Of a stretch of 64,000 nucleotides of DNA, positions 1 to 64,000 are shown piece after piece. Position numbers and translations under genes: made by a program. Each line of letters opens with the position of its first letter. The first letter of the stretch is position 1. The stretch covers positions 1 through 64,000 of the forward strand of contig WGME01000004.1 in NCBI GenBank assembly GCA_016125225.1, read 5' to 3'. Below the pieces are notes generated by a model. It was given only the letters and a program-made list of their open reading frames with translations. It was not told where the DNA came from and did no database searches. This DNA comes from a bacterium. GTDB taxonomy: Bacteria > Planctomycetota > Planctomycetia > Planctomycetales > Planctomycetaceae.

Positions 1-75
1 CAGACCACGGACTGTCAACAACTCCACTGCTTCACGCTTAAACTCCTGAGTGTAAACCCGATTCTTCTTCGGCAT
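1..75 (-). CDS. IS3-type transposase OrfA, N-terminal fragment (runs off the left edge)
   Basis: Reading leftward from an ATG at 75 gives 25 residues beginning MPKKNRVYTQEFKREAVELL, the usual start of the helix-turn-helix OrfA subunit of IS3-family transposases, which binds the element ends. An AAGGAG ribosome binding site lies at 85-90, about nine bases upstream of the ATG. The rest of the element is outside the window, so completeness cannot be judged. The family call rests only on these 25 residues; a related HTH_Tnp_1 transposase is possible. Confidence 0.6.
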   Translation of the reverse strand, partial: MPKKNRVYTQEFKREAVELLTVRGL

Positions 76-125
76 CTCGCTGGGCTCCTTGAAAAGAAAT
101 CTTACTCCTTTCCCAGCGCCCACCA

Positions 126-145
126 AATGTGGGTAAGTCCACATT
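126..145. repeat. Perfect inverted repeat upstream of the transposase fragment
   Basis: AATGTGG (126-132) and CCACATT (139-145) are exact reverse complements around a six-base spacer. It lies 50 bases upstream of the OrfA start, where an IS3 terminal repeat or transposase operator would be expected. The partner end is outside the window, so this is only a candidate element end. Confidence 0.4.
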
Positions 146-189
146 GCAACTCCACGAATTGAACCCGCAACGGCTTTTCATTTTGATTC

Positions 190-250
190 TCTTTCACTCT
201 TTAACCTTTTTACTCTGCCACTTTGTTACTCCTTCCCTCTGACACTTCCC
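190..250. repeat. Pyrimidine-rich stuttering tract (intergenic repeat)
   Basis: A low-complexity run of short CTCT, ACTCTG and CACTTTG units ends at the start of the next gene. It contains TCCCTCTGACAC (234-245), which occurs exactly, on the other strand, at 9688-9699 in another intergenic region. I see no coding function; it looks like a dispersed degenerate intergenic repeat. Confidence 0.45.
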
Positions 251-251
251 C

Positions 252-1166
252 ATGCTCCGCCTCACCGCCCTCATTACGACGCACAATCGCTGCGACTTCC
301 TGCGAGCGGCGGTTGAAAGCGTGCTGGCACAAACCAGACCGGCTGATGAAATCCTCATCGTCGATGCCGGTTCCACCGACAGAACGGCCGAGTATGTGCG
401 TTCACTCGGCGATGCCGTACGGTCACTGGCAATCCCGGAATCAGGAATCGCAGCCGCGCGTAATGCTGGGCTACGGCATTGCGCGGGAGATGCGGTGGCC
501 TTCCTGGATGATGACGACCTGTGGACTACCGATAAGCTCGCCCAGGTCTCAGGTTATCTCGAACAACATCCCAACATCGATGTGGTTTACACGCCCGTCG
601 CCGCGATGAATGCCGCAGGTCAACTTCTGCCGCGCGCTCTGGCCTCTTGCCCCAGCGGTTGGATGCTCGGGGAAGTCTTCAATCAGAATCCCATTCACGA
701 CTCGACGGTGACCATCCGCCGACAAGTCTGGCAACGGTTTGGCGGGTTCGATGCGACCTTGCCTTTAAGTGCCGGCCAACATTACTGGTTGCGTTTGGCC
801 ATGGCGAACCCCATCGGCCACATCGATCGTCCGCTGACTTTGCGTCGTCAACATGCAGGCCAGGCTTCAGTCCAGAATCCCGCGCGCACCCTTCGCATCC
901 AGGCGGAAATGCTGCACCGCTTCTATGAAGACGAACAAGGCCGCGAGCGACTCAACCGCGAACGTGCCCGGCGGACCTTAGCGAAGTTGTGCCAACATGC
1001 CGGCCAACTCCACTGGCAACAAGGTGACATCGCGAAGGCGGCAAGGCTTTTCAGAGGTGCGCTGCTATACGGACCAAGTTGGCGAAGTCGCTGGAATTTC
1101 TTCCGCATCGACCGTCTTCGTCAACGGGGCCAGTTGCCTGAGCTGCTTCAAGCTGTATGGGAATGA
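252..1166 (+). CDS. Family 2 glycosyltransferase (GT-A fold)
   Basis: The 304-residue protein opens with a typical GT2 N-terminus (TALITTHNR, residues 5-13), a nucleotide-contact motif DAGSTD at 38-43 and the metal-binding acidic run FLDDDD around 84-89, followed by a helical C-terminal part. Family members transfer a sugar from a nucleotide sugar to a growing polysaccharide or lipid carrier at the cytoplasmic face of the membrane. No membrane segment is evident. Two more glycosyltransferase genes follow on the opposite strand, so the region probably contributes to surface polysaccharide. Donor and acceptor cannot be predicted. The ATG at 252 is the only good start before the motif; no clear ribosome binding site is visible. 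Confidence 0.85.
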   Translation: MLRLTALITTHNRCDFLRAAVESVLAQTRPADEILIVDAGSTDRTAEYVRSLGDAVRSLAIPESGIAAARNAGLRHCAGDAVAFLDDDDLWTTDKLAQVSGYLEQHPNIDVVYTPVAAMNAAGQLLPRALASCPSGWMLGEVFNQNPIHDSTVTIRRQVWQRFGGFDATLPLSAGQHYWLRLAMANPIGHIDRPLTLRRQHAGQASVQNPARTLRIQAEMLHRFYEDEQGRERLNRERARRTLAKLCQHAGQLHWQQGDIAKAARLFRGALLYGPSWRSRWNFFRIDRLRQRGQLPELLQAVWE

Positions 1167-1179
1167 TGCGGGTTCCCGC

Positions 1180-2085
1180 TCAGGCCGCCTTGCGGTCGGG
1201 CCAGTAGGAGCGCAGATAACGGCCCATTTGCCGCAGGTCGAGAACTTGCTGCCATTGGCAGCGGAACGCTCGGTGATAAAGCCGACGCGCTTCGTCCATG
1301 TGCCCGAGTTTATGAGCCGCGCGAGCCAGTTCCATCAGCCAGCGGGCTTCAAATTCGGGACGTAACTGCAAAGCCGTTTGCGGTAACAGATCCGGATCGA
1401 ACAACGCCTCAATGGTCCGCGTGCCATTTTTCAAAAAGCGTTCAAAGTTTCGCCGGGCACGCAGGCCATGATCGAAACATTCCGAGACACAGTCGGTGGT
1501 TGAGACTGCCGGTGTGTTTGCCAGAATCTGTCCGAACACCACCAGGTCTTCGCCATGTGTGACCCCGACCGGATAGCGGATGCGGTCAAAGAGTTCACGA
1601 CGAATCGCCGCCCGACCATTTCCAATGGTGAACCGATGCCGCAGGTAGTCGCGAAAGTTTTCCAGGGGCGAACGCATCTGCGGCGGAATGCGGCCTGGTT
1701 TCACGCGGCCGTCCTCTTCCACCGACACATAACCACCGAAGACCAAACCCGCATCGGGATGAGCTATGATCATCGATTCGAAAATGGTGAACGCGTCCGG
1801 CAACAGCCGATCATCCGCATCGAGGCAGATGACGTAATCACCCGTGGCGGAATCGAGTCCACGATTCCGAGCCGCGGAAACCCCCTGATTGGGTTGCCGT
1901 TCCGCAATGATCCGCTCGCCATAACCCGCCAGAACGTCCGTAGTGTTATCTGTCGAACCATCATCGACGACAATCACTTCCCGCATCGGACCAAGCGCGT
2001 CTAACGCAGAATCAATCGCGCGTGAAACGTAACGGCCGTAGTTATAGGTCGGAATGATCACGCTGAATCGCGGCGCAGCGGGCAT
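1180..2085 (-). CDS. Family 2 glycosyltransferase (GT-A fold)
   Basis: A 301-residue protein with RFSVIIPTYNYGRYV at 6-20, DDGSTD at 41-46 and the DAD metal site at 89-91 (in CLDADDRLLPD), all canonical GT2 positions. The C-terminal third (about 210-290) has paired helices resembling TPR units (AHKLGHMDEARRLYHRAF). It is convergent with the preceding GT2 gene, 13 bases apart, and on the same strand as the GT4 gene upstream (2168-3340), with which it may be co-transcribed. Specificity is unknown. It shares architecture with the 252-1166 protein, and the pair may be old paralogues. Confidence 0.87.
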   Translation of the reverse strand: MPAAPRFSVIIPTYNYGRYVSRAIDSALDALGPMREVIVVDDGSTDNTTDVLAGYGERIIAERQPNQGVSAARNRGLDSATGDYVICLDADDRLLPDAFTIFESMIIAHPDAGLVFGGYVSVEEDGRVKPGRIPPQMRSPLENFRDYLRHRFTIGNGRAAIRRELFDRIRYPVGVTHGEDLVVFGQILANTPAVSTTDCVSECFDHGLRARRNFERFLKNGTRTIEALFDPDLLPQTALQLRPEFEARWLMELARAAHKLGHMDEARRLYHRAFRCQWQQVLDLRQMGRYLRSYWPDRKAA

Positions 2086-2167
2086 GGATGAATTCTCTGG
2101 TTGGGCTGATCCGCGGCGATGCGGCTTCCTGTTCAGCGTATAGAGAATTCAGGCGATCTCGGCAAGA

Positions 2168-3340
2168 TCAATGTCGGGTGGATAACACCTCTTCATAGAC
2201 CTCGCGGATGCGGCGGGTCATCGTCTGATGGCGGAATTGTTCGGAAAACTTCGCTCGACCGGTGGTTCCCAGACGGAATCGCAAATCCACATCGGCGGCG
2301 AGTTCGCAAAGCGCGGCCGTTAACGCTGGGACATCACGCGGCGGCACCAGCAGCCCCGTCTCGCCGGGGATGACCACTTCTTTGGCTCCATCAATCGCAA
2401 AACTGACGACTGGTTTCCCGGCAATCAAACCCTGCGGCAGCACGCGGGCCAACCCTTCCCATTCGCTGGTGTGGACCACGATGTCCATCGCATGGATCAG
2501 TTCTGCCACCTGCGAAGGTGGAACCAAACCGGCGAAGACAAACCGATCGCGAATACCCAGTTCCTCCAACCGTCGCTCAAAGGTATCCCGCAGAATGCCA
2601 TCACCAACGAAGAGGAATCGTACTTCGGGGAAGCGTTCGAGGACCGGCTTCGCCGCCTCAATGACAAACTCGTGTCCCTTGAGATGAAACAACCGGGCGA
2701 CTTTGCCTATGACGAGATGTTCCGGACGCAGCCCCAGTTCGGCACGGACCGCTTGTGGTGAACGTGGCGGATTCAGATAGGGTTCAACATCGAACCCCGA
2801 GGAGATGGTGACGAACTTCTTACGTGGGGCGATCTTCGCAGCCACGTATTGATCGGTCATCGCATCGGCGACGGAGATGAACTTCGCCGTGCGACGTGCC
2901 GCGTGCCTTTCCAGGGTTTGATACAGCGAATGAGCCAGCCGTGATTGACCATAATGGAAGGAGGCTCCATGGATGGTGTGGACCGCCGGGATGCCCAGCT
3001 TCGCGGCGGCCCAACGACCAAGGATGCCTGCCTTGGAGGCGTGCGTGTGAACGAGATCGGGCTGGGTTTCGCGCAGTAGGCGCAGGATTTCGCGGTAACT
3101 GTGCCAGTCACGAACCGGGTGCAAGTTCCGGCGGAACTCAGGGATCAACCGGACATCGGCCCCGCTCTGAAAGGCGCGCTCTTCCAGCGACCCTTCAGGT
3201 CCCAGACCGGGACCAGTGATCAGCGTCACACGATCGCCATAATCGCGGACTTGGTCCTCGACATTATGGAGCGTGTTTTCCTGCGCACCGCCGATGATCA
3301 GGCGCGTAATGATGTGGGCAACATGCATGGCACACATCAT
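2168..3340 (-). CDS. Family 4 glycosyltransferase (GT-B fold)
   Basis: The 390-residue protein has the GT4 two-domain layout. The N-terminal domain begins HVAHIITRLIIGGAQENTL, with the GGAQ acceptor-side loop, and HTHASKAGILGR near 95-106. The C-terminal donor domain has IGKVARLFHLKGH (about 213-225) and the nucleotide-sugar motif SEWEGLARVLPQGLIAGKPVV near 293-313. In that motif the second glutamate of the usual EX7E is glutamine, as occurs in some GT4 subgroups. It probably acts in exopolysaccharide or lipopolysaccharide assembly with the neighbouring GT2 enzymes. Starts at 3340, 3337 and 3328 are all possible and none has a clear ribosome binding site; 3328 (MHVAHII) best fits the family. 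Confidence 0.88.
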   Translation of the reverse strand: MMCAMHVAHIITRLIIGGAQENTLHNVEDQVRDYGDRVTLITGPGLGPEGSLEERAFQSGADVRLIPEFRRNLHPVRDWHSYREILRLLRETQPDLVHTHASKAGILGRWAAAKLGIPAVHTIHGASFHYGQSRLAHSLYQTLERHAARRTAKFISVADAMTDQYVAAKIAPRKKFVTISSGFDVEPYLNPPRSPQAVRAELGLRPEHLVIGKVARLFHLKGHEFVIEAAKPVLERFPEVRFLFVGDGILRDTFERRLEELGIRDRFVFAGLVPPSQVAELIHAMDIVVHTSEWEGLARVLPQGLIAGKPVVSFAIDGAKEVVIPGETGLLVPPRDVPALTAALCELAADVDLRFRLGTTGRAKFSEQFRHQTMTRRIREVYEEVLSTRH

Positions 3341-3374
3341 CGCATGGCGACTTCATGGCCGCCATGCTGCCCGC

Positions 3375-3578
3375 TCAGGCATCTTGAAAATGAGGTTGCT
3401 TGAGCAATTCCCGGTGCGCATTATCGCTGCGACGGCTGGGAGTCGGCTCCAGCCACTCGTCGAACAGGGCGATGTCCGCTTCCAGGTCGGCTGGCTGCAT
3501 GCCGCGATACCGCGACGACTCCAACTGTTCCAGTTGTTCGAGGTTCAAAGCCGGTTCTTCAATGAAATGTGGGCGCAT
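3375..3578 (-). CDS. Small protein of unknown function
   Basis: I chose the ATG at 3578 because AGGAGG lies eight bases upstream; the open frame extends to a GTG at 3623 without a ribosome binding site. The 67-residue product (MRPHFIEEPALNLEQLEQLES...) is acidic, predicted helical and has no signal peptide or membrane segment. It lies 34 bases upstream of the GT4 gene on the same strand and could share its transcript. I do not recognise a family. Confidence 0.5.
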   Translation of the reverse strand: MRPHFIEEPALNLEQLEQLESSRYRGMQPADLEADIALFDEWLEPTPSRRSDNAHRELLKQPHFQDA

Positions 3579-3742
3579 AATGACGGCCTCCTGCAAGGCC
3601 CGAGACAAGTGAGAGGAGATCACCGAGCGACGTGAATCACATCTTTCAGCGTATCAAAACATCACGGAATTCCAAGAAAAAAACGTACGTTTACGGAAAT
3701 CCGCAAGGGATGATGACCGCCCGACTTCCCATCAGGTTCGAT

Positions 3743-3769
3743 TATTTCCGGCAGAATTCGCCGGAAATA
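3743..3769. terminator. Strong hairpin in the 3579-3932 intergenic region
   Basis: TATTTCCGGC (3743-3752) and GCCGGAAATA (3760-3769) form a perfect 10-base-pair stem with a seven-base loop. It lies between divergent genes (3578 minus, 3933 plus), so it is more likely a leader hairpin or operator of the porin gene than a terminator. No T-run follows. The rest of this 354-base gap shows no gene and no clear promoter. Confidence 0.35.
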
Positions 3770-3932
3770 GCCGTTCAATTGCGCTTCCTGCCAGCGAATC
3801 CCTCCACTCTCGAATTGATTCCGTAGACCAGGCAAACATGACTGAATGTACCGGTTGTTTCAGCCGATGAAGTTTTCATAAAGTCCACTGCCGACTTCGC
3901 CGGCCCCCTTTTGTCATCGCCCGGATTCGTGC

Positions 3933-5423
3933 ATGCCCATTCGGATCTCTCACGTAGCATTCACCTGCACGGTGTTGGTCATGTGCCTGCCAATGGCTGG
4001 CTGGGCTCAGGATGGGGGCTTCACTTCACCGGCGGAGGACCTTGAACGAGCTGTGCTGCTGCAACGTCTGATGGAGGCCGAAGAGCGGCTCAGTCGACTG
4101 GAAGCGGTGGACCAGATGCCGCCGGTACCCGCTCCGCCGCCCTCCCTGGCCGACGATGTCGTCCAGCGTTTGAACTCCATCGAAAAGACACTCAACAAGC
4201 AGGCCGATGCGGCGGCGAAGAAGAAACTGGACGACGCCAGTAAGCCGACGATGAAATGGACCGGCCGCATTCAAGCCGACTACTGGGCCTTTCCGGGCCA
4301 GTCGCCCGGTGAAGACGCCTTTGAGAGTGGCGACTCGATGAACCCGGTCGATGATCGGTTTTTGTTCCGTCGACTGCGGATCGGTGTCCAAGGCGATATC
4401 CCCGACTTCATGCTCTACAAACTCGAAGTCGACTTCAACAATCCGAACAGCCCGCAGCTCAAAGACAACTTCATCGGCTGGAATGATCTACCGTTCTTTC
4501 AAACGGTGCTGCTCGGAAATCAGAAGCGGCCGTACGGTTTGGACTCGATTGAGAGCAGTCGTTACACCGTCTTTCTGGAACGCCCGGCGATTGTTGATGC
4601 GCTCAATACCGATTCTCGCCGCTTTGGCCTGGTCTCATATGGTATCTCTGATGATGAACGCTTCAATTGGCGTTATGGCGGCTTCATGGGTCGCGATCTG
4701 CAGAATATCGGCACGGCATTGGCAACGCCGAGTGGTGGCTATCAGGCCGAATTCGATGGTCGTCTGGCACAAACGGCTTGGTATGAATGTGACGGGCGGA
4801 ACTATCTCCACCTGGCGATGTCGGGGGTGACAGCCAGCACGGATGGCAACGCCGGGTCTGCCAGCACCGCCCAATTTACATCTCGTCCGGAAGCCCGAAC
4901 AAGCAATCGCTGGATCGATACCGGCGTCATCTCCGGAGCCGAGTCGTATCAGATCACCGGTACCGAAGCCTTGTTGAATGTCGGCCAACTCCAAGTGGTC
5001 GGAGAATACCTGCGGGCGTGGGTCCAGCGCGATGGTTTTAACGATGTCTCGTTTCAGGGTGGGTACGTCTATGTGGCTTACTTTCTGACCGACGATTACA
5101 TGCCCTGGGATCGGAAAACCGGCCAGTTGGCCCGCATTGTCCCGCAGCACAACTTCTTCATGGTGCGTGACCCGGAAGGTAAGCAACCCGGTTGGGGCGC
5201 CTGGCAAATCGCAGCCCGGTATTCCTACGCGGACCTCACCGACGCCGACATCATGGGCGGCATCGACAGCACCATGACCCTGGCCCTCAACTGGTACTGG
5301 AATTCTTACGCCCGCATGCAGATTGACTATATCAACGGCAACATTCATGATCACAATGAAGTCGACGGCTTCACTGCGGGCAGCTTCCAATCGATTGGCA
5401 CACGGTTCTCGGTCGAGTTCTGA
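3933..5423 (+). CDS. OprP/OprO-type outer-membrane porin
   Basis: A 496-residue exported protein with a signal peptide (residues 1-25, cleavage after AGWA). A coiled-coil stretch follows at about 35-95 (AEERLSRLE...VVQRLNSIEKTLNK), then a long beta-rich region. WTGRIQADYW, RRLRIGVQGDI and KLEVDFNN (about 110-175) are typical of the phosphate-selective porin O/P family, and the C-terminus ends in aromatic-alternating strands with terminal Phe (SIGTRFSVEF), as outer-membrane barrels do. An N-terminal coiled coil is known to trimerise related porins. The barrel would form a diffusion channel in the outer membrane; anion or phosphate selectivity is a family inference. I saw no convincing Pho box upstream. 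Confidence 0.85.
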   Translation: MPIRISHVAFTCTVLVMCLPMAGWAQDGGFTSPAEDLERAVLLQRLMEAEERLSRLEAVDQMPPVPAPPPSLADDVVQRLNSIEKTLNKQADAAAKKKLDDASKPTMKWTGRIQADYWAFPGQSPGEDAFESGDSMNPVDDRFLFRRLRIGVQGDIPDFMLYKLEVDFNNPNSPQLKDNFIGWNDLPFFQTVLLGNQKRPYGLDSIESSRYTVFLERPAIVDALNTDSRRFGLVSYGISDDERFNWRYGGFMGRDLQNIGTALATPSGGYQAEFDGRLAQTAWYECDGRNYLHLAMSGVTASTDGNAGSASTAQFTSRPEARTSNRWIDTGVISGAESYQITGTEALLNVGQLQVVGEYLRAWVQRDGFNDVSFQGGYVYVAYFLTDDYMPWDRKTGQLARIVPQHNFFMVRDPEGKQPGWGAWQIAARYSYADLTDADIMGGIDSTMTLALNWYWNSYARMQIDYINGNIHDHNEVDGFTAGSFQSIGTRFSVEF

Positions 5424-5459
5424 GCCGACAAACCTGGCGGGTGATCTAAGGCGAAAACG

Positions 5460-5663
5460 ATGCCCTGGTGGCTTTGGCTGCTGCTGATCTTTGGAGGAGC
5501 GTTTTCTTCAACGGGTGCCATCGACCTTTTATATTGGACCGCACGTGGTATCGATCAACCCGCCTGGAGCCACAGTCGCGGTTGGGTACTCTTCAAATTC
5601 CTCTTCTGGTTGGGTTGCATCATTAGCGTTGTTGCGATGAGTGGTCTTCTTCGCCATGACTAA
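5460..5663 (+). CDS. Small two-helix membrane protein
   Basis: A 67-residue protein with two hydrophobic segments, WWLWLLLIFGGAFSS (3-17) and LFKFLFWLGCIISVVAMSGLL (about 44-64), joined by a polar loop. It starts 37 bases after the porin stop, on the same strand, and may be co-transcribed. No known family is recognised. Two membrane helices of suitable length and a good reading frame support a real gene, but no distinct ribosome binding site stands out. Confidence 0.5.
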   Translation: MPWWLWLLLIFGGAFSSTGAIDLLYWTARGIDQPAWSHSRGWVLFKFLFWLGCIISVVAMSGLLRHD

Positions 5664-5767
5664 TCATCACTTCTTGTGTATCGCCCTTCATTGATTTGGT
5701 GTTGTTTGCCTCTAGCTCAGCAGATCACATATTGACCGGTGAATCACATTCTGGCACTGTGATTTGC

Positions 5768-6229
5768 ATGAACTACCACATCCGAGTCGAACAGCACGTC
5801 GGTCGGCCGCTCGCTGTCGTCCGGCGAGTCGCGGCACCGGCGCAGCTTTCAAAGGTGGTTCCGGAAGCCTGCGGGATTGTCTGGAACGTGATCCGATCAC
5901 AAAACGTTCCCGGCGCGGGGCGACATGTTGCGGTCTATTATGATGACGTGATCCATCTCGAAGTCGGTGTCGAACTCGAAACTCCTTTCGTCGGTTATGG
6001 CGACGTAGTCGGATCTATGACTCCGGCCGGGACCGTCGTCACCACGACACATCTTGGGCCGTATGGCGGGTTGCATCACGCTCACGCGGCCGTTCATCAG
6101 TGGTGTCAGCAACAGGGCCGGCAACTCGCCGGACCCCGCTGGGAAATCTATGGCCACTGGTTACCCGAATGGAACGTCGACCCCAGTTTGATAGTAACCG
6201 ACGTGTTCTACCTGCTCACGAATCCCTGA
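5768..6229 (+). CDS. GyrI-like / AraC effector-binding domain protein
   Basis: The 153-residue product starts at the ATG at 5768 (MNYHIRVEQHVGRPLAVVRR); the frame extends to a TTG at 5696 but the upstream residues do not look like protein. It has the pattern of the free-standing GyrI-like fold: an N-terminal strand with VxRR, a central YYDD-hhh-EVGVE segment (about 60-77) and a C-terminal GPYGGLHHAHAAVHQWCQQQG...WEIYGHW (about 103-135). This domain binds small molecules in multidrug regulators and in stand-alone proteins. There is no DNA-binding domain, so it is not a transcription factor by itself. Ligand unknown. Confidence 0.7.
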   Translation: MNYHIRVEQHVGRPLAVVRRVAAPAQLSKVVPEACGIVWNVIRSQNVPGAGRHVAVYYDDVIHLEVGVELETPFVGYGDVVGSMTPAGTVVTTTHLGPYGGLHHAHAAVHQWCQQQGRQLAGPRWEIYGHWLPEWNVDPSLIVTDVFYLLTNP

Positions 6230-6275
6230 CTTGGGCTGTGCGGACATTTCATCAGCATGGATGGCGAACCCCCTC

Positions 6276-7082
6276 ATGAAACTGTTACTGGCAACGAGCG
6301 CGATGGTAGTTCTGGCCATGTTGGCTGTCGGTCAAACACCCGACACGACTCCGACAACAGCCGAACCCGCACTCCCTCCCGGTCCGTTGGGCGATACGAT
6401 TCGCCTTGGTCGCGAACTGGTCGAGCACACCACCACGCATCCGCTCAGCAAACCGTACATCGGCAACGCCCTCACCTGCACGGCGTGTCATCTGAAGAAT
6501 GGCACCGACCCACAAGCCGCCACATTTCTCGGCGTCGCGACGGCCTATCCCGCATGGTCGCCGCGTGAACAGCGCGTCATCACGTTAGAAGATCGCGTCC
6601 TCAACTGCTTCATGCGGAGCTGCAACGGCATCCGTCCGCCGCTGGGGAGTGAAGTCTCGGTCGCAATCACGACGTACATCACATGGCTGTCGTCACAGCA
6701 GCCGATTCAGATGAACCCGCAACGGCCGACCGGTCCACGAGCCGTTCCCCCCTTGAAGATCGACCCGGCTCAAGCCAACCCGCAACGGGGCGAGACGCTG
6801 TATCACAAACGCTGTGCCAGTTGTCATGGCGACGATGGCCAAGGCGACGCCGATAACCCACCGGTCTGGGGCAACCGTTCCTACAACGACGGTGCCGGTT
6901 TGTCACAAGTCCCCAAACTGGCTGCCTGGCTGAAAGTCGCGATGCCGCTGGATGATGCCCACTTGAGCGAAGCAGAGGCTTTGGACATCGCCGCCTACGT
7001 GAACCAACACCCACGCCCAAAGTTCCAACTGCAAGATCATCTTCCGCCGGCGGAACGCTTGGGGGAGTACAATGGTAAATAG
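6276..7082 (+). CDS. TsdA-like dihaem cytochrome c
   Basis: A 268-residue exported protein: signal peptide 1-20, then two c-type haem sites, CTACH (68-72) and CASCH (180-184). The N-terminal domain has GNALTCTACHLKNGT, the YPAWSPREQ...LEDRVLNCFMRSCNG run (91-118) and ITTYITWLS, the arrangement seen in thiosulfate dehydrogenase TsdA and relatives; the C-terminal half is a class I cytochrome c domain. TsdA-type enzymes interconvert thiosulfate and tetrathionate in the periplasm. Cys111 in the NCFMRS segment may correspond to the cysteine haem ligand of TsdA, but I cannot align it with confidence. Starts at 6261 and TTG 6231 are also possible. It follows the GyrI-like gene by about 45 bases. Confidence 0.78.
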   Translation: MKLLLATSAMVVLAMLAVGQTPDTTPTTAEPALPPGPLGDTIRLGRELVEHTTTHPLSKPYIGNALTCTACHLKNGTDPQAATFLGVATAYPAWSPREQRVITLEDRVLNCFMRSCNGIRPPLGSEVSVAITTYITWLSSQQPIQMNPQRPTGPRAVPPLKIDPAQANPQRGETLYHKRCASCHGDDGQGDADNPPVWGNRSYNDGAGLSQVPKLAAWLKVAMPLDDAHLSEAEALDIAAYVNQHPRPKFQLQDHLPPAERLGEYNGK

Positions 7083-7123
7083 CAACAGAGTTGTTTTTTG
7101 ACTTGTTGAACTAAGGCATAGTA

Positions 7124-7984
7124 ATGGTTCTAAACGAAGATATTCTACGTACTGTGGTCATTGAAATACTTCGTAAGGAACGTCCACAGTTTGGTGGAGG
7201 CGAGCCGTTTCAGGTTGATCATCTTTTTCGCGAAGTCGCAGAGATCGCTAAGCAGAGAGGACTTGAGGTCAGTTCAGGCATGAATGCTTGGACGATGAAA
7301 CGCGAAATACCCGAGTTGCATGCGAATTTGCGAGCACCGATTTGGCGCATCGTCTGGGATCTCATAATCGAAGGTGTCATTCGCCCTGGAAGAGGAACTA
7401 GCGAGCCATTTGATCTGCCATGCATTCATGTTACTGAACATGGGAAGACCGCAATTTCAGGGTCAATCACGCCATATGATCCGTCTAGCTATCTGCAGGA
7501 ACTCAAAAAGCGAATCCCTGCAATTGATTCAGTTATCGAAAGATACCTTGCGGAATCGGCTGAGACACTTCGCCGAAACTGCATCCTTTCATCGACAGTT
7601 ACGTTGGGATGTGCTTCCGAGAAGGCCTTTCTCTTGCTGTCCGATGCATACAGAGATGCGCTTAACCCGCCCGCTCAAGCTGCGTACGATCGTTCATTGT
7701 CCAAGGCACGAGGTATCAAACAGCACCACGACATTTTTATGAAGGAATATGAGAAGCTAAGTCCGAAGCTCAAGAGTGCGTATGGTCCGGACTGGCTGAC
7801 AGGTATGAACAATGCGATGATTCACGTCTTCTCATACTTCCGTGACATGCGAAATTCCGCCGGGCACCCATCCGGATACGCTTTTACGAAAGAATTGGCC
7901 GCATCTCATCTCATGATCTTTCCGTACTATCTGCGGTTGATTTATGACCTAATAGAATGGTGCGACTCCAATAAGCCAATCTGA
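7124..7984 (+). CDS. HEPN-like protein with N-terminal helix-turn-helix-like region
   Basis: The 286-residue protein has no signal peptide. Residues 70-112 (IWRIVWDLIIEGVIRPG...LPCIHVTEHGKTAI) look like a winged-helix half. The C-terminal half is helical and contains FSYFRDMRNSAGHPSG, whose R243-N-S-A-G-H248 matches the RX4-6H motif of HEPN nuclease or nucleotide-binding domains; the preceding SSTVTLGCASEKAFLLL helix is also typical. HEPN proteins include RNases of toxin and defence systems and non-catalytic scaffolds. Codon use here is more A/T-rich than in the neighbours, suggesting transfer. No antitoxin or nucleotidyltransferase partner is adjacent. Domain assignments are by eye; function remains open. 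Confidence 0.6.
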   Translation: MVLNEDILRTVVIEILRKERPQFGGGEPFQVDHLFREVAEIAKQRGLEVSSGMNAWTMKREIPELHANLRAPIWRIVWDLIIEGVIRPGRGTSEPFDLPCIHVTEHGKTAISGSITPYDPSSYLQELKKRIPAIDSVIERYLAESAETLRRNCILSSTVTLGCASEKAFLLLSDAYRDALNPPAQAAYDRSLSKARGIKQHHDIFMKEYEKLSPKLKSAYGPDWLTGMNNAMIHVFSYFRDMRNSAGHPSGYAFTKELAASHLMIFPYYLRLIYDLIEWCDSNKPI

Positions 7985-8188
7985 TATACCGCTATCGCTT
8001 CCAATTCAGACCACTGTCTTTTTTGCGACTTTTCTTCCTCGTTGTGGCTGCCTGAGCATTTCTCGATTGGCTGTACGCAGAAAATGCCCGCCACACGGCG
8101 GCGGCGGCTTTGGTTTCCGCATTTCAATCCCCTTTCTCATGCGGCATAATTGATGGGTGTCCGACCCACTGCAGAAGAGGCTTGCCCG

Positions 8189-9619
8189 ATGTCGCATTGT
8201 TGCCGCTTTCATCCTGTCGCCGCATCCCGCCGGGAATTTCTGTCGCAGGTGGCCTGTGGCTTCGGGGGCGTTGCCTTGGCGGCTCTCGCGCACAATCCGG
8301 CTTATGCGGCCCCGTCGTTCGATCCCGGTTCGCTCACGCCACGGCCGACGATGCACCCAGCGACCGCGAAGAACGTCATCTTCCTGTACATGGATGGCGG
8401 GCCGTCGCACATGGACCTGTTCGATCCCAAGCCGCGTCTCGACAAAGAGCACGGCGAACCGATCAAGGTGCAGGTTCAACCGACGCAGTTCAACAACATT
8501 GGCACTGTGCTGAAGTCGCCGTGGCCGTTCGCGAACTATGGCGAATCGGGTCTGCCGCTCAGCACCATCATTCCGCACATTGGCCAGCATGCCGACGACC
8601 TGTGCATCGTGCGATCGATGACCTCGGAGTTCAGCGAGCACACCAACGCCAACTACTTCCTGCATACCGGGCATGGTTTGCAGGGGCGGCCGAGCATGGG
8701 TTCATGGGTTTCGTACGGCCTGGGGACCGAATGCCATAACCTGCCGGGCTTCATTGTTCTGAATGGCGGTTTGATTCCGCCCGGAGGCATGGACTGCTTC
8801 CACAACGGCTTTCTCCCGGCGACGCATCAGGGCTCGATCTTCAAGCCGGGCAAAACACCGGTGGCCGATCTCGATCGGACAGAACCGACGGTCGAAGCTC
8901 AGCAGGAAAAGTTGAACCTGTTACGCACGCTTGATCGCAGCGTCCTCGGCCGCATGGGTCGCCATAACGATCTCGAATCAGCGATTGCGAACTACGAACT
9001 CGCCGCCCGCATGCAGACTGCTGTGCCTGAACTGTCCGATGTCAGCAGCGAATCGAAAGCCACTCAGGAATTGTACGGGCTGTTCTCGGACTACGAGCCG
9101 ACCCGGATCTACGGCCGCAACTGTCTGATCGCCCGACGATTGATTGAACGGGGCGTGCGGTTCATCGAACTGACCTCGACCGGCGTCGGCCATGACCGCT
9201 GGGATCAGCACAGCAACCTGAAGGATGGTCACGAAAAGAACTGCCGGGCGGTCGATCAACCGATTGGTGCGTTGCTGACCGATCTCAAATCCCGTGGACT
9301 GCTGGATGACACGCTGGTGGTCTTCGCCGGAGAGTTCGGTCGCACGCCGATGGCCCAAGGGTCCGACGGCCGCGATCACAATCCGTTCGGGTTTTCGGTC
9401 TGGCTCGCCGGGGGCGGCGTGCGTGGCGGCATGACCTACGGGGCCACCGACGACTACGGTTACCACGCCATCGACAAGAAGCTGGAGATGCACGACCTGC
9501 ACGCGACCATGCTGCACGCCCTCGGCATCGATCACACCAAGCTCACCGTCCGTTTCAGCGGCCGCGACATGCGACTCACCGACGTCTTCGGGCACGTGGT
9601 GACGGACATTCTGGCGTGA
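8189..9619 (+). CDS. DUF1501 family Tat-exported protein
   Basis: I start at the ATG at 8189 because GAAGAGG lies eight bases upstream; the frame opens earlier at 8150. The 476-residue product has a twin-arginine signal (ASRREFLSQVACGFGGVALAAL) and the DUF1501 core: NVIFLYMDGGPSHMDLFDPKP near 63-83, a HDRWDQH motif, and GEFGRTPMAQGSDGRDHNPFGFSVWLAGGGVRGG near the C-terminus, which resemble metal sites of the alkaline phosphatase/sulfatase superfamily. DUF1501 proteins are heavily expanded in planctomycetes and usually sit beside DUF1549/DUF1553 cytochrome-type proteins; none is adjacent here. Exact biochemical function is not established. Confidence 0.9.
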   Translation: MSHCCRFHPVAASRREFLSQVACGFGGVALAALAHNPAYAAPSFDPGSLTPRPTMHPATAKNVIFLYMDGGPSHMDLFDPKPRLDKEHGEPIKVQVQPTQFNNIGTVLKSPWPFANYGESGLPLSTIIPHIGQHADDLCIVRSMTSEFSEHTNANYFLHTGHGLQGRPSMGSWVSYGLGTECHNLPGFIVLNGGLIPPGGMDCFHNGFLPATHQGSIFKPGKTPVADLDRTEPTVEAQQEKLNLLRTLDRSVLGRMGRHNDLESAIANYELAARMQTAVPELSDVSSESKATQELYGLFSDYEPTRIYGRNCLIARRLIERGVRFIELTSTGVGHDRWDQHSNLKDGHEKNCRAVDQPIGALLTDLKSRGLLDDTLVVFAGEFGRTPMAQGSDGRDHNPFGFSVWLAGGGVRGGMTYGATDDYGYHAIDKKLEMHDLHATMLHALGIDHTKLTVRFSGRDMRLTDVFGHVVTDILA

Positions 9620-9628
9620 TGGCGAGCG

Positions 9629-9644
9629 GGGGGCGTGAGCCCCC
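9629..9644. terminator. GC-rich hairpin after the DUF1501 gene
   Basis: GGGGGC (9629-9634), loop GTGA, GCCCCC (9639-9644) makes a compact tetraloop stem 10 bases after the stop codon. No T-run follows, so a Rho-independent terminator is uncertain; it could equally be an intergenic palindromic repeat. Confidence 0.4.
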
Positions 9645-9660
9645 TGATTGCGTCCACAAC

Positions 9661-9700
9661 GGGGTGACAGAGTTCCAGAGTGACAGGGTGTCAGAGGGAA
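9661..9700. repeat. Stuttering tract of GTGACAG/TCAGAG units
   Basis: Short degenerate direct repeats (GGTGACAGAG, GAGTGACAGGGTG, TCAGAGGG) fill the gap before the next gene. GTGTCAGAGGGA (9688-9699) is the exact reverse complement of 234-245, showing that the two tracts belong to one dispersed family. Confidence 0.45.
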
Positions 9701-9726
9701 ATGCGGTGTGTTGAGGGCCGCTTGCC

Positions 9727-10095
9727 ATGAAACTCGATTTCATTGCCGATTGCGCCATACTTCGTCTTTCAGAGTTTTCTCCAGACGAAGTTCGTCGATT
9801 CCGCGATGAACTGAACAACCTGATGGCCGGGGATATTCCAATTCTCGCAGTTCATGAACTGCCATTCCTGAATGCAGTTTCCGACTGCGAACTCATACTG
9901 GCCTGCGATCGTCAGGAAACTGGATTGAAACACACCGGACCATCACAGTTTACCTGTCGATGGAGTTCTGCCACTTGGGACAACATCATCGGTTTATTGG
10001 ACCCCTTCGTTGAGGGATCACTAGGATTCCAATGGCTCAATGGTCCACGTGATACAGGTCTCAGTTGGTTGATTTCCAAAGATGGAACGTGGTAA
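9727..10095 (+). CDS. Hypothetical protein, cytoplasmic
   Basis: A 122-residue protein (MKLDFIADCAILRLSEFSPDEVRRFRDELNNLMAG...) with no signal peptide or membrane segment; mixed alpha/beta by composition, with a Trp-rich C-terminal half. The reading frame has normal codon use for the region and ends 25 bases before the first 90-bp palindromic element. I do not recognise the family. It could be part of the inserted RAYT segment or an unrelated resident gene. Confidence 0.5.
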   Translation: MKLDFIADCAILRLSEFSPDEVRRFRDELNNLMAGDIPILAVHELPFLNAVSDCELILACDRQETGLKHTGPSQFTCRWSSATWDNIIGLLDPFVEGSLGFQWLNGPRDTGLSWLISKDGTW

Positions 10096-10120
10096 CGAAA
10101 AGTTTCGATCTCAGCGCGCC

Positions 10121-10210
10121 GTCTTAGCCCCCGGTGAGTCACCGCGGGCCGGGCGCTCCGGGGGATATTCAACGTTGATGAACCCCCGGTCATTGACCGG
10201 GGGCTAAGAC
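10121..10210. repeat. REP-like double palindrome, copy A (upstream of the RAYT gene)
   Basis: The 90-base element is bounded by GTCTTAG and CTAAGAC. It contains two GC-rich palindromes, a left one centred on GGTGAGTCACC and a right one centred on GGTCATTGACC, separated by about 30 bases including GGGCGCTCC and ATATTCAACGTTGATG. It differs from copy B (10703-10792) at four positions by direct comparison. Two palindromes in a fixed arrangement is the BIME-type organisation of REP sequences. Its right edge touches the ribosome binding site of the transposase gene. Confidence 0.88.
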
Positions 10211-10220
10211 AGGAGGGAGC

Positions 10221-10709
10221 ATGCAGCACGTCTATGGTGTCATGGTCACTATGACCACTTACGGTACCTGGTTACGTGGTGATGCTCGATCGTGGGTTGA
10301 CGATGGCCGTATCTATCCCCCTGACCCCATTCTCGAAGCCGCTGATCGAAATCGATTGAAATACCCGCCGTTTTGTTTTCTGCCAGAACAGCTCATGTGT
10401 GTAGGCCAGTCGATAGGTGAGTCATTGTGCAGGCGATTGCACCAACACATCCTGGCTCTGACAGTCCAGACGTGGCATGTACATCTTGTCGTGAGTGATT
10501 CCGTTTCCCCAATCGCGGATGTCGTCAAATGTGCCAAAGATGCCGTGCGATATCGCTTGTGTATGGGTCGTCCGATCTGGACCGCTGGTTACGATAAACG
10601 CTTCAGCTTTGATGAGCCGACATTGCACAATCGAATCAGCTATGTGGAACGACATAATCTGGCACAGGGTTGGTCCGCCAGACCATGGCCTTTTGTTGTG
10701 CCGTCTTAG
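10221..10709 (+). CDS. REP-associated tyrosine transposase (RAYT, Y1/HUH family)
   Basis: The 162-residue protein begins MQHVYGVMVTMTTYGTWLRGD, the usual start of IS200-like and RAYT transposases. It has the HUH metal motif as TWHVHLVVSD (H86, H88), then PIWTAGYDKRFSFDE and ISYVERHN (139-146), typical of the RAYT C-terminal part. Candidate catalytic tyrosines are Y124 and Y141. RAYTs nick single-stranded REP hairpins through a 5'-phosphotyrosine link and are thought to spread REPs within a genome. The gene sits exactly between two 90-bp palindromic elements in direct orientation, and AGGAGGG at 10211-10217 lies directly after copy A. The stop falls just inside copy B. Length fits a complete gene. 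Confidence 0.85.
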   Translation: MQHVYGVMVTMTTYGTWLRGDARSWVDDGRIYPPDPILEAADRNRLKYPPFCFLPEQLMCVGQSIGESLCRRLHQHILALTVQTWHVHLVVSDSVSPIADVVKCAKDAVRYRLCMGRPIWTAGYDKRFSFDEPTLHNRISYVERHNLAQGWSARPWPFVVPS

Positions 10710-10792
10710 CCCCCGGTGAGTCACCGGGGGCCGGGCGCTCCGTGGAATATTCAACGTTGATGAACCCCCGGTCAATGACCGGGGGCTAAGAC
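10703..10792. repeat. REP-like double palindrome, copy B (downstream of the RAYT gene)
   Basis: Same length, boundaries and orientation as copy A. The right palindrome here, AGCCCCCGGTCAATGACCGG plus GGGCT, is perfect except at its centre. The RAYT stop codon (10707-10709) lies within its first seven bases. The element could also serve as a terminator for the RAYT gene and for the convergent DUF1501 gene ending at 10803. Confidence 0.88.
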
Positions 10793-10802
10793 AGACCGGG
10801 CC

Positions 10803-12149
10803 TCACAGCACTTCACGGATCGGCTGGCCTTCTGAGAGTGGTATCGGGCGGCCGTCGGTGGTGTGGTAGGTGATGGCGTGCGGGTCGTAGCCCAGGGCCG
10901 TGAAGATGGTGGCGTGGACGTCGGCCGGAGTGATGGGACGCACCCACGGGGCCGCGCCGGTCTTGTCCGATTCGCCCACGTATTGGCCGCCGCGAATGCC
11001 GCCGCCTGCCAGAATCATGGTGTAACATTGCGGCCAGTGGTCGCGGCCACCGTCCGCATTGATGATCGGGGTGCGGCCGAAGTCGCCCATCCAGACGACC
11101 AGCGTTGAATCGAGCAGGCCGCGTTCCGACAGATCGTCGAGCAGTGCCGCGTATGCTATTTCCATCGGTGGAACGAGCGTGTTCTTCATCCGTCCGAAGT
11201 TATCTTTGTGCGTGTCCCAGGTGATGCTCGGCCCGTTCACCGTGGTGACGAATGGCACACCGGCTTCGACCAGCCGCCGGGCCAGCAAGTGCGATTGCCC
11301 CCAGGAATGCCGGCCATACTTGTCGCGAAGTTTATCGGATTCGCGGGACAAGTCGAACGCTGCAGACGCGCTCGCCGATGATGCCAGCGTGAACGCCTTC
11401 GAATAATTCACGTCCATATCCGCGATCTGAGGATGCAAGATCGGCGTCTGGGCGGCGGTGAATTGCCCCAGCAGCGATTGCCGGGCCAGCAACCGTTGGG
11501 AATCAACTCCATCCGGCATCCCGAGGTTCTGCACCTTGAAATTCTTGTCGTTCGGATCGGCATCCAGCACGAGCGGGTCGTACTTCGGCCCCAGGCACGC
11601 CCCGAACTGGCCCGGCGTGATGTAAGCAAAACTGTCGCAATGCGGCTTCGGCGTGATCACGTACGGTGGCAACGCCCCGGAATACCCATCCTGCTGTGCC
11701 AGCCACCCGGTCAATGTGCCAATGCTGGGCAAATCGGCCCGACTGGGGTTAATCAGCGTGCTGTCGATGCGATACGGCCTCCCGACAATCGACCAGTACA
11801 TTCCCGAGTTGTGGCCGCCGTGCTGATGATGCACCGATCGCAGAATCGCCATTTTCCCCGTATGCCGGACGAGATTCGGCATCAGTTCCGAGATTTCGAT
11901 CCCCGGCGTTTCGGTGGGAATCGGTAGAAACTCGCCGCGAATGTTGTCACCGGCCAGGGGCTTCATATCCCACAGGTCGATCTGGCTGGGTGCACCGCAG
12001 TTGAAGATCAGAATAACCGACTTCGCCTTCCCCGTCGGTTTTGCCATTCCCTGCTGGGTCGTCTTGGTTTGTGCCGCACGCAGCCAGTTCCCCCAGAACG
12101 AACCAATGGCGGCCGATGTACCGGCGGTCAGAAACGAACGACGTTGCAT
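10803..12149 (-). CDS. DUF1501 family Tat-exported protein
   Basis: I start at 12149 (MQRRSFLTAGTSAAIGSFWG), which puts a twin-arginine signal at the N-terminus; the frame continues to 12182. The 448-residue product has SVILIFNCGAPSQIDLWDMKP (about 44-64), an LRSVHHQHGGHNSGMYW segment, and the C-terminal signature GDFGRTPIINADGGRDHWPQCYTMILAGGGIRGG. These mark a DUF1501 member with sulfatase-like metal motifs, presumed periplasmic. No cytochrome-type DUF1549/DUF1553 partner is adjacent. It differs clearly from the 8189-9619 paralogue, so it is not a recent duplicate. Confidence 0.9.
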   Translation of the reverse strand: MQRRSFLTAGTSAAIGSFWGNWLRAAQTKTTQQGMAKPTGKAKSVILIFNCGAPSQIDLWDMKPLAGDNIRGEFLPIPTETPGIEISELMPNLVRHTGKMAILRSVHHQHGGHNSGMYWSIVGRPYRIDSTLINPSRADLPSIGTLTGWLAQQDGYSGALPPYVITPKPHCDSFAYITPGQFGACLGPKYDPLVLDADPNDKNFKVQNLGMPDGVDSQRLLARQSLLGQFTAAQTPILHPQIADMDVNYSKAFTLASSASASAAFDLSRESDKLRDKYGRHSWGQSHLLARRLVEAGVPFVTTVNGPSITWDTHKDNFGRMKNTLVPPMEIAYAALLDDLSERGLLDSTLVVWMGDFGRTPIINADGGRDHWPQCYTMILAGGGIRGGQYVGESDKTGAAPWVRPITPADVHATIFTALGYDPHAITYHTTDGRPIPLSEGQPIREVL

Positions 12150-12270
12150 GCGAACAACCCGGAAACCAGAAGACATCAACATTTACTGATGGGATTCTAG
12201 CTTCCGGAAGCGTTGGATGCCAGAGGAATGAGTTGCCTTTCGACGACTGGATCGCAGATTCGAAAATGTC

Positions 12271-12360
12271 GTCTTAGCCCCACGTCAATGACGTGGGGTC
12301 GTGCGCTTCGTAGGATGGTTGAATATCGTATGACCCCCGGTCAATGACCGGGGGCTAAGA
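12271..12360. repeat. REP-like double palindrome, copy C (divergent)
   Basis: It starts GTCTTAGCCCC and ends GGGGGCTAAGA, 90 bases, with palindromes CCCCACGTCAATGACGTGGGG and CCCCCGGTCAATGACCGGGGG. The left palindrome has changed on both arms together (CCACGT/ACGTGG), so pairing is kept. The spacer keeps the GTGCGCTTCG-like block seen as GGGCGCTCC in copies A and B. It lies 18 bases upstream of the cysteine desulfurase start. Confidence 0.82.
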
Positions 12361-12378
12361 TTCCGCGCAGAGTGACCG

Positions 12379-13548
12379 ATGCCGACGTTGATTGATCTTG
12401 ATGCGAATGCCACCACGCGGCCGCTGGCCGAAGTCGTGGAGGTAGTCGCGCGGCATCTGTCCGAGACCTGGGGTAACCCCGGCAGTCGGCATGCTCTCGG
12501 TCGGCAGGCCCGGCGGGTGCTGGAAGAATCGCGGGAATCGATCGCCACCATTCTGGGGGCTCACCCCGACGAAGTCCTCTTCACCAGCGGCGGCACAGAA
12601 TCGAACAACACCGCCATCTTCGGCCTCGCCCGAGGCAACTCCGGCACGATCGCGATCTCTCCCGGCGAACACCCGGCGAATCTCGAAGCCTGCCGGGTGC
12701 TGATGCGACGCGGATGGAAACTGGAACGGCTGCCGGTGGATGAACAGGGAAGGGTCAAGGGTTTAGGGCTGAGGGCTGAGGGCCGGAACAATCTTGAGAC
12801 TGACTCTGAACCCTCAACTTTCAACCCTCAACTCTTCGCCATCCTTCTTGCTCACAACGAAACTGGTGTCATACAGGACGCCGCGTTGTTGCGGGAACTG
12901 GCGACGACATCAGAGTGCCCGTGGCATCTCGATGGGGTTCAGGCGGTCGGCAAGATTCCGGTGAACTTTCATGAACTCGGAGCGACCACGCTAAGTTTCG
13001 GGGCTCACAAATTTCATGGACCACGCGGCATCGGGGGTCTGCTGGTCAAACGGGGCACGCGGCTAACTCCGTTGCTGTACGGCGGGCATCAGGAACAGGA
13101 ACGGCGGCCGGGGACGGAAGCGGTCCCGTTGATTGCCGGGATGGCGAAGGCCTTGGAATTGTGGGACGCGGACCGCAATCGCCGAACAACTCACCTGCAA
13201 ACTTTGCGCGACCGGCTGCAGCACGGGTTGAGTGAGCGATGTGCGCCGGTCGTGGTGAACAGCGAACATGCGGCGAGATTGCCAAATACGTTGAACATCG
13301 CGTTTCCGGGGTTGGATGGGGAAGCGCTGCTCGTGGCGCTCGATCTGGCGGGGCTCTGTTGTTCGCTGGGGACGACCTGCGCGAGTGGGTCGACCGAACC
13401 GGCCCCCATTCTTGTCGCGATGGGCTGCCCGCCCGATGTGTATCGGTCGAGCGTACGGTTCTCGCTCAGTCTGTGGAATACCGAGGCAGAAATCGACGAC
13501 GCCATCGACCGGGTCGTGACAGTAGTCGGCCGCATGCGGAAACTGTAG
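12379..13548 (+). CDS. Cysteine desulfurase (NifS/IscS-type, class V aminotransferase) with an inserted repeat
   Basis: A 389-residue PLP enzyme that removes sulfur from cysteine for Fe-S clusters or thio-modification. Visible motifs are FTSGGTESNN (68-77), EHPANLE with the PLP-stacking His98, HLDGVQAVGK (D185), the Schiff-base lysine in SFGAHK (K211) and the sulfur-carrying cysteine in SLGTTCASGSTEP (C334). The C-terminal pattern is NifS-like. Residues about 127-152 are abnormal: a loop that normally reads roughly DLDALRAALRP is replaced by a longer stretch encoded by a degenerate inverted repeat (12759-12834), and the frame is kept. No other Fe-S gene is adjacent. The leader contains palindrome copy C. 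Confidence 0.88.
   Translation: MPTLIDLDANATTRPLAEVVEVVARHLSETWGNPGSRHALGRQARRVLEESRESIATILGAHPDEVLFTSGGTESNNTAIFGLARGNSGTIAISPGEHPANLEACRVLMRRGWKLERLPVDEQGRVKGLGLRAEGRNNLETDSEPSTFNPQLFAILLAHNETGVIQDAALLRELATTSECPWHLDGVQAVGKIPVNFHELGATTLSFGAHKFHGPRGIGGLLVKRGTRLTPLLYGGHQEQERRPGTEAVPLIAGMAKALELWDADRNRRTTHLQTLRDRLQHGLSERCAPVVVNSEHAARLPNTLNIAFPGLDGEALLVALDLAGLCCSLGTTCASGSTEPAPILVAMGCPPDVYRSSVRFSLSLWNTEAEIDDAIDRVVTVVGRMRKL
12759..12834. repeat. Inverted stutter repeat inside the cysteine desulfurase gene
   Basis: Left arm 12759-12782 (units of GGGCTGAGGG) and right arm 12811-12834 (units of CCCTCAAC) match as reverse complements at 18 of 24 positions, around a 28-base spacer. Within each arm short units repeat in tandem. 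The tract reads in frame through the gene. Similar C/T-rich units recur at 41904-41938, sharing CTCAACTCTT exactly (12827-12836 and 41913-41922). Confidence 0.65.
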
Positions 13549-13580
13549 AGTGTCAGCGTGATTCGGTTCTCAGGTGCTCT

Positions 13581-13669
13581 GGCCAAGTGCGAAGTGCCCA
13601 GAGCCAAGTGTCAGATCTTGAAGACTTCCCAACCTTTGACACTTGGTACCCAGCACTAGTCACTTAGCC
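13581..13669. repeat. Inverted stutter repeat between cysteine desulfurase and dnaA
   Basis: Two 33-base arms (13581-13613 and 13637-13669) are reverse complements at 24 of 33 positions, including a perfect ten-base end CCAAGTGTCA / TGACACTTGG next to the 23-base spacer. Each arm is built of repeated AAGTG units. It fills most of the 227-base gap; the remaining bases up to 13775 show nothing I can name. Confidence 0.65.
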
Positions 13670-13775
13670 GAGAGATTTGAAAACCGCTTCTCAGGGACTC
13701 CCATCCCTTAGCTTCATCAAGGACGACTCCCCGCACAAGGACGCTGCCGCACCCGACGTCTGAAAGTCGTGGCGG

Positions 13776-14819
13776 ATGTTCGACGCAGTCCTGGAACGCA
13801 CCCGCGCGGAACTGGTGGATGAACCGTTCTGCCTGCTGCCTGAATTGCAGTTTGCCTGGCTGGCCGCTTGCCGGTTGACGGCTCCCTCCAGTCGTTACGA
13901 TCTCAAGTCAGCATTGAGTGTCATTATTGGCGAACGTAGCTCCGGCAAGTCGATGCTTGTCCGTCGAGCGTTGCGACAACAACCTCGTCGTGCTCAGCGG
14001 GCGACTGTAGCCATCTTACAGCCGGAAGACTTTGACACCGAAGAGGCACGCTTGTTCTGGCATCAGACCTCGACTCCACCTGCGGACTTGCAGGCCGTAG
14101 TGTTGGAAAACCTTGATGAGTGGAATGGTCTGGAAGAGATCTCCGACCGCCTGGCCCATGTGTTCGATATCTGGTCACACATGGGGCTGAGAATCGCAGT
14201 CACACTTTCAAAGTCTCCCAGTGCCGTGGCTGGGTTATCACCGCGACTTGTCAGTCGATTGCATGGTGGCCTGCTCGCCCGCATTCCTGGATTGGCAGCG
14301 GAAAGTCGTCACGTCTATCTGAAGTGGGCCGCGGAATTGCAGCCACTCTCTCTCAGCGATGACGTTTTGTTGTGGTTACTCTCTCAATCCAAGGGCACCG
14401 TTGGTTCGCTGCGGGAACAGATTGATCGACTGGCCATGGCCTACCCTCCGCCCGCGCGGGTCACGGAACTAGCCGAGTTGCAGCAGTTGCTGGCTTCCCA
14501 GCAGGAACCGCGGTTGTCACTGTCAGCCATCGCTCAGGAAGTCGCGACAGAGTTTGGCATCTCGACTCAGGAGTTACGCACGTCGACCCGCGTGCAAAGC
14601 TGCCGCATTCCACGGCAATGTGCCATGTGGCTGGCCCACGATATTGGCGGTTGGCCCATGACAAAAATCGGGCACTACTTTGGACGACGAACGCATGCGG
14701 CAGTTTCTTACAACTGTCGCAAGTTGCAAGATGAAGTCGCCCTGGTCCCTTCGCTCCGCCAACGCTTGGAGCATCTACGCACGCGGTTACAGAAGCAACT
14801 GTGGAGTGATTGTGGATAA
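13776..14819 (+). CDS. dnaA: Short divergent DnaA (replication initiator)
   Basis: The 347-residue protein lacks DnaA domains I and II and consists of the AAA+ and DNA-binding domains. Walker A is GERSSGKS (52-59). The Walker B position reads AVVLENLDE (107-115), with EN in place of the usual DD/DE. The sensor/box VII region IAVTLSKSPSAVAGLSPRLVSRLHGGLLARI (140-170) fits DnaA, including an arginine-finger candidate. Domain IV (about 248-320) has RIPRQCAMWLAHDI and IGHYFGRRTHAAVSYNCRKL, close to the DnaA signature with its conserved His. The ATP-bound initiator would recognise DnaA boxes, and four such sites follow directly, one overlapping the stop codon. It could be the main DnaA or a paralogue; the adjacent boxes favour the former. 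Confidence 0.82.
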   Translation: MFDAVLERTRAELVDEPFCLLPELQFAWLAACRLTAPSSRYDLKSALSVIIGERSSGKSMLVRRALRQQPRRAQRATVAILQPEDFDTEEARLFWHQTSTPPADLQAVVLENLDEWNGLEEISDRLAHVFDIWSHMGLRIAVTLSKSPSAVAGLSPRLVSRLHGGLLARIPGLAAESRHVYLKWAAELQPLSLSDDVLLWLLSQSKGTVGSLREQIDRLAMAYPPPARVTELAELQQLLASQQEPRLSLSAIAQEVATEFGISTQELRTSTRVQSCRIPRQCAMWLAHDIGGWPMTKIGHYFGRRTHAAVSYNCRKLQDEVALVPSLRQRLEHLRTRLQKQLWSDCG

Positions 14820-15115
14820 CCGGGAGGCAAACGGAGCATGCAAACGGCAGGCTTCCACACAATGCTCAGTTCGACCGACACATTGTCGGTATCTCCAGCA
14901 GTTATCCAGCAAGCATCGACGTTCTGATCACACAACGTTGACCAGATATCGACAGCAACACTCTGTGGATAACGCGACGGAACTGCAAGAAAAAAAGGGG
15001 CTTAAAGACCAGACCCGGAAGTTATCCACGTTCGCCGACAGCCTTCTAATACGACTGCTGTTCTTTAAACTCTTTAGAAAGGCAAATTCGAAATCAGCCC
15101 CCGAAAACTGACGCA
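14811..15115. other. Candidate chromosomal origin (oriC) with DnaA boxes
   Basis: The non-coding stretch after dnaA holds perfect TTATCCACA boxes on the minus strand at 14811-14819 and 14964-14972, an 8/9 match TTATCCACG at 15022-15030 and a 7/9 match TTATCCAGC at 14902-14910. An A/T-rich segment at about 15041-15095 (TCTAATACG..., TTCTTTAAACTCTTTAGAAA) is a possible unwinding element. The combination of dnaA, clustered boxes and an adjacent A/T-rich stretch is the standard bacterial oriC layout. GC-skew was not computed. Confidence 0.7.
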
Positions 15116-15523
15116 TTACCTTTTGAACTTGAAGCCGTAGTCCCAATAGGCCTCTTCCGGAATCGGACGACGACGCACAACCAATCCCGTCAGCCAGCGA
15201 ACCTCGCCATCGGGGATATGCCAGCCGATTGTGATACCGTCAGGCAGCTCGGCCACTCGACTGATAAAACCCATGCCACCCTGCGAAAGACTGTAACACC
15301 AGGCTTTGGGAAGATCGTCGCCATTGCGAGGCAGTATCTGCTGTGTTTCCGAAGGAATGAAGAGCGAGATTTCGTTTCGTAAAGGACGCCGCACCGATTG
15401 ACGCAACCGACCAAACTGATGCTCCGAACGCACGTGCAACTTTTCAAAAGTTTCCAGCACTCGTTCAAGAGCCATATGCTCTTGAACGGAGATCTGTCGT
15501 GGTCCGTGAGTCAGAACAGTCAT
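15116..15523 (-). CDS. PilZ-domain protein (cyclic-di-GMP receptor)
   Basis: A 135-residue cytoplasmic protein. After a helical N-terminus it has RLRQSVRRPLRNE (39-51), containing the RxxxR motif, and SLSQGGMGFISRV (about 79-91), matching the (D/N)xSxxG element of PilZ domains; both contact c-di-GMP. The C-terminal strands (GWHIPDGEVRWLTGLVVRR...YWDYGFKF) complete the barrel. It lies 30 bases downstream of the HD-GYP gene on the same strand, so the two are probably one operon that reads and degrades c-di-GMP. The flagellar operon begins on the other side of the HD-GYP gene, which suggests a link to motility. It is convergent with dnaA across the candidate origin. Confidence 0.82.
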   Translation of the reverse strand: MTVLTHGPRQISVQEHMALERVLETFEKLHVRSEHQFGRLRQSVRRPLRNEISLFIPSETQQILPRNGDDLPKAWCYSLSQGGMGFISRVAELPDGITIGWHIPDGEVRWLTGLVVRRRPIPEEAYWDYGFKFKR

Positions 15524-15553
15524 GTTGTTTCTCAGAGATCGATGACCAATAGA

Positions 15554-16891
15554 CTACGTGAGTGGACGTCGAATGATCTGCAAATCTTCCTGCCAGCCCA
15601 CTTCCTGCCGACCTGGAGTGGGTAATGCCTGAACAATCCGGAGCGAACTATCGGACAGATCGATGACAGCCGATTCCTGATCGGCCGCCACGGGATGACC
15701 TGCCGCATCCTGAATCACCTGCACGATCGGTGTCGTATATTGGTCGTGCTGGCGGCGAATCACTCGCGCTACCTGACTATTGCTCAGAACGACATAACTG
15801 CCAATCGGGAATAATGTCATAACCTTCAGGAAGGCACGCACGATCTGCGGGTCGAGCTGTTTGACCTTCGCCATGCGGACGACCGATTCCATAGCGGCAT
15901 AGGGCATCATCGCGGGACGGAACGGTCGAGGTGATGTCAAAGCGGCATAGCAATCGGCTACCGCGAGAATCCGCGAGAACAGATGGATGCGTTCGCCGGT
16001 ACGGGCCCGTGGGTAACCTTGTCCGTTGGGTTGCTCGTGAACTTGATAGGCCACCATACTGACGACCGAAGGCACACCTGGCATCCGTTCCAGCATGTTG
16101 ACGGTGTAAATGGGATGCTTGCGAATCGTAAACATTTCGTGCTGCGACAGAATGCGGGGTTCCATTCGCTTCTGACACTCGACGGCAGCCATGCCCCAGT
16201 CATGCACGAGTCCGGCGATGCAAATCTTCTTACAGTTCTCTTCGTCCAAGCCCATTTCCACGCCGATGGCCATACCCAGCGTGGCCATCTTCATACAGTG
16301 CTCTGACAGCGTTTCATCACGACCTGCTCGCATCGCCACGTCGATAACACAGTCGGCATCATCCGAAAGGTCACACAGAAACTGTGTTGCCATCTGCGTG
16401 ATGGCTTGACTGCTGACAGTTTTGCCCTGAAGAGATTCGCGGATGAGATTGGTAACCGATTCGCTGGCAGCCTGCCGTTGATCCTGAAGGGTGGCATGGC
16501 GATCGAGGTTGTAGGCTTTGCGACCGTGATAGACGAGTCGGTCTTTCGCCGCTGTCCCGGAATTGGTTACGGTTAACAAGCCCGATTCGATCATTTTATC
16601 GAGCTGGTTCGTCACGTTGGCATCGAGGCTCAAATTCTGAGCGCAGGTGATAGCATCGACAGAAAGACGAATCTGGCTGGCATCGGTGTGATGCACCCGG
16701 CAGGAGCCACCGCTCCGTTGATTCAACAGCCGCTTAAACTCAGACGTGATGAGACTGCCCGCCGCTAACAGCAGAACGCCGTGTTCATCGTAAACCGGAT
16801 GAACCAGTTCGCGGCCCACGATCAGTTCATCAGCCGAGACGGTGACGAGTTCTGTGGGACTCGGCGGGTTTAATACAGAGGTTTCAGTCAT
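15554..16891 (-). CDS. HD-GYP domain phosphodiesterase
   Basis: The 445-residue protein has an N-terminal region (about 15-75) resembling the segment that precedes HD-GYP domains (VGRELVHPVYDEHGVLLLAAGSLIT). The HD-GYP core follows at about 155-345: H198 in SEHCMKMA, HD pair H230-D231 in GLVHDWGM, KHP at 258-260 and HEQPNGQGYPR at 285-295, the GYP signature. Such enzymes hydrolyse c-di-GMP to pGpG or GMP at a metal centre. A C-terminal extension (about 355-445) has IGSYVVLSNSQVARVIRR, found after HD-GYP in several planctomycete-like proteins. Probably co-transcribed with the PilZ gene. Confidence 0.87.
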   Translation of the reverse strand: MTETSVLNPPSPTELVTVSADELIVGRELVHPVYDEHGVLLLAAGSLITSEFKRLLNQRSGGSCRVHHTDASQIRLSVDAITCAQNLSLDANVTNQLDKMIESGLLTVTNSGTAAKDRLVYHGRKAYNLDRHATLQDQRQAASESVTNLIRESLQGKTVSSQAITQMATQFLCDLSDDADCVIDVAMRAGRDETLSEHCMKMATLGMAIGVEMGLDEENCKKICIAGLVHDWGMAAVECQKRMEPRILSQHEMFTIRKHPIYTVNMLERMPGVPSVVSMVAYQVHEQPNGQGYPRARTGERIHLFSRILAVADCYAALTSPRPFRPAMMPYAAMESVVRMAKVKQLDPQIVRAFLKVMTLFPIGSYVVLSNSQVARVIRRQHDQYTTPIVQVIQDAAGHPVAADQESAVIDLSDSSLRIVQALPTPGRQEVGWQEDLQIIRRPLT

Positions 16892-17425
16892 ATTCGTTCT
16901 GACTTGTCAAATAATGCGATCGTCAGCGCGGCGCTTCACAGCTCGTTGGGAAAACATAGCTTGTGATTTTTTGCATCGTTCGGGGTTGGGGATGCCCACG
17001 GGAAGGTGTGAGGCGATTTGCCAGAAACTGTGCCCCAACAACCGTTTCTCGCAGAAGATGCGCATTCTCTGGAAGATTCGGCAGAAGTCTGACAATCGCG
17101 ATTGACATCCGGCAGCCTTTGCGGATAACACTCCGCCACTCCCAAGCGTTAGCCAATATTTAGAGCCGGACGAAATGGTCCAGCACGACTGATTTCAGCG
17201 TGTCCTTCGCCATGAAGGGACGTTGGTTGCTCAGCGTGTGAGAACGATTTCGCTGGTGGCCGAAGTCTCCCACAGTCTTCAGACCCTCTGTGTCTGCCAA
17301 GACTGTTGGTGACCCCAGTCACCGACTCCCATCGACTGGTTGTTCACTCCCTGATCAATTCGCCTAAGTCTATTTTTGACATCGCGTTTCGTTCATCGAA
17401 GCACGGTACGGGATCGTTGTTTGTC
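16892..17425. other. Intergenic region between HD-GYP and the flagellar operon
   Basis: This 534-base divergent region must hold promoters for the HD-GYP/PilZ pair and for the flagellar operon. I see no convincing sigma-70, sigma-28 or sigma-54 consensus. Two inverted repeats lie near the operon start: ACAGTCTT (17272-17279) with AAGACTGT (17299-17306), and GGTGAC-CCCA-GTCACC (17308-17323). An open frame continues upstream of the chosen TPR start to 17306 but its residues do not look like protein. Confidence 0.4.
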
Positions 17426-19933
17426 ATGGCTAAAGCCGCCACGCCCTCCGCTGCAGATCCCACGACAGCCACGGCTGTTCGTCGTGGTCGGCCGTTGTGG
17501 CAACTGGCGAGCCTGGCCATCGCGGTCGTCAGTTTGGCCGGAGGGCTGGCCTGGTACCTGCTGTCTCCCCCCGATGTCCTGCCGGCTGATCGGCAAGCAG
17601 AGGCGTTGGAGCGACTCACGGAAGGCCGCTATCTGGCGGCTCGGGAAATTGCCGAGTCGTTGCAGGAAGAGGGTTTTGAAGATACCGAATTTGCCGGTGG
17701 CATCGATTACATCCTGGGGATGTGTTACTTCCAGGAAGGGACAGAAAAACCCAGGCTCGAAGCCAAGGCTCAGTACGCTGCGGCTACCGTCCATCTGCTG
17801 GAAGCCCATCAACGGGGCATCCCGGCCGATAAGGTTGGTGAATGGACTTATGCCTTAGGGGAAGCCTACTTCGGCCTCGGTGATTACGGCAAAAGTCTGC
17901 CTTTGCTGGAAGCGGCGACGGTGTCCGATAACGTCCATCGCGATGCTGCCACCATCGATTTATGCCACATTTACCTCGACCCTGATTGGCGGACAACGGA
18001 ACGCCTGGAATCGGGTTTGCGTCTCAATGCCCAGATCACACCGAGCGACGTTGTGCCCGAAGCCTGGGTTTTAACGCAACGGATTGAATTGTTGCTCGCT
18101 TTGGAACGCTTCACGGAAGCCCGTGAAACCATTGCCCAATTGGCGAAGATTCCCGACACCGCGGCCGCGCAAACGGTGCTTAATGCCCGCGTGCTGATTG
18201 GCGAGCATCGGTATGTCGAAGCGTGCAAAGCTTTGAATTCGATTGCTCATGAGATGGCGCTCGACGCTTACTATCCGCGTCAGGCAGCGTTTCTTCTGGC
18301 ATGGGCGGCTCACAAGCATTTTGACGAACTTCCATCAGAACCAGCCGACAGCGTGGAAAGCGGCGTGACCCATCTGGAACGGGTGGAATATCGCCAGCAA
18401 GCCATTGAATTCTATCGCAAGGTCATCGAACAGTATGAAGGCAGTGACGAAGCCCTAGCCTCATTAGTTTTGCTGGGTCATCTGCAGCAAACGGAAGGCG
18501 CTCATGAAAAGGCTCTGCAATCGTTCGGTACTGCTCTCCGGAGCATTAAGTCGATCGAAGACTACCATAACCGCTGGATGAGCTTGGATGAGTATCGTCA
18601 ACGCATCCTGCTGGCCTGGAACCAATGGATTCAGGATGGACACTACACCGAAGCCCGTGCTCTCTCTCGCTGGATGACCCCGACCTTCCCGCGGGATCAA
18701 GCCTACGAACTCGCGGCCCGAGTGCAGCAGCGGCATGCCGAACAATTGGAACTCGAACTATCGACCGCCACGACAACAGAAAAGCTTCGTCGAGAACCTG
18801 AACTCGAACAACTCTGGCGAGATGTCGCGGCGGCTTTTGCTCAATTGGCTGATGCTCGCCGAACCGCTCTGAACTATCCCGAAGCCGTCTGGCAAGCCGC
18901 CGAACATTACTATCGCGGGCATGATTTTGAGTCGGCCCTGGTGCAGGTGGATCTCTTCCTGCAGACCGCCTCTGAGGCGATGCGACCGGTGGCGATGGTT
19001 CGTCGTGGACAAATTCTGCTCGATCTCGACCGTCCTCAAGCGGCCGCCAAAGAGTTTGAGGCAGTTCGTAAGAAGTATCCCACCAGCCCGGCAGCCTTCA
19101 CGGCAGCGTATCAGTTGGCCGTCTGTTATCTGGAACAAAATCAGGCCGATCTGGCTGAGAATGCCTGGCGTGAAATCCTGGCATCCAAGGTCTTAACCCC
19201 TGCTGCTATCGAATGGCGTGACTCGCTGTTTTCGCTGGCAACATTGTATTCCGAACGAGCTGCCTGGCATCGTCGTCAGATCGAAAGCCAGACGTTATCC
19301 GAACAGGAACTCGAAGTGCTATGGCTCGATGTCAGCCGACAGGCCCGTCAAGCCATCGAACTTTGGGAACAATATCGGGCCCGCTATCCGAGATCGGAAC
19401 AATGGCCAGAAGCCGACTATCACCTGGCGAAATGCCTGCAACTGCAAGGTGACGTCTGGCAGCGACAGTTTCTGCTCGCGGAAACCGAGAACACACGCAC
19501 CCAGGCACAACGGGAAATGCAAACCGTGTTAAGGCGGGCTTTGGAAAGTCTGCTGCTCATTCAGTCGGAACTGGAACCCGCTGCCAAGTTGGATCATCTC
19601 CCCGTGTTGCAGCAGCGTATTTTTGAAAATGCCTGGTTCGAGATTCCGCATACCTTGTTTGCCCTCGAACAGTATCAGGAAGCTGTGACCGCCTACTCCG
19701 CGGCGATTCACCGTTTCCCGCAAGACATTCGGATTTTGACGGCTTTCATTCAGATGGCCGAGGCTTACATGCAACTCGATCGTCCGATCGATGCCCGCAG
19801 CATGATCGAACAGGCCAAAGTACTGCTCGATCAGAGCCAGATTCCTCCGACTGCGTTTTCCACGTCAACCACAACGTTGGACCGTGCGGAATGGGATCAA
19901 TGGTTGCAACGGGCCCGACAAATTCAACAGTAG
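17426..19933 (+). CDS. Membrane-anchored TPR protein heading the flagellar operon
   Basis: I chose the ATG at 17426 because a membrane anchor follows (WQLASLAIAVVSLAGGLAWYLL, about residues 26-47). The 835-residue product then consists of many helical pairs of TPR type, for example EALERLTEGRYLAAREIAESL, YALGEAYFGLGDYGKSLPLLEAA, ALVQVDLFLQTASEAMRPVAMVRRGQILLDLDRPQAAAKEFEAVRKKYP and FIQMAEAYMQLDRPIDARSMIEQA. It probably acts as a periplasm-facing scaffold. It lies 30 bases upstream of the FlgN-like gene and in line with the flagellar genes, so a role in flagellar assembly is inferred from position only. It is not a standard flagellar protein. Confidence 0.8.
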   Translation: MAKAATPSAADPTTATAVRRGRPLWQLASLAIAVVSLAGGLAWYLLSPPDVLPADRQAEALERLTEGRYLAAREIAESLQEEGFEDTEFAGGIDYILGMCYFQEGTEKPRLEAKAQYAAATVHLLEAHQRGIPADKVGEWTYALGEAYFGLGDYGKSLPLLEAATVSDNVHRDAATIDLCHIYLDPDWRTTERLESGLRLNAQITPSDVVPEAWVLTQRIELLLALERFTEARETIAQLAKIPDTAAAQTVLNARVLIGEHRYVEACKALNSIAHEMALDAYYPRQAAFLLAWAAHKHFDELPSEPADSVESGVTHLERVEYRQQAIEFYRKVIEQYEGSDEALASLVLLGHLQQTEGAHEKALQSFGTALRSIKSIEDYHNRWMSLDEYRQRILLAWNQWIQDGHYTEARALSRWMTPTFPRDQAYELAARVQQRHAEQLELELSTATTTEKLRREPELEQLWRDVAAAFAQLADARRTALNYPEAVWQAAEHYYRGHDFESALVQVDLFLQTASEAMRPVAMVRRGQILLDLDRPQAAAKEFEAVRKKYPTSPAAFTAAYQLAVCYLEQNQADLAENAWREILASKVLTPAAIEWRDSLFSLATLYSERAAWHRRQIESQTLSEQELEVLWLDVSRQARQAIELWEQYRARYPRSEQWPEADYHLAKCLQLQGDVWQRQFLLAETENTRTQAQREMQTVLRRALESLLLIQSELEPAAKLDHLPVLQQRIFENAWFEIPHTLFALEQYQEAVTAYSAAIHRFPQDIRILTAFIQMAEAYMQLDRPIDARSMIEQAKVLLDQSQIPPTAFSTSTTTLDRAEWDQWLQRARQIQQ

Positions 19934-19963
19934 GTTCATGACCGCGAATTGAATTCCCAGACC

Positions 19964-20410
19964 ATGACAGCTTCCGAGAACTATCTGCAGGCCTTCAGTG
20001 AACGGCGCGCCTATTGCCTGGCACTGATCGATCTGTCGCAGCAGCAGTTCCAACTGATTGCTGCGGAAGATTATTCCGGATTGCTGGGTCTGCTAAGTCA
20101 CAAACAACAGTTGATCGATTTGCTGGTCTCTTCCGGAGCCCCCGAAAGCGATCTCTGGCAGGAGTGGAAACAGGGTCGCGATCGGCTCTCCGCAGCAGAT
20201 CGTGCAGCCTGTGAAACCATTCTCGATGATACGGAAACTTTGTTACGTCAGTTAATGCAGCAAGAAGCACAATGCACCACGCATGTTGCTACCCGTCATG
20301 AGGCTGTGCAAACAGCCTTGCAACAGGTCCAGCAGGCAGGCGTGGCGCTGAATGGTTATGACGCATCGTCGACCGGGGCTTCCCATCGACGACTGAATAT
20401 TGACCTATAA
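19964..20410 (+). CDS. FlgN/FliT-like flagellar chaperone
   Basis: A 148-residue all-helical protein (MTASENYLQAFSERRAYCLALIDLSQQQFQLIAAEDYSGLLGLLSHKQQLIDLL...) with heptad-like spacing and many Gln and Leu residues, the size and character of flagellar export chaperones that hold hook-junction or filament-cap proteins. Sequence identity in this class is poor, so the call relies on the flagellar neighbourhood. I use the ATG at 19964; a TTG at 19949 is also in frame. The C-terminus ends in a flexible stretch. Its client is not known; no FlgK, FlgL or FliD gene is in the window. Confidence 0.55.
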   Translation: MTASENYLQAFSERRAYCLALIDLSQQQFQLIAAEDYSGLLGLLSHKQQLIDLLVSSGAPESDLWQEWKQGRDRLSAADRAACETILDDTETLLRQLMQQEAQCTTHVATRHEAVQTALQQVQQAGVALNGYDASSTGASHRRLNIDL

Positions 20411-20455
20411 CCCTGTCTGTCTCGAATCCCATCTCCCGTCCTTTCCTCCTTTCAC

Positions 20456-21946
20456 ATGGTGGGCCGCATGACTTTGGCACATCCCGACATTATTCCGTTT
20501 CCCGGTCGACTGGCGACCAGCCCGCTCCCCGAATCAGGGCCGCAGGTGTTGATCGTCTGTGCTGATTTGTCGCTGTCTCAGCGCTGGTCGGAAGAGTTGC
20601 AGGCCAGTGGCTTCGCAACCCGTGCCGCTTCCAGTGTGGAATCAGCGCTGCAATGGTTGCAGTCGACTCCCGCCGAGGTCTGCCTGGTGGGGCCGTTGTC
20701 GCCGACCGATTCGGTTTCGACCATCGAAGCGGCCATTCAACGCAACAACTGGCCCACGCAACTGCTCACCCAGTTGCATGAAGTGACGGCGACCGGGCCG
20801 GCCCTGAGCATCAGTTGCGGCTGGATTCCGCAACCCGTCGCGGTGTTGCAAGTCTCCTGGCTGGTGGCGGCAGCTTCGCAACAGTCACGACTGTCGGGCG
20901 AAGTCAAGAAGATGCGACGCCAACTCAGCAACCGCAATCTGCGTGAAATGGTGGGCCACAGCCCGGCCATGCAGCAACTGCGAGATCAGGTTCAGCAACA
21001 GGCCGAACAAGCGGAAGGCTGCCTGATTCAAGGCGAACGTGGTTCCGGCATCACGCAGGTGGCGCTCGGCATTCACGAAGCCAGCAAGCGGGCACACCGA
21101 CCTTTCGTGACCGTCGACTGCAGCGTCCATTCCGCGGAAACGCTCGAAGAAGAACTCTTCGGCACCACGACCACCACTCCGGGGGTTGGTCACACGCGGC
21201 AACCTGGTCGGCTGGAACTCGCCGATGGGGGTACACTGCTGCTGGAGAATGTCGACACCATCGCCATTCCTCTGCAACGCCGCCTCGCCACGGTCCTAAA
21301 CGATCAGCGATTCGAACACGAATCGACTGGTGAACGCGTACGGTTCGATGTCCGAGTGATCTTCGGTACCTGCATCGATCTGGATGATCAGGAACGTCGC
21401 GGTCTGTTCCGTACAGAACTGCTGGCACACGGTGGTCAACGCCGCATCACCATTCCGACTCTCCGCAGCCGTTCGGAAGACGTGGCTCCTTTGGCCGAAT
21501 CCTTCCTGCGAAAAATTGCAGCTCGGGAAGGCATGCCGCCCCGCAGTCTCACGCTCGACGCTCTGCACCGCCTGCAGTCATACAACTGGCCGGGCAACAT
21601 GAGCGAACTGGAACACGTGATTGAACGAGCCTGTACGGTGAACCCCAGCCGCAAGCTGACGGCCGCCATGCTCGAACCATGGCTCGGGACGGGTCTCGAT
21701 GACGAACCGCCAGCCGGTCTGACTCTCGCCACGATGGAACGCCAGTTGATCGAGAGCACCTTTGCTCGGTTTGCAGGCAATCGCGAGAAGACAGCGAAGA
21801 CCTTGCAGATTGGAATTCGGACGCTGTCGGGCAAACTGCGTGAGTATGGCTACCCGCCGCGGGGCGGCCCCGGTTCCAACCTCAAGGCCTGGACCCCGAC
21901 GACAGTCGTCTATCCAGAAGACGCTGCCGAACAACGGGCCGCCTAG
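20456..21946 (+). CDS. Degenerate sigma-54-activator-like regulator (FlrC/FleR-like)
   Basis: The 496-residue protein has the three-domain order of NtrC-type regulators. Residues 30-110 form a receiver-like fold without the phospho-acceptor Asp (EVCLVGPLS). The AAA+ domain is at 165-395, and a Fis-type helix-turn-helix lies near 435-465 (NREKTAKTLQIGIRTLSGKLREYGYPP). The AAA+ core has lost its key motifs: Walker A is GERGSGIT (193-200, Ile for Lys), Walker B is GTLLLENVD (DE to EN), and the GAFTGA loop is absent (FGTTTTTPGVGH). It should therefore bind DNA but neither hydrolyse ATP nor contact sigma-54. Being inside the flagellar operon it may be a repressor or co-regulator of flagellar genes. 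ATGs at 20456 and 20468 are both possible. Confidence 0.82.
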   Translation: MVGRMTLAHPDIIPFPGRLATSPLPESGPQVLIVCADLSLSQRWSEELQASGFATRAASSVESALQWLQSTPAEVCLVGPLSPTDSVSTIEAAIQRNNWPTQLLTQLHEVTATGPALSISCGWIPQPVAVLQVSWLVAAASQQSRLSGEVKKMRRQLSNRNLREMVGHSPAMQQLRDQVQQQAEQAEGCLIQGERGSGITQVALGIHEASKRAHRPFVTVDCSVHSAETLEEELFGTTTTTPGVGHTRQPGRLELADGGTLLLENVDTIAIPLQRRLATVLNDQRFEHESTGERVRFDVRVIFGTCIDLDDQERRGLFRTELLAHGGQRRITIPTLRSRSEDVAPLAESFLRKIAAREGMPPRSLTLDALHRLQSYNWPGNMSELEHVIERACTVNPSRKLTAAMLEPWLGTGLDDEPPAGLTLATMERQLIESTFARFAGNREKTAKTLQIGIRTLSGKLREYGYPPRGGPGSNLKAWTPTTVVYPEDAAEQRAA

Positions 21947-21968
21947 TTCGATCAGAATCTGATGCCCC

Positions 21969-21995
21969 GAGGTGCCGTTGAACAAACGGCACCTC
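21969..21995. terminator. Hairpin between the regulator gene and flgB
   Basis: GAGGTGCCGTT (21969-21979) and AACGGCACCTC (21985-21995) form a perfect 11-base-pair stem with a five-base loop, 22 bases after the regulator stop codon and 41 before flgB. A weak T-rich stretch follows (GTCTTTACTGG). It may be an attenuator within the operon or a partial terminator that separates regulator from structural-gene expression. Confidence 0.5.
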
Positions 21996-22036
21996 ATGAG
22001 TCTTTACTGGTGATACCCAGTCGCGGAGTTCGAATC

Positions 22037-22498
22037 ATGTTGCAATCCCTGCTCAACAGTACGAGCGTGCCCCTGCTCAAACAGGTGGCTCGTTTTACAG
22101 AGCATCGTCAGGAAGTGCTGGCGGGCAACATCGCGAACATCGATACCCCGGGTTACCGCATGCGTGACCTGCCCGTGAACGACTTTCAACAGGCACTGGA
22201 ACGGGCCGTGCAACTGCGTCATCAGCCGGCATCACCGGGGGATCTCTCGCAACCGCTGCTGACTCCCGAGAATCCCGAAGAATTAGTCGCCCTGGAACAA
22301 AGCCTGTTTCCCGATCGCCTGTTTCAAGCCGACGCCGGCTTGTCGCAGGACCACATCACGTTTCAGGATGCGAACAACCGCAGCATTGAACATCAGATGA
22401 TGAACATGACGGAGAATAAGCTGCTGCAGCAATTTGCCATTCAGCTCATGAAGACGCAGCTCGATCAGTTGCAGATGGTCATCACCGAACGTCCCTGA
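22037..22498 (+). CDS. flgB: Flagellar basal-body rod protein FlgB
   Basis: A 153-residue rod subunit. The N-terminal helix with LAGNIANIDTPGYRMRDLPVNDFQQAL (about 29-55) is the conserved flagellar rod motif, and the C-terminus (NNRSIEHQMMNMTENKLLQQFAIQLMKTQLDQLQMVI) is the matching coiled coil. FlgB forms the proximal rod next to FliE in the periplasm and is exported by the flagellar type III machinery, hence no signal peptide. The ATG at 22037 follows a GGAG (22024-22027); an upstream frame to 21962 runs through the hairpin and is not coding. FlgC follows after 35 bases. Confidence 0.93.
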   Translation: MLQSLLNSTSVPLLKQVARFTEHRQEVLAGNIANIDTPGYRMRDLPVNDFQQALERAVQLRHQPASPGDLSQPLLTPENPEELVALEQSLFPDRLFQADAGLSQDHITFQDANNRSIEHQMMNMTENKLLQQFAIQLMKTQLDQLQMVITERP

Positions 22499-22533
22499 TT
22501 CATGGCCCGTCGAGCCCGATAAGGTGAGAACCG

Positions 22534-22944
22534 ATGTTGCGAACCCTTGAAATCAGCAGTTCTGGTTTGGTGGCCCAGCGGCTGCGTATGGACACTATCG
22601 CGGGCAACATCGCGAACTCACACACTACGTTGAATGAACAAGGCCAGCCGGAACCCTTTCACCGTCGGTTGGTCGTGCTGGAAGCCGCCGCCGAGCAGAG
22701 CAAGGCCATTCGAGGGTTGGGTGTCCAGGCTCAGGTCGAAGTCGATGAAAAATCGTTGCCACGTATCATCCACGACCCGGGACATCCCCATGCCGATGCG
22801 GAAGGCAACGTGAAGTATCCCAATATCAATGTGATCACCGAGTTCGTAAATGCGTTGGAAGCCGCCCGGGCTTATGAAGCCAACCTGACCGCGATGCAGG
22901 TGTCACGTTCCATGATCGAAGGCACATTTCAGATTCTGGGTTAA
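22534..22944 (+). CDS. flgC: Flagellar basal-body rod protein FlgC
   Basis: The 136-residue protein starts MLRTLEISSSGLVAQRLRMDTIAGNIANSHTTLNEQGQPEPFHRRLVVLE, the FlgC rod motif with its characteristic ANSHTT variant. It contains VKYPNINVITEFVNALEAARAYEANLTAMQVSRSMIEGTFQIL at the C-terminus, the conserved D0 helix. It polymerises with FlgB, FlgF and FlgG into the flagellar rod. The start is fixed by AAGGTGAG (22520-22527) upstream. Length is normal for the family. Confidence 0.95.
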   Translation: MLRTLEISSSGLVAQRLRMDTIAGNIANSHTTLNEQGQPEPFHRRLVVLEAAAEQSKAIRGLGVQAQVEVDEKSLPRIIHDPGHPHADAEGNVKYPNINVITEFVNALEAARAYEANLTAMQVSRSMIEGTFQILG

Positions 22945-22986
22945 TGACTATAGATCACGAAGTTTGGAAATGATGAGAGTTGACTG

Positions 22987-23289
22987 ATGAGTTCTCTGAA
23001 TGCGATCACCGCCGCCCGTCCGCTGTCGATTGTGCCGCCCGCAATGGCGTTACAAGAATCGGCACCGGCGACCAGCTTCTCGGAACTGCTTTCGGCTTCC
23101 TGGGAACAAACGCAGGCGTTGAACGCACAAGCCACGAACTCGATTGAGAACAGCTTGATCGGCGAGGATTTGTCGATGGTGGAATCGTTCACGGCCGTGC
23201 GCGAAGCGGACATTGCTTTACGCATGATGATGCAGATTCGCAATAAACTGGTCGACGCCTATCAGGAATTGCAGCAGTTACGATTCTAG
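22987..23289 (+). CDS. fliE: Flagellar hook-basal body complex protein FliE
   Basis: A 100-residue helical protein. The central and C-terminal parts (TSFSELLSASWEQTQALNAQATNSIENSLIGEDLSMVESFTAVREADIALRMMMQIRNKLVDAYQEL) match FliE, which joins the MS ring to the rod. The order flgB-flgC-fliE-fliF is the common one in bacteria and supports the call. An ATG preceded by GAGAGTTGACTG begins the frame. No signal peptide, as expected for a type III export substrate. Confidence 0.92.
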   Translation: MSSLNAITAARPLSIVPPAMALQESAPATSFSELLSASWEQTQALNAQATNSIENSLIGEDLSMVESFTAVREADIALRMMMQIRNKLVDAYQELQQLRF

Positions 23290-23323
23290 TCAGAACGGAT
23301 GTCTGACGACGGATGGATGACGC

Positions 23324-24910
23324 ATGGACGCGTTACAGCGGATGTTCAAACAGTTCAGCGAACTCTATCGTTCGATGGCGCCCAGTCAGCGCATGACGTT
23401 GATTGCCGTCCCGGCGTTGATTCTGCTCGGCTTCGGTTGGCTGTTGATGCAGCAGCGTGGCGGTAACGAAACCGCATTGTCCTGGGGCAAAGTTTTTACA
23501 TCCGAAGAATTGATGTCGGCCGAACAAGCTTTGATCACGGCCGGGCTGCACGATTTTCATCGTGAAGGCCAGCGGATTATGGTCCCGGTTCTCGAAGCCG
23601 ATGCCTACAATCAGGCCATCGCGTCTTCGGGTGTGGCCCCGCGTGATATGGGGGCTGAACTTCTCAAGCACTACGATTCGCTGGGTCCGTTCAGCACCGA
23701 GAAGGAACGCAACGAACGCCGCGAAGCGATGCTGTTGCAGGAAGTGCGTCGCGTCATTCGGACCATTCCGGAAATCGAAGATGCCCATGTGGCGATCGCC
23801 AGTTCCGGTATGAAGACCTGGAGTCAGCGACCGAAAGTCACGGCGAATGTGACGGTCCACGCCCGTGGTGGTCACGAACTTTCCAGCAAGCTCGTTCGTT
23901 CCTTGCGAACGGCGGTGGCCAGTATGGTTCCCGATCTGCAACCCGCGAATGTCACCGTGCTGGATGCCAGCAACGGCGTCACACACACGGCTGATTCGGC
24001 CGACGACCCGCTCAATGATCAACTGGTCCACCGGATCGATCAATTTCAGATGCAATATGAACGCCAGATTTCTCAGGCGTTGTCCTACATTCCGAATATC
24101 GGCGTGACGGTGAATGTCGATGTCGAAAACTTGAAGTCTTCGGTCGTTCGGAATCAGGTGGTCGATCCCAAGAAATTCGCGCCGGTGTTTGCCCAGGAAT
24201 CGAACGTCAAGGATTCCCAGCAGCAACAACCTGCCAAAGGCGAAGCGGGTCAGGCTGCCAATCGCCCAGCAGCGATTGCTGCTAATCCGGGTGTTGATCG
24301 CAACCGACAGTTCTCCGATGCCAGCACGCAATCCGTCAATGGCGTATCGTTTGAAGTCAGCGAAAAACAATTGATCGCGGCGATGCCGAAAGCCGTGCAA
24401 GTCAGCGTGACAATACCACGGGACTACTATCGTTCGGTGGCCACACAGCGAGAAGCCGCAGGGGAAAAAGAGCCGACGAAGCTTGATCCCACCCAGATTG
24501 AGCAGGATGTGCTGGCCGCAGTCAAAGCCACGGTGACAAATCTCATTCCGGCCGACTCACCCACCACGGCGGTCACGGTCAACTCGATTGATCGCGTTGT
24601 CGTCGAAGCCCCGGTACATACCGTCCCCTTTACCGACAACCTGTGGGACTGGCTGCGACAATGGGGTGGGGCTTTGGTCCTCACGGGTCTCGCGTTGTTC
24701 GCCTTGATGAGCTTGCGCAAGTCCACCGGGAGTCTTCCCGAGACGGCCACGCCGGAAATCAATTCGCAGTCCCTTGCCGCGACGCAGGAACGAACTGAAT
24801 CGGCGGTCCCTCGACCACCAACCAAACGTGACACGATTCAAACTTTAGTTCGCGACAATCCCGAAGCCACCGCGCAGATTATCAGCAAATGGTTATCAGC
24901 GGCCCAGTAA
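23324..24910 (+). CDS. fliF: Flagellar MS-ring protein FliF
   Basis: A 528-residue membrane protein with an N-terminal transmembrane helix (about 22-42, MTLIAVPALILLGFGWLLM), a periplasmic ring-building region with the YscJ/FliF motif (VRRVIRTIPEIEDAHVAIAS, about 138-157), and a second transmembrane helix near 443-465 (LRQWGGALVLTGLALFALMSL). The cytoplasmic tail ends VRDNPEATAQIISKWLSA, the FliG-binding segment. FliF forms the ring in the inner membrane on which the motor is assembled. The loop around 285-330 is Gln- and Ala-rich and looks flexible. fliG follows. Confidence 0.94.
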   Translation: MDALQRMFKQFSELYRSMAPSQRMTLIAVPALILLGFGWLLMQQRGGNETALSWGKVFTSEELMSAEQALITAGLHDFHREGQRIMVPVLEADAYNQAIASSGVAPRDMGAELLKHYDSLGPFSTEKERNERREAMLLQEVRRVIRTIPEIEDAHVAIASSGMKTWSQRPKVTANVTVHARGGHELSSKLVRSLRTAVASMVPDLQPANVTVLDASNGVTHTADSADDPLNDQLVHRIDQFQMQYERQISQALSYIPNIGVTVNVDVENLKSSVVRNQVVDPKKFAPVFAQESNVKDSQQQQPAKGEAGQAANRPAAIAANPGVDRNRQFSDASTQSVNGVSFEVSEKQLIAAMPKAVQVSVTIPRDYYRSVATQREAAGEKEPTKLDPTQIEQDVLAAVKATVTNLIPADSPTTAVTVNSIDRVVVEAPVHTVPFTDNLWDWLRQWGGALVLTGLALFALMSLRKSTGSLPETATPEINSQSLAATQERTESAVPRPPTKRDTIQTLVRDNPEATAQIISKWLSAAQ

Positions 24911-24967
24911 AGCCCGAATGTCTTTCTGACTTAACGATCTTTTGAACCCTCTGTGATCTCGCCGATT

Positions 24968-25963
24968 ATGGACGCCACCCGCAAAGCTGCGATTCTGTTG
25001 CTGAGTCTCGATAAGCCCCTGGCCGCCGAGGTGCTGAGCCAACTGCCGCGCGAACAGGTCGAACGCCTGACCATCGAAATTGCCCGTGTCGAAGACGTCA
25101 GCCGTGATCAGCAGGAAACCGTCATCGAGGAGTTCTCGACAAAGTTCCGCGATGTGGTCCCCATCGAGCGCGGCGGCTTGAACTTTGCGAACGAACTGCT
25201 GGAACAATCGCTGGGGAAAGACAACGCGGGACAGATCCTCGATAGCGTGAAGCAGTCGATGAATTCGGCCCCGTTCGGCTTTCTCAAGAAAGTCGGTGCT
25301 GACAACCTGCTGACGTTCATCTCTGAAGAACATCCGCAAACCATCGCCCTCATCATGTCGCATCTGACGGCTCAGCAGGCGGCAGAAGTCCTGGGGGGTC
25401 TTCCGTCGAATAAGCAGCTCGATGTCGTCCGCCGCATTGCTTCGATGGAGCAGACCAATCCCGAAGTGATCGCCGATGTCGAAAAGTCACTGCAATCGCG
25501 GCTAATGAGCACGTTCAACCAGCAGACGGAAAAACGGGGCGGCGTACCGATGGTCGCCCAGATTTTGAACGTCGCTGACCGTATGACCAACAAGGGCATC
25601 CTGGAGTCATTGGAGCAGGATGACGCCGAACTGGTCGACGAAATCAAACGGCTGATGTTCACCTTCGACGATCTGCAGAAACTCGACGACAAGGCCATTC
25701 AAGCCCTGCTTAAGGAAATCGATAACAGTCAATGGTCTGTGGCCCTCAAAGGGGCTGCCGACGAAATCCGTCAGAAGGTCTTCAGCAATCTTTCGCAACG
25801 CGCCGCCGAAATGCTCAAAGAGGAAATGGAATACCTCGGGGCAGTTCGGCTCAGCGATGTGGAAGCCATGCAACAACAGATCGTCGATACCGTCCGCAGG
25901 CTGGAAGACAGCGGTGATATTGTCATTGCCACGTCCGGCGGTGGTGAGCAGTTCATCTCCTGA
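24968..25963 (+). CDS. fliG: Flagellar motor switch protein FliG
   Basis: I start at the ATG at 24968 (MDATRKAAILLLSLDKPLAAEVL), where FliG homology begins; a GTG at 24953 is also in frame. The 331-residue protein carries the FliF-binding N-terminal domain, the middle domain with EHPQTIALIMSHLTAQQAAEVLGGLP (about 123-148, including the EHPQ motif), and the C-terminal domain with DDLQKLDDKAIQALLKEID (about 236-254) and the charged torque helix (VFSNLSQRAAEMLKEEMEYLGAVRLSDVEAMQQQIVDTVRRLEDSG). It forms the rotor track facing the MotA stator. Length is normal. Confidence 0.95.
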   Translation: MDATRKAAILLLSLDKPLAAEVLSQLPREQVERLTIEIARVEDVSRDQQETVIEEFSTKFRDVVPIERGGLNFANELLEQSLGKDNAGQILDSVKQSMNSAPFGFLKKVGADNLLTFISEEHPQTIALIMSHLTAQQAAEVLGGLPSNKQLDVVRRIASMEQTNPEVIADVEKSLQSRLMSTFNQQTEKRGGVPMVAQILNVADRMTNKGILESLEQDDAELVDEIKRLMFTFDDLQKLDDKAIQALLKEIDNSQWSVALKGAADEIRQKVFSNLSQRAAEMLKEEMEYLGAVRLSDVEAMQQQIVDTVRRLEDSGDIVIATSGGGEQFIS

Positions 25964-26025
25964 TGTCTTCTCTCAGTTTTCTTCGAGACGGTTACTGAAG
26001 TTCGGCTTTCAACGACATCAACATC

Positions 26026-26733
26026 ATGGCAGATTCTTCCACTCGTATTCTGAAAGCCCACGCCGTACGGGAACTACCCGCGCGAACGGCGTTCAACTTT
26101 GAAGATCTGCAGACTCAAGCCGCCCAGCATGTGAACGAAGCTCGGGCCGAAGCCGCGAAGATTCTGGAACAGGCACGCCAAGAGGCGGAAGCACAGCGAA
26201 AAAAAGTCCTCGATGAAGCTCGCGCGCAGGGGAAACAGGAAGGTCTCAAAGATTCACAGAAACTGATCGATCAGCAAGTCCAGCAATTGACAGAGCAGCG
26301 CTTCCAGGAACATTTGAAATCGACTTTGCCAGCCATTGCACAAGTGGCCGAGGCACTCAAGTTGGAACGGGACCACTGGCGGTTCCGGTGGGAACAGGCG
26401 GCTGTGGAACTGGGTGTCGCGATCGCCGAGAAACTGCTCCGGACCACATTGCAGGCCCAACCCGAGCGGGCCACCGAAATGATCTCGGCCGCTTTGGAAC
26501 TGGCGGCCGGTCAACCGCAGTTGCTTGTGCGTCTGCATCCCGCCGACCTGGAGCGTCTCGGCTCTCACGCCGAAGAGTTGGTTAAGACACTCACGGCATG
26601 CGGGCAGCCGCAGATTGTGGGCGATGCCCAATTATCGCCAGGCGAATGTCGGCTGGATACCGGACATGGAGAGATTGATGCCCGGCTGAGTGTGATGCTG
26701 GGTCGCATCACCGATGAACTGCTCGCAACCTGA
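26026..26733 (+). CDS. fliH: Flagellar assembly protein FliH
   Basis: The 235-residue protein has a long N-terminal coiled coil (AAQHVNEARAEAAKILEQARQEAEAQRKKVLDEARAQGKQEGLKDSQKLID, about 33-83) resembling peripheral-stalk subunits of ATP synthases. The globular C-terminal domain contains ELGVAIAEKLLRTTLQAQPE and LLVRLHPADLERL and ends with ECRLDTGHGEIDARLSVMLGRI, the conserved FliH/YscL motif. FliH binds and restrains the export ATPase FliI, whose gene starts 12 bases downstream. The start ATG at 26026 gives a normal length. Confidence 0.92.
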   Translation: MADSSTRILKAHAVRELPARTAFNFEDLQTQAAQHVNEARAEAAKILEQARQEAEAQRKKVLDEARAQGKQEGLKDSQKLIDQQVQQLTEQRFQEHLKSTLPAIAQVAEALKLERDHWRFRWEQAAVELGVAIAEKLLRTTLQAQPERATEMISAALELAAGQPQLLVRLHPADLERLGSHAEELVKTLTACGQPQIVGDAQLSPGECRLDTGHGEIDARLSVMLGRITDELLAT

Positions 26734-26745
26734 ATCCGATGAACC

Positions 26746-28092
26746 ATGACCACTCGTTTCACCGAACAACTGTCGCACATATTGCCCATGCGGATTTCCG
26801 GCCGCATTTCGCGACTGGTCGGTTTGACGGCGGCAGTGTCGGGCTTTCCCGTGCCGGTCGGTGCGATCGTGCGTCTGGAGCGCGAACACGGGTCAGCAAT
26901 CGAAGGAGAAGTCGTCGGGTTTCATGATCAGGAAACCTTGCTCCTTCCCTATGGTGACCTGGGGGGCATCCGCCGCGGCTCACCGGTGACGCTGTTGCAA
27001 TCGACACCCGGTGCCCGTGTTGGCGATGCCCTGTTGGGACGAGTCATCAATGGCCGGGGCCGTTACATCGACGGCTTGCCTCCCGCGATTCTGCCCGATC
27101 GAGTTCCCTTACATCCGGCACCCCTATCTCCATTGGAGCGTCCGCGCATCACTGGCAAACTGGGCTTGGGCCTGCGGGCCATGGATGGTTTGCTGACGTG
27201 CGGTGAAGGGCAACGGCTGGGGATCTTCGCAGGCAGCGGTGTCGGCAAAAGCACGCTACTGGGACAAATTGCCCGCTCTACAACGGCTGATGTCAATGTG
27301 GTGGTGTTGATCGGCGAACGGGGTCGCGAAGTCCGGGAATTTATCGAGCGCGATCTCGGACCCGAGGGGTTGGCCCGCAGCGTCGTTGTGGTCGCCACCG
27401 GCGATGACCCTGCATTGCTCCGCCTGCGCTCGGCTTATCTCGGCACGGCCATCGCCGAATACTTTCGCGATCAAGGCCGCAACGTCTTGCTGATGATGGA
27501 TAGTGTCACACGGTTTGCCCTGGCCCAACGCGAAATCGGCTTGGCTGCGGGCGAACCCCCTGCCACACGCGGTTATCCACCCAGTGTTTTCGCCCTGCTG
27601 CCGCGACTGCTCGAACGGAGCGGTCGGAATTCGCGAGGCAGCATCACCGGCCTGTATACCGTGCTGGTCGAAGGTGACGATACCAACGAACCCATTTCGG
27701 ATACGGTCCGTGGGATTCTCGATGGTCATGTGGTGCTGTCACGTCGACTGGCTCAGCAGGGGCATTTCCCCGCGATTGATGTTCTTGCCAGCCTATCGCG
27801 ATTGATGAGCGAACTTGCGAGCCCGGAACAGAAACAAGCCGCACTCACCATTCGACAGTTGATGGCGGCATATCAGCAGTCCGAAGACCTGATTACCATC
27901 GGGGCATATCAGACCGGATCGAATCCGCTGGTTGATACTGCGATTCAAATGAAGCCAGCGATTGATCATTTCCTCAAGCAGCGGGTCGATGAAAAATCGA
28001 GTCTGCAGGAAACGTGCGACGTCCTGATCAAGCTGGCCCGACTGCGTGACAACTTACCCAAACGCACTGCTGACCCAACTCCCGACAAGTAA
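26746..28092 (+). CDS. fliI: Flagellar export ATPase FliI
   Basis: A 448-residue ATPase of the rotary F1-beta/FliI family. Walker A is GSGVGKST at 163-170, followed by NVVVLIGERGREVREFIERDLG, Walker B in NVLLMMDSVTRFA, and LRLRSAYLGTAIAEYFRDQG and PPATRGYPPSVFALLPRLLER, all typical. The N-terminal strand domain has RVGDALLGRVINGRGRYIDG. It energises protein export through the flagellar type III apparatus as a hexamer at the cytoplasmic base. Lies 12 bases after fliH, a usual pairing. Length normal. Confidence 0.96.
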   Translation: MTTRFTEQLSHILPMRISGRISRLVGLTAAVSGFPVPVGAIVRLEREHGSAIEGEVVGFHDQETLLLPYGDLGGIRRGSPVTLLQSTPGARVGDALLGRVINGRGRYIDGLPPAILPDRVPLHPAPLSPLERPRITGKLGLGLRAMDGLLTCGEGQRLGIFAGSGVGKSTLLGQIARSTTADVNVVVLIGERGREVREFIERDLGPEGLARSVVVVATGDDPALLRLRSAYLGTAIAEYFRDQGRNVLLMMDSVTRFALAQREIGLAAGEPPATRGYPPSVFALLPRLLERSGRNSRGSITGLYTVLVEGDDTNEPISDTVRGILDGHVVLSRRLAQQGHFPAIDVLASLSRLMSELASPEQKQAALTIRQLMAAYQQSEDLITIGAYQTGSNPLVDTAIQMKPAIDHFLKQRVDEKSSLQETCDVLIKLARLRDNLPKRTADPTPDK

Positions 28093-28138
28093 TCCATCGC
28101 AGCTTGGCCGTGGTACTCCAGCACATTGAAACGAGGAT

Positions 28139-28585
28139 ATGGCAGGCTTCACCTTTCGCTTGCAGGCTCTGCAGAAACTGCGCGAGCATCATCGCGATCA
28201 GTGTCGTGAGGCCTTGGCACAACTGCTGGCCCAAGACCAGGCCTTGATCGAACAGCGAGAAGAACTCGATAGCACCCGACTTGCGACTCTGGAGGAACTC
28301 CGGCAACGGCTGGCCGACACGAGGATTGAGATTGCTCAAATCACTTCACGACGTCAGCACATCGGTCAATTGCAGGCCCAGATCCATCAGGTCGATTGGC
28401 AGCGGCGGGAGTTGGTTGAGCAGATCGCCGCCAGCCGAGCCCGACTGGTCGCGGCCGATCAGCAGGTGAAGGTTCTGGAAAATCTGGAAGATAAGAAGAG
28501 AGCGGAATTTGAAAAGACTGAGGAAGACAAGTCGTCCAGAGAGCGGGAAGAGATTTGGCAAGCCGGACACTGGCAGGGTCGGTAG
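28139..28585 (+). CDS. fliJ: Flagellar export protein FliJ
   Basis: A 148-residue coiled-coil protein starting MAGFTFRLQALQKLREHHRDQCREALAQLLAQDQALIEQREELD, the FliJ pattern (FxFRLQxLLxLRE), and ending in a charged helix with EDKKRAEFEKTEEDKSSREREEIW. FliJ is the central-stalk-like component that links FliI to FlhA and escorts export chaperones. Position directly after fliI supports the call. No membrane segment. Confidence 0.88.
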   Translation: MAGFTFRLQALQKLREHHRDQCREALAQLLAQDQALIEQREELDSTRLATLEELRQRLADTRIEIAQITSRRQHIGQLQAQIHQVDWQRRELVEQIAASRARLVAADQQVKVLENLEDKKRAEFEKTEEDKSSREREEIWQAGHWQGR

Positions 28586-28656
28586 CGGATTCCAGGTCAA
28601 GTCAGCGGAAAACGAGCTAGATTAAGAGAAATGAGTCGAATAAGGAGTCTGGCGAG

Positions 28657-29331
28657 ATGATTCGAGCCATTTTTGCCACCATCGGGATCTTCTCGACCGT
28701 CATCCTCCTCGCCCAGGTTTCCGCTTTGGGCCTGCTATGGTCCCGTGGCTATCTTTCGGCCTCTACCCTGCGCGAAATTCGCCTCGCTATTCAGCAGGAT
28801 ACCGAGTCGGAAGTCGATGCAGAGAAAGAAGATAAGGTGCCGGACATGCCGTCAGAAACGGAGGTGAAAGAAGCCCGTGTGGTCCGCGTGCTCGACCTGC
28901 AAGTCCGTGAAAACGAGCTTTCTTTCCTGAAGCGGATGACCACAGAATCCGCAAATCAGTTGATTTCTGACCGTGAGGCGTTCGATGAATTGAAAACCGG
29001 ATTTCGTCAGGAATTAGATCGACTCAAAGCCGATTCGACCGCCGCCTCCACCGAGCAGATCCGCACGGTTTTGCTGGCATCGCCTCCGGAAGAGTCGGTG
29101 AATCGGTTGATGGGGCTGACCGTCGAAGAAGGGACGAATCTGCTCCGGGGACTGCCGGAGAAGTCGATTGCCAAAATCCTGCAGGCCTTCCAGCTGGATG
29201 CGAAGTCGGTCGAACGGGGAAAAGAACTGTTTGAGGCGCTCTACCGAGGGGAGCCGGAACGAAGCCTCATTCAGAAAACGATGGATCAATTGGAAACAGC
29301 TCCGGGCGAGCCCATCAGCCGCGCCGGATAG
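28657..29331 (+). CDS. MotE-like flagellar protein with MgtE-N-like domain
   Basis: The 224-residue protein has one N-terminal membrane helix (IRAIFATIGIFSTVILLAQVSALGLLW, 2-28), a coiled-coil middle (about 75-135) and a C-terminal helical domain (LLASPPEESVNRLMGLTVEEGTNLLRGLPEKSIAKILQAFQLDAKSVERGKELFEALY) resembling the MgtE intracellular N domain found in FlgN/MotE-type flagellar proteins. In alphaproteobacteria MotE is a periplasmic chaperone of MotC; here the function is inferred from position between fliJ and fliK. An AAGGAG lies 16 bases upstream of the ATG, slightly far. Orientation of the C-terminal domain across the membrane is not determined. Confidence 0.65.
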   Translation: MIRAIFATIGIFSTVILLAQVSALGLLWSRGYLSASTLREIRLAIQQDTESEVDAEKEDKVPDMPSETEVKEARVVRVLDLQVRENELSFLKRMTTESANQLISDREAFDELKTGFRQELDRLKADSTAASTEQIRTVLLASPPEESVNRLMGLTVEEGTNLLRGLPEKSIAKILQAFQLDAKSVERGKELFEALYRGEPERSLIQKTMDQLETAPGEPISRAG

Positions 29332-29340
29332 GGCCGGCTC

Positions 29341-31005
29341 ATGGATGTGAACGAGAAAATCTCCCGGCCAGAACTGCTTGCTTCCCGCACGCCCAGCCCA
29401 CGGGACACCAAGACCGCCGATGCCAGTGTCGAAACCAAGACCGAGGCATTTCAGGCGCGTGTTGAATTTGCGAATCAATCGGCGGCTCCTGCTGCTCCAG
29501 CGCAGGCAACAACCACATCGCCGGGCGTCAATCTGCTGCCGCCCATTTATACCAGTCTAGTCCTGCCAACCACAGTCCTACCGGTCACAGATCTGCCGAT
29601 ATCCACTCCGACGATCACAACGGCGGCGGAATCTTCTGTCACGACCCCGGCCTTGCCGGTGAATGATACCATCACGGTTGATCAAGCCGGCGATAGGGTT
29701 GAAAGCGATGCGACATCAGCAGACCTCGATCCCGCGGTCATCAGCATCATAGCGGCGATCTCGCAATCGTTAATCATTCCAGCGCCCGTGACACCTGTGA
29801 ATAATCCAGTATCGGAAGGCAGCGAAACCGCTCCATTGAACGCGCCAGCAACAGAGAATTCGGACAAGGATGTTGCTGTAACGGCTGACCCAACACCGGT
29901 GAACGCCGTTGCCACATTGCCCATTTCCAAATCATTGCCGAGCGATCTGGTTCAGCATGTGACACAATCGCTGCAGGGACCACTGGCAACAGGCATATCT
30001 CTGTCGCAAGTCAGCAATGGATCACGACGGAATGCCCCGCTGGCCGATTCCATTTCGAATGTGGCTGCTCCTCAGGCAACTGTGAGTCAGCTCGCGGACC
30101 CGGTCACTACGTCAATGCCTTCTGCTGACCCCGTTGCCAAAACCGACGCTGATGATTCAACGGACGATTCGGCAACCCAGTTGAACGCCATTGCCACCAG
30201 CGCTGCCGCAGTGACTGTCACGGGAATCACTCAAACGAATGATTCCGACAAGTCTACCAAGACCAATGATCTGATCGAGACCGACCCACTGGTCGCACAA
30301 CTTTCGACGACATCCGATACAACAATATCCACAACGTCAACGACTGATTCGACAGCCGTTACCCCAGTCAGCAAGCCACATGAATCGGTGCAAGCTGACA
30401 ATTCCGGGACGAGTGAGAACTTGTCTGCTGATCGCCAGGAACTCAGCGGTAACACACAGGTGACAGGTTCTCAGGATGTTGGACTGCAGCAGTTGCTCTC
30501 GACATCATCGGCTGTCACAACGACGGTTTCTCCTAGGGATTCCCATCAACTCGTAGAGCAGTTAAGTCAGTTGGTGCTTGATTCGCATGATCGGGGTCAG
30601 CAACTGGTCGCCAAGATTTCGCCGCCAGATCTGGGCACGATTTCCATCGATGTGCAGAGCCACCAGGGAGAAGTGGTGGTCCGCATGGAAGCCAGTTCGG
30701 GCGAAGCGCAGCAACTGCTCACCGAGCATCTGCCGCAATTGCACGAGACATTGAATCATCTGGGCATGGAGACGGAACGGATCGAAATTGTCCGTATAAC
30801 CGATCCGAGCACGGTGCGTGATTCGGGACTGTCGGCGAATGTGGGAGATCAAGGTGCTCAGCCTTCGTTCTCGCAGCAACAGCAATCCGATGCCGAGCGA
30901 CAACGACAATTAGAACAGGAACGCCTGGCCGATCATCGGTCAGCCAACCGCACGAAAACGGTCGCCACATTTCAGCGACTCCAGGAGTTGAATGTCCGCG
31001 TGTAG
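29341..31005 (+). CDS. fliK: Flagellar hook-length control protein FliK
   Basis: A 554-residue protein. Residues 1-400 are low-complexity, rich in Thr, Ser, Ala, Val and Asp, and presumably unfolded as expected for the ruler part. The C-terminal Flg_hook domain lies at about 405-485 (LVEQLSQLVLDSHDRGQQLVAKISPPDLGTISIDVQSHQGEVVVRMEASSGEAQQLLTEHLPQLHETLNHLGMETERIEIVRI), containing the LxPxxLGxhxhxh motif that switches export specificity. The tail is Gln- and Arg-rich. FliK measures hook length and is secreted. The frame overlaps by a few bases an earlier start of the flgD frame. Only the C-terminal domain gives homology. Confidence 0.88.
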   Translation: MDVNEKISRPELLASRTPSPRDTKTADASVETKTEAFQARVEFANQSAAPAAPAQATTTSPGVNLLPPIYTSLVLPTTVLPVTDLPISTPTITTAAESSVTTPALPVNDTITVDQAGDRVESDATSADLDPAVISIIAAISQSLIIPAPVTPVNNPVSEGSETAPLNAPATENSDKDVAVTADPTPVNAVATLPISKSLPSDLVQHVTQSLQGPLATGISLSQVSNGSRRNAPLADSISNVAAPQATVSQLADPVTTSMPSADPVAKTDADDSTDDSATQLNAIATSAAAVTVTGITQTNDSDKSTKTNDLIETDPLVAQLSTTSDTTISTTSTTDSTAVTPVSKPHESVQADNSGTSENLSADRQELSGNTQVTGSQDVGLQQLLSTSSAVTTTVSPRDSHQLVEQLSQLVLDSHDRGQQLVAKISPPDLGTISIDVQSHQGEVVVRMEASSGEAQQLLTEHLPQLHETLNHLGMETERIEIVRITDPSTVRDSGLSANVGDQGAQPSFSQQQQSDAERQRQLEQERLADHRSANRTKTVATFQRLQELNVRV

Positions 31006-31066
31006 CCGTCGTCAGGATGTCCACACGCAGTGCAAATCAGAGAACAGCCAGGAAGGCGATCAGATC

Positions 31067-31477
31067 ATGGCCAGCGTCGACAACATCAATAGTTCGACTG
31101 ATATTCCGATAGTGCCTGCCGATGAAATTGGTTTCGCCGGTTTGAAGTCAGAAGACTTCCTGAAAATCCTGATCGCGCAATTGCAGAATCAGGATCCGTC
31201 GAATCCGATGGACAGCGATCAACTGCTGAATCAGATTTCTGACATGCGTTCCTTGCAGGCCAGCATCGAACTGGAGAAATCGCTCGATTCGCTGACGTTG
31301 AGTCAGCAATTGAACAGCGCCGCCGGTTTCCTTGGGAAGTATGCTGAAGGAACCCAGGATGAGGCCTCGATCAGCGGTTTGGTCTCGGCTGTGCAGGTCA
31401 AGGATGGTTCGGCGTATCTGATGATCGGTAACCAGGAACTGGCACTATCGAATGTGTCGGGTGTGGCTGAATGGTAG
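31067..31477 (+). CDS. flgD: Flagellar hook-cap protein FlgD
   Basis: I use the ATG at 31067 (MASVDNINSSTDIPIVPADEIGFAGLKSEDFLKILIAQLQNQDPSNPMDSDQLLNQI), preceded by AGGAAGG. The 136-residue product matches the N-terminal FlgD signature DFLKILIAQLQNQDPxxPMD, followed by the SLDSLTLSQQLNSAAGFLGK region, but it lacks the C-terminal FLN-type domain of long FlgD proteins, so it is a short FlgD. FlgD caps the growing hook. It is the last gene of the run; flgE, usually next, is absent and hflX follows on the other strand. Confidence 0.9.
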   Translation: MASVDNINSSTDIPIVPADEIGFAGLKSEDFLKILIAQLQNQDPSNPMDSDQLLNQISDMRSLQASIELEKSLDSLTLSQQLNSAAGFLGKYAEGTQDEASISGLVSAVQVKDGSAYLMIGNQELALSNVSGVAEW

Positions 31478-31508
31478 AGGAATCGCAATCGATCCGGTTC
31501 TGAAAGAG

Positions 31509-32828
31509 TCAGTGGATTGCTGGCGTGCTGAAGGCCCCATTGATTCGTTCCTGCACCGACACATCGTCACCGCGAACTTGCCACAGTAGTTTTCTCGGCA
31601 ATCGCGTGTGCAATGACACGCGGTCCTCCAAATAGGTGCGATCGATCACCTCGGCGTGTTCCGCCAACCAGGCAAACAGCTTGCCATTGCCGACCGAGGT
31701 TTCGATATCGACATCGGCAAAGCCATTGGCCAGACGATCGGCAACTATAGATGCAAGCTGATCGAGCCCTTTACCAGTCTTCGCCGAGACCGTGACCGAG
31801 GACGCATACTTCGCCCGGAGCATGTCGACGATTTCCCGGTCTTCGACGGCATCGACCTTATTCAGCACCAGCACAAAGTCGTGGATCTCGACACCGATTT
31901 CTTCCAGCACTTGCTCCACCGTGGCGACCTGTTGTTCGGCTTCCGGGTTGCTCGCATCGACGACATGCAACAGCAGGTCGGCCTGACGCGCTTCTTCCAG
32001 CGTCGATTTGAACGAAGCCACCAGAGAGTGCGGCAAGTCGCGAACAAAACCCACGGTATCACTCAACAGCACGTCACCCCAACCGGGCAATGTCCATCTG
32101 CGAGTACGAGTATCAAGAGTCGCGAACAACTGATCGGCGACATAGACGTCCGATGACGTGAGCGCGTTCATCAGCGTGCTTTTGCCAGCATTGGTATAGC
32201 CCACCAGCGAGACCAGGGCATGATCGGTTCGCTGTCGGACCATGCGTTCCCGGCGGACTTCGATTTCTTTGATGCGCTGTTTCAGTTCCGAAATCCGCAC
32301 ATCGATGAGCCGGCGATCGATTTCGATCTGCTTTTCCCCAGGACCACGACTGGCTCCGATGCCCCCGTCGATGCGTTCCAGGTGAGTCCACATCCGCTTC
32401 AGTCGCGTGCGGGTGTACTGCAATTGAGCCAGTTCAACCTGTAGCCTGGCTTCAAAGGTGCGGGCATGCGTTGCAAAGATGTCGAGGATCAGTTCACTGC
32501 GATCGACAATAATCCGCTTGGTCGCCTGTTCCAGATGACGACCTTGCGACGGGGAAAGGTTGTTATCAAAGATCACCAGTTCAGCACCGGTGGCATTGAC
32601 TAGGTCGACTAGTTCATCGAGCTTTCCTTTACCGAGGCAAGTGCCCGGATGGGGTTTGCCACGCAGCTGCACGATCTCGCCAACGACGGTGACCCCCGCC
32701 GTTTTCACCAGCCCTTTCAGTTCATCGAGGATGCGATCTTTCGGGAGACTCGGCTCGCCATCCGGAACGGCCACCAGAACGGCGGTACGATGTTGAACTT
32801 GAAGTTCTTCGCGAAGTGGTTCAGCCAA
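31509..32828 (-). CDS. hflX: GTPase HflX
   Basis: A 439-residue ribosome-associated GTPase. The N-terminal HflX domain has GTCLGKGKLDELVDLVNATGAELVIFDNNLSPSQGRHLEQAT (about 62-103), the linker coiled coil has ERIDGGIGASRGPGEKQIEIDRRLI (about 153-177), and the G domain has GYTNAGKST (G1, about 215-223), DTVGF (G3) and NKVDA (G4). HflX splits stalled ribosomes under stress. The only start before the domain is a TTG at 32828, with no ATG nearby. It is convergent with flgD, 31 bases apart, with no clear terminator between them. Confidence 0.95.
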   Translation of the reverse strand: MAEPLREELQVQHRTAVLVAVPDGEPSLPKDRILDELKGLVKTAGVTVVGEIVQLRGKPHPGTCLGKGKLDELVDLVNATGAELVIFDNNLSPSQGRHLEQATKRIIVDRSELILDIFATHARTFEARLQVELAQLQYTRTRLKRMWTHLERIDGGIGASRGPGEKQIEIDRRLIDVRISELKQRIKEIEVRRERMVRQRTDHALVSLVGYTNAGKSTLMNALTSSDVYVADQLFATLDTRTRRWTLPGWGDVLLSDTVGFVRDLPHSLVASFKSTLEEARQADLLLHVVDASNPEAEQQVATVEQVLEEIGVEIHDFVLVLNKVDAVEDREIVDMLRAKYASSVTVSAKTGKGLDQLASIVADRLANGFADVDIETSVGNGKLFAWLAEHAEVIDRTYLEDRVSLHTRLPRKLLWQVRGDDVSVQERINGAFSTPAIH

Positions 32829-32944
32829 TGCGGTGACTCTGCAAGGGGGCGCTCAGGAAATCGTTGTCAGTCCGTCAGCGAGAGAATCAGACACAGCAGG
32901 TCAGACAAAGTTCGCGCAGACCATCTCACATCGCGATGGCTGCA

Positions 32945-33352
32945 TCAAACATCCTGCCAGTCGTCGGATTCGTCCGCAAAGAAATCATACTCGAAAGGTC
33001 GGCTGTGGAGCCAGAAGAATGCCGTAAACCAGAACCAGACAAAGGTATGGGCCACGCCGTACACCCAGAGGGGGAAGCCCAACTGAAAACATTGTCCGGA
33101 GAGCAGGATGCCCATGGCCGTGAAAGCCGCGACATCAACCACCCGAACTAGCATGATCGGCGAAGACTGTAGAAGAACCCCGGCCATGATCCCCGCGACA
33201 ATGCCGAAGCCGGATACGAGGAAGACAAACCCAGTCAAGCCGCCATCCACCATGGTCTTATACAAGTAAAGATCGTAGACCAGAGCGATCAAAAGGATCG
33301 TGCGTTGAGTGCCTTGAACACGCTGAAGAAAACGTCGGAGACGGTTCGGCAT
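32945..33352 (-). CDS. Small multi-pass membrane protein of unknown function
   Basis: I start at the ATG at 33352 (MPNRLRRFLQRVQGTQ); the frame continues to 33472 with less protein-like residues. The 135-residue product has four hydrophobic helices (about 18-36, 40-62, 66-86 and 92-115) and an acidic C-terminal tail. No family recognised. It is upstream of hflX on the same strand, about 115 bases away. Confidence 0.55.
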   Translation of the reverse strand: MPNRLRRFLQRVQGTQRTILLIALVYDLYLYKTMVDGGLTGFVFLVSGFGIVAGIMAGVLLQSSPIMLVRVVDVAAFTAMGILLSGQCFQLGFPLWVYGVAHTFVWFWFTAFFWLHSRPFEYDFFADESDDWQDV

Positions 33353-33483
33353 GAGAGGTCCCAATCGTGATGCAGGATCTCCTACCGGGCGGTAGGACTT
33401 TCGAGCAGCAGACCCATCGTAACTGTGACGCAGCCAAGGTGTGAGAGAAATCCTCACCGTTTCCAGGACCATAAAAGGCGAGC

Positions 33484-33512
33484 GGCCGAATCACTGCGGG
33501 AGTGATCCGGCC
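33484..33512. repeat. Hairpin repeat (first copy of GCCGAATCACTnCGGGAGT)
   Basis: GGCCG and ATCACT pair with AGTGAT and CGGCC around the five-base loop GCGGG with one mismatch, giving an 11-base-pair stem. The core GCCGAATCACTGCGGGAGT (33485-33503) recurs as GCCGAATCACTACGGGAGT at 33678-33696 with one difference and without a closing arm. Both lie in the 608-base gap 33353-33960, which otherwise holds no gene; a further short stem GGCCCG/CGGGCC lies at 33556-33575. Confidence 0.5.
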
Positions 33513-33960
33513 TGCTGAGGGCATGAGGAATGAGGTGTGCGTGTGGGCAGGGCGAGGCCCGTCTCCCGTCGGGCCGGCAGGGTATTCTCTCTCGAACCAG
33601 ATCGGGTCAGTGAAACTGAACCCGGTGTTCCGTAACATTCATTGGCTTTCGCCGAGAAACCATTTAGCACAGGGCATGCCGAATCACTACGGGAGTCTGA
33701 AATTGGTGGAGAATGATTTTCGTAACTGCTGATTTACAAAGCAGATCGAGCAATTATTGAAAAACTGGCAATTGGCTTTTTCCGACTATCCCTTCCAGGC
33801 GTTGTAAACGTTACATTCGCCTCTGCCTGTAAAGCTTGCAAAAACTACAAGGCAGAATAGCAGGCTGGGATGAATGAGTGGTATGCGTTGCTTTTCTCGC
33901 TGTTGGCTTTTCTGCCAGCGGAATTGAGATCGGTCTGCGGGCGACATATGCTCCGCATCC

Positions 33961-34605
33961 ATGCGAATCATTGCTGGGAAATATCGTCGACGGAAGCTGC
34001 ATACCAATCCGGGAAACACCACCCGGCCGATGCTGGATCGAGCCAAGGTCATTTTGTTTGACCGGATTCGCGACTGGCTCCCCGGTGCCAGGGTGGCTGA
34101 CCTCTTTTGTGGGACGGGGACGTTGGGCCTCGAGTCTCTCAGCCGTGGGGCCGAACGGGCCGTCTTTGCTGAGCGCGATCACAAGGCGCATGAACTTCTC
34201 CGGCAGAATGTGGCGACATTGGGGGCGGAATCGCAATCGCTCTGCTGGCGTGTCGATTTGTCCCGTTGCTCCTTTCAGCCAAAAGGGGATATTGCCTGGA
34301 CGCCCTATCATGTCATTTTCTTCGACCCGCCCTATAAAGACGCGGAATCAATTGCTCCCGGCGATCAGTGGTATCGTGCTCTGCAACGGTTGGGCCGGCC
34401 GCACCTCAGCGAACCGGGGGCCCTCTTGATTGTGCGGACGTCTCGCGAATCTCATCCACAGTTACCCGCGATTTGGGAACCGCGTGAAGAGTTGGAAGTG
34501 GCTAGCATGCGGATTGTGATCGCACGCCGCACAGACGCCGTGGCTGACGATTCTCTCGGCGACCCAGTTGCAGAGCCAGACGCAGAACCGCACACTGATA
34601 CGTGA
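33961..34605 (+). CDS. rsmD: 16S rRNA (guanine(966)-N2)-methyltransferase RsmD
   Basis: The 214-residue protein starts MRIIAGKYRRRKLHTNPGNTTRPMLDRAKVILFDRI, the RsmD N-terminus with the TRP-DRxKxxLF motif. The SAM-binding loop is VADLFCGTGTLGLESLSRGA (about 45-64), and the catalytic DPPY sits in FFDPPYKDAE (about 120-129). It methylates G966 of 16S rRNA in the small subunit. The C-terminus carries an extra acidic tail (VADDSLGDPVAEPDAEPHTDT). No coaD gene, its frequent neighbour, is seen downstream. Confidence 0.92.
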   Translation: MRIIAGKYRRRKLHTNPGNTTRPMLDRAKVILFDRIRDWLPGARVADLFCGTGTLGLESLSRGAERAVFAERDHKAHELLRQNVATLGAESQSLCWRVDLSRCSFQPKGDIAWTPYHVIFFDPPYKDAESIAPGDQWYRALQRLGRPHLSEPGALLIVRTSRESHPQLPAIWEPREELEVASMRIVIARRTDAVADDSLGDPVAEPDAEPHTDT

Positions 34606-34677
34606 AAGCCGCACCCTGGTCGGTTTCCCTTTTCCTGCCAGCCATCCCATCGATCGATCTGCCGGGAGTTGCTCCCT

Positions 34678-35649
34678 ATGCCCGTCATTCCTCAGACGCG
34701 TTTGCATCGTGTGTATCTGGTCGAACGCTGGGGCGACACGCTCGTTGTGGTTCCCAAAGGGGATGCCGCTGGCTTCAGTGTCTCCTCGGTCAACACCGAG
34801 ATGGCATCGATCATGGGCTTGGCCGAATCAGGTTTGACGAAACATCTGGTCGTTGATCTCAAGTCGGGCAATTATTTTGGCTCAGTCGTGTTGGGGGCAC
34901 TGATTCAACTGGGAAATACGGTGCGTGCCCGCGGCGGACGCATCGCCCTGTGCGGGGCCTCCACCGACATGCAAGACATCTTGCGGTTGATGAAACTCGA
35001 TCAGATGTGGGAGATGTTCGCGGATCGGGGAGCCGCCTTACGAGCCATCGCCAAGATTCCCGTCCGAGAGCAACTTTGGGCACAACGGAGAAAGTTTGCC
35101 TGGCTGATCACACTCACGGCATGCTGGCTGTTGTACTGGTATTTGCCGCGTCCCAAGGCCGGACGTGAGTACTACGAAACCACGAATGAGTTATGGCGTG
35201 AAGTGCTCACCAAGTACGACATGGCCGGTGAAGATGAATGGTCGCGGCTTAAGAAGAAGTGCGAGAATCGACTCACGCCCATCATCGCTGATCTAGAGAA
35301 AGCCGATAAGCGGCGTGTTCTGAAAGACGCGGAGCCCTTCGTGCTGACGGCGATCCGCGACTATTGGCCCTCGACAATGGAGCGGCGTGAAAATCCGAAA
35401 ATCGCTGATAACAGCAAACGCATGGTGCAGTATTTCTTGCGCTGTGCGGAAGCCAGGTTGGAAAATCGACCACTCCCCTCCCCGGCCGGCGTCTTTGCCG
35501 CAGGTGGGGCAGCTGATGCCAAACCGTCTCCCGAGTCACAACCCAACAACGAATTAAACCCGTCCGCGACAACAACGCTGCCAGGCCCGGCGATACCAAA
35601 TGATGCTCCGCAACCCACGCCGGAAGCAAAGCCTCCGGAAACTCCCTGA
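34678..35649 (+). CDS. STAS-domain protein with membrane helix and helical C-terminus
   Basis: A 323-residue protein with an N-terminal STAS domain (about 10-115: GDTLVVVPKGDAAGFS..., HLVVDLKSGNYFGSVVLGALIQLGNTVRARGGRIALCGASTDMQDILRLMKLDQMWEMF), the fold of anti-sigma-factor antagonists. The phosphorylatable Ser/Thr position reads NYFGS. A membrane helix follows (FAWLITLTACWLLYWYL, about 137-153), then a helical region and a Pro-rich tail. The SD-like GGGAG (34664-34668) is paired with CTCCC (34672-34676) in a hairpin just before the ATG. A STAS domain on the N-terminal side of a single helix is unusual and may sense or tether a partner switch at the membrane. Confidence 0.75.
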   Translation: MPVIPQTRLHRVYLVERWGDTLVVVPKGDAAGFSVSSVNTEMASIMGLAESGLTKHLVVDLKSGNYFGSVVLGALIQLGNTVRARGGRIALCGASTDMQDILRLMKLDQMWEMFADRGAALRAIAKIPVREQLWAQRRKFAWLITLTACWLLYWYLPRPKAGREYYETTNELWREVLTKYDMAGEDEWSRLKKKCENRLTPIIADLEKADKRRVLKDAEPFVLTAIRDYWPSTMERRENPKIADNSKRMVQYFLRCAEARLENRPLPSPAGVFAAGGAADAKPSPESQPNNELNPSATTTLPGPAIPNDAPQPTPEAKPPETP

Positions 35650-35714
35650 CGCCAGGTTCGGATGAAGGGGCAATTCCGCCTCCGGAATCCACCCAGCCCT
35701 TCTGGAGAAATGCC

Positions 35715-37052
35715 ATGTCTCGTGCTGTATGCATGCTTTTGCTGGCAGGATTGTACGGCGGAATGACTGCCAGCGCATTCGCCCAGGATCGAGAAACCAA
35801 AGTTCGAAACGACAAGGCCCTGCTCGAAAACAGTGACCACTGGATCTACAACAATCTTCCGCGTGGTTTACGGCAGGCGAAACTGACGAAGCAGCCGGTG
35901 CTGGTGGTGCTGCGCTGCATTCCCTGCGAAGCCTGTCACGACTTCGATGAACAGGTCGTCGAACGCGATCCGAAAGTTCGCGAACTGCTCGATCACTTTG
36001 TCTGTGTCCGCATCCCTCAAGCCAACGGACTCGATCTGGCCCTGTTCCAATACGACTACGATATGTCGTTCGCCGTGATGTTTCTGCATCACGATGGGAC
36101 CTTGCTCGGCCGCTTCGGCACCCGCACCGGCAGAGACAACGAAGCCGAAGACATGCAACTCGAAGGCTTTGCCGAGTCGATGCAGCGGGCTTTGGACCTC
36201 GATGCGAAGTTCGATGACGTCCGCGAATCGCTTGGTGGCAAGATGGGTCCCGCCCCCGAAGTCTACAAATCGCCCGAGCTCTATCCCTCACTGAAAGACA
36301 AATATACTGACAGCCTCGATTACTCCGGCAAGGTGGTGCAGAGCTGTATTCATTGCCATCAAATCCGTGATGCCGACCGCTTGACCTATCGCCTCTCGGG
36401 TCAACCACTGCCGGATGATGTGCTCTATCCCTGGCCGTCGCTCAAAGTCATCGGTATTCAATGTGATCCGAAAACTGCGACCACGGTCAGCCAGGTTCTG
36501 CCGAATTCCCTTGCTGCGGAAATGGACCTGCATCCGGGCGATCGGTTGGTGGCGATGAATGGCCAGCCGTTGCTCTCCGTTGCCGATGCTCAATGGGTGC
36601 TGCACCGCACGCCCGATGAAGGTCAGGTCACATTCACCATCGACCATGAGGGCCAGACGATTCAACACGCCATTACCTTGCCCCAAGGTTGGCGTCAGTC
36701 GTCCGACATTTCCTGGCGGGTTTCTTCCTGGGAACTGCGCCGCATGGCCTTCGGCGGTATGTTGCTGAAGCCGTTACCCGATTCGATAGATCGCAACTCG
36801 CTCAAGCTTACGGCCGATCATCAGCTCGCTTTATTCATCGAACACGTCGGCCAGTACGGCGATCACGCCCGCGCCAAGCAAGCGGGTCTGATGAAAGGAG
36901 ACATCCTCATCGGTTACGATGACCGACACGACTTCACCTCAGAACAGGAACTCTTCGCCCATGCAATGCAGCAAAAGAAACGAGGCGATAAGGTGAAACT
37001 CGAAGTGATCCGCGACGGCGAACGCAAGACCTTCACGATCACGCTACAATAG
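35715..37052 (+). CDS. Thioredoxin-fold/PDZ exported protein with CxxCH motifs
   Basis: The 445-residue protein has a signal peptide (1-23, cleavage after AFA). A thioredoxin-like domain (about 45-170) has CIPCEACH at 68-75: the thioredoxin-type CxxC (C68, C71) overlaps a CxxCH haem-type motif (C71-H75). A second CxxCH, CIHCHQ (211-216), lies in the linker. PDZ domains follow at about 232-325 (QVLPNSLAAEMDLHPGDRLVAMNGQPL) and 355-445 (ARAKQAGLMKGDILIGYDDRHDF). Similar Trx-PDZ proteins are common in planctomycetes. It could be a periplasmic thiol or haem-linked quality-control factor; haem attachment is a hypothesis. Confidence 0.75.
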   Translation: MSRAVCMLLLAGLYGGMTASAFAQDRETKVRNDKALLENSDHWIYNNLPRGLRQAKLTKQPVLVVLRCIPCEACHDFDEQVVERDPKVRELLDHFVCVRIPQANGLDLALFQYDYDMSFAVMFLHHDGTLLGRFGTRTGRDNEAEDMQLEGFAESMQRALDLDAKFDDVRESLGGKMGPAPEVYKSPELYPSLKDKYTDSLDYSGKVVQSCIHCHQIRDADRLTYRLSGQPLPDDVLYPWPSLKVIGIQCDPKTATTVSQVLPNSLAAEMDLHPGDRLVAMNGQPLLSVADAQWVLHRTPDEGQVTFTIDHEGQTIQHAITLPQGWRQSSDISWRVSSWELRRMAFGGMLLKPLPDSIDRNSLKLTADHQLALFIEHVGQYGDHARAKQAGLMKGDILIGYDDRHDFTSEQELFAHAMQQKKRGDKVKLEVIRDGERKTFTITLQ

Positions 37053-37095
37053 TCGTCCTATTGACGACCAAGGTGTTGTTAGCCAATCATGGTCT

Positions 37096-37185
37096 GTCTT
37101 AGCCCCCGGTCAATGACCGGGGGCCGATTAACCGTCGACATTATTTGGAGCGCGCGGCCCCCGGTGACTCACCGGGGGCTAAGAC
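37096..37185. repeat. REP-like double palindrome, copy D (inverted orientation)
   Basis: A 90-base element bounded by GTCTTAG and CTAAGAC, in opposite orientation to copies A and B: its left palindrome is centred GGTCAATGACC and its right one GGTGACTCACC. Read on the minus strand it keeps the GCGCTCC block of A and B, but the rest of the spacer differs. It lies between the Trx-PDZ gene and the Gfo/Idh/MocA gene, 43 bases after the former's stop. Confidence 0.85.
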
Positions 37186-37287
37186 ACTGCGATGGATGAC
37201 CGCGGTATTGGCGATTTCTCCGTCAAATTCGTCCATATTGAGATGTGTTGAGACGAATGGATCGCAATCCCTGGGCGTCTTGAGGTC

Positions 37288-38412
37288 ATGATGTCAGATG
37301 AGTTCCCGACGCCGATTCCGCTGCCGCGTGACAAGTCGCCCGGCATCGGTTGCATCGGGGCCGGGTTCATCATGGCCGACTGTCATCTGGTCGCTTACCG
37401 TCAGCACGGTCTGAATCCCGTGGCGATTGCTGCGCGTGATCGTACTCGGGTCGAAGCGGTGGCGGCTCGGCATGCCATTCCGCACAGCTACACCGACTAT
37501 CGCGAACTGCTGCAGAATCCTGATGTGCAGGTGATTGATATCGCCGTCCCGCCCGATGTGCAGCTCGAAGTGATCGAAGAGGTCGTACAGCACGCCGGGC
37601 ATATCCGCGGCGTGCTCGCTCAGAAACCATTGGGCATCGACCTGGAGCAGGCACGCCACATGGTGGAGCTCTGCGAGCGGGCGGGCATCACCCTCGCCGT
37701 CAATCAGAACATGCGGTTCGATCCCTCCATCCGCACGGCGAAGTCGCTACTCGCTGGCGGTGTCCTCGGCGAACCGGTGCTGGCCACGATCGACATGCGG
37801 GCCATTCCGCACTGGATGCCCTGGCAGCAACATCAGGGCTGGGTGACGCTCCGCATCATGAGCATTCACCATCTCGATACGTTCCGTTACTGGTTCGGCA
37901 GCCCCGAACGTGTTTTTGCCAGCGTGCGGACCGATCCGCGGACGACCTTCCCGCATGATGATGGCATTGCGTTGTACATTCTGGAGTACGCCCATGGTCT
38001 GCGGGCTTCGGGCTGTGATGATGTTTGGACCGGTCCCGCGAAAGAAGGCTCGGCGAGCGACATTGGCATTCACTGGCGGATCGAAGGGACCCGGGGCATC
38101 GCACGTGGCACGATCGGCTGGCCAGACTATCCCGCACGGTCACCCAGCACGCTCGATTACACCACGATCGATCTCGGCGACCAATGGCAATCACCCCGCT
38201 GGGAGGACGTCTGGTTCCCGGATGCGTTCATTGGTCCGATGGCCGATTTGCTGATCGCCTTGGAAGAACGGCACCAGCCCCGACTCTCCGGCCGCGACAA
38301 TCTGCATACGATGGCCTTAGTCGACGCCTGTTATCAATCGGTCGAAGAACACCGGGCGATCAAGTTGGAAGAGATCTTCCAGCACTCCCATCAACCCGCC
38401 GACGAGGCTTGA
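37288..38412 (+). CDS. Gfo/Idh/MocA family oxidoreductase
   Basis: A 374-residue NAD(P)-dependent dehydrogenase. The Rossmann start is [23 protein letters not shown] (about 19-41), NPVAIAARD follows, then [18 protein letters not shown] and the lysine motif LAQKPLGID (about 110-118) with catalytic EKP-type lysine as QKP. The C-terminal domain has the [12 protein letters not shown] histidine pair (about 192-203). Members oxidise or reduce sugars, inositols and related compounds. Substrate cannot be called. ATG is doubled at the start (37288 and 37291), preceded by GAGGTC. The cyclase gene begins four bases after its stop. Confidence 0.87.
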
Positions 38413-38416
38413 TGTT

Positions 38417-39232
38417 ATGCGATTTCTGATGCGCGTCATTTCCGTGATCTTGGCGTTGGCTGGATGGGTCAACTCGGTGTCCGCGCAAGAGAAGGGAACA
38501 CCACCCTCTCCCACGCTCGACGCTCTTGTCTCCGGGCGATTGAAGATCGTTGATCTTACCTGGACGCTTGATGAGACCAATCCCTATTGGCCGGCGGCGA
38601 ATTACGAACCCTTTCGGTTGACGACGATCGCGACGCTCGAAAAGAACGGAGTCCTTTCCAAGGCGTTCTACACCCCGGAGCATCTGGGAACCCATCTCGA
38701 TGCCCCGAATCATTTCGAGGCGAATCAGCCATCGGTTGATGAACTGCAACCGATTCAACTTTTCGCACCCGGCGTGGTGATTGATGTCAGCGCGCGTTGT
38801 GAAGTCGAACCCGATTTTCGCTTGAGTGTGGCGGACATCGCGCATTGGGAGCGCGATCATGGCAGCATTCCCGACGGGGCAGTGGTCTTCCTGTTGACTG
38901 GTTGGGGCCAGCACTGGAAGAACTATCCGCGCTACAAGAATCAGGACGCGATGGGCCAAATGCACTTTCCCGGTTACTCCGCCGAGGCCGCCCGCTGGTT
39001 GGTCAAGGAACGCAACGTTCGAGGCGTGGGAATCGACACGCTGAGCATCGATTATGGTCCCTCGAAGGACTTCATCGTGCATCACATTATCAATGGGGCC
39101 GGACGGTACGGATTAGAGAACGTCGCCCGGCTGGAACAACTGCCTGCGAGCGGGTTCTATCTGTCCGTTGCCCCGGTGAAGATCAAAGCCGGTACGGGCG
39201 GCCCGGTACGGCTGATGGCGATCCTGCCGTGA
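38417..39232 (+). CDS. Exported cyclase family protein (kynurenine formamidase-like fold)
   Basis: The 271-residue protein has a signal peptide (1-23, ending SVSAQ) and the cyclase/KynB metal motif LGTHLDAPNHF (about 96-106; HxxxDxxxH). GVGIDTLSIDY and GRYGLENVARLEQLPASGFYLSVAPVKI follow, as in other members. The family includes kynurenine formamidase and polyketide cyclases; a secreted member suggests a hydrolase acting outside the cytoplasm. It starts four bases after the Gfo/Idh/MocA gene, so the two are almost certainly one transcript and may act on the same compound. Confidence 0.82.
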   Translation: MRFLMRVISVILALAGWVNSVSAQEKGTPPSPTLDALVSGRLKIVDLTWTLDETNPYWPAANYEPFRLTTIATLEKNGVLSKAFYTPEHLGTHLDAPNHFEANQPSVDELQPIQLFAPGVVIDVSARCEVEPDFRLSVADIAHWERDHGSIPDGAVVFLLTGWGQHWKNYPRYKNQDAMGQMHFPGYSAEAARWLVKERNVRGVGIDTLSIDYGPSKDFIVHHIINGAGRYGLENVARLEQLPASGFYLSVAPVKIKAGTGGPVRLMAILP

Positions 39233-39253
39233 TCCTTTGCGGGATCTCGCCGA

Positions 39254-40261
39254 TTACACCTTGTGGTAATCGCGGTACCATTTCACAAAGCGGCTGATGC
39301 CCTCTTCGATGGTCGTGGCCGGTTTGAAACCGACATCACGGATCAAATCATCGACATCAGCAAAGGTGGCGGGGACGTCGCCGGCCTGCATGGGCAGCAT
39401 CCGCTTTTCGGCTTTCCTGCCCAGGCATTCTTCCAGCACAGAAATCATGTACATCAATTCCACCGGCTGGTTGTTGCCAATGTTGTAGACGCGGTAAGGG
39501 GCAAAGCTGGTGGCCGGGTCGGGATGGGCACCGGTCCAACTGGGGTTGGGAGCGGCGGTGTTGTCCGCCACGCGAATCACGCCTTCGACAATGTCATCGA
39601 CAAACGTAAAATCGCGACGCATCTTGCCTTCGTTGAAGACGTCGATCGGTTTCCCCGCCAGGATGGCCTCGGCGAACAGCCACATCGCCATGTCAGGACG
39701 GCCCCAGGGGCCATAGACCGTGAAGAACCGCAGGCCGGTTGTGGGAAGTTTGTAGAGCTGGCTGTAGCAATGAGCCATCAGTTCGTTGGCTTTTTTCGTG
39801 GCGGCATACAGGCTCATGGGGTGATCGACATTGTGATGAATCGAGAACGGCATGGTGGTATTGGCCCCATACACCGAACTCGATGACGCATAGGCCAGAT
39901 GCCGGATGCCGTGATGCCGACAGCCTTCCAGGATGTTCGTGAAGCCCACGATGTTACTGTCGATGTAGGCGTGAGGGTTGGTGAGCGAATAGCGGACACC
40001 GGCCTGGGCTGCGAGATGAATGACGATCTCGAAGCCGCCGGTTTTGAAGACCCGATCCATCGCCTCGCGGTCGGCGAGATTGACCTTGTGGAACGAGAAG
40101 CCGGGGCGGTTGGCCAGTTGCTTCAGCCGGTCTTCTTTCAACTGCACGCGGTAGTAGTCGTTGACGACATCGAGCCCAACGACTTCATCACCCCGGTCGA
40201 GTAGCTTCTGGCTGACGTGAAAGCCGATGAATCCCGCGGCGCCGGTGACCAGATAACGCAT
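39254..40261 (-). CDS. NAD-dependent epimerase, UDP-glucuronate 4-epimerase type
   Basis: A 335-residue short-chain dehydrogenase-type sugar epimerase. It has [16 protein letters not shown] (6-21) for NAD binding, the catalytic Ser/Tyr/Lys as ASSSSVYG (about 126-133) and [13 protein letters not shown] (about 151-163), and [19 protein letters not shown], typical of UDP-glucuronate/UDP-N-acetylglucosamine-type 4-epimerases. It supplies nucleotide sugars for surface polysaccharides, consistent with the glycosyltransferases at the left end. The ATG at 40261 has CCTTGAGG-like context but no strong Shine-Dalgarno. It is convergent with the cyclase gene, 21 bases apart. Confidence 0.88.
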
Positions 40262-40474
40262 GCCTTATTCCTTCCAGACTTTTGAACCGAATTCCATCTC
40301 GGTGACGCCAGGCACTGGCGTAGGGACGCCGCCGTGGTGAGTGTATGCGATGCTCATGAGCAAGGAAAGCGAGGATGATTGTATCGATTGGATTGTTTGT
40401 GATGGCTCGGAAAGGGGTGGGCAGCAGTGGAAACCCTGCAGTCGTGCTCCTTCTCGGCATTTGCGGAACCGAAC

Positions 40475-40504
40475 TTGACCCCATTTTGAAAATTCTTCTA
40501 TAAC
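40475..40504 (+). promoter_or_regulatory. Sigma-70-type promoter for the PpiC gene
   Basis: TTGACC (40475-40480; 5/6 match) and TATAAC (40499-40504; 5/6 match) are separated by 18 bases, about 90 bases upstream of the ATG at 40593. This is the best canonical promoter I saw in the window. The rest of the 331-base gap 40262-40592 shows nothing else. Confidence 0.65.
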
Positions 40505-40592
40505 CCGCGCCACTCGGAGTCAGGCACGGGTCCCAGGGGGGGCTCGAGGAGCGTCTGGCACCTCGTTCCTCAAGGTTCGGAGAGGTTTCATC

Positions 40593-41714
40593 ATGGGTGA
40601 AGGGAATCACCTGTCCACAACCGGGACAACCCCGGCCAATTCACAGCGTCCTCAAAACCGTATGTTGATGATCGTCGGCGGAACCGCCGTGGTCCTCATC
40701 GCGGGTCTCGTCGTCATGCAGACGTTCCGCTCACAACCGGGGCAAGCTGCGGAATCGGCCGGGACAGCCAAACTCGGTACCACCACCCAGCGACCGAATT
40801 ACGCGAAAGTCGGCAAAGACTCCATCACCTATGACATGGTGGCGGAAGAGTGTGTGGCCCGTTATGGCAAGGAAGTTCTCGACGACCTGATCAACCGGAT
40901 GTTGATTCTCCAGGCTTGCGAAGCTCAGGGAGTATCGGTGTCAGAAGAAGAAGTCACCGCCGAAGTGATGCGGATTTCCAAGCGGTTCAATCTGGCTGCC
41001 GATCAATGGTACAAGATGCTGGAAGCCGAACGGAACATCACTCCGATGCAGTACCGCCAAAGCGTCATCTGGCCGATGCTGGCTTTGAAGAAGCTGGCTG
41101 GTGAGCAGGTTGATCTGACCGAAGAAGAAATGAACAAAGCCTTTGTGCGGAACTATGGGCAGCGCGTGAAGGCCCGGCTCATTCTGCTCGATAACCCCCG
41201 CCGTGCCCGGGAATGCTGGGAACTGGCCGCCCAGAATCCTGAAAACTTTGAAAAGCTGGCTCAGGACTTTTCCATCGACCCGAACAGCCGGGCTCTTGGT
41301 GGTACGATTCCTCCCATCCCGCGTTATTCCGGCAACGAGGCCCTGGAAACAGCCGCCTTCAAGTTGAAGGATGGAGACATCTCCGGCTTGATCGAACTGC
41401 AATCGGGTCGCTATGCCATCCTGAAGTGTGAAGGCCGAACCGAACAGGTGGTGACCACCATCGACGAAGTTCGTGACAGCCTCTACGAAGAACTGATGGA
41501 AGCCAAAACTCAGGAATCGATCGCCAAAATCTTCGAAGACATCAAGAAGAACACGCAGATCGACAACTATCTGACACAAACGTCGACCGGTCCGAATCGC
41601 CCCTTCAATGGCGCTGCGGCTGGCGGCATTCAGCAGACCAGCGGTCAAGTCCCGGTTCGTACGGGTATCCGTCCGGCAACGGCGACCTCCCCACGGGCCA
41701 CCACGCCTCAGTAG
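40593..41714 (+). CDS. Membrane-anchored peptidyl-prolyl isomerase (PpiC/SurA-like)
   Basis: A 373-residue protein with an N-terminal membrane anchor (MLMIVGGTAVVLIAGLVVMQTF, about 24-45). A SurA-like helical region (about 75-175) has LDDLINRMLILQACEAQGVSVSEEEV, followed by a parvulin domain at about 190-285 (VKARLILLDNPRRARECWELAAQNPENFEKLAQDFSIDPNSRALGGTIPPI...AFKLKDGDISGLIELQSGRYAILKCEG). Such proteins assist folding of exported or outer-membrane proteins in the periplasm. The tail is Gly-, Thr- and Pro-rich. The start has GGAGAGG upstream, and a good promoter lies at 40475-40504. Confidence 0.9.
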   Translation: MGEGNHLSTTGTTPANSQRPQNRMLMIVGGTAVVLIAGLVVMQTFRSQPGQAAESAGTAKLGTTTQRPNYAKVGKDSITYDMVAEECVARYGKEVLDDLINRMLILQACEAQGVSVSEEEVTAEVMRISKRFNLAADQWYKMLEAERNITPMQYRQSVIWPMLALKKLAGEQVDLTEEEMNKAFVRNYGQRVKARLILLDNPRRARECWELAAQNPENFEKLAQDFSIDPNSRALGGTIPPIPRYSGNEALETAAFKLKDGDISGLIELQSGRYAILKCEGRTEQVVTTIDEVRDSLYEELMEAKTQESIAKIFEDIKKNTQIDNYLTQTSTGPNRPFNGAAAGGIQQTSGQVPVRTGIRPATATSPRATTPQ

Positions 41715-41772
41715 CACTCGCGTTCGCCGCGAGGCAACGCCGAGTGCTGCCCTGTTAGTCCACGTAAACCCA

Positions 41773-41810
41773 TCACGCCATGTTGCGACCGAACCCGCAA
41801 CATGGCGTGA
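41773..41810. terminator. Hairpin terminator after the PpiC gene
   Basis: TCACGCCATGTTGCG (41773-41787) and CGCAACATGGCGTGA (41796-41810) form a perfect 15-base-pair stem with an eight-base loop, followed by CTGTTTGTTG. It is 59 bases past the stop codon. Confidence 0.7.
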
Positions 41811-41858
41811 CTGTTTGTTGGGACTTAAGAAAATCCCGCGCCTGAAACGTGGTGCCAG

Positions 41859-41903
41859 AAACACAAAGACCCACCCGATAGTTACGGGTGGGTCTTTGTG
41901 TTT
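41859..41903. terminator. Long-stem bidirectional terminator
   Basis: AAACACAAAGACCCACCCG-type arms (41859-41877 and 41885-41903) pair perfectly over 19 bases with a seven-base loop and end in a T-run (TTTT at 41901-41904) on the plus strand and an A-rich mirror on the minus strand. It lies between the convergent PpiC and methyltransferase genes and fits a strong Rho-independent terminator for both. Downstream bases 41904-41938 are a CTCAACTCTT-type stutter tract. Confidence 0.85.
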
Positions 41904-41939
41904 TATCTCACTCTCAACTCTTAACCATCAACCTGTGAC

Positions 41940-42590
41940 TCATGCGGCTTTGTGCAGCTTCTTCCATTTCCGCTCGACTTGTAGCGGCAGATACCACATG
42001 CGGGCATACCATTCGTCGCTCGTATCGATTTCCGGGGTCGCACTTTCTGCCGTCTTGCGGAGAGCCAGCAGTGAATCGGCTTGGGCGATCAGTTCGTAAT
42101 TCGGATGCCGTGAGACGAATCGTTGCACCGCCAGCCAGACGCCCCGTAACTCGGGGACCACATCATGGAAGCAGACGACCCCACCGACGGCGAGGAGTCG
42201 CGTCCATTTAAGATCGATCGTCACGCTACGAATTTTGTGACAACCATCGATCAGCATAAAGCTGTAGGCTTCCTGGCGGGCAGACGCGTCTTCAAACGCC
42301 ACATCGCTGGTGGAGACACGGAAATCGACGGTCCCCGGATCGAGATCATGATCCCGCAGATTCTTGCAGACGGTGTCTAACTGCTGGGGGAAGTACTTCA
42401 TCGGGTCCACGACCACAAATCGGCGTTGCTCAACCGGTAGTGCATCGAGCATGGCACAGAGAGTCCCACCGGCAGCCGTACCGATTTCCAACCGTAGTCC
42501 GTCCGTGGGTGCCTGTTGCAGCGTTTCCAGCAGCAACTGATGTTCGGCCGGGGTCATTTCGGCTTCTAACGTCGTCGCACAGCGTCGCAT
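41940..42590 (-). CDS. Class I SAM-dependent methyltransferase (Methyltransf_24 type)
   Basis: A 216-residue protein. The SAM-binding region is GLRLEIGTAAGGTLCAMLDAL (about 31-51, motif EIGTAAGG), then FVVVDPMKYFP, and FMLIDGCHKIRSVTIDLKWTRLLAVGGVVCFHDVVPEL (about 111-148), the LIDGxH...GGxxxxHD arrangement of the Methyltransf_24 group often found in glycan or small-molecule biosynthesis clusters. Substrate unknown. An alternative start lies 11 codons in (MTPAEHQ). It ends next to the strong bidirectional terminator. Confidence 0.8.
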   Translation of the reverse strand: MRRCATTLEAEMTPAEHQLLLETLQQAPTDGLRLEIGTAAGGTLCAMLDALPVEQRRFVVVDPMKYFPQQLDTVCKNLRDHDLDPGTVDFRVSTSDVAFEDASARQEAYSFMLIDGCHKIRSVTIDLKWTRLLAVGGVVCFHDVVPELRGVWLAVQRFVSRHPNYELIAQADSLLALRKTAESATPEIDTSDEWYARMWYLPLQVERKWKKLHKAA

Positions 42591-42744
42591 GTCGGCAAGC
42601 TCCCGTGATTATAGAGCCACAAAAAGTAGGACTTTCGACGCAATCTCACAAGATCAAATTCGACGGCATGTTATGATGAAACGCCCCGGACTGTGCGAAG
42701 AAATCCGTTTCGCATTCGCCACTTAGGAATGATTGTGTCCGACC

Positions 42745-43962
42745 ATGATTGAACTTTCTGCCGCGCTCGACACCGTCTGCCGCACTGTCGCACCCTTCCC
42801 GGCGGAACCGTGCTCATTGGAAAGCTGCCTCGGATTGACGCTGGCGAATGAGATCATCAGCGACATCGATTCGCCACCGTTCGATAAAGCCCTGATGGAC
42901 GGATACGCGGTGGTGGCCGCCGATGTCGCTACCGGGACGGCGACATTGAACGTCATTGAACGCATTACCGCAGGTCAGGTTCCGACACAGGTTGTGACAT
43001 CGGGGACCGCCATCCAGATTATGACTGGCGCTCCTTTACCACAGGGAGCCGATGCGGTGGTGCGGATCGAAGACACGAAACTGGACGGAGTTGTCGTTCA
43101 GATCGTCGGGAAACCCGTGGCAGCAGAGGCGAGTGTGATTCGCCGGGGAACCTCGCTGAAGGTCGGTGAAACGGTGCTGGCAGCGGAAGTTCGATTGACT
43201 CCGTCTCGGATTGGGGCCCTCGCGGAACTGGGGCAGGCTCAGGTGGCCGTCCGTCGAGCACCCCGGATTGCCGTCTTGGCCACGGGAGATGAACTGGTGC
43301 CCATCGATCAAGTCCCCGGACCGGGGCAGATTCGGAACACCAACGAAGCGATGTTGTGTGCCCAGATTCGGACGGCCGGAGCCGTGCAAGTACCGCTCGG
43401 GATTGCGCGGGACAACCGGGAAGACTTGGCGGCGAAGATCCAGCAGGGGTTGCAGGCCGATATTCTGGTCCTCTCCGGGGGGGTTTCCGCGGGGAAACTC
43501 GATCTGGTGCCCTCGGAACTCTCCGCCGCCGGAGTCCGTGAAGTCTTCCACAAAGTGAACATGAAGCCTGGGAAACCGGTCTGGTTCGGCACCTTTACTC
43601 CGCCCGAGACGGGCCGCACGGTCGCAGTATTCGGCTTGCCGGGAAATCCGGTCAGCAGTATGGTCTGTTTCGAACTGTTCGTTCGGACCGCAGTGCGGCG
43701 ACTGATGGGAAGCGAACCCGCCCGTCCCGCGGCGATCTCGGCGACAGTTTTGAACGTGTTTCGACACCGCAGTGACCGACCAACCTACCACCCGGCGGAG
43801 ATCACCTGGACAGCGACGGGGCCACAGGTCCGGTTGCTGCCCTGGCAGGGCTCTTCCGATTTACGGGCCACCGTGTCGGCAAATGGCATGGCGGTGCTTC
43901 CTGCGGAAGAGCAACTGTTTCAACCCGGCGATCGCGTGGACGTGGTGAGTTGGGATGCTTGA
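42745..43962 (+). CDS. moeA: Molybdopterin molybdotransferase MoeA
   Basis: I use the ATG at 42745 (MIELSAALDTVCRTVAPFPAEPCSLESCLGLTLANEII); a TTG lies at 42733. The 405-residue protein has the MoeA signatures: DSPPFDKALMDGYAVVAADV (about 43-62), PLPQGADAVVRIEDT (about 97-111), RIAVLATGDELVP and LSGGVSAGKLDLVPSEL. MoeA inserts molybdate into adenylylated molybdopterin. No other molybdenum cofactor gene is in the window. lnt follows after a short palindrome. Confidence 0.94.
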   Translation: MIELSAALDTVCRTVAPFPAEPCSLESCLGLTLANEIISDIDSPPFDKALMDGYAVVAADVATGTATLNVIERITAGQVPTQVVTSGTAIQIMTGAPLPQGADAVVRIEDTKLDGVVVQIVGKPVAAEASVIRRGTSLKVGETVLAAEVRLTPSRIGALAELGQAQVAVRRAPRIAVLATGDELVPIDQVPGPGQIRNTNEAMLCAQIRTAGAVQVPLGIARDNREDLAAKIQQGLQADILVLSGGVSAGKLDLVPSELSAAGVREVFHKVNMKPGKPVWFGTFTPPETGRTVAVFGLPGNPVSSMVCFELFVRTAVRRLMGSEPARPAAISATVLNVFRHRSDRPTYHPAEITWTATGPQVRLLPWQGSSDLRATVSANGMAVLPAEEQLFQPGDRVDVVSWDA

Positions 43963-43973
43963 ATAGAGAACCT

Positions 43974-43991
43974 CTGGTTGCCCGCAACCAG
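43974..43991. repeat. Half-REP palindrome between moeA and lnt
   Basis: CTGGTTGC (43974-43981) and GCAACCAG (43984-43991) form an eight-base stem with a two-base loop. The core GGTTGCCCGCAACC differs at one position from the palindrome at 45868-45891 after lnt. It is an eroded single-palindrome relative of the 90-bp elements. Confidence 0.55.
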
Positions 43992-44037
43992 GAGAAACGT
44001 GAGAAACCAACGGTATCCGCTTCCAAGGATGGAAAGC

Positions 44038-45867
44038 ATGAGCCTTAGCGTGGCCGATCCTCAGACCTCACAGACTCCTACCGTACCGGCTGATCGGACG
44101 GCTCACGAAATTATCGCCGCCGCGCGCACCGTCAAGGCGCAGCAACCGCCGCGTGCCCCGTTTCGCTCGGCAGCCTCGCTGACATTGCTGTCGGGGCTTG
44201 CCATGTGGGCAAGTTATTATCCGTTGAATTTCAGCCCGCTGGCCTGGATCGCACTCGTTCCCGTATTGATGCTTATTCGCCTGCGGCAACCCACGCGGCG
44301 GATGTCACTAGCCTGCTATCTGGGCGGTCTGGCCTGGTTCCTCCCCACGTTGCAATGGATGCGGTTGGGCGATCCGAGCATGTATGTCGCCTGGTTGGCC
44401 TTGGCGGCCTATCTCGCGGTCACATTTCCCGTGCTGGTCGGCTTGTGTCGACTGGCCCGAACACGGTGGTCGGTGCCGATGGTAGTTTCGGTTCCCATCG
44501 TCTGGGTCGCTCTGGAGTATGTGCGAGCACACCTCTTTACCGGGTTCGCGTGGTATCTGTTGGGCCATTCGCAATACCGCTGGTTGGAACTGATTCAGAT
44601 CAGCGATCTCGTGGGGGGCTATGGCGTGAGCTTCGTGATGGCCGCGAGTGCCGCCGCCATGGCCTCGCTGATTCCCATCGGCTGGTTCTCGCGACTGAAG
44701 TTGCTGGCACCCGGCGTCGCTCCCATTGTCGGAGTCTGGCCATCGTCTCGGCTGCCCACCTTCGTGGCCACAGGACTGGTGCTTTTTACTCTGGGTTATG
44801 GATTTGTGCGGCGCGAACAGGCGGCCTTCACTCCCGGTCCGCGGGTGGGTCTGGTTCAGGGGAATTTCGTCGCGTCCTTGCGACTTCCTGAAGAAAACTA
44901 TGGTCGGCAGTACCTCACCCACATGAAGCTGACTGCCCTCGCCGTGCGGGAACAACCCGATGTCATCATCTGGCCCGAAGGGATGTTCCGTTGGCCATTG
45001 ACCTCGGCACCGAGCGGCTTGAGTGATGAAGAACTGCAGCAACTGGCCCCGAAAGCTCCGCCGGAATTCTGGCGCGATACCAGCGTGCGCGAAACCTTGA
45101 CGAAGGAATCGCAGAAGACCGGGGCGGCCATTATCTACGGCATCCCCTGTGTCGATCTGCAGACCGATGGCAGCATCGAACATGGAAACTCGGCCGTCTT
45201 CGTCCGGCCCGACATGGGCATCTCGGGTCGCTATGACAAGATGCACCTGGTTCCTTTCGGCGAGTACCTGCCATTTCACGACACATTCCCCTGGTTGCAC
45301 AAACTCACGCCTTATCCCGCGGACTTCGGCTTGCATGCGGGGACTTCGACTTCGGTTTTCGAGTATCAGAACTGGCGGATGCTTCCCGTCATCTGCTTTG
45401 AAGACACGGTGCCCCATCTGGTCCGCAACATGGTTCACTCAGCGTCAACGAGTCCGCAGGGTGATGTCGATGTACTGGTGAATCTCTCAAACGATGGCTG
45501 GTTCCACGGTTCCAGCGGTCTCGATCAGCACCTCATCACGGCGGCGTTTCGAGCCGTGGAATGCCGGACCCCGATGGTCCGTGCGGTCAACACCGGCATC
45601 TCTGCAGTCATCGATGGTGATGGGGCGATCCGTGAGCCCGATGTCTTCATTGATGGCGATAAAGGGGGCCGCAAGACCTCGAAAGACCCGAGCACCGGCC
45701 GCTGGTATCGCCAACTGAATGCGGCAGTGGTTTCGACCGTGCCACTCGATGCCCGGGGCAGCCTGTATGTGAGCTACGGCGACTGGTTCGCGATGCTCTG
45801 CCTGATGCTGTCCCTGTTCACAGCGTTATCGGCATTCCTGCCACAAAATGTTAAGCAACCCATTTAG
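44038..45867 (+). CDS. lnt: Apolipoprotein N-acyltransferase
   Basis: A roughly 609-residue inner-membrane enzyme. I prefer the ATG at 44038 because AAGGATGGA lies just before it; the frame extends upstream to 43978. The N-terminal half has about six to seven membrane helices. The C-terminal half is a carbon-nitrogen hydrolase domain with the catalytic triad in IIWPEGMFRWPL (Glu), YDKMHLVPFGEYLP (Lys) and LPVICFEDTVPHL (Cys). Lnt adds the third acyl chain to outer-membrane lipoproteins. It is flanked by related single palindromes at 43974 and 45868, the second close enough to act as its terminator. Confidence 0.92.
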   Translation: MSLSVADPQTSQTPTVPADRTAHEIIAAARTVKAQQPPRAPFRSAASLTLLSGLAMWASYYPLNFSPLAWIALVPVLMLIRLRQPTRRMSLACYLGGLAWFLPTLQWMRLGDPSMYVAWLALAAYLAVTFPVLVGLCRLARTRWSVPMVVSVPIVWVALEYVRAHLFTGFAWYLLGHSQYRWLELIQISDLVGGYGVSFVMAASAAAMASLIPIGWFSRLKLLAPGVAPIVGVWPSSRLPTFVATGLVLFTLGYGFVRREQAAFTPGPRVGLVQGNFVASLRLPEENYGRQYLTHMKLTALAVREQPDVIIWPEGMFRWPLTSAPSGLSDEELQQLAPKAPPEFWRDTSVRETLTKESQKTGAAIIYGIPCVDLQTDGSIEHGNSAVFVRPDMGISGRYDKMHLVPFGEYLPFHDTFPWLHKLTPYPADFGLHAGTSTSVFEYQNWRMLPVICFEDTVPHLVRNMVHSASTSPQGDVDVLVNLSNDGWFHGSSGLDQHLITAAFRAVECRTPMVRAVNTGISAVIDGDGAIREPDVFIDGDKGGRKTSKDPSTGRWYRQLNAAVVSTVPLDARGSLYVSYGDWFAMLCLMLSLFTALSAFLPQNVKQPI

Positions 45868-45891
45868 CCCCCGGTTGCTCGCAACCGGGGG
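45868..45891. terminator. Single REP-like palindrome after lnt (possible terminator)
   Basis: CCCCCGGTTGC (45868-45878) and GCAACCGGGGG (45881-45891) form a perfect 11-base stem with loop TC, starting at the base after the lnt stop codon and lying between convergent genes. The arms match the CCCCCGGT/ACCGGGGG of the 90-bp elements. Confidence 0.65.
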
Positions 45892-45899
45892 ATGATGCG

Positions 45900-46988
45900 C
45901 TACAGAATCTCCAACGTCGGCATGGAGGGGGTTTCCAGCAGTGACTTGGCGATCTGCATGGCGGCGTTTTCGCAGACATTCAGCAGATGAGATCGCGACG
46001 GGTTGTCTTCGCTGAAGAGCTTCGCCATTTCCCCCGCATCACCGCGGATGCGAATGCCAGCATCAATGGGGATTTCGCCGAGAAAAGGAATTCCCAACTC
46101 GGCGGCCTTCTGCTGAGCCCCGCCTCGGCCGAAGATTTCGCCCGTCATGTTTTCGACCATCCCCAAGACGGGGATCTTCACCTGCCGGTACATTGCCACG
46201 GCTTTGACGGCATCGAGCAAAGCGACCTGTTGCGGGGTGCACACCACAATCGCCCCGGCCAGCCCGAGCAGTTGCGACAAGGTCAGCGAGACATCACCGG
46301 TACCGGGGGGCAGGTCGATGATCAGGTAATCGAGTTCGCCCCATTCGGTATCCTTGAGGAACTGCGTGATCGCGCGATGCAGCAACGGCCCGCGCCAGAT
46401 CACCGCCTGATCGGGCTTGATGAAGTAGCCGATCGAAATGACCTTGAGCCCGTTCACTTCGACGGGAAACATCCGCTCGATTTCTTCACCGTTTTCGAGC
46501 TGGGTCTTCATGGCCATCGGTTGACCACCGCCGCCGACCAGATGCGGCACGCTGGGGCCATACACGTCAGCATCCATCAGACCGACTTTGCAGCCGAGCG
46601 ATTGCAGACCAAACGCGATCGAAGTGGCGACCGTGCTTTTTCCCACGCCCCCCTTGCCGCTACCTACGGCGATGACGTTCTTCACCTTGAGGCCGATCGA
46701 GCCGCCGGTGTTCTTGCCTTTGACAACCGCGGTGAACTGCACGTCAACCGGGCCAAGTTCAGGCACACCCGCGAGGGCCGCCTGCACCGCATCGGCGATG
46801 CGTTCCCGCTTCGGATAGGCAGGGGTTGGCAGTTCGATCTGAATCGTCGCCTGACCCTTGTCGCCGAGTTTGGCTCCCTTGAGCATGCCGAGTTCACCGA
46901 GCGAACGGCCCACTTCCGGGTCACGCAGGTTACGAAGACGTTCAAGCAGTTGGAATTCAGTCGGCATCGGACGATCCTGGCTGGACAA
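45900..46988 (-). CDS. Mrp/NBP35-type Fe-S cluster carrier ATPase
   Basis: The 362-residue protein has an N-terminal DUF59-like region (ELLERLRNLRDPEVGRSLGELGMLKGAKL, about 13-40) and the deviant Walker A GSGKGGVGKST (about 109-119), followed by GLMDADVYGPSVPHL and IIDLPPGTGDVSLTLSQ. These mark Mrp/ApbC-type P-loop proteins that carry Fe-S clusters. The segment that normally reads NMSxFxCPxC is shortened to ENMTGEIFGRGG and lacks both bridging cysteines, so classical cluster binding at the dimer interface is doubtful. It is convergent with lnt, sharing the palindrome at 45868. Confidence 0.88.
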   Translation of the reverse strand: MSSQDRPMPTEFQLLERLRNLRDPEVGRSLGELGMLKGAKLGDKGQATIQIELPTPAYPKRERIADAVQAALAGVPELGPVDVQFTAVVKGKNTGGSIGLKVKNVIAVGSGKGGVGKSTVATSIAFGLQSLGCKVGLMDADVYGPSVPHLVGGGGQPMAMKTQLENGEEIERMFPVEVNGLKVISIGYFIKPDQAVIWRGPLLHRAITQFLKDTEWGELDYLIIDLPPGTGDVSLTLSQLLGLAGAIVVCTPQQVALLDAVKAVAMYRQVKIPVLGMVENMTGEIFGRGGAQQKAAELGIPFLGEIPIDAGIRIRGDAGEMAKLFSEDNPSRSHLLNVCENAAMQIAKSLLETPSMPTLEIL

Positions 46989-47222
46989 ATCAATGGGCTT
47001 GGATGTTGGAATGGCCCCACAGTGCTATGTGAGTTCTAGCACCGGCGAACTGCGGAAACAATCGGCCCGCCTCGGTTGGCAGTGCTTTGGGTAACGTTCA
47101 ACGATCTCAAGCCGATTCTCTGCACGGCCCAGGGAAAAAGATTGATTTTCACGCGACAAGTCGATTGACTGTACGATGAGTATGTTCAGTGTTCGGTTTT
47201 GGGTCGTAAAAGGGGCGATGGA

Positions 47223-48428
47223 ATGTTCACCAGCTGTTCTCTGAAATGTTTGGTGGTCTTCCTGGGAGTTTTTCAGGGGGTGGCCACAGCCCAGTCGACA
47301 TTGCAGACCCACCTGCTACAGATTCGTTACTACAAGTCTCTGACCTTCACCAACGGAGAGGCAGACAGAATTCTGGCCGATGTTTCGAAGCTATTGCAGG
47401 ACTGTGACGGTACTGATGATGTCGCCTGCCCCGTGGAGTTCAAACGCAAGGGGGCGGTCAAGCAGTTTACGGAGGGCAACGGAAGTGTCGATTCCGAAGC
47501 TGATTACAAAGCCGTTCTGAAAGTTCCGGGACAGGTCAAAATCGTTGATGAGTTGAACTGGTGTGGTGGGCCCAAACCGGAAGCGATTGGATGTGCCGAT
47601 ACTCCGGGTGACTCGATTGTTGTCGAACGGTATACGGCCAGTGAAGAAGGTGTGTTATGGGCTCATGAAATCGGCCATAACAAAGGACTGCCTCATCGGC
47701 ACGGTACTGATGTCTTGATGAAGGCCTATGTCCACCAGACTCACACACGGATCAATCAAGCGGAATCACAAGCGTTTCTGTCGACCCAGGCCGTTGCTCA
47801 GTCGGGGCAACAAGGGCCTGCCATGAGCGTGCAGGATTTTGTTCGCAATATGTACTTTGAAGGTATTCCCTGGGACGAGGCCATGAAGTATGGGCCGGGA
47901 GATGCCAAGATCCTGCTCGACATGTTGCAGAATCCGGAAAACGCTCCGTATCGGGCGAATATCATCACCACCCTCTGCCTGATTGGAGATGAACGGTCCG
48001 CGGCGTCAGTCATGGAATTCATCATGGCCGGAGAAGGGCCTCTCAGCGATGCCGATTATACCGCGAAGAAGGCGGCACTGGTGCATCTCGGTCACTTGTT
48101 GCAGCGCTACAAAAACCCAGAAGGTTTTCGGCTGCTGCAGGAAGTTGTCCGAAAGGATGAGCTTCTTGTAAGTCAACTCCACTGGAGCCCTCCCAAGGGG
48201 AAAACGGCGGAATATCGCAATCAGCAACTCCGCACGATGGCACTCTATGGGTTAGCCTACAGCGGCCCGTCCGGACTGGAAGTTCTGCAGAACCTGCAAA
48301 AAAACGGCTTGGAAGACAACGTCAAGTTGACGGAGAATGAGCAGGCGGTGTTGCAGGAAGCCGTCAAGATTTCGCGCGAGATCTCTGAAAAAGGTCTGAT
48401 GAGATACTACGAGGATTCGCGAAAATAA
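47223..48428 (+). CDS. Exported metzincin-like zinc metalloprotease
   Basis: With the ATG at 47223 the 401-residue protein has a signal peptide (1-23, ending TAQS). The zinc site HEIGHNKGLPHRH (148-160) fits the metzincin consensus HExxHxxGxxH. The N-terminal catalytic region contains several cysteines (61, 69, 114, 124) that may pair outside the cytoplasm. The C-terminal half (about 190-400) is all-helical with HEAT-like pairs (DAKILLDMLQNPENAPYRANIITTLCLIGDERSAASVMEFI, GLEVLQNLQKNG). The combination resembles no named family that I know. An earlier start at 47199 is possible. Confidence 0.72.
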   Translation: MFTSCSLKCLVVFLGVFQGVATAQSTLQTHLLQIRYYKSLTFTNGEADRILADVSKLLQDCDGTDDVACPVEFKRKGAVKQFTEGNGSVDSEADYKAVLKVPGQVKIVDELNWCGGPKPEAIGCADTPGDSIVVERYTASEEGVLWAHEIGHNKGLPHRHGTDVLMKAYVHQTHTRINQAESQAFLSTQAVAQSGQQGPAMSVQDFVRNMYFEGIPWDEAMKYGPGDAKILLDMLQNPENAPYRANIITTLCLIGDERSAASVMEFIMAGEGPLSDADYTAKKAALVHLGHLLQRYKNPEGFRLLQEVVRKDELLVSQLHWSPPKGKTAEYRNQQLRTMALYGLAYSGPSGLEVLQNLQKNGLEDNVKLTENEQAVLQEAVKISREISEKGLMRYYEDSRK

Positions 48429-48445
48429 CTTGTGCCATGGCACAT

Positions 48446-48531
48446 TGGCCGAGGCGGGATTTGAACCCGCACGCCCCTTGCGGGACTTCGGATTTTAAGT
48501 CCGATGCGTCTGCCTGTTCCGCCACTCGGCC
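48446..48531 (-). tRNA. tRNA-Leu(UAA)
   Basis: An 86-base tRNA read on the minus strand: acceptor stem GGCCGAG/CTCGGCC (7 bp), D arm, anticodon loop CTTAAAA with anticodon TAA, a long variable arm typical of class II tRNAs (TCCCGCAAGGGG), and a T arm with GGTTCAAATCC. The discriminator is A; the CCA end is not encoded. It reads UUA codons of leucine. Confidence 0.93.
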
Positions 48532-48637
48532 GGAGTGGTTTGCGAGCTGAATCGTGTGATCCGCCCGCGCGACAGAGAGGAAGAATAGCATACCGGTTCG
48601 CGCGGGTCGAGCAGTCGACAACACGAACGCTTCAGAA

Positions 48638-49366
48638 TCAGGCGGCCCGTCGTTCGGCGGCAGCCGGTGACGGGAAAACTGGTGATTTCCCTTGCAGCAC
48701 GCGTTCCGCCTGCACATGCAGATCATCGAGCGCAGTCTGCACCACGCCGACATAGTGGTGCAATTGTTCGCGGGACAAATCGGGGGGCACGGCGATGGGT
48801 TCGCTGGTGAGCAGGTAAATGGTGGTGAACGGTTTAGGGATCAGCATGTCGGTCCAGCTCCCCTGAATCCGCCAGCCACTCCGGCAGACATAGGCCGCGA
48901 CACAAATCCTGCGGCCGGTCTGGGAGGCGAGAAAAACCGCCCCGGGCTTCAGTTCGCGACGCGGGCCGCGGGGTCCATCTGGGGTGATGACAATGTGCTT
49001 ACCGGCCGTGTCATCGAGGAGTTGCTTCAGGGCTTGGGCACCGCCCTTGCTGGTGGAACCGCGGACCGTGCTGTACCCAAGGATCGCCATCGCGTCGGCA
49101 AGGTAACCCCCATCCTGATGCCGGCTGACGAGGCAGCACGTCCGTTCGCGGACCCGTTTCACCGAGCAGAACGTCGGCAGAACCAACGCATCGTGCCAGG
49201 TGCAAAGGATAAACCGTTCCGGATCATCCGGCCCGGCAATGTACTTCAAGGTCAGCCGCTCGGAAGGAGCCAGATGAATCTTGCGGCAGGTTGCGAACAA
49301 CGTCCGAAACCCCACGATTCCCAACCAGACAGCAAGCTTGTTCAACCAACGACTACGAATTTTCAC
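48638..49366 (-). CDS. Lysophospholipid acyltransferase family protein (DUF374)
   Basis: A 242-residue protein with an N-terminal hydrophobic segment (KLAVWLGIVGFRTLFATCR, about 10-28), CTWHDALVLPTFC (about 55-67), VSRHQDGGYLADAMAILGYSTVRGSTSKGGAQALKQLL (about 80-117) and VITPDGPRGPRRELKPGAVFLASQTGRRI (about 126-154). These match DUF374, a branch of the PlsC-like acyltransferases with the catalytic motif HxxxD replaced by SRHQDG. Related proteins acylate lipid A-type or other membrane lipids at the inner membrane. Exact acceptor unknown. It ends about 100 bases before the tRNA gene on the same strand. Confidence 0.85.
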   Translation of the reverse strand: MKIRSRWLNKLAVWLGIVGFRTLFATCRKIHLAPSERLTLKYIAGPDDPERFILCTWHDALVLPTFCSVKRVRERTCCLVSRHQDGGYLADAMAILGYSTVRGSTSKGGAQALKQLLDDTAGKHIVITPDGPRGPRRELKPGAVFLASQTGRRICVAAYVCRSGWRIQGSWTDMLIPKPFTTIYLLTSEPIAVPPDLSREQLHHYVGVVQTALDDLHVQAERVLQGKSPVFPSPAAAERRAA

Positions 49367-49466
49367 GGCGATTTCTCCCCCACATGACCGGGGAAGTTTA
49401 TGCCATCAGTCGATTTCTCGGAACAGCAGTTTGCATAGAGTGACGGACGCGATTTGCCCTCGGTGA

Positions 49467-50312
49467 CTAAGACCGTTCGACACCGAGAAACGCTTTCAAC
49501 TCCGCGAACGACCACATGTCGTCAGCCAAGCCATCCACGCGGCCGTCCTGCAGCATCGCTTGAGCGAGACGCTGCACAATGTGCCCTGTTGCAGCCAACG
49601 TTTCCACAGGGGAAACACAGATTTTAAAGCCCATCTGTTCCAGTTCACTCGCGGAAAGAATCGGGGTTTTGCCGCCGACCAGCATGTTCGCCAACTGCGG
49701 TTTTCGGATCTCAGTGGCGATGCGGCGGAGTTCCTCGATCGATTCCGGGGCTTCCACGAAGATCAGATCAGCTCCCGCATCGGCATAGTGTTGAGCCCGT
49801 TTGATCGCGGCGTCCAAGCCTTCGACAGAACGGGCATCGGTGCGGGCGATGATGACAAAATCGGGATTGTGTCGAGCCTCCAACACATACTGCAGGCGGT
49901 CCAGCATCTCGGTGGTCGAAACCACAGCTTTCCCGGCAAAATGGCCACAACGCTTGGGAAAGACTTGGTCTTCAATGAGCATCCCCGCCGCACCGGCAGC
50001 TTCGAATTCGCTGACGGTCCGTGCGATGTTGGCCGGACCACCAAAACCCGTGTCGCCATCCACAATCACAGGAATCGAAACCACTGCCGCCACTCGCCGC
50101 ACCTGGTCGGCCATTTCGGTCATCGTGAGGAGACTCAGGTCGGGCAGACCGAGTTGACTCGCCGTCACGCCAAACCCGCCAAGGAACAGGAGTTCCATGC
50201 CGGCTTGCTCACAGACTTTGGCGGTGAAGACATCGTGCGGGGCCAATGTCCGCAGAATGCCCGGGCGATCAAGCAACCGGCGCAACTGTCGGGGAGCGGA
50301 ATCAGACATCAC
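49467..50312 (-). CDS. Isocitrate lyase / PEP mutase family enzyme
   Basis: A 281-residue TIM-barrel enzyme. It has GGFGVTASQLGLPDLSLLTMTEM (about 44-66), VIVDGDTGFGGPANIARTV (about 82-100, metal-binding DGDTGFG), IEDQVFPKRCGHFAGKAVV (about 113-131, active-site KRCGH) and ARTDA. The size and KRCGH loop fit methylisocitrate lyase, oxaloacetate decarboxylase-like or phosphonopyruvate-type members. No prpC, prpD or phosphonate gene is nearby, so the substrate is open. The start at 50312 is divergent from the large exported protein gene. Confidence 0.85.
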   Translation of the reverse strand: MMSDSAPRQLRRLLDRPGILRTLAPHDVFTAKVCEQAGMELLFLGGFGVTASQLGLPDLSLLTMTEMADQVRRVAAVVSIPVIVDGDTGFGGPANIARTVSEFEAAGAAGMLIEDQVFPKRCGHFAGKAVVSTTEMLDRLQYVLEARHNPDFVIIARTDARSVEGLDAAIKRAQHYADAGADLIFVEAPESIEELRRIATEIRKPQLANMLVGGKTPILSASELEQMGFKICVSPVETLAATGHIVQRLAQAMLQDGRVDGLADDMWSFAELKAFLGVERS

Positions 50313-50482
50313 GGAACCATCAGAGAAAAGCGGGGCAATCTGGTCGCTATGGTACGAGAAAACGCGAAAATTGCTCTAGGAGCGATCGGCAGATTTTGCT
50401 AGTTTCCGCGCGATCACCGGTCCCGCGCGATCGGAGCGGACCAAGGATGGAATCTGGCAAATCCAGGAAAGGATGCTGCACC

Positions 50483-52174
50483 ATGCGTCGCGAAGACAAC
50501 AGCCGGGGCTTCTTCCCGGCGGGAGGCAAGTGGGGGAGCGTGGCGTTGTGTGCCACCCTGTGTTGGAGTGCAATGGGTTCAACGGGCTGGGCTCAAGGGT
50601 CGCGGCCATCGCTGACCCCGAATCGTCCACCAGCGACCCGGGTGTCGTACAGTCCCGAGCAAACTCGGGACATCATCGATACCCTCAGCAATGATTTCAT
50701 GAACGACTTCTCACGTCGTCGTTTTCCCGGGTCGAATGATCCATTCGGGAACGGCAACAATGGGAACACACGCCCGGCAAACACCGGTACACTCACGCAA
50801 CAGATGCGCACACTGCGGCCGTTGATGCAGGAATTCTCCGACGATATGTCGCAGTTGACATACGAGCTGAATGATGAAGTCCGCCGTGTGCCGACCATTC
50901 GTCCCATGCTGACCGATGCCATTAAAGTGGCCTCCCAGGCGGTAGGTCTCAACACCCTGCTGAGCCAGGTCAATGACCATCAGTTCGTGCTCAACGAAGT
51001 CCAGAATCTGGATGCGAGCTGGCGGGAACTGGCTTACCGGCTCGGTAATGTTCGCGGTTTAAGCCGCGGGACATTGGACCGTGTGGCCTCGCTGAATCAG
51101 ATCAACAACGATATCGATAATGCCATCGGTATCGCACCGCAGCTCAACAGCCGCGACTTGTACGACAAGACGAACGCGCTCGCTCAAGACCTGCGGAACC
51201 TCATCGATGATGTGCAGGCGGAATTGGGTCCTCGCGAAGCCCAGCCGTTCCTGCTGTCGTTGAGCCGTGCCCGTCAGCAGATCCTGAACATCGCTTCGAT
51301 GATCAATCAATCGAACGTCGATATCGAAATGATCCGGAACGAGTACAAGCGGTTCCAGACGATGTGGTATCCGGAACGCGTGAAGCTGCAGGAATACGAC
51401 AGCCGTTACTTTGAACGCAGCCTCCGCCGCATTACCCAGACCGACGGCGAAATCCATCAGTTGCTGCTGCTCCCCACCAAGGTCGACAATCAGCAACTGC
51501 TGTATCTGACTTCGGCACTGAAGAAGGACATTGATGAGTTCTTCGACCGGACCTCGTTGAAGCTCCTCATGCATATGCCCCGCGCGGATCGCGTGGCGGT
51601 GGTCGCCAGTGAGTTCTATGGCGTGTGCGAGCACTTCATCGACGAAGTCAACTCGAATACCAAGTACGACCAACTGGTCGATTCGTTCCGCTACATCGAA
51701 GATGCTCAGCGGGATTTCGCGAATGTCTTCTACGACATGGAAAGTGACGAAGCCCTTGCGGCTCTGCATCAGATCGAAGTCACCATTCAGGCTTTGAGTG
51801 CCTCGTTGCAGGTGGAACGCGATGACTTTGATCGTCAGCGGGCGGTTGATCTGGCGGCGAACGTTGAAACCTTGACTGACCAGCTCGATTGGGCGGCTCA
51901 GCGGTGGTTCTCACAAGACCGCCAGTCATTCGCCACGGCCTGCATGCAGGAAATCGCCAAAATGAAGCAGCAGACCGCCCGGCTGAACCAGGATCTTGTG
52001 CGTGGGGCATCGCTGTCCCAGCTCCGGACCGAATCGGAACAGCTCTACAACACCTGGCGGAATGTCTACAACTATCTGGTGAAGTGCCAAACGAGCGACC
52101 GGTCCAATCTCGGTCGGCTGTCGTCGAACATCACGCCGGCTCTTGTTGAACTCCGGACGCTGTTGAATCACTAG
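50483..52174 (+). CDS. Large exported helical protein of unknown function
   Basis: The 563-residue product starts at the ATG at 50483 (AGGAAAGGA upstream); the frame extends to 50246, overlapping the divergent enzyme gene, and is not coding there. A signal peptide ends around residue 39 (STGWAQ). A disordered Gly/Asn stretch follows, then about 400 residues of long helices containing many hydrophobic/charged heptads, e.g. TLTQQMRTLRPLMQEFSDDMSQLTYELNDEVRR and TKYDQLVDSFRYIEDAQRDFANVFYDMESDEALAALHQIEVTIQAL. I do not recognise a domain. A helical periplasmic or surface structural role is a guess from composition. A terminator follows at 52210. Confidence 0.7.
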   Translation: MRREDNSRGFFPAGGKWGSVALCATLCWSAMGSTGWAQGSRPSLTPNRPPATRVSYSPEQTRDIIDTLSNDFMNDFSRRRFPGSNDPFGNGNNGNTRPANTGTLTQQMRTLRPLMQEFSDDMSQLTYELNDEVRRVPTIRPMLTDAIKVASQAVGLNTLLSQVNDHQFVLNEVQNLDASWRELAYRLGNVRGLSRGTLDRVASLNQINNDIDNAIGIAPQLNSRDLYDKTNALAQDLRNLIDDVQAELGPREAQPFLLSLSRARQQILNIASMINQSNVDIEMIRNEYKRFQTMWYPERVKLQEYDSRYFERSLRRITQTDGEIHQLLLLPTKVDNQQLLYLTSALKKDIDEFFDRTSLKLLMHMPRADRVAVVASEFYGVCEHFIDEVNSNTKYDQLVDSFRYIEDAQRDFANVFYDMESDEALAALHQIEVTIQALSASLQVERDDFDRQRAVDLAANVETLTDQLDWAAQRWFSQDRQSFATACMQEIAKMKQQTARLNQDLVRGASLSQLRTESEQLYNTWRNVYNYLVKCQTSDRSNLGRLSSNITPALVELRTLLNH

Positions 52175-52209
52175 ATTCTATCGCGATCGGTTGTTGACTG
52201 AGACATGAA

Positions 52210-52241
52210 AGAAGCCCGGGGGAGTTGGTCCCCGGGCTTCT
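52210..52241. terminator. Rho-independent terminator (bidirectional)
   Basis: AGAAGCCCGGGG (52210-52221) and CCCCGGGCTTCT (52230-52241) pair perfectly over 12 bases with an eight-base loop, followed by ATGTTTTGGTTGCTAGTTTT. It lies between the convergent helical-protein gene and the DUF1501 gene ending at 52264. Confidence 0.85.
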
Positions 52242-52263
52242 ATGTTTTGGTTGCTAGTTTTAT

Positions 52264-53697
52264 TTAGGTTAATCCGGCAATCGGTTCCGCATGGTAGACC
52301 TGATGCGGCCGTGAGAGGTCATCGTGCCAGGCAATGGTGTCGGGCAGACCGAGTGAGGAGTAGATGGTCGCCCCCAGGTTTTCCGGGGTCTGTGGGTTGT
52401 CGGTGGGATAGCCACCAATCTTGTCCGTCGCCCCGATGATGCGGCCGCCTTGAATGCCACCCCCGGCGAGGAAGACACTCTGCACCGCTCCCCAATGGTC
52501 ACGCCCCGGGTGCTTGTAGTGTTGCGTTAAGCCGAACACTTTGGGAGTCCGGCCGAATTCCCCTGCCATCACGATTAACGTCGAATCGAGTTGCCCGGTT
52601 GCCTGCAGGTCGTCCAGTAACGCGGAAAGAGCTCGATCGGTGGGCGGGAAAAGATAGTCTTTGAGGTGCGGGAAAGCATTGCCGTGGGTGTCCCAGGTCT
52701 CATTATTCCCGAGATTCACCTGCACGAGACTGACGCCGGCGGTGACGAGGCGTTTCGCCATCAGCAGCGACCAGCCGAACGAGTTCCGACCATAACGTTC
52801 CTGCTCCGCATCGGGAGCGGCTGTCACATCGAACGCCGAACGGACACGCGGGTCGGTCAGCAGCGAGACGGCATTCTCACGATGCCGGTCGAATTGTTCG
52901 GTCGCGGCGGCGGTGTCCCATTGGCGGCGCTGTTCGTCGATGGTTCCGAGTAACGACAACCGAGACAGCACCCGCTGTTGCGACAATGCGTCCGGCAGCG
53001 ACAAGCTCGGGGCCTGAAACGTCAGTCCCTTAAAGTTCTCTTTGCCACGGGCGTGATGGAATTCGTATTCCGGATAGGCCCCATATGTGGTCGAATTGAA
53101 CGGGGCGGCTTCGATGAACCACGGATCGCGGCGGTTGCCCATCTGCCCGGCGAACTGCCCGGGAATGACCCGGCCGGTGCGATGGATCATCCGTTCCGGC
53201 AACACGACCGCCGGCGGCAGGTTATTCCGTGCGGAGACCACATCGCCTACCACCGACGCGATGGCTGGCCAATCCTGCGGCATCGGTTTGCTGGCACTGA
53301 AGGTCGGCGGCAATGTGTTCCGACCGGTCAGCATCAGCATATGGCCTTCGGAATGCTCGTTCCGGGTATGGGTCAGCGAGCGGACCACCGACCACATCTG
53401 ACTCCGCTCGGCCAGTCTGGGCAGATGCTCGCAGATCTGCAAACCCGGCGTGCGGGTGGCAATCGGGGCGAATTCCCCGCGGATATTTTCCGGCGCCAAG
53501 GGTTTCGGGTCGAAGCTGTCGTGTTGGCCCAATCCGCCCGACAGAAAGATGTAAATCACGCTGCGGTGAGGAGTTGCAGTAGCGGCCTCGGAACGCAAGG
53601 CTGCCAGATGGTTCGTCCCCAAGCCCAACAGACCCACCGCCCCTGCCTGCAGCATGGTCCGTCGGTTTGTGGTGGGATGTTGCCAGCCCGCTGCCAT
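52264..53697 (-). CDS. DUF1501 family Tat-exported protein
   Basis: The 477-residue protein has a twin-arginine signal in TTNRRTMLQAGAVGLLGLG (8-26), then SVIYIFLSGGLGQHDSFDPKPLAPENIRGEFAPI (about 46-79), ARNNLPPAVVLPERM, and the C-terminal block GEFGRTPKVFGLTQHYKHPGRDHWGAVQSVFLAGGGIQGG (about 373-412). It is divergent from another DUF1501 gene (53878-55308), 180 bases apart, an arrangement that suggests an old local duplication or a shared promoter region. No DUF1549/DUF1553 gene is adjacent. Confidence 0.9.
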   Translation of the reverse strand: MAAGWQHPTTNRRTMLQAGAVGLLGLGTNHLAALRSEAATATPHRSVIYIFLSGGLGQHDSFDPKPLAPENIRGEFAPIATRTPGLQICEHLPRLAERSQMWSVVRSLTHTRNEHSEGHMLMLTGRNTLPPTFSASKPMPQDWPAIASVVGDVVSARNNLPPAVVLPERMIHRTGRVIPGQFAGQMGNRRDPWFIEAAPFNSTTYGAYPEYEFHHARGKENFKGLTFQAPSLSLPDALSQQRVLSRLSLLGTIDEQRRQWDTAAATEQFDRHRENAVSLLTDPRVRSAFDVTAAPDAEQERYGRNSFGWSLLMAKRLVTAGVSLVQVNLGNNETWDTHGNAFPHLKDYLFPPTDRALSALLDDLQATGQLDSTLIVMAGEFGRTPKVFGLTQHYKHPGRDHWGAVQSVFLAGGGIQGGRIIGATDKIGGYPTDNPQTPENLGATIYSSLGLPDTIAWHDDLSRPHQVYHAEPIAGLT

Positions 53698-53877
53698 TGT
53701 CGACCCTCGCGATTCAACCCATCAACTGGCGCTTGTGCATTGACTCTATCGGCGAACAGGCGTTCTCACAAGACGCGAGAGCGAGAATCCAGCGAAAAAT
53801 CATTCGACAGTTCGCACAGATGCCGATAACATATCCACCCGCGCTGATCCGTCACCCGCTGATTGCGGAGTCTGCTG

Positions 53878-55308
53878 ATGTTGTCGATTTGGAATCATGG
53901 TACCGACCGTTTACCCCGACGGCGCGTGCTGCAGGCGGGCGGTGCGGGTTTGCTCGGTCTGTCGCTGCCGAAAGTGCTCGCGGCCGAAGAAGTCACCACC
54001 GAGGCCATCGCGAAAGCCAAGTCGGTCATCTTTCTGTTTCTGTTCGGCGGACCCAGCCAACACGAAACATTCGATTTGAAGCCCAATGCCCCGGACAAAA
54101 TCCGCGGCCAGTTCAGCCCCATTACCTCCCGCACGCCGGGTCTGCACATCTGCGAAAAGCTCCATAGGCTCGCCAGCATTTCCGACAAGTTCGCCGTGTT
54201 ACGGACGCTGTCGCATGCTTACAACGACCATAGCGGCGGCGGGCACTATCTGCAGACGGGTCAACGCTGGCAGATTCCCGTCGGCGGCGGTTTCAACGCG
54301 ACCCCCAAAGACTGGCCGTCGATGGGCTCCGTGGTCGACTACATCCAACAGCAGAAGTACGGAGCTCCCACCGACCTGCCGAACTACGCCGTGGTCCCCA
54401 ACTCACTCGGTCGCATTCAAACGTACTCGGTGCAACTGGTGCGGCCCGGTGAATATGCCGGCTGGCTCGGTCGTGGTTACGACCCGGTCACCACCCGCAT
54501 CGAAAAGCGGGATAAGAAAGACAACCCGTACTTCCGCACCTGTACCGACGAGGAACTCACGTTCCAGCTCGATGGGTTGCTGTCACCGCAGGAGATCACG
54601 CTCGACCGCATGCATCGGCGGCAATCGCTCCTCTCTCAATTCGATGCTGAACGCAGCCGGATTGATTCCGCCCGTTCCCTCTCCGAATACGATCGCTTCC
54701 AGCAGCGGGCCCTCAATCTCGTGACTTCGCAAAAGACACGCGAAGCGTTCGACATTACCCGCGAACCCGCCGCGTTGCGTGAACGGTATGGGCGGCATCT
54801 CTTCGGCCAATCGACGTTGCTGGCCCGGCGGTTAGTGGAAGCCGGTGTCCGTTTCGTCACCGTCCATTGGGACTGTCCCGATGGTTACAGTTGGGATTCT
54901 CACAGCCACGCCAACGATGTCGCCAACAATCTGCTGCCAGGGTTCGATCAGTCGGCTTCCGCCCTGCTGGAAGACCTGTCGCAACGTGGGCTGCTCGACG
55001 AAACGCTGGTCATCGCCTGTGGTGAGATGGGGCGGACACCGAATGTGAATCGCAGCGGCGGCCGCGATCACTGGTCGACTTTGTTCCCCGTCCTCATGGC
55101 CGGTGCCGGTGTGCGCGGCGGTATTGCCTATGGTGAGTCGGACAAGGACGGAGCCTACCCGGCGACCACTCCCATTCGACCGGAAGATCTCGCAGGCACG
55201 ATCTATCAAGCCATGGGCATCGACCCGCACGTCCGCCTGCCGGACATTCAGGGTCGCCCGGTCCCGATTCTCGAAGACGCAAACCCGGTGACGGATATCT
55301 TCGGGTAA
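53878..55308 (+). CDS. DUF1501 family Tat-exported protein
   Basis: I start at the ATG at 53878 (MLSIWNHGTDRLPRRRVLQAGGAGLLGLSLPKVLA), preceded by GCGGAG; a TTG at 53863 is in frame. The 476-residue protein has a Tat-type RRR signal, SVIFLFLFGGPSQHETFDLKPNAPDKIRGQFSPI (about 48-81), the FDIT...ERYGRHLFGQSTLLARRLVEAGVRFVTVHWD region and the C-terminal GEMGRTPNVNRSGGRDHWSTLFPVLMAGAGVRGG. It is a DUF1501 member. The stop codon is one base from the convergent globin gene end, so no terminator separates them. Confidence 0.9.
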   Translation: MLSIWNHGTDRLPRRRVLQAGGAGLLGLSLPKVLAAEEVTTEAIAKAKSVIFLFLFGGPSQHETFDLKPNAPDKIRGQFSPITSRTPGLHICEKLHRLASISDKFAVLRTLSHAYNDHSGGGHYLQTGQRWQIPVGGGFNATPKDWPSMGSVVDYIQQQKYGAPTDLPNYAVVPNSLGRIQTYSVQLVRPGEYAGWLGRGYDPVTTRIEKRDKKDNPYFRTCTDEELTFQLDGLLSPQEITLDRMHRRQSLLSQFDAERSRIDSARSLSEYDRFQQRALNLVTSQKTREAFDITREPAALRERYGRHLFGQSTLLARRLVEAGVRFVTVHWDCPDGYSWDSHSHANDVANNLLPGFDQSASALLEDLSQRGLLDETLVIACGEMGRTPNVNRSGGRDHWSTLFPVLMAGAGVRGGIAYGESDKDGAYPATTPIRPEDLAGTIYQAMGIDPHVRLPDIQGRPVPILEDANPVTDIFG

Positions 55309-55309
55309 C

Positions 55310-55753
55310 TCAGTACCACGAAGTAATCAGATCGACACCTTTTTGCAGTACGCTCTTCCAGGCTTTTTCGGAAGTGGCATCAAAGTCCGGCGTGTGCTTT
55401 TTCACCGTCCGGATCAATGCGCCGATCCATAACGGATAGAGTTCGGGGCGAATGTTGTATCCGCCGCGGCTATGAGTCTTGCCAAGATGTTCCAGCTTGG
55501 ACACGGCCAGTTGCTTGCCAGCGGCATACATGATCAGAAACGCCAGGCCGGAACGGAGAGCCTGCTTCTGAGCGGGCATGTCCGTCTTCGCGAAGAAGGC
55601 TCGAATTTCCGGCGATTGGCTGGTGAAGTCGGCGTAGAAATCGTCGAAGAACTCAGGCTTCAGCGAACACGAGCCGTACTGTCGATTCACAATTTGATAG
55701 TTTTGCAGGTCTGCGTCGGTCGTGGGGTTGGGAGTGTTCAGAGTGGTCGACAT
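55310..55753 (-). CDS. Single-domain globin-like protein
   Basis: The 147-residue protein has globin features: EFFDDFYADFTSQSPEIRAFFAKTDMPAQKQALRSGLAFLIMYAAG (about 34-79), LEHLGKTHSRGGYNIRPELYPLWIGALIRTVKKHTPDFDATSEKAWKSVLQKGVDLI (about 87-143). His in KTHSRGGYNI is the likely proximal haem ligand. This class of short bacterial globins lacks a reductase domain and may bind oxygen or nitric oxide. The 201-base gap upstream (55754-55954) shows no clear gene or promoter. Confidence 0.8.
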   Translation of the reverse strand: MSTTLNTPNPTTDADLQNYQIVNRQYGSCSLKPEFFDDFYADFTSQSPEIRAFFAKTDMPAQKQALRSGLAFLIMYAAGKQLAVSKLEHLGKTHSRGGYNIRPELYPLWIGALIRTVKKHTPDFDATSEKAWKSVLQKGVDLITSWY

Positions 55754-55954
55754 CGCGCGGTTCCTCGAATCTCTTGCCGTGCGTGGTGCCCTCTTTGCTT
55801 GAGGATTGTCTGAGTGGCAGCCCGCAGGTGCTCAGTACAAACATAGATTGAATCTGGATGAATGCCTCCAGATTTCTTGCTGAGCGGGGATTCACCTCGC
55901 AACGGGGGGGCAGTGACGTTCCGATGCAAGTCCCCGTTCGGTCGATATCTGTTA

Positions 55955-56368
55955 TCAGCCGTTTTCTGTCACGCCGACCGCCCCTGTTGCACCGCCACGC
56001 AAGAACAGCCAGGCACTGGTCGCAGCCACGGCGACACAGGGGAGCAGGAACAGTAGTTCGCCTAATCCCACGGGCCTGGATGACAGGGTGATAATCACCA
56101 GCACGCAGGCGATTGCCAGGAAGCCCAGGCACAGCGAACCGGCTCGTTGCAGCTGTGGCACAAAACCCGCCGCGATCAATCCCAACCACAGCACCGGAGC
56201 CACATATATCCACCAGCCGAGGTACGAGTCGACGTTGTTCCAGACGACATTAACAATACCCAGCAGACCTTCGGCCTTGGCCACCTGCCCGATAAACACA
56301 AAGAGCAAAGCCAACGCCAGATAAGGCAGAACGACAAACGCACCCAGTGTATGGAAGAGAGCATGCAT
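55955..56368 (-). CDS. Small four-helix membrane protein
   Basis: Starting at the ATG at 56368 (MHALFHTLGAFVVLPYLALALLFVFIGQVA) the 137-residue protein has four hydrophobic segments (about 6-30, 47-66, 72-93, 100-122) with a Gly-rich C-terminus. The frame extends further to 56464 with residues unlike protein. No family recognised; hydrophobicity is the only support. Location upstream of the globin gene on the same strand suggests possible co-expression, but 201 bases separate them. Confidence 0.5.
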   Translation of the reverse strand: MHALFHTLGAFVVLPYLALALLFVFIGQVAKAEGLLGIVNVVWNNVDSYLGWWIYVAPVLWLGLIAAGFVPQLQRAGSLCLGFLAIACVLVIITLSSRPVGLGELLFLLPCVAVAATSAWLFLRGGATGAVGVTENG

Positions 56369-56612
56369 GCAAGATGGCCCCGGCAGGAATTCTGCGTGAA
56401 GATTGTAGCAGACTGGCTCGCGAACTGGATGGACGTCTGCGGGTGCCACAGTTGGCTTGTCCAATGGTGCGCGAATGTTGACTTCACGCCCGGGTGACTT
56501 GCTCCCGATCCATGACGAAACGTTGTGTGCCTATGACAACTGGTTGAAAGTGGCTGCACTACTTTGCGAAAAAGCATGCCCAACAATGTATCGCATCGCC
56601 TGCGCACGTGTT

Positions 56613-56867
56613 TTATTCCGTTTCGACAGGCTGGCTCGCGGCGGCATTGATGATCGTGGACACAAACTCCAATTGCGGTCTCGCGATGAGCGCGCTCCGT
56701 GCATCAACATATTCCTTGTCAGTCATGGCACCGGAGTCACGTGCGGTCTTCAAATCCATAATCTCCTGCCCCATCGTCGGATGCGTATTCGTATTTGCGC
56801 TGTAGGAAATACATCCAACACAAATCGTTAGCAACAGCAAGCAGCGAATGTAGGCGAATTTAGGCAT
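56613..56867 (-). CDS. Small SHOCT-domain lipoprotein
   Basis: An 84-residue protein with a lipoprotein-type signal (YIRCLLLLTICVGCISYS; candidate lipid-bearing Cys19 after VG) and a SHOCT-like segment GQEIMDLKTARDSGAMTDKEYVDARSALIAR (about 33-63), the short helix-turn-helix found at C-termini of many bacterial membrane-linked proteins. Function unknown. Its start lies near 56867; the 297 bases upstream to 57164 hold only an imperfect inverted repeat (CCGTTGGG 57056-57063, CCCAACGG 57084-57091). Confidence 0.6.
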   Translation of the reverse strand: MPKFAYIRCLLLLTICVGCISYSANTNTHPTMGQEIMDLKTARDSGAMTDKEYVDARSALIARPQLEFVSTIINAAASQPVETE

Positions 56868-57164
56868 TGTAAGGGTCAGAAATTGAATCGAGATGACTTG
56901 AATGTGAGGGGCATGGTTCTCTAGACAATTGCAATTTTTAAGTCAATATCAGGTCTCGATCATTTGGCACGACGACAACGTTCCGTACCTCAACTTCCGG
57001 CAACGACCATCAATCGCTCTCGCCGTTACATAGTTGGCACACCTGAGATGTGGTCCCGTTGGGCGACTGCCATTCCATATGATCCCAACGGACTTGCGAA
57101 CAGCCGGCCAACCTGACAGCCTATCAGCAGGGGATTCTTCCGTTTGTGACCAACGGCTGCTGGG

Positions 57165-58055
57165 ATGCCGCAAACATTTACGACACTCTTTGATAATGCT
57201 GCGTTGTCGCGCATCGAGCGGATGCGCTTGCTGCCGAACCGTCGGTTGACCAATCGCAGTCGCGGTGAGCATCTGGCGGGAAAGGGGGGTACCAGTACCG
57301 AGTTCCATGACTTCCGCGATTACTCCGCCGGGGATGACGTGCGGTATGTCGACTGGAACATCTTCGCCCGCATTCAGCGGCCGTATCTGAAGCTGTATCG
57401 GCACGAAGAGGAAATGCACGTCGTCATTCTCCTCGACAGTTCCGCTTCGATGCAGTACGGCGACAAGTTCACACGGGCCCGGCAACTCGCCGCCGCGTTC
57501 GGCATCATGGGATTGATGAACCTCGAAAAAGTGAGCATCTATGCCTGCCAGCAAACGGGGGCCCGGCCGTTGACGCTGCCACCTTGTACGGGTCGCACCA
57601 AGTTACGATCGCTGCTCGACTTTCTCGAACAGATCCCGCTCGGCGGCGAGGCACCGATTGAGTTGAGTATCGATGATGTCCTCAAGGAGCATCGCGGGCG
57701 AGGCATTGCCGTGGTGCTCTCCGACTTCCTGACCTTTGGTGATCTCGACCGCGGCTTCAATCGATTGTTCAGCGCCGGGTTGGAAGTCTTCGCCGTGCAA
57801 CTCCTGGCGGCGGAAGAACTGCGGCCCGAGTTAACGGGCGATCTGCGGTTTGTGGACTGCGAAACAAATCAAACGCTCGATATCTCTTCAGCGGGCGACC
57901 TGCTCGGCATCTATCACGAACATCTGACCGCATTGCAGGACCAATTAAGTACCGCCTGCCGACAGCGCAGCGGCCGGTATTTGTGCGTCGATGCGAGCAC
58001 ACCGTTTGAGTCGCTGCTGTTCGACACCCTCCGACGCAAAGGGTGGGTACGATGA
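57165..58055 (+). CDS. DUF58 domain protein (vWA fold)
   Basis: The 296-residue protein has the DUF58 hallmark EFHDFRDYSAGDDVRYVDWNIFARIQRPYLKLYRHEEEMHVVILLDSSASM (about 46-96) with MIDAS-like DSSAS, and a vWA-type C-terminus (GIAVVLSDFLTFGDLDRGFNRL). Such proteins usually pair with a MoxR AAA+ ATPase and BatA-type vWA membrane proteins in envelope stress or enzyme maturation. No MoxR gene is found upstream in the window; the nearest upstream gene is the SHOCT lipoprotein on the other strand. The BatA-like gene follows after a repeat-filled gap. Confidence 0.85.
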   Translation: MPQTFTTLFDNAALSRIERMRLLPNRRLTNRSRGEHLAGKGGTSTEFHDFRDYSAGDDVRYVDWNIFARIQRPYLKLYRHEEEMHVVILLDSSASMQYGDKFTRARQLAAAFGIMGLMNLEKVSIYACQQTGARPLTLPPCTGRTKLRSLLDFLEQIPLGGEAPIELSIDDVLKEHRGRGIAVVLSDFLTFGDLDRGFNRLFSAGLEVFAVQLLAAEELRPELTGDLRFVDCETNQTLDISSAGDLLGIYHEHLTALQDQLSTACRQRSGRYLCVDASTPFESLLFDTLRRKGWVR

Positions 58056-58058
58056 AGG

Positions 58059-58198
58059 GCGGAAAGCGGAAGGCGGAAAGCGGGCAGCCAGCCAATGCAT
58101 GGCGGACCGCGTTCACGGTGAGTTTCCACACGGTAGTCGATAACACGGCGGTCGATAACACGACTCTGGCTTTTCGCTGTATGCTTACCGCTTTCCGC
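58059..58198. repeat. Inverted stutter repeat between DUF58 and BatA-like genes
   Basis: GCGGAAAGCGGAAGGC (58059-58074) and GCTTACCGCTTTCCGC (58183-58198) are reverse complements at 14 of 16 positions. The 108-base interior contains a tandem pair GTCGATAACACG, which starts about 17 bases apart (near 58137 and 58152). The element fills the 166-base gap between two genes expected to be one operon. Confidence 0.6.
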
Positions 58199-58221
58199 GG
58201 CTCCTGCCACGGAGCCCTCTC

Positions 58222-60147
58222 ATGAGCTGGCCGGGCTTTAGTGCTTTGTCGTCCGCGTGGCTCTTTCTGTTGCTGGGGCCACTGATTCTGTTCTACTTTT
58301 TGAAATTGCGACGGCCGCGGCTCGAAGTTCCGTCGCTGGCGTTATGGCAACAGGTCATCAACGATCAACGGGTCAACTCGCCTTTCCAGAAGTTCAAGCG
58401 GAATCTGCTGCTGCTGTTACAGATTCTTCTGCTGTGTGCACTCATCCTGGCAGCGATGCAGCCCTACTGGCCGACCGGGAATGAATCGGCACAGTCGATT
58501 CCGGTGCTGATTGATGTCTCGGCGAGTATGGCAGCGAAAGATGCCGAGAAGGGAATCACTCGGCTTGATGAGGCCAAGACACAGATTCGAAAACTGGTTG
58601 ATAATCTGCTGCCCGATCAACGCTTGAGTTTGATCGCGGTCGATTCCACGGCCCGTCGCCTCACCGACTTCACTGATAATCAACGCGTGCTGCACGATGC
58701 TTTGAATGCCCTTGAGGTGCGACCGGTGACCAGCCGTCTGGAAGATGGCCTGCGGATGGCCGAGGCCCTCGCCCGCACCGCCCGGGTCCAAAGTGTGCTG
58801 CTCTATTCTGATGGCAATGTGCCCGGTGTAATCGATTTCGAATTGCCCTACCAGTTGAACTATCAGCAACTGTCACCGGCGGGTGCGAACATCGGCATCA
58901 CTGAGTTCAATGCCCGCCGCACTCCGAATGGTTGGGACGTCTTCGCGCGGCTGGAAGCCTCGGGAAAGAAGTCGGAAGATGCTCCTGCCACTGACGAGGC
59001 AAAACCCGAGGAACCTGCCCCGCGCACTCTGGTGGAAGTCGAGCTTTATCAGGATGGTGCGTTGCTGAAGCGGGAATCAGTGGGGGTCTCGGCGGGTGAG
59101 AGTTCGCGCGTGGCCTTTGCCCTGGAGACCTCCGAAGCTGTCTCTCTGGAAGCCCGCATCCGTCCCGATGGTTTCGACTCGCTGACCATTGATAACACCG
59201 CGTTTCTCGAGTTGCCGAAGCCACGGAATCTCCGTGTTTACTGTGCCGAAGACTTGTCGAGCTATCGGCATGCCTTGCTGGCAATGGAGCAGATTGAACT
59301 CTTTCCGCGCGAAGGAGTCACAACACCGGAAGCGGTCGATTTGAAGTTCTCGGCCGATGCGATTGATGCGGCTCCCTCCGCGCGGGTGACCGTGCATGTC
59401 GGAGTTGTTCCCCCGGCTTTGCAGGAGCTGGTGAAGATCGATACCGAACTGGTGGATGTGGTCGACTGGAACCGCACGGCACCGTTGCTGCGGCATGTGC
59501 AATTGCTCGATGTGCAGATCGCGGACAATCCGGTCTCGCAACCGGGCATTGGCGAACGCGACTACGAGCTGGCGGGCTATCAGATCCTGGCGCAAGGGGC
59601 ACGTGGTCCGTTGATCCTCGAACAGAACACGGTCGGCGGTGTCGATTACTACCTGCTGTTTCATACCGATCGGTCGTCATTACCGTATCGGGTTGGCTTT
59701 CCGATTCTGATTGCGAACGCGTTGCAGATTGCCTTGGAGCGCTCGGAACTGGCTGAGGCACGATCGTGGCCGACGGGCACGTTGCCGCCGCGTAGTGTGA
59801 CACCGGAGACGGACTTTATCGTCGAGACACCTGACGGCAGTACCGAGCGGGGTCGGAGTTCACCGAATGGATTACTCACTGGCATCACCGCGAAAGACCC
59901 GGGCATCTATCTCGTCAAGCAAGGGGAGAACGAAGTGGCTCGCATCGGGACCGGGTTACTCTCGTCGAGTGAAACGCAACTGCCCAGCGTCGAGAAGCTG
60001 CAATTCCCGGAGACCTCGGTGAGCACGGCGGCGACAACAATCAAGTCGGACCAGCCGTTATGGGGTTGGTTCGCTATCGCCGGTCTGGTCTTGTTACTTG
60101 GTGAGTGGTGGTACTTCCAACGTCGACCGGGTGGCGTACCAGCGTGA
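58222..60147 (+). CDS. BatA-like vWA membrane protein
   Basis: A 641-residue protein with two N-terminal membrane helices (about 10-28, 60-79) and one near the C-terminus (about 613-632, WGWFAIAGLVLLLGEWWYF). A BatA-type N-terminus (LRRPRLEVPSLALWQQVINDQRVNSPFQKFKRNLLLLLQILLL) leads into a von Willebrand A domain with the MIDAS motif VLIDVSASMA (about 91-100) and a long C-terminal region. Together with DUF58 it probably forms a membrane complex for protein maturation. Start ATG at 58222 gives a clean N-terminus. Confidence 0.85.
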   Translation: MSWPGFSALSSAWLFLLLGPLILFYFLKLRRPRLEVPSLALWQQVINDQRVNSPFQKFKRNLLLLLQILLLCALILAAMQPYWPTGNESAQSIPVLIDVSASMAAKDAEKGITRLDEAKTQIRKLVDNLLPDQRLSLIAVDSTARRLTDFTDNQRVLHDALNALEVRPVTSRLEDGLRMAEALARTARVQSVLLYSDGNVPGVIDFELPYQLNYQQLSPAGANIGITEFNARRTPNGWDVFARLEASGKKSEDAPATDEAKPEEPAPRTLVEVELYQDGALLKRESVGVSAGESSRVAFALETSEAVSLEARIRPDGFDSLTIDNTAFLELPKPRNLRVYCAEDLSSYRHALLAMEQIELFPREGVTTPEAVDLKFSADAIDAAPSARVTVHVGVVPPALQELVKIDTELVDVVDWNRTAPLLRHVQLLDVQIADNPVSQPGIGERDYELAGYQILAQGARGPLILEQNTVGGVDYYLLFHTDRSSLPYRVGFPILIANALQIALERSELAEARSWPTGTLPPRSVTPETDFIVETPDGSTERGRSSPNGLLTGITAKDPGIYLVKQGENEVARIGTGLLSSSETQLPSVEKLQFPETSVSTAATTIKSDQPLWGWFAIAGLVLLLGEWWYFQRRPGGVPA

Positions 60148-60160
60148 GGAATGATGAAGC

Positions 60161-60178
60161 CGCCACCGACGAGTGGCG
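60161..60178. terminator. Short hairpin between convergent genes
   Basis: CGCCAC (60161-60166) and GTGGCG (60173-60178) pair with a six-base loop and are followed by AGTCTTTA. A weak candidate terminator for the vWA gene and the convergent permease gene. Confidence 0.35.
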
Positions 60179-60183
60179 AGTCT

Positions 60184-61272
60184 TTATGCCCCGGCAAAGC
60201 GGCGCTGACGGACTTGGTCGAGTGTCACCGCCGCGATGATGATCACCCCGAGGATCACATCTTGCAGCGGGTTCGGAATGCCAAGTTGCGTGCAACCGCT
60301 GTTGATCACCGCCATCAATGCGGCTCCGGCGAGGGTCCCCAGGACAGAGCCGCGGCCGCCACTCAAGCTGCCGCCGCCGATCACCACGGCGGCAATCACA
60401 CGGAGTTCCAGGCCCACGCCCGAGGTGGGATTGCCGCTGGTTAAGCGCGAGAACTGGTAGACGCCTGCAATACCAACGAATAACCCGGCGAGTGTATACA
60501 CGGCGATGCGTACCAGTGGCACATTAATGCCGCAGAGCCGTGCGGTGGCTTCATTCGATCCGAGAGCGAAGACATACCGGCCGAAGACGGTCCACCGCAG
60601 CAGGCCGGCCACAATCGCTGCCATCCCCAATCCCAGCCAGATGCCGAACGGCCAACGGAACCAGTCGACAAAGGGCAACACACCGGCGGGGACGCGATCT
60701 TTATGGGGAATCAATGCCTTCTCGCGGACGCTGGTGAATTCCTGCAACCAGACGGGGACCTGGTTTTTATCGAAATTACGATCCCCGGGAGCATAGACCG
60801 CCGGTCGCACGGTTTGACCTTTGTCAACCTGCTCTGCCAGCATCTTGCCCCCGCCCAGATAGGCCGTCATGGTGCCCAGAGTCACGATAAACGGGACTAC
60901 CCGCAGCAGGCTCACCAGCGTGCCATTGATCGCTCCCAGCAGGCAGCCGGAAAGCAATGTGAGCACGACGCACAGCCACGGATTCCAGTCGAGTTTGAGT
61001 CCGCAGGCCAGCACGGTGGCACATAAGGCGACGCCACTGCCGACAGACAGATCAATTCCGCCCGATATGATGACCAGTGTCATTCCCAAAGCACACAAGG
61101 CGATCACGGCCGAATTCACGGTGATGAGTCGCAGGTTGTCGGCCGTCAGAAACACCGGATGGTCGACCCGCCGGGCTTCGAGAATGGAAAAGAGCAGCAC
61201 GACAATGATCAGAGCCAGCAACGGCCCCAAACTGGCCAGTGTCGAACGCAGAAAACGAAGCAGCACGGACAT
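60184..61272 (-). CDS. ABC transporter permease, RbsC-like (sugar uptake)
   Basis: I start at 61272 ([31 protein letters not shown]); a longer frame to 61341 exists. The 362-residue protein has about eight to ten membrane helices and the BPD_transp_2 motif [23 protein letters not shown] (about 68-90), followed by [39 protein letters not shown] and [31 protein letters not shown], typical of ribose/galactose permeases. An internal loop (about 150-215) is longer than in RbsC. No ATPase or binding-protein gene is adjacent, unusual for this class. Confidence 0.85.
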
Positions 61273-61540
61273 TCGCAGCGCACTTTCCGTGGCGAAGTGG
61301 AAAACCGAAGACTTTACCTGTTGGCCGACAGATGAGGCCATCAGCCAGAGATGGACGCGGGTATCGTAACGAGTCGATCTGGCCCCTCGAAAGGCTCACG
61401 GCAGGAAAGATTTGGGGAGCGTAGCGATTGCAACAGACGCTGGGACGGCAGGAACTGCCGTGTGCGAAGATTCGAAGTCCGCCGACCGGGTCTCAGAAGC
61501 GGGAAAAGGGGTTGTTTGCCAAACGTTCCGAGAATTTTTG

Positions 61541-61569
61541 TTGACAATCTCGGCCATTCCCTGAAAAAT
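61541..61569 (+). promoter_or_regulatory. Candidate sigma-70 promoter for the small acidic protein
   Basis: TTGACA (61541-61546, perfect -35) is followed 17 bases later by AAAAAT (61564-61569, 4/6 -10). It lies about 260 bases upstream of the acidic protein ATG, implying a long leader. The 61273-61828 gap contains no gene I can support. Confidence 0.5.
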
Positions 61570-61828
61570 ACCACCGCTCAAGTGAACGACCCGCCCACTG
61601 TCCCACCCGGCAAGACGCCTGCGGATCTTCCGCTTCCGCCAAGAATGGCAGATTTCGTTAGACCTACGGTCCCGACGACGTCGATGCAGTGTTCGGTTCA
61701 TTTGAGAGGCGGAAGCCAGGCCGACGGACGCAGGAACTTCGGTTCCTTCTTTTGCGTTCCACGTCCGCGCTTCACACAAATGCTTACTATGTGTTGGATG
61801 GAACGTCATCGGTTGGAGTTATTTGAAT

Positions 61829-62134
61829 ATGTCGTTCGATTACGACTTGGATGAGACAGACGCAGACAGCCAGCTCGACATGTTGCTGCAAAGCAACGAA
61901 GAGTTCGACGACGAGTTTGAAGAAGGCGAGATGTCGTTTGAAGACATCGACTTCGAAGCTCTCGGCATCGACCCGAGCTCACCGACGGCTGCCAAGCCTG
62001 GCTCTGAAGAAAAAGTGCTCATGCTCGCGGCTCGTTATGCCGCTGGCGTCCCGCTGTGGCATGATCGTGACTGCTACGATCATGGTCCGGGGGGTTCTGG
62101 CCGCCTGTTCATGCCGCCTGTGACCAAGAACTAG
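61829..62134 (+). CDS. Small acidic protein of unknown function
   Basis: The 101-residue protein begins MSFDYDLDETDADSQLDMLLQSNEEFDDEFEEGEMSFEDIDFEALGID, very acidic. It ends with a conserved-looking C-terminal segment rich in charged residues, Cys and Gly (EEKVLMLAARYAAGVPLWHDRDCYDHGPGGSGRLFMPP). GGAG lies at 61815-61818, 10 bases upstream of the ATG at 61829; a TTG at 61823 is in frame. No signal peptide. A perfect 12-base-pair terminator follows at 62155-62184, so this is a single-gene transcript. Function unknown. Confidence 0.65.
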   Translation: MSFDYDLDETDADSQLDMLLQSNEEFDDEFEEGEMSFEDIDFEALGIDPSSPTAAKPGSEEKVLMLAARYAAGVPLWHDRDCYDHGPGGSGRLFMPPVTKN

Positions 62135-62154
62135 CGGTTTCTGAAATGACAGTC

Positions 62155-62184
62155 ACAAGCCCGGTCGACCCTGACCGGGCTTGT
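62155..62184. terminator. Terminator after the acidic protein gene
   Basis: ACAAGCCCGGTC (62155-62166) and GACCGGGCTTGT (62173-62184) pair perfectly over 12 bases with a six-base loop and are followed by TCCATTTCC, 20 bases after the stop codon. Confidence 0.75.
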
Positions 62185-62262
62185 TCCATTTCCAGAGCTG
62201 ACTAAGATCACTTCCAGACGCTCACCGATCTGATAAACCGTTCACGCAAGAAGGGCCGATGA

Positions 62263-64000
62263 ATGCGTGTTTGGCCGGGAAATCCTTATCCGCTGGGTGC
62301 CACCTGGGATGGTGGAGGCACGAACTTCGCGATCTTCTCGGAACATGCGGATTCCATCGATCTCTGTCTCTTCAATTCCCCCGAAGATACGCAGGAAAGC
62401 CATCGGATTCCCCTCAAAGAGCAGACCGATCAGGTCTGGCATGCCTACCTTCCAGATGTCCGGCCGAATCAGTGCTACGGTTATCGAGTCCATGGCCCTT
62501 ATGAGCCGCAACGGGGGCATCGCTTCAATCCGCAGAAGCTGGTCCTCGACCCTTATGCCAAGGCGATTGCCCGCAAGGTACTGTGGTCGGACGAAATGTT
62601 TGCTTACCGGATCGGCGACCCGCGCGAAGATCTGGCCATCGATAATCGCGACAGTGCCCCGTTTGCTCCACTCGCCGTGGTGGTCGATCCCGCGTTTACC
62701 TGGGGCGATGATCGTCCGCCGAGAATCCCCTGGCATCGGACCGTGATCTACGAGTTGCATGTGAAGGGCTTCACCATGCAACACCCCGATATTCCCGAAG
62801 AACTGCGGGGCACCTATGCCGGACTGACCTCCGACCCGGTCCTCAGGCACCTCGAACAGCTCGGCGTGACCACTGTCGAGTTGATGCCCATTCATCATCA
62901 TGTCGATGATCGCCATCTGGTCGATCGGGGCTTGGTCAATTACTGGGGTTATAACAGCCTGGCCTTCTTTGCTCCCGATGTGCGGTATGTTTCCAGCGGA
63001 TCGGCTGATGATGCCGTGCGGGAATTCAAGCGGCTGGTGCGGGCGTTCCATTCCGCGGGCATCGAGGTCATTCTCGACGTGGTTTACAACCACACGGCAG
63101 AAGGGAACCATCTCGGGCCGACGTTGTCGCTACGGGGCATCGACAATGCCGCGTATTACCGGCTGGCTCCCGAACAGCCCCGGTATTACATGGACTTCAC
63201 CGGGTGTGGCAACACGCTCAACATGCGTCATCCGCGCGTGCTGCAACTGATCATGGACAGTTTGCGGTACTGGGTGCTGGAAATGCACGTCGATGGTTTT
63301 CGCTTCGATCTGGCGAGTGCTCTCGCACGGGAACTCCACGAAGTTGATCGCCTGGGGGCCTTCTTTGACATTATTCACCAGGACCCGATTCTCAGTCAGG
63401 TGAAGCTGATCGCCGAGCCGTGGGATGTTGGGCCCGGTGGCTACCAGGTCGGCAACTTCCCCGTCTTGTGGACCGAATGGAATGGAAAGTATCGCGATTG
63501 CGTGCGACGCTTCTGGAAAGGGGACGGGGGCACTGCGGGAGAACTGGCCTCGCGGTTGAGTGGATCGAGTGATCTGTATGAGCACAGCGGTCGCCGACCG
63601 CATGCAAGCATCAATTTCGTCACTTGTCACGATGGTTTCACCCTCACGGACCTCGTGAGCTATAACGACAAGCACAATCTGGCGAACGGTGAAGAGAATC
63701 GCGATGGTGCGAACGACAACCATAGCTGGAACTGTGGCATCGAAGGCGAAACCGATAATCCGGAGATTCTGGCGTTGCGGGTCCAGCAGCGCCGGAATCT
63801 GCTAGCCACCCTGATTCTCTCTCAGGGTGTGCCGATGATTCTCGCGGGTGACGAACTCGGGCAGTCACAGCAGGGGAACAACAATACTTATTGTCAGGAC
63901 AACGAACTGAGCTGGATCGACTGGTCCATCTCGCCGGAAAAGCTGGAGTTCTTCCAGTTTGTCCGTCACCTCATTCAACTGCGGGCCGACCAACCGGTAC
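62263..64000 (+). CDS. glgX: Glycogen debranching enzyme GlgX, N-terminal part (runs off the right edge)
   Basis: From the ATG at 62263 (AAGGGCC upstream) the frame is open to the window end, over 570 residues. It starts [26 protein letters not shown], the CBM48 N-terminus of GlgX/isoamylases. The GH13 catalytic motifs are [15 protein letters not shown] (region I), [10 protein letters not shown] with nucleophile D349 (region II), [16 protein letters not shown] with acid E385 (region III) and [17 protein letters not shown] with H456-D457 (region IV). GlgX removes alpha-1,6 branches from glycogen. Downstream genes are outside the window. This frame is missed by ORF callers that need a stop codon. 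Confidence 0.93.

Follow-up and report, generated by a model that had tools for sequence, protein, structure and literature searches.

DnaA is usually regarded as a single homo-oligomeric protein responsible for locating the origin, opening it and recruiting the helicase. The stretch of DNA analysed here, referred to as the window, comprises 64,000 nucleotides and represents the first 64 kb of contig C37 in a planctomycete draft genome of 6.35 Mb in 42 contigs. It encodes a short DnaA without domains I and II next to a candidate replication origin. This raises the question whether the region behind the gene is the chromosomal oriC and, if so, how a DnaA of this kind could take part in initiation.

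A preliminary description of the window had proposed a DnaA of 347 residues with AAA+ and domain IV signatures, lacking domains I–II and carrying EN at Walker B. The open reading frame, Pfam searches and alignment all bear this out (Table 1). Domain IV, the helix-turn-helix domain, was recognised by Bac_DnaA_C (PF08299) with 63.5 bits at a cut-off of 31.5, the AAA+ model Bac_DnaA reached 19.4 bits and stayed under its cut-off of 23, and the domain I model DnaA_N gave no match at E-values up to 1. In the alignment Walker A is intact (GERSSGKS) and LVSR aligns with the arginine finger of the long DnaA copy of the same genome. Walker B reads EN in place of DD, the stretch ahead of it is shortened, the sensor-2 arginine is gone (GTVGSLRE versus GNIRELEG) and the recognition motif of domain IV is altered to GRRTHAAV. 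Among 30 short proteins, the P-loop GK[ST] is retained in all, the arginine finger in 29 and the sensor-2 arginine in 24. Their Walker B pair is ED in 25 of 30; most long copies and most DnaAs of other phyla have DD. The window's protein is the most eroded member of the short set and has the longest branch in the tree.

With the NCBIfam DnaA equivalog TIGR00362 the short protein scored 102.2 bits, under the cut-off of 343.9. Hda is likewise a diverged DnaA-type AAA+ protein without domains I–II. However, Hda has no domain IV, which the short DnaA possesses, and the Hda model TIGR03420 gave 48.1 bits, far under its cut-off of 194.8. An AlphaFold2 model, based on an alignment of 25 sequences, had a mean pLDDT of 87.6. 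The eleven top Foldseek matches to this model are DnaA chains (probability 1.00, best E 1.6e-14), led by 8btg, a cryo-EM origin-unwinding complex; Hda chains are also found among the structural matches. A DnaA-type AAA+ fold is thus predicted by the structure model, although the sequence model remained below its cut-off. Whole-chain TM-scores were about 0.5, which may reflect a different inter-domain angle or model error, and the target-normalised value was 0.72 against one domain III chain. In the genome collection the best matches of the short-DnaA family come from contigs labelled Planctomycetaceae or from other planctomycetes, followed by ordinary DnaAs of other phyla. A defence system at the locus was considered and dropped, as PADLOC matches reached only about 14 bits.

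Table 1. Features in and around the short dnaA locus; positions are those of the window.
Feature	Position	Strand	Remarks
Cysteine desulfurase-like gene	12379–13548	+	PF00266, 5.4e-58; directly upstream of short dnaA
Short dnaA	13776–14819	+	347 aa; AAA+ (domain III) and domain IV only
DnaA box TTATCCACA	14811–14819	-	perfect; overlaps the short dnaA stop codon
Weak box TTATCCAGC	14902–14910	+	two mismatches; conservation not evident
DnaA box TTATCCACA	14964–14972	-	perfect
DnaA box TTATCCACG	15022–15030	+	one mismatch; precedes the trio-like run
Spacer, box to trio-like run	15031–15042	+	12 bp
DnaA-trio-like run	15043–15057	+	CTT CTA ATA CGA CTG (complement 3'-GAA GAT TAT GCT GAC-5')
A/T-rich stretch, likely unwinding region	15044–15093	.	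68% AT; window mean 42.7%
PilZ-like gene, convergent	15116–15523	-	PF07238, 20.3 bits, below cut-off 22.5; bounds the intergenic region, outside the origin

The origin-like element occupies the 296-bp space between two convergent genes. Four box-like sites, two of them perfect, with an A/T-rich stretch behind them had been described at this place, and all were recovered. Within the region no 50 bp are richer in AT than the A/T-rich stretch, whose AT content is reached by 0.06% of all 50-bp segments of the window. Counted over the full 64 kb, boxes are not unusually frequent: allowing up to one mismatch we found 10, compared to a shuffle mean of 7.6, and 22 of 100 shuffles reach 10. Three of these ten boxes lie within 220 bp. 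Perfect boxes occur 23 times in the genome, and the only pair less than 1 kb apart is the one behind the short dnaA. The basal unwinding rule, as described in PMC8287927, consists of a box with at most two mismatches, a spacer of 0–16 bp and at least three NAN trios. The window contains this arrangement in its minimal form, with TTATCCACG, a spacer of 12 and the three trios CTT CTA ATA; 4 of 100 shuffles score as well. The trio run is broken at the fourth triplet in the window and at the third in relatives. Among 16 loci, 10 gave no match to the rule, and in L047, L052 and L053 the best-scoring match is at a different place.

We then considered conservation of the element in five genomes (G000, G001, G002, G003 and G035, from genera g1, g2 and g34), which were chosen from 50 loci for their boxes. 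In all five the box spacing is in phase and CTA.TA.GACT is invariant; the trio-like block had not been selected for. ATCCAC of the last box is found in all five as well, none of them having been picked with a sequence pattern. Identity between the short DnaAs of genomes sharing this phase can be only about 30%. Perfect boxes behind the short dnaA, relative to the genome total, amount to 2/23 in G000, the window's own genome, 3/18 in G001, 3/20 in G002 and 2/5 in G003. Another perfect-box pair, 154 bp apart, was noticed in G002 (contig 1, 21357–21519) on a contig carrying neither dnaA.

From the last box and the trio-like block we built the pattern TCCACAN{8,20}CTAMTAMGACT and scanned 150 genomes of the family. 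Of 12 matches, 11 follow a short dnaA in the same orientation, 205–206 bases from its stop codon in seven cases and 216, 332, 405 and 961 bases in the others; one match (G179) is unrelated. The total is at chance level, as the reversed control matches 13 genomes. The pattern count was therefore dropped as evidence and adjacency to the short dnaA alone was considered. The exact pattern is absent from 3 of 11 g34 genomes and from the window, which is one base off in the box. The stop-codon box is located in the same place in 9 of the 11 relatives found by the pattern, as TTATCCACA, TTATGCACA or TCATCCACA. In an alignment of 12 genomes, two stretches outside the pattern are invariant in 12/12, TGTG.A in the first box and TGTGGA in the second. 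Since 11 of the 12 rows were found by a pattern containing TCCACA and CTA.TA.GACT, conservation of these two blocks cannot be proven from this alignment and the five-genome alignment was used instead.

A box cluster beyond chance and conserved in relatives was found for genera g1, g2 and g34. When sites with up to one mismatch are counted over the 600 bases downstream of the short dnaA, 41 of the 50 loci listed do not reach two. As only 9/50 have at least two, we do not extend the box layout to most of the family. A search for repeated 9-mers behind the short dnaAs returned box repeats in close genera and nothing common to the family. Other repeats were observed at single loci. Where boxes might be expected, three direct repeats 15 bp apart are located 52–92 bases behind the short dnaA in L042 (G006; CGATCACTGGT-like) and 23–61 bases behind it in L031 (G008; CGGCCCCTG). 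Their copy numbers are not above those of shuffles; it is the regular spacing that stands out. L028 (G031) carries six AGAGTCGGG-like 9-mers on both strands 16–246 bases behind the gene, where 20 shuffles give at most three. In both L043 and L044 (G047 and G053) the short dnaA is followed at about 40 and 175 bases by a pair of TTTTCCACA boxes, 133–134 bp apart.

A cysteine desulfurase gene directly upstream on the same strand is shared by 5 of 27 testable loci (L050, L054, L191, L194 and L196). Of 33 related loci, 15 have dnaN immediately downstream of the short dnaA in the same orientation, and 18 lack it there; loci with at least 2.5 kb of downstream sequence were counted, after removal of five with too short a flank and two duplicate records. 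gyrB comes after dnaN in 14 of the 15 dnaN-linked loci; a Pfam scan of two loci confirmed both genes. Of 13 single-contig genomes of the class, 9 have dnaN no more than about 2 kb from the short dnaA (in G045 this distance runs over the record ends, the record being treated as circular). No genome among the 13 has it within 30 kb of the long dnaA, the closest distance being 37 kb in G034. Judged from this linkage in relatives, the short gene corresponds in position to the ordinary dnaA found at oriC. In a tree the short proteins fall on one side of a branch with an SH-aLRT of 99. We argue descent from gene position and not from the tree, because its branches are very long (1.55 for the window's protein) and it is unrooted; dating of the duplication was dropped for the same reasons. 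Position 1 of complete relatives was likewise discarded as evidence for oriC, since such records are rotated to dnaA by convention, as stated in three planctomycete genome papers.

The helicase operator DciA has been assigned to a dnaA-dnaN-recF-gyrB-gyrA operon in several phyla, Planctomycetes included (PMC5109545). In the window's genome dnaN, dciA and gyrB are found together on contig C24, away from the short dnaA, so that the origin cluster has been broken here. The two perfect boxes of C24 lie more than 25 kb from dnaN. By reading, the first 100 bases of the dnaN/dciA/gyrB contig (L299) seem to be the terminal part of a transposase gene of the IS3 type, and the cluster may have been broken at this point.

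Because of the phased conserved element and the dnaN/gyrB linkage in relatives we read the locus as oriC. Activity of the region 14811–15093 as chromosomal origin is very probable on these sequence grounds, and the candidate oriC proposed earlier is strengthened accordingly.

A GC-skew minimum at the locus had also been suggested as a check. We sampled six complete relatives with 20 stretches of 20 kb (400 kb) each, placing the origin at dnaA and the terminus opposite, and applied a one-sided permutation test (p uncorrected). With the short dnaA as origin p was 0.005 for G045, 0.04 for G015, 0.12 for G047, 0.42 for G034, 0.90 for G003 and 0.94 for G009. With the long dnaA the values were 0.997, 0.79, 0.14, 0.33, 0.99 and 0.95 in the same order. 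Skew thus backs the short dnaA locus clearly in G045, whose skew terminus is close to the long dnaA, and weakly in G015. It gives no backing in the other four sampled genomes, including G003, the closest complete relative, and in most of the six skew favours neither locus.

parS-like sites with up to one mismatch were searched in 15 genomes. Three of four such places in G047 and 3/3 in G039 are within 66 kb of the short dnaA, and 4/4 in G042 lie about 115–121 kb from the second DnaA. The remaining genomes had isolated sites or none, with none near the short dnaA in G045. In the window's own family only isolated one-mismatch sites or none were found and no clusters; parS was dropped there as an origin marker.

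Several of these results were counted against oriC as well as against the sharing of initiation proposed below: the skew, the box layout in 9/50 loci, the chance-level pattern total, the minimal form of the unwinding rule and the location of dnaN-dciA-gyrB on another contig. That the best skew case, G045, has no parS-like site near its short dnaA was counted against oriC. The box cluster could alternatively be a site which titrates DnaA or regulates it, similar to datA, with the true origin elsewhere. The skew of G003, G034 and G009, which does not indicate the short dnaA, would agree with this, as would the separate dnaN-dciA-gyrB cluster. However, a titration site does not account well for boxes, spacer, trio-like run and AT-rich DNA arranged in phase between convergent genes, nor for the origin gene cluster surrounding the same gene in relatives. 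Moreover, perfect boxes are missing from the 16 kb around the long dnaA and are distant from dnaN on C24, and the skew of G045 fits the short dnaA. We consider a titration site very improbable.

If the locus is oriC, the missing domain I has to be addressed. The preliminary description had concluded that its loss would remove the usual DnaB/DiaA contact, so that helicase loading may work differently. In that form the inference finds no support: contig C36 of the same genome encodes a long DnaA in a frame of 557 aa, with Bac_DnaA at 157 bits, Bac_DnaA_C at 90 bits and DnaA_N for domain I at 28.4 bits (cut-off 24.6), and a DciA homologue is encoded as well. This DnaA passes the NCBIfam DnaA cut-off with 370.6 bits versus 343.9. 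A canonical dnaA with its own box cluster in another place had been envisaged as evidence against the locus. The gene was indeed found, but no perfect box lies in the 16 kb around it; three one-mismatch sites were detected.

Two DnaA genes are not peculiar to the window's genome. A search with the short DnaA gave a match in 59/59 genomes, its own included, and a single match in 12. The long DnaA gave two matches in 23/23 chosen genomes, including all 21 of the class. In 20 of these 21 the second frame has 337–390 aa, and in G042 it has 450 aa. In a sample of the phylum 85 of 119 genomes have at least two DnaA matches; outside the window's own family most frames are long among the matches listed.

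We compared the paralogues with models built from 24 DnaAs of other phyla, scoring 17 pairs and additionally G161 and G044 as whole stretches, which makes 19 genomes. The long copy has the higher AAA+ score in 19/19, with a mean difference of 135 bits over the 17 pairs. For domain IV the short copy scores higher in 15 of 19 (13/17 in the first set, mean 11 bits, Wilcoxon p 0.03). The window's pair belongs to the four that deviate, the short copy reaching 69 bits versus 85 for the long one. In the family, long copies carry PRMLAMFLARKHT...HSTVMSAERKV or a similar sequence; short copies and other phyla tend towards PRQ.AMYLARELT...HSTVxHACR. In G047 and G053 an ordinary bacterial recognition helix is found in the short DnaAs and not in the long ones. 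Between G001 and G002, the one pair compared, dN/dS was 0.06–0.11 for the short gene (AAA+ 0.13, domain IV 0.035) and 0.12 for the long gene, indicating purifying selection on the short dnaA in this pair of relatives.

These comparisons bear on the idea that the long DnaA does everything at oriC, the short gene being sidelined and the DNA downstream of it conserved for the origin alone. The long protein has every DnaA domain and passes the NCBIfam cut-off, which the short one fails; towards genus mates the window's long copy is about 70% identical and its short copy 33%. On the other hand, a sidelined gene would hardly show a dN/dS similar to that of the long gene, even if from one pair only, or keep a frame of at most 390 aa in nearly all class genomes probed, and it is the long copy whose domain IV is less typical in most genomes. 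We regard a sidelined short DnaA as improbable.

We favor, with modest confidence, an oriC at which initiation is shared between the two DnaA paralogues. The ordinary oriC-linked dnaA would have been reduced to domains III–IV, giving the short gene ahead of oriC, and its product would read the boxes there. In most relatives the short DnaA may still help to form the DnaA filament opening the trio and AT-rich region. The full-length DnaA would join the complex, bringing domain I and a well-kept ATPase, and the helicase would be recruited through its contact, together with DciA. DNA binding by either DnaA, mixed complexes and the division of labour are what we infer from the anatomy of locus and proteins. 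The erosion of the window's short DnaA and its domain IV score below that of the long partner were counted against shared work. If sharing is true, the separation of origin opening from helicase loading could be tested in nature, beyond engineered truncations, and annotators would know by which of the two dnaA genes the origin can be recognised in Planctomycetia.

A stronger version, which we put forward tentatively, is that the class split DnaA in two, initiation depending on a hetero-oligomer as it does for ORC-type initiators. The gene residing at oriC would have kept origin recognition while losing the helicase-loading front and much of the ATPase; the relocated paralogue would have kept front and ATPase while its DNA-reading domain drifted.

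The main rival to shared initiation accepts oriC and makes the short DnaA a regulator, which occupies boxes or caps the filament of the long DnaA and so limits initiation. Its action would be comparable to that of a dominant-negative DnaA truncation or of an Hda equipped for DNA binding. This repressor role is strongest for the window's own, most eroded member, whose Walker B and sensor 2 are degenerate. The lower AAA+ score of every short copy, the widely retained arginine finger, the lowest dN/dS in domain IV and the availability of a full-length DnaA in the same genome are consistent with it. A mere DNA binder, however, would need neither the P-loop kept in every short protein nor the sensor-2 arginine kept in most, and the short gene takes the place of dnaA in the dnaN-gyrB cluster. 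A regulator, and equally the comparison with dominant-negative DnaA or Hda, appears rather unlikely to us.

The sharing of initiation can be compared with known systems. As in an ordinary dnaA-oriC-dnaN origin with boxes and a basal unwinding system (BUS; outlined in PMC8287927), a DnaA homologue is found beside boxes, a 12-bp spacer, a trio-like run and an AT-rich stretch, and dnaN and gyrB adjoin in many relatives of the window. In contrast to such an origin, the DnaA linked to oriC is here without domains I–II and its ATPase is eroded; the run of trios is interrupted, and a second full-length DnaA is encoded elsewhere. Domains III–IV of E. coli DnaA have been reported to unwind oriC in vitro while being unable to support replication, as helicase loading needs domain I (PMC5448010). 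The domain make-up is that of the short DnaA. A natural III–IV protein at oriC together with a full-length paralogue and DciA would amount to the same division as in these fragment data. The E. coli fragment is a laboratory truncation, whereas the short DnaA occurs naturally and has been retained throughout the class, next to a full-length paralogue. Full-text searches of open-access articles, judged by titles, abstracts and selected passages, gave no description of a short oriC-linked DnaA in Planctomycetia. Several dnaA genes in one planctomycete chromosome are known from Kuenenia stuttgartiensis, which has three copies, the one beside dnaN and gyrB having been chosen as origin by skew (PMC7709395). 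Unlike here, the accessible portion of that report makes no mention of a copy without domain I or of a division of labour. Two nearly identical DnaA genes were observed in G144, a genome of another class, at 3884250 and 4404858 of its single contig.
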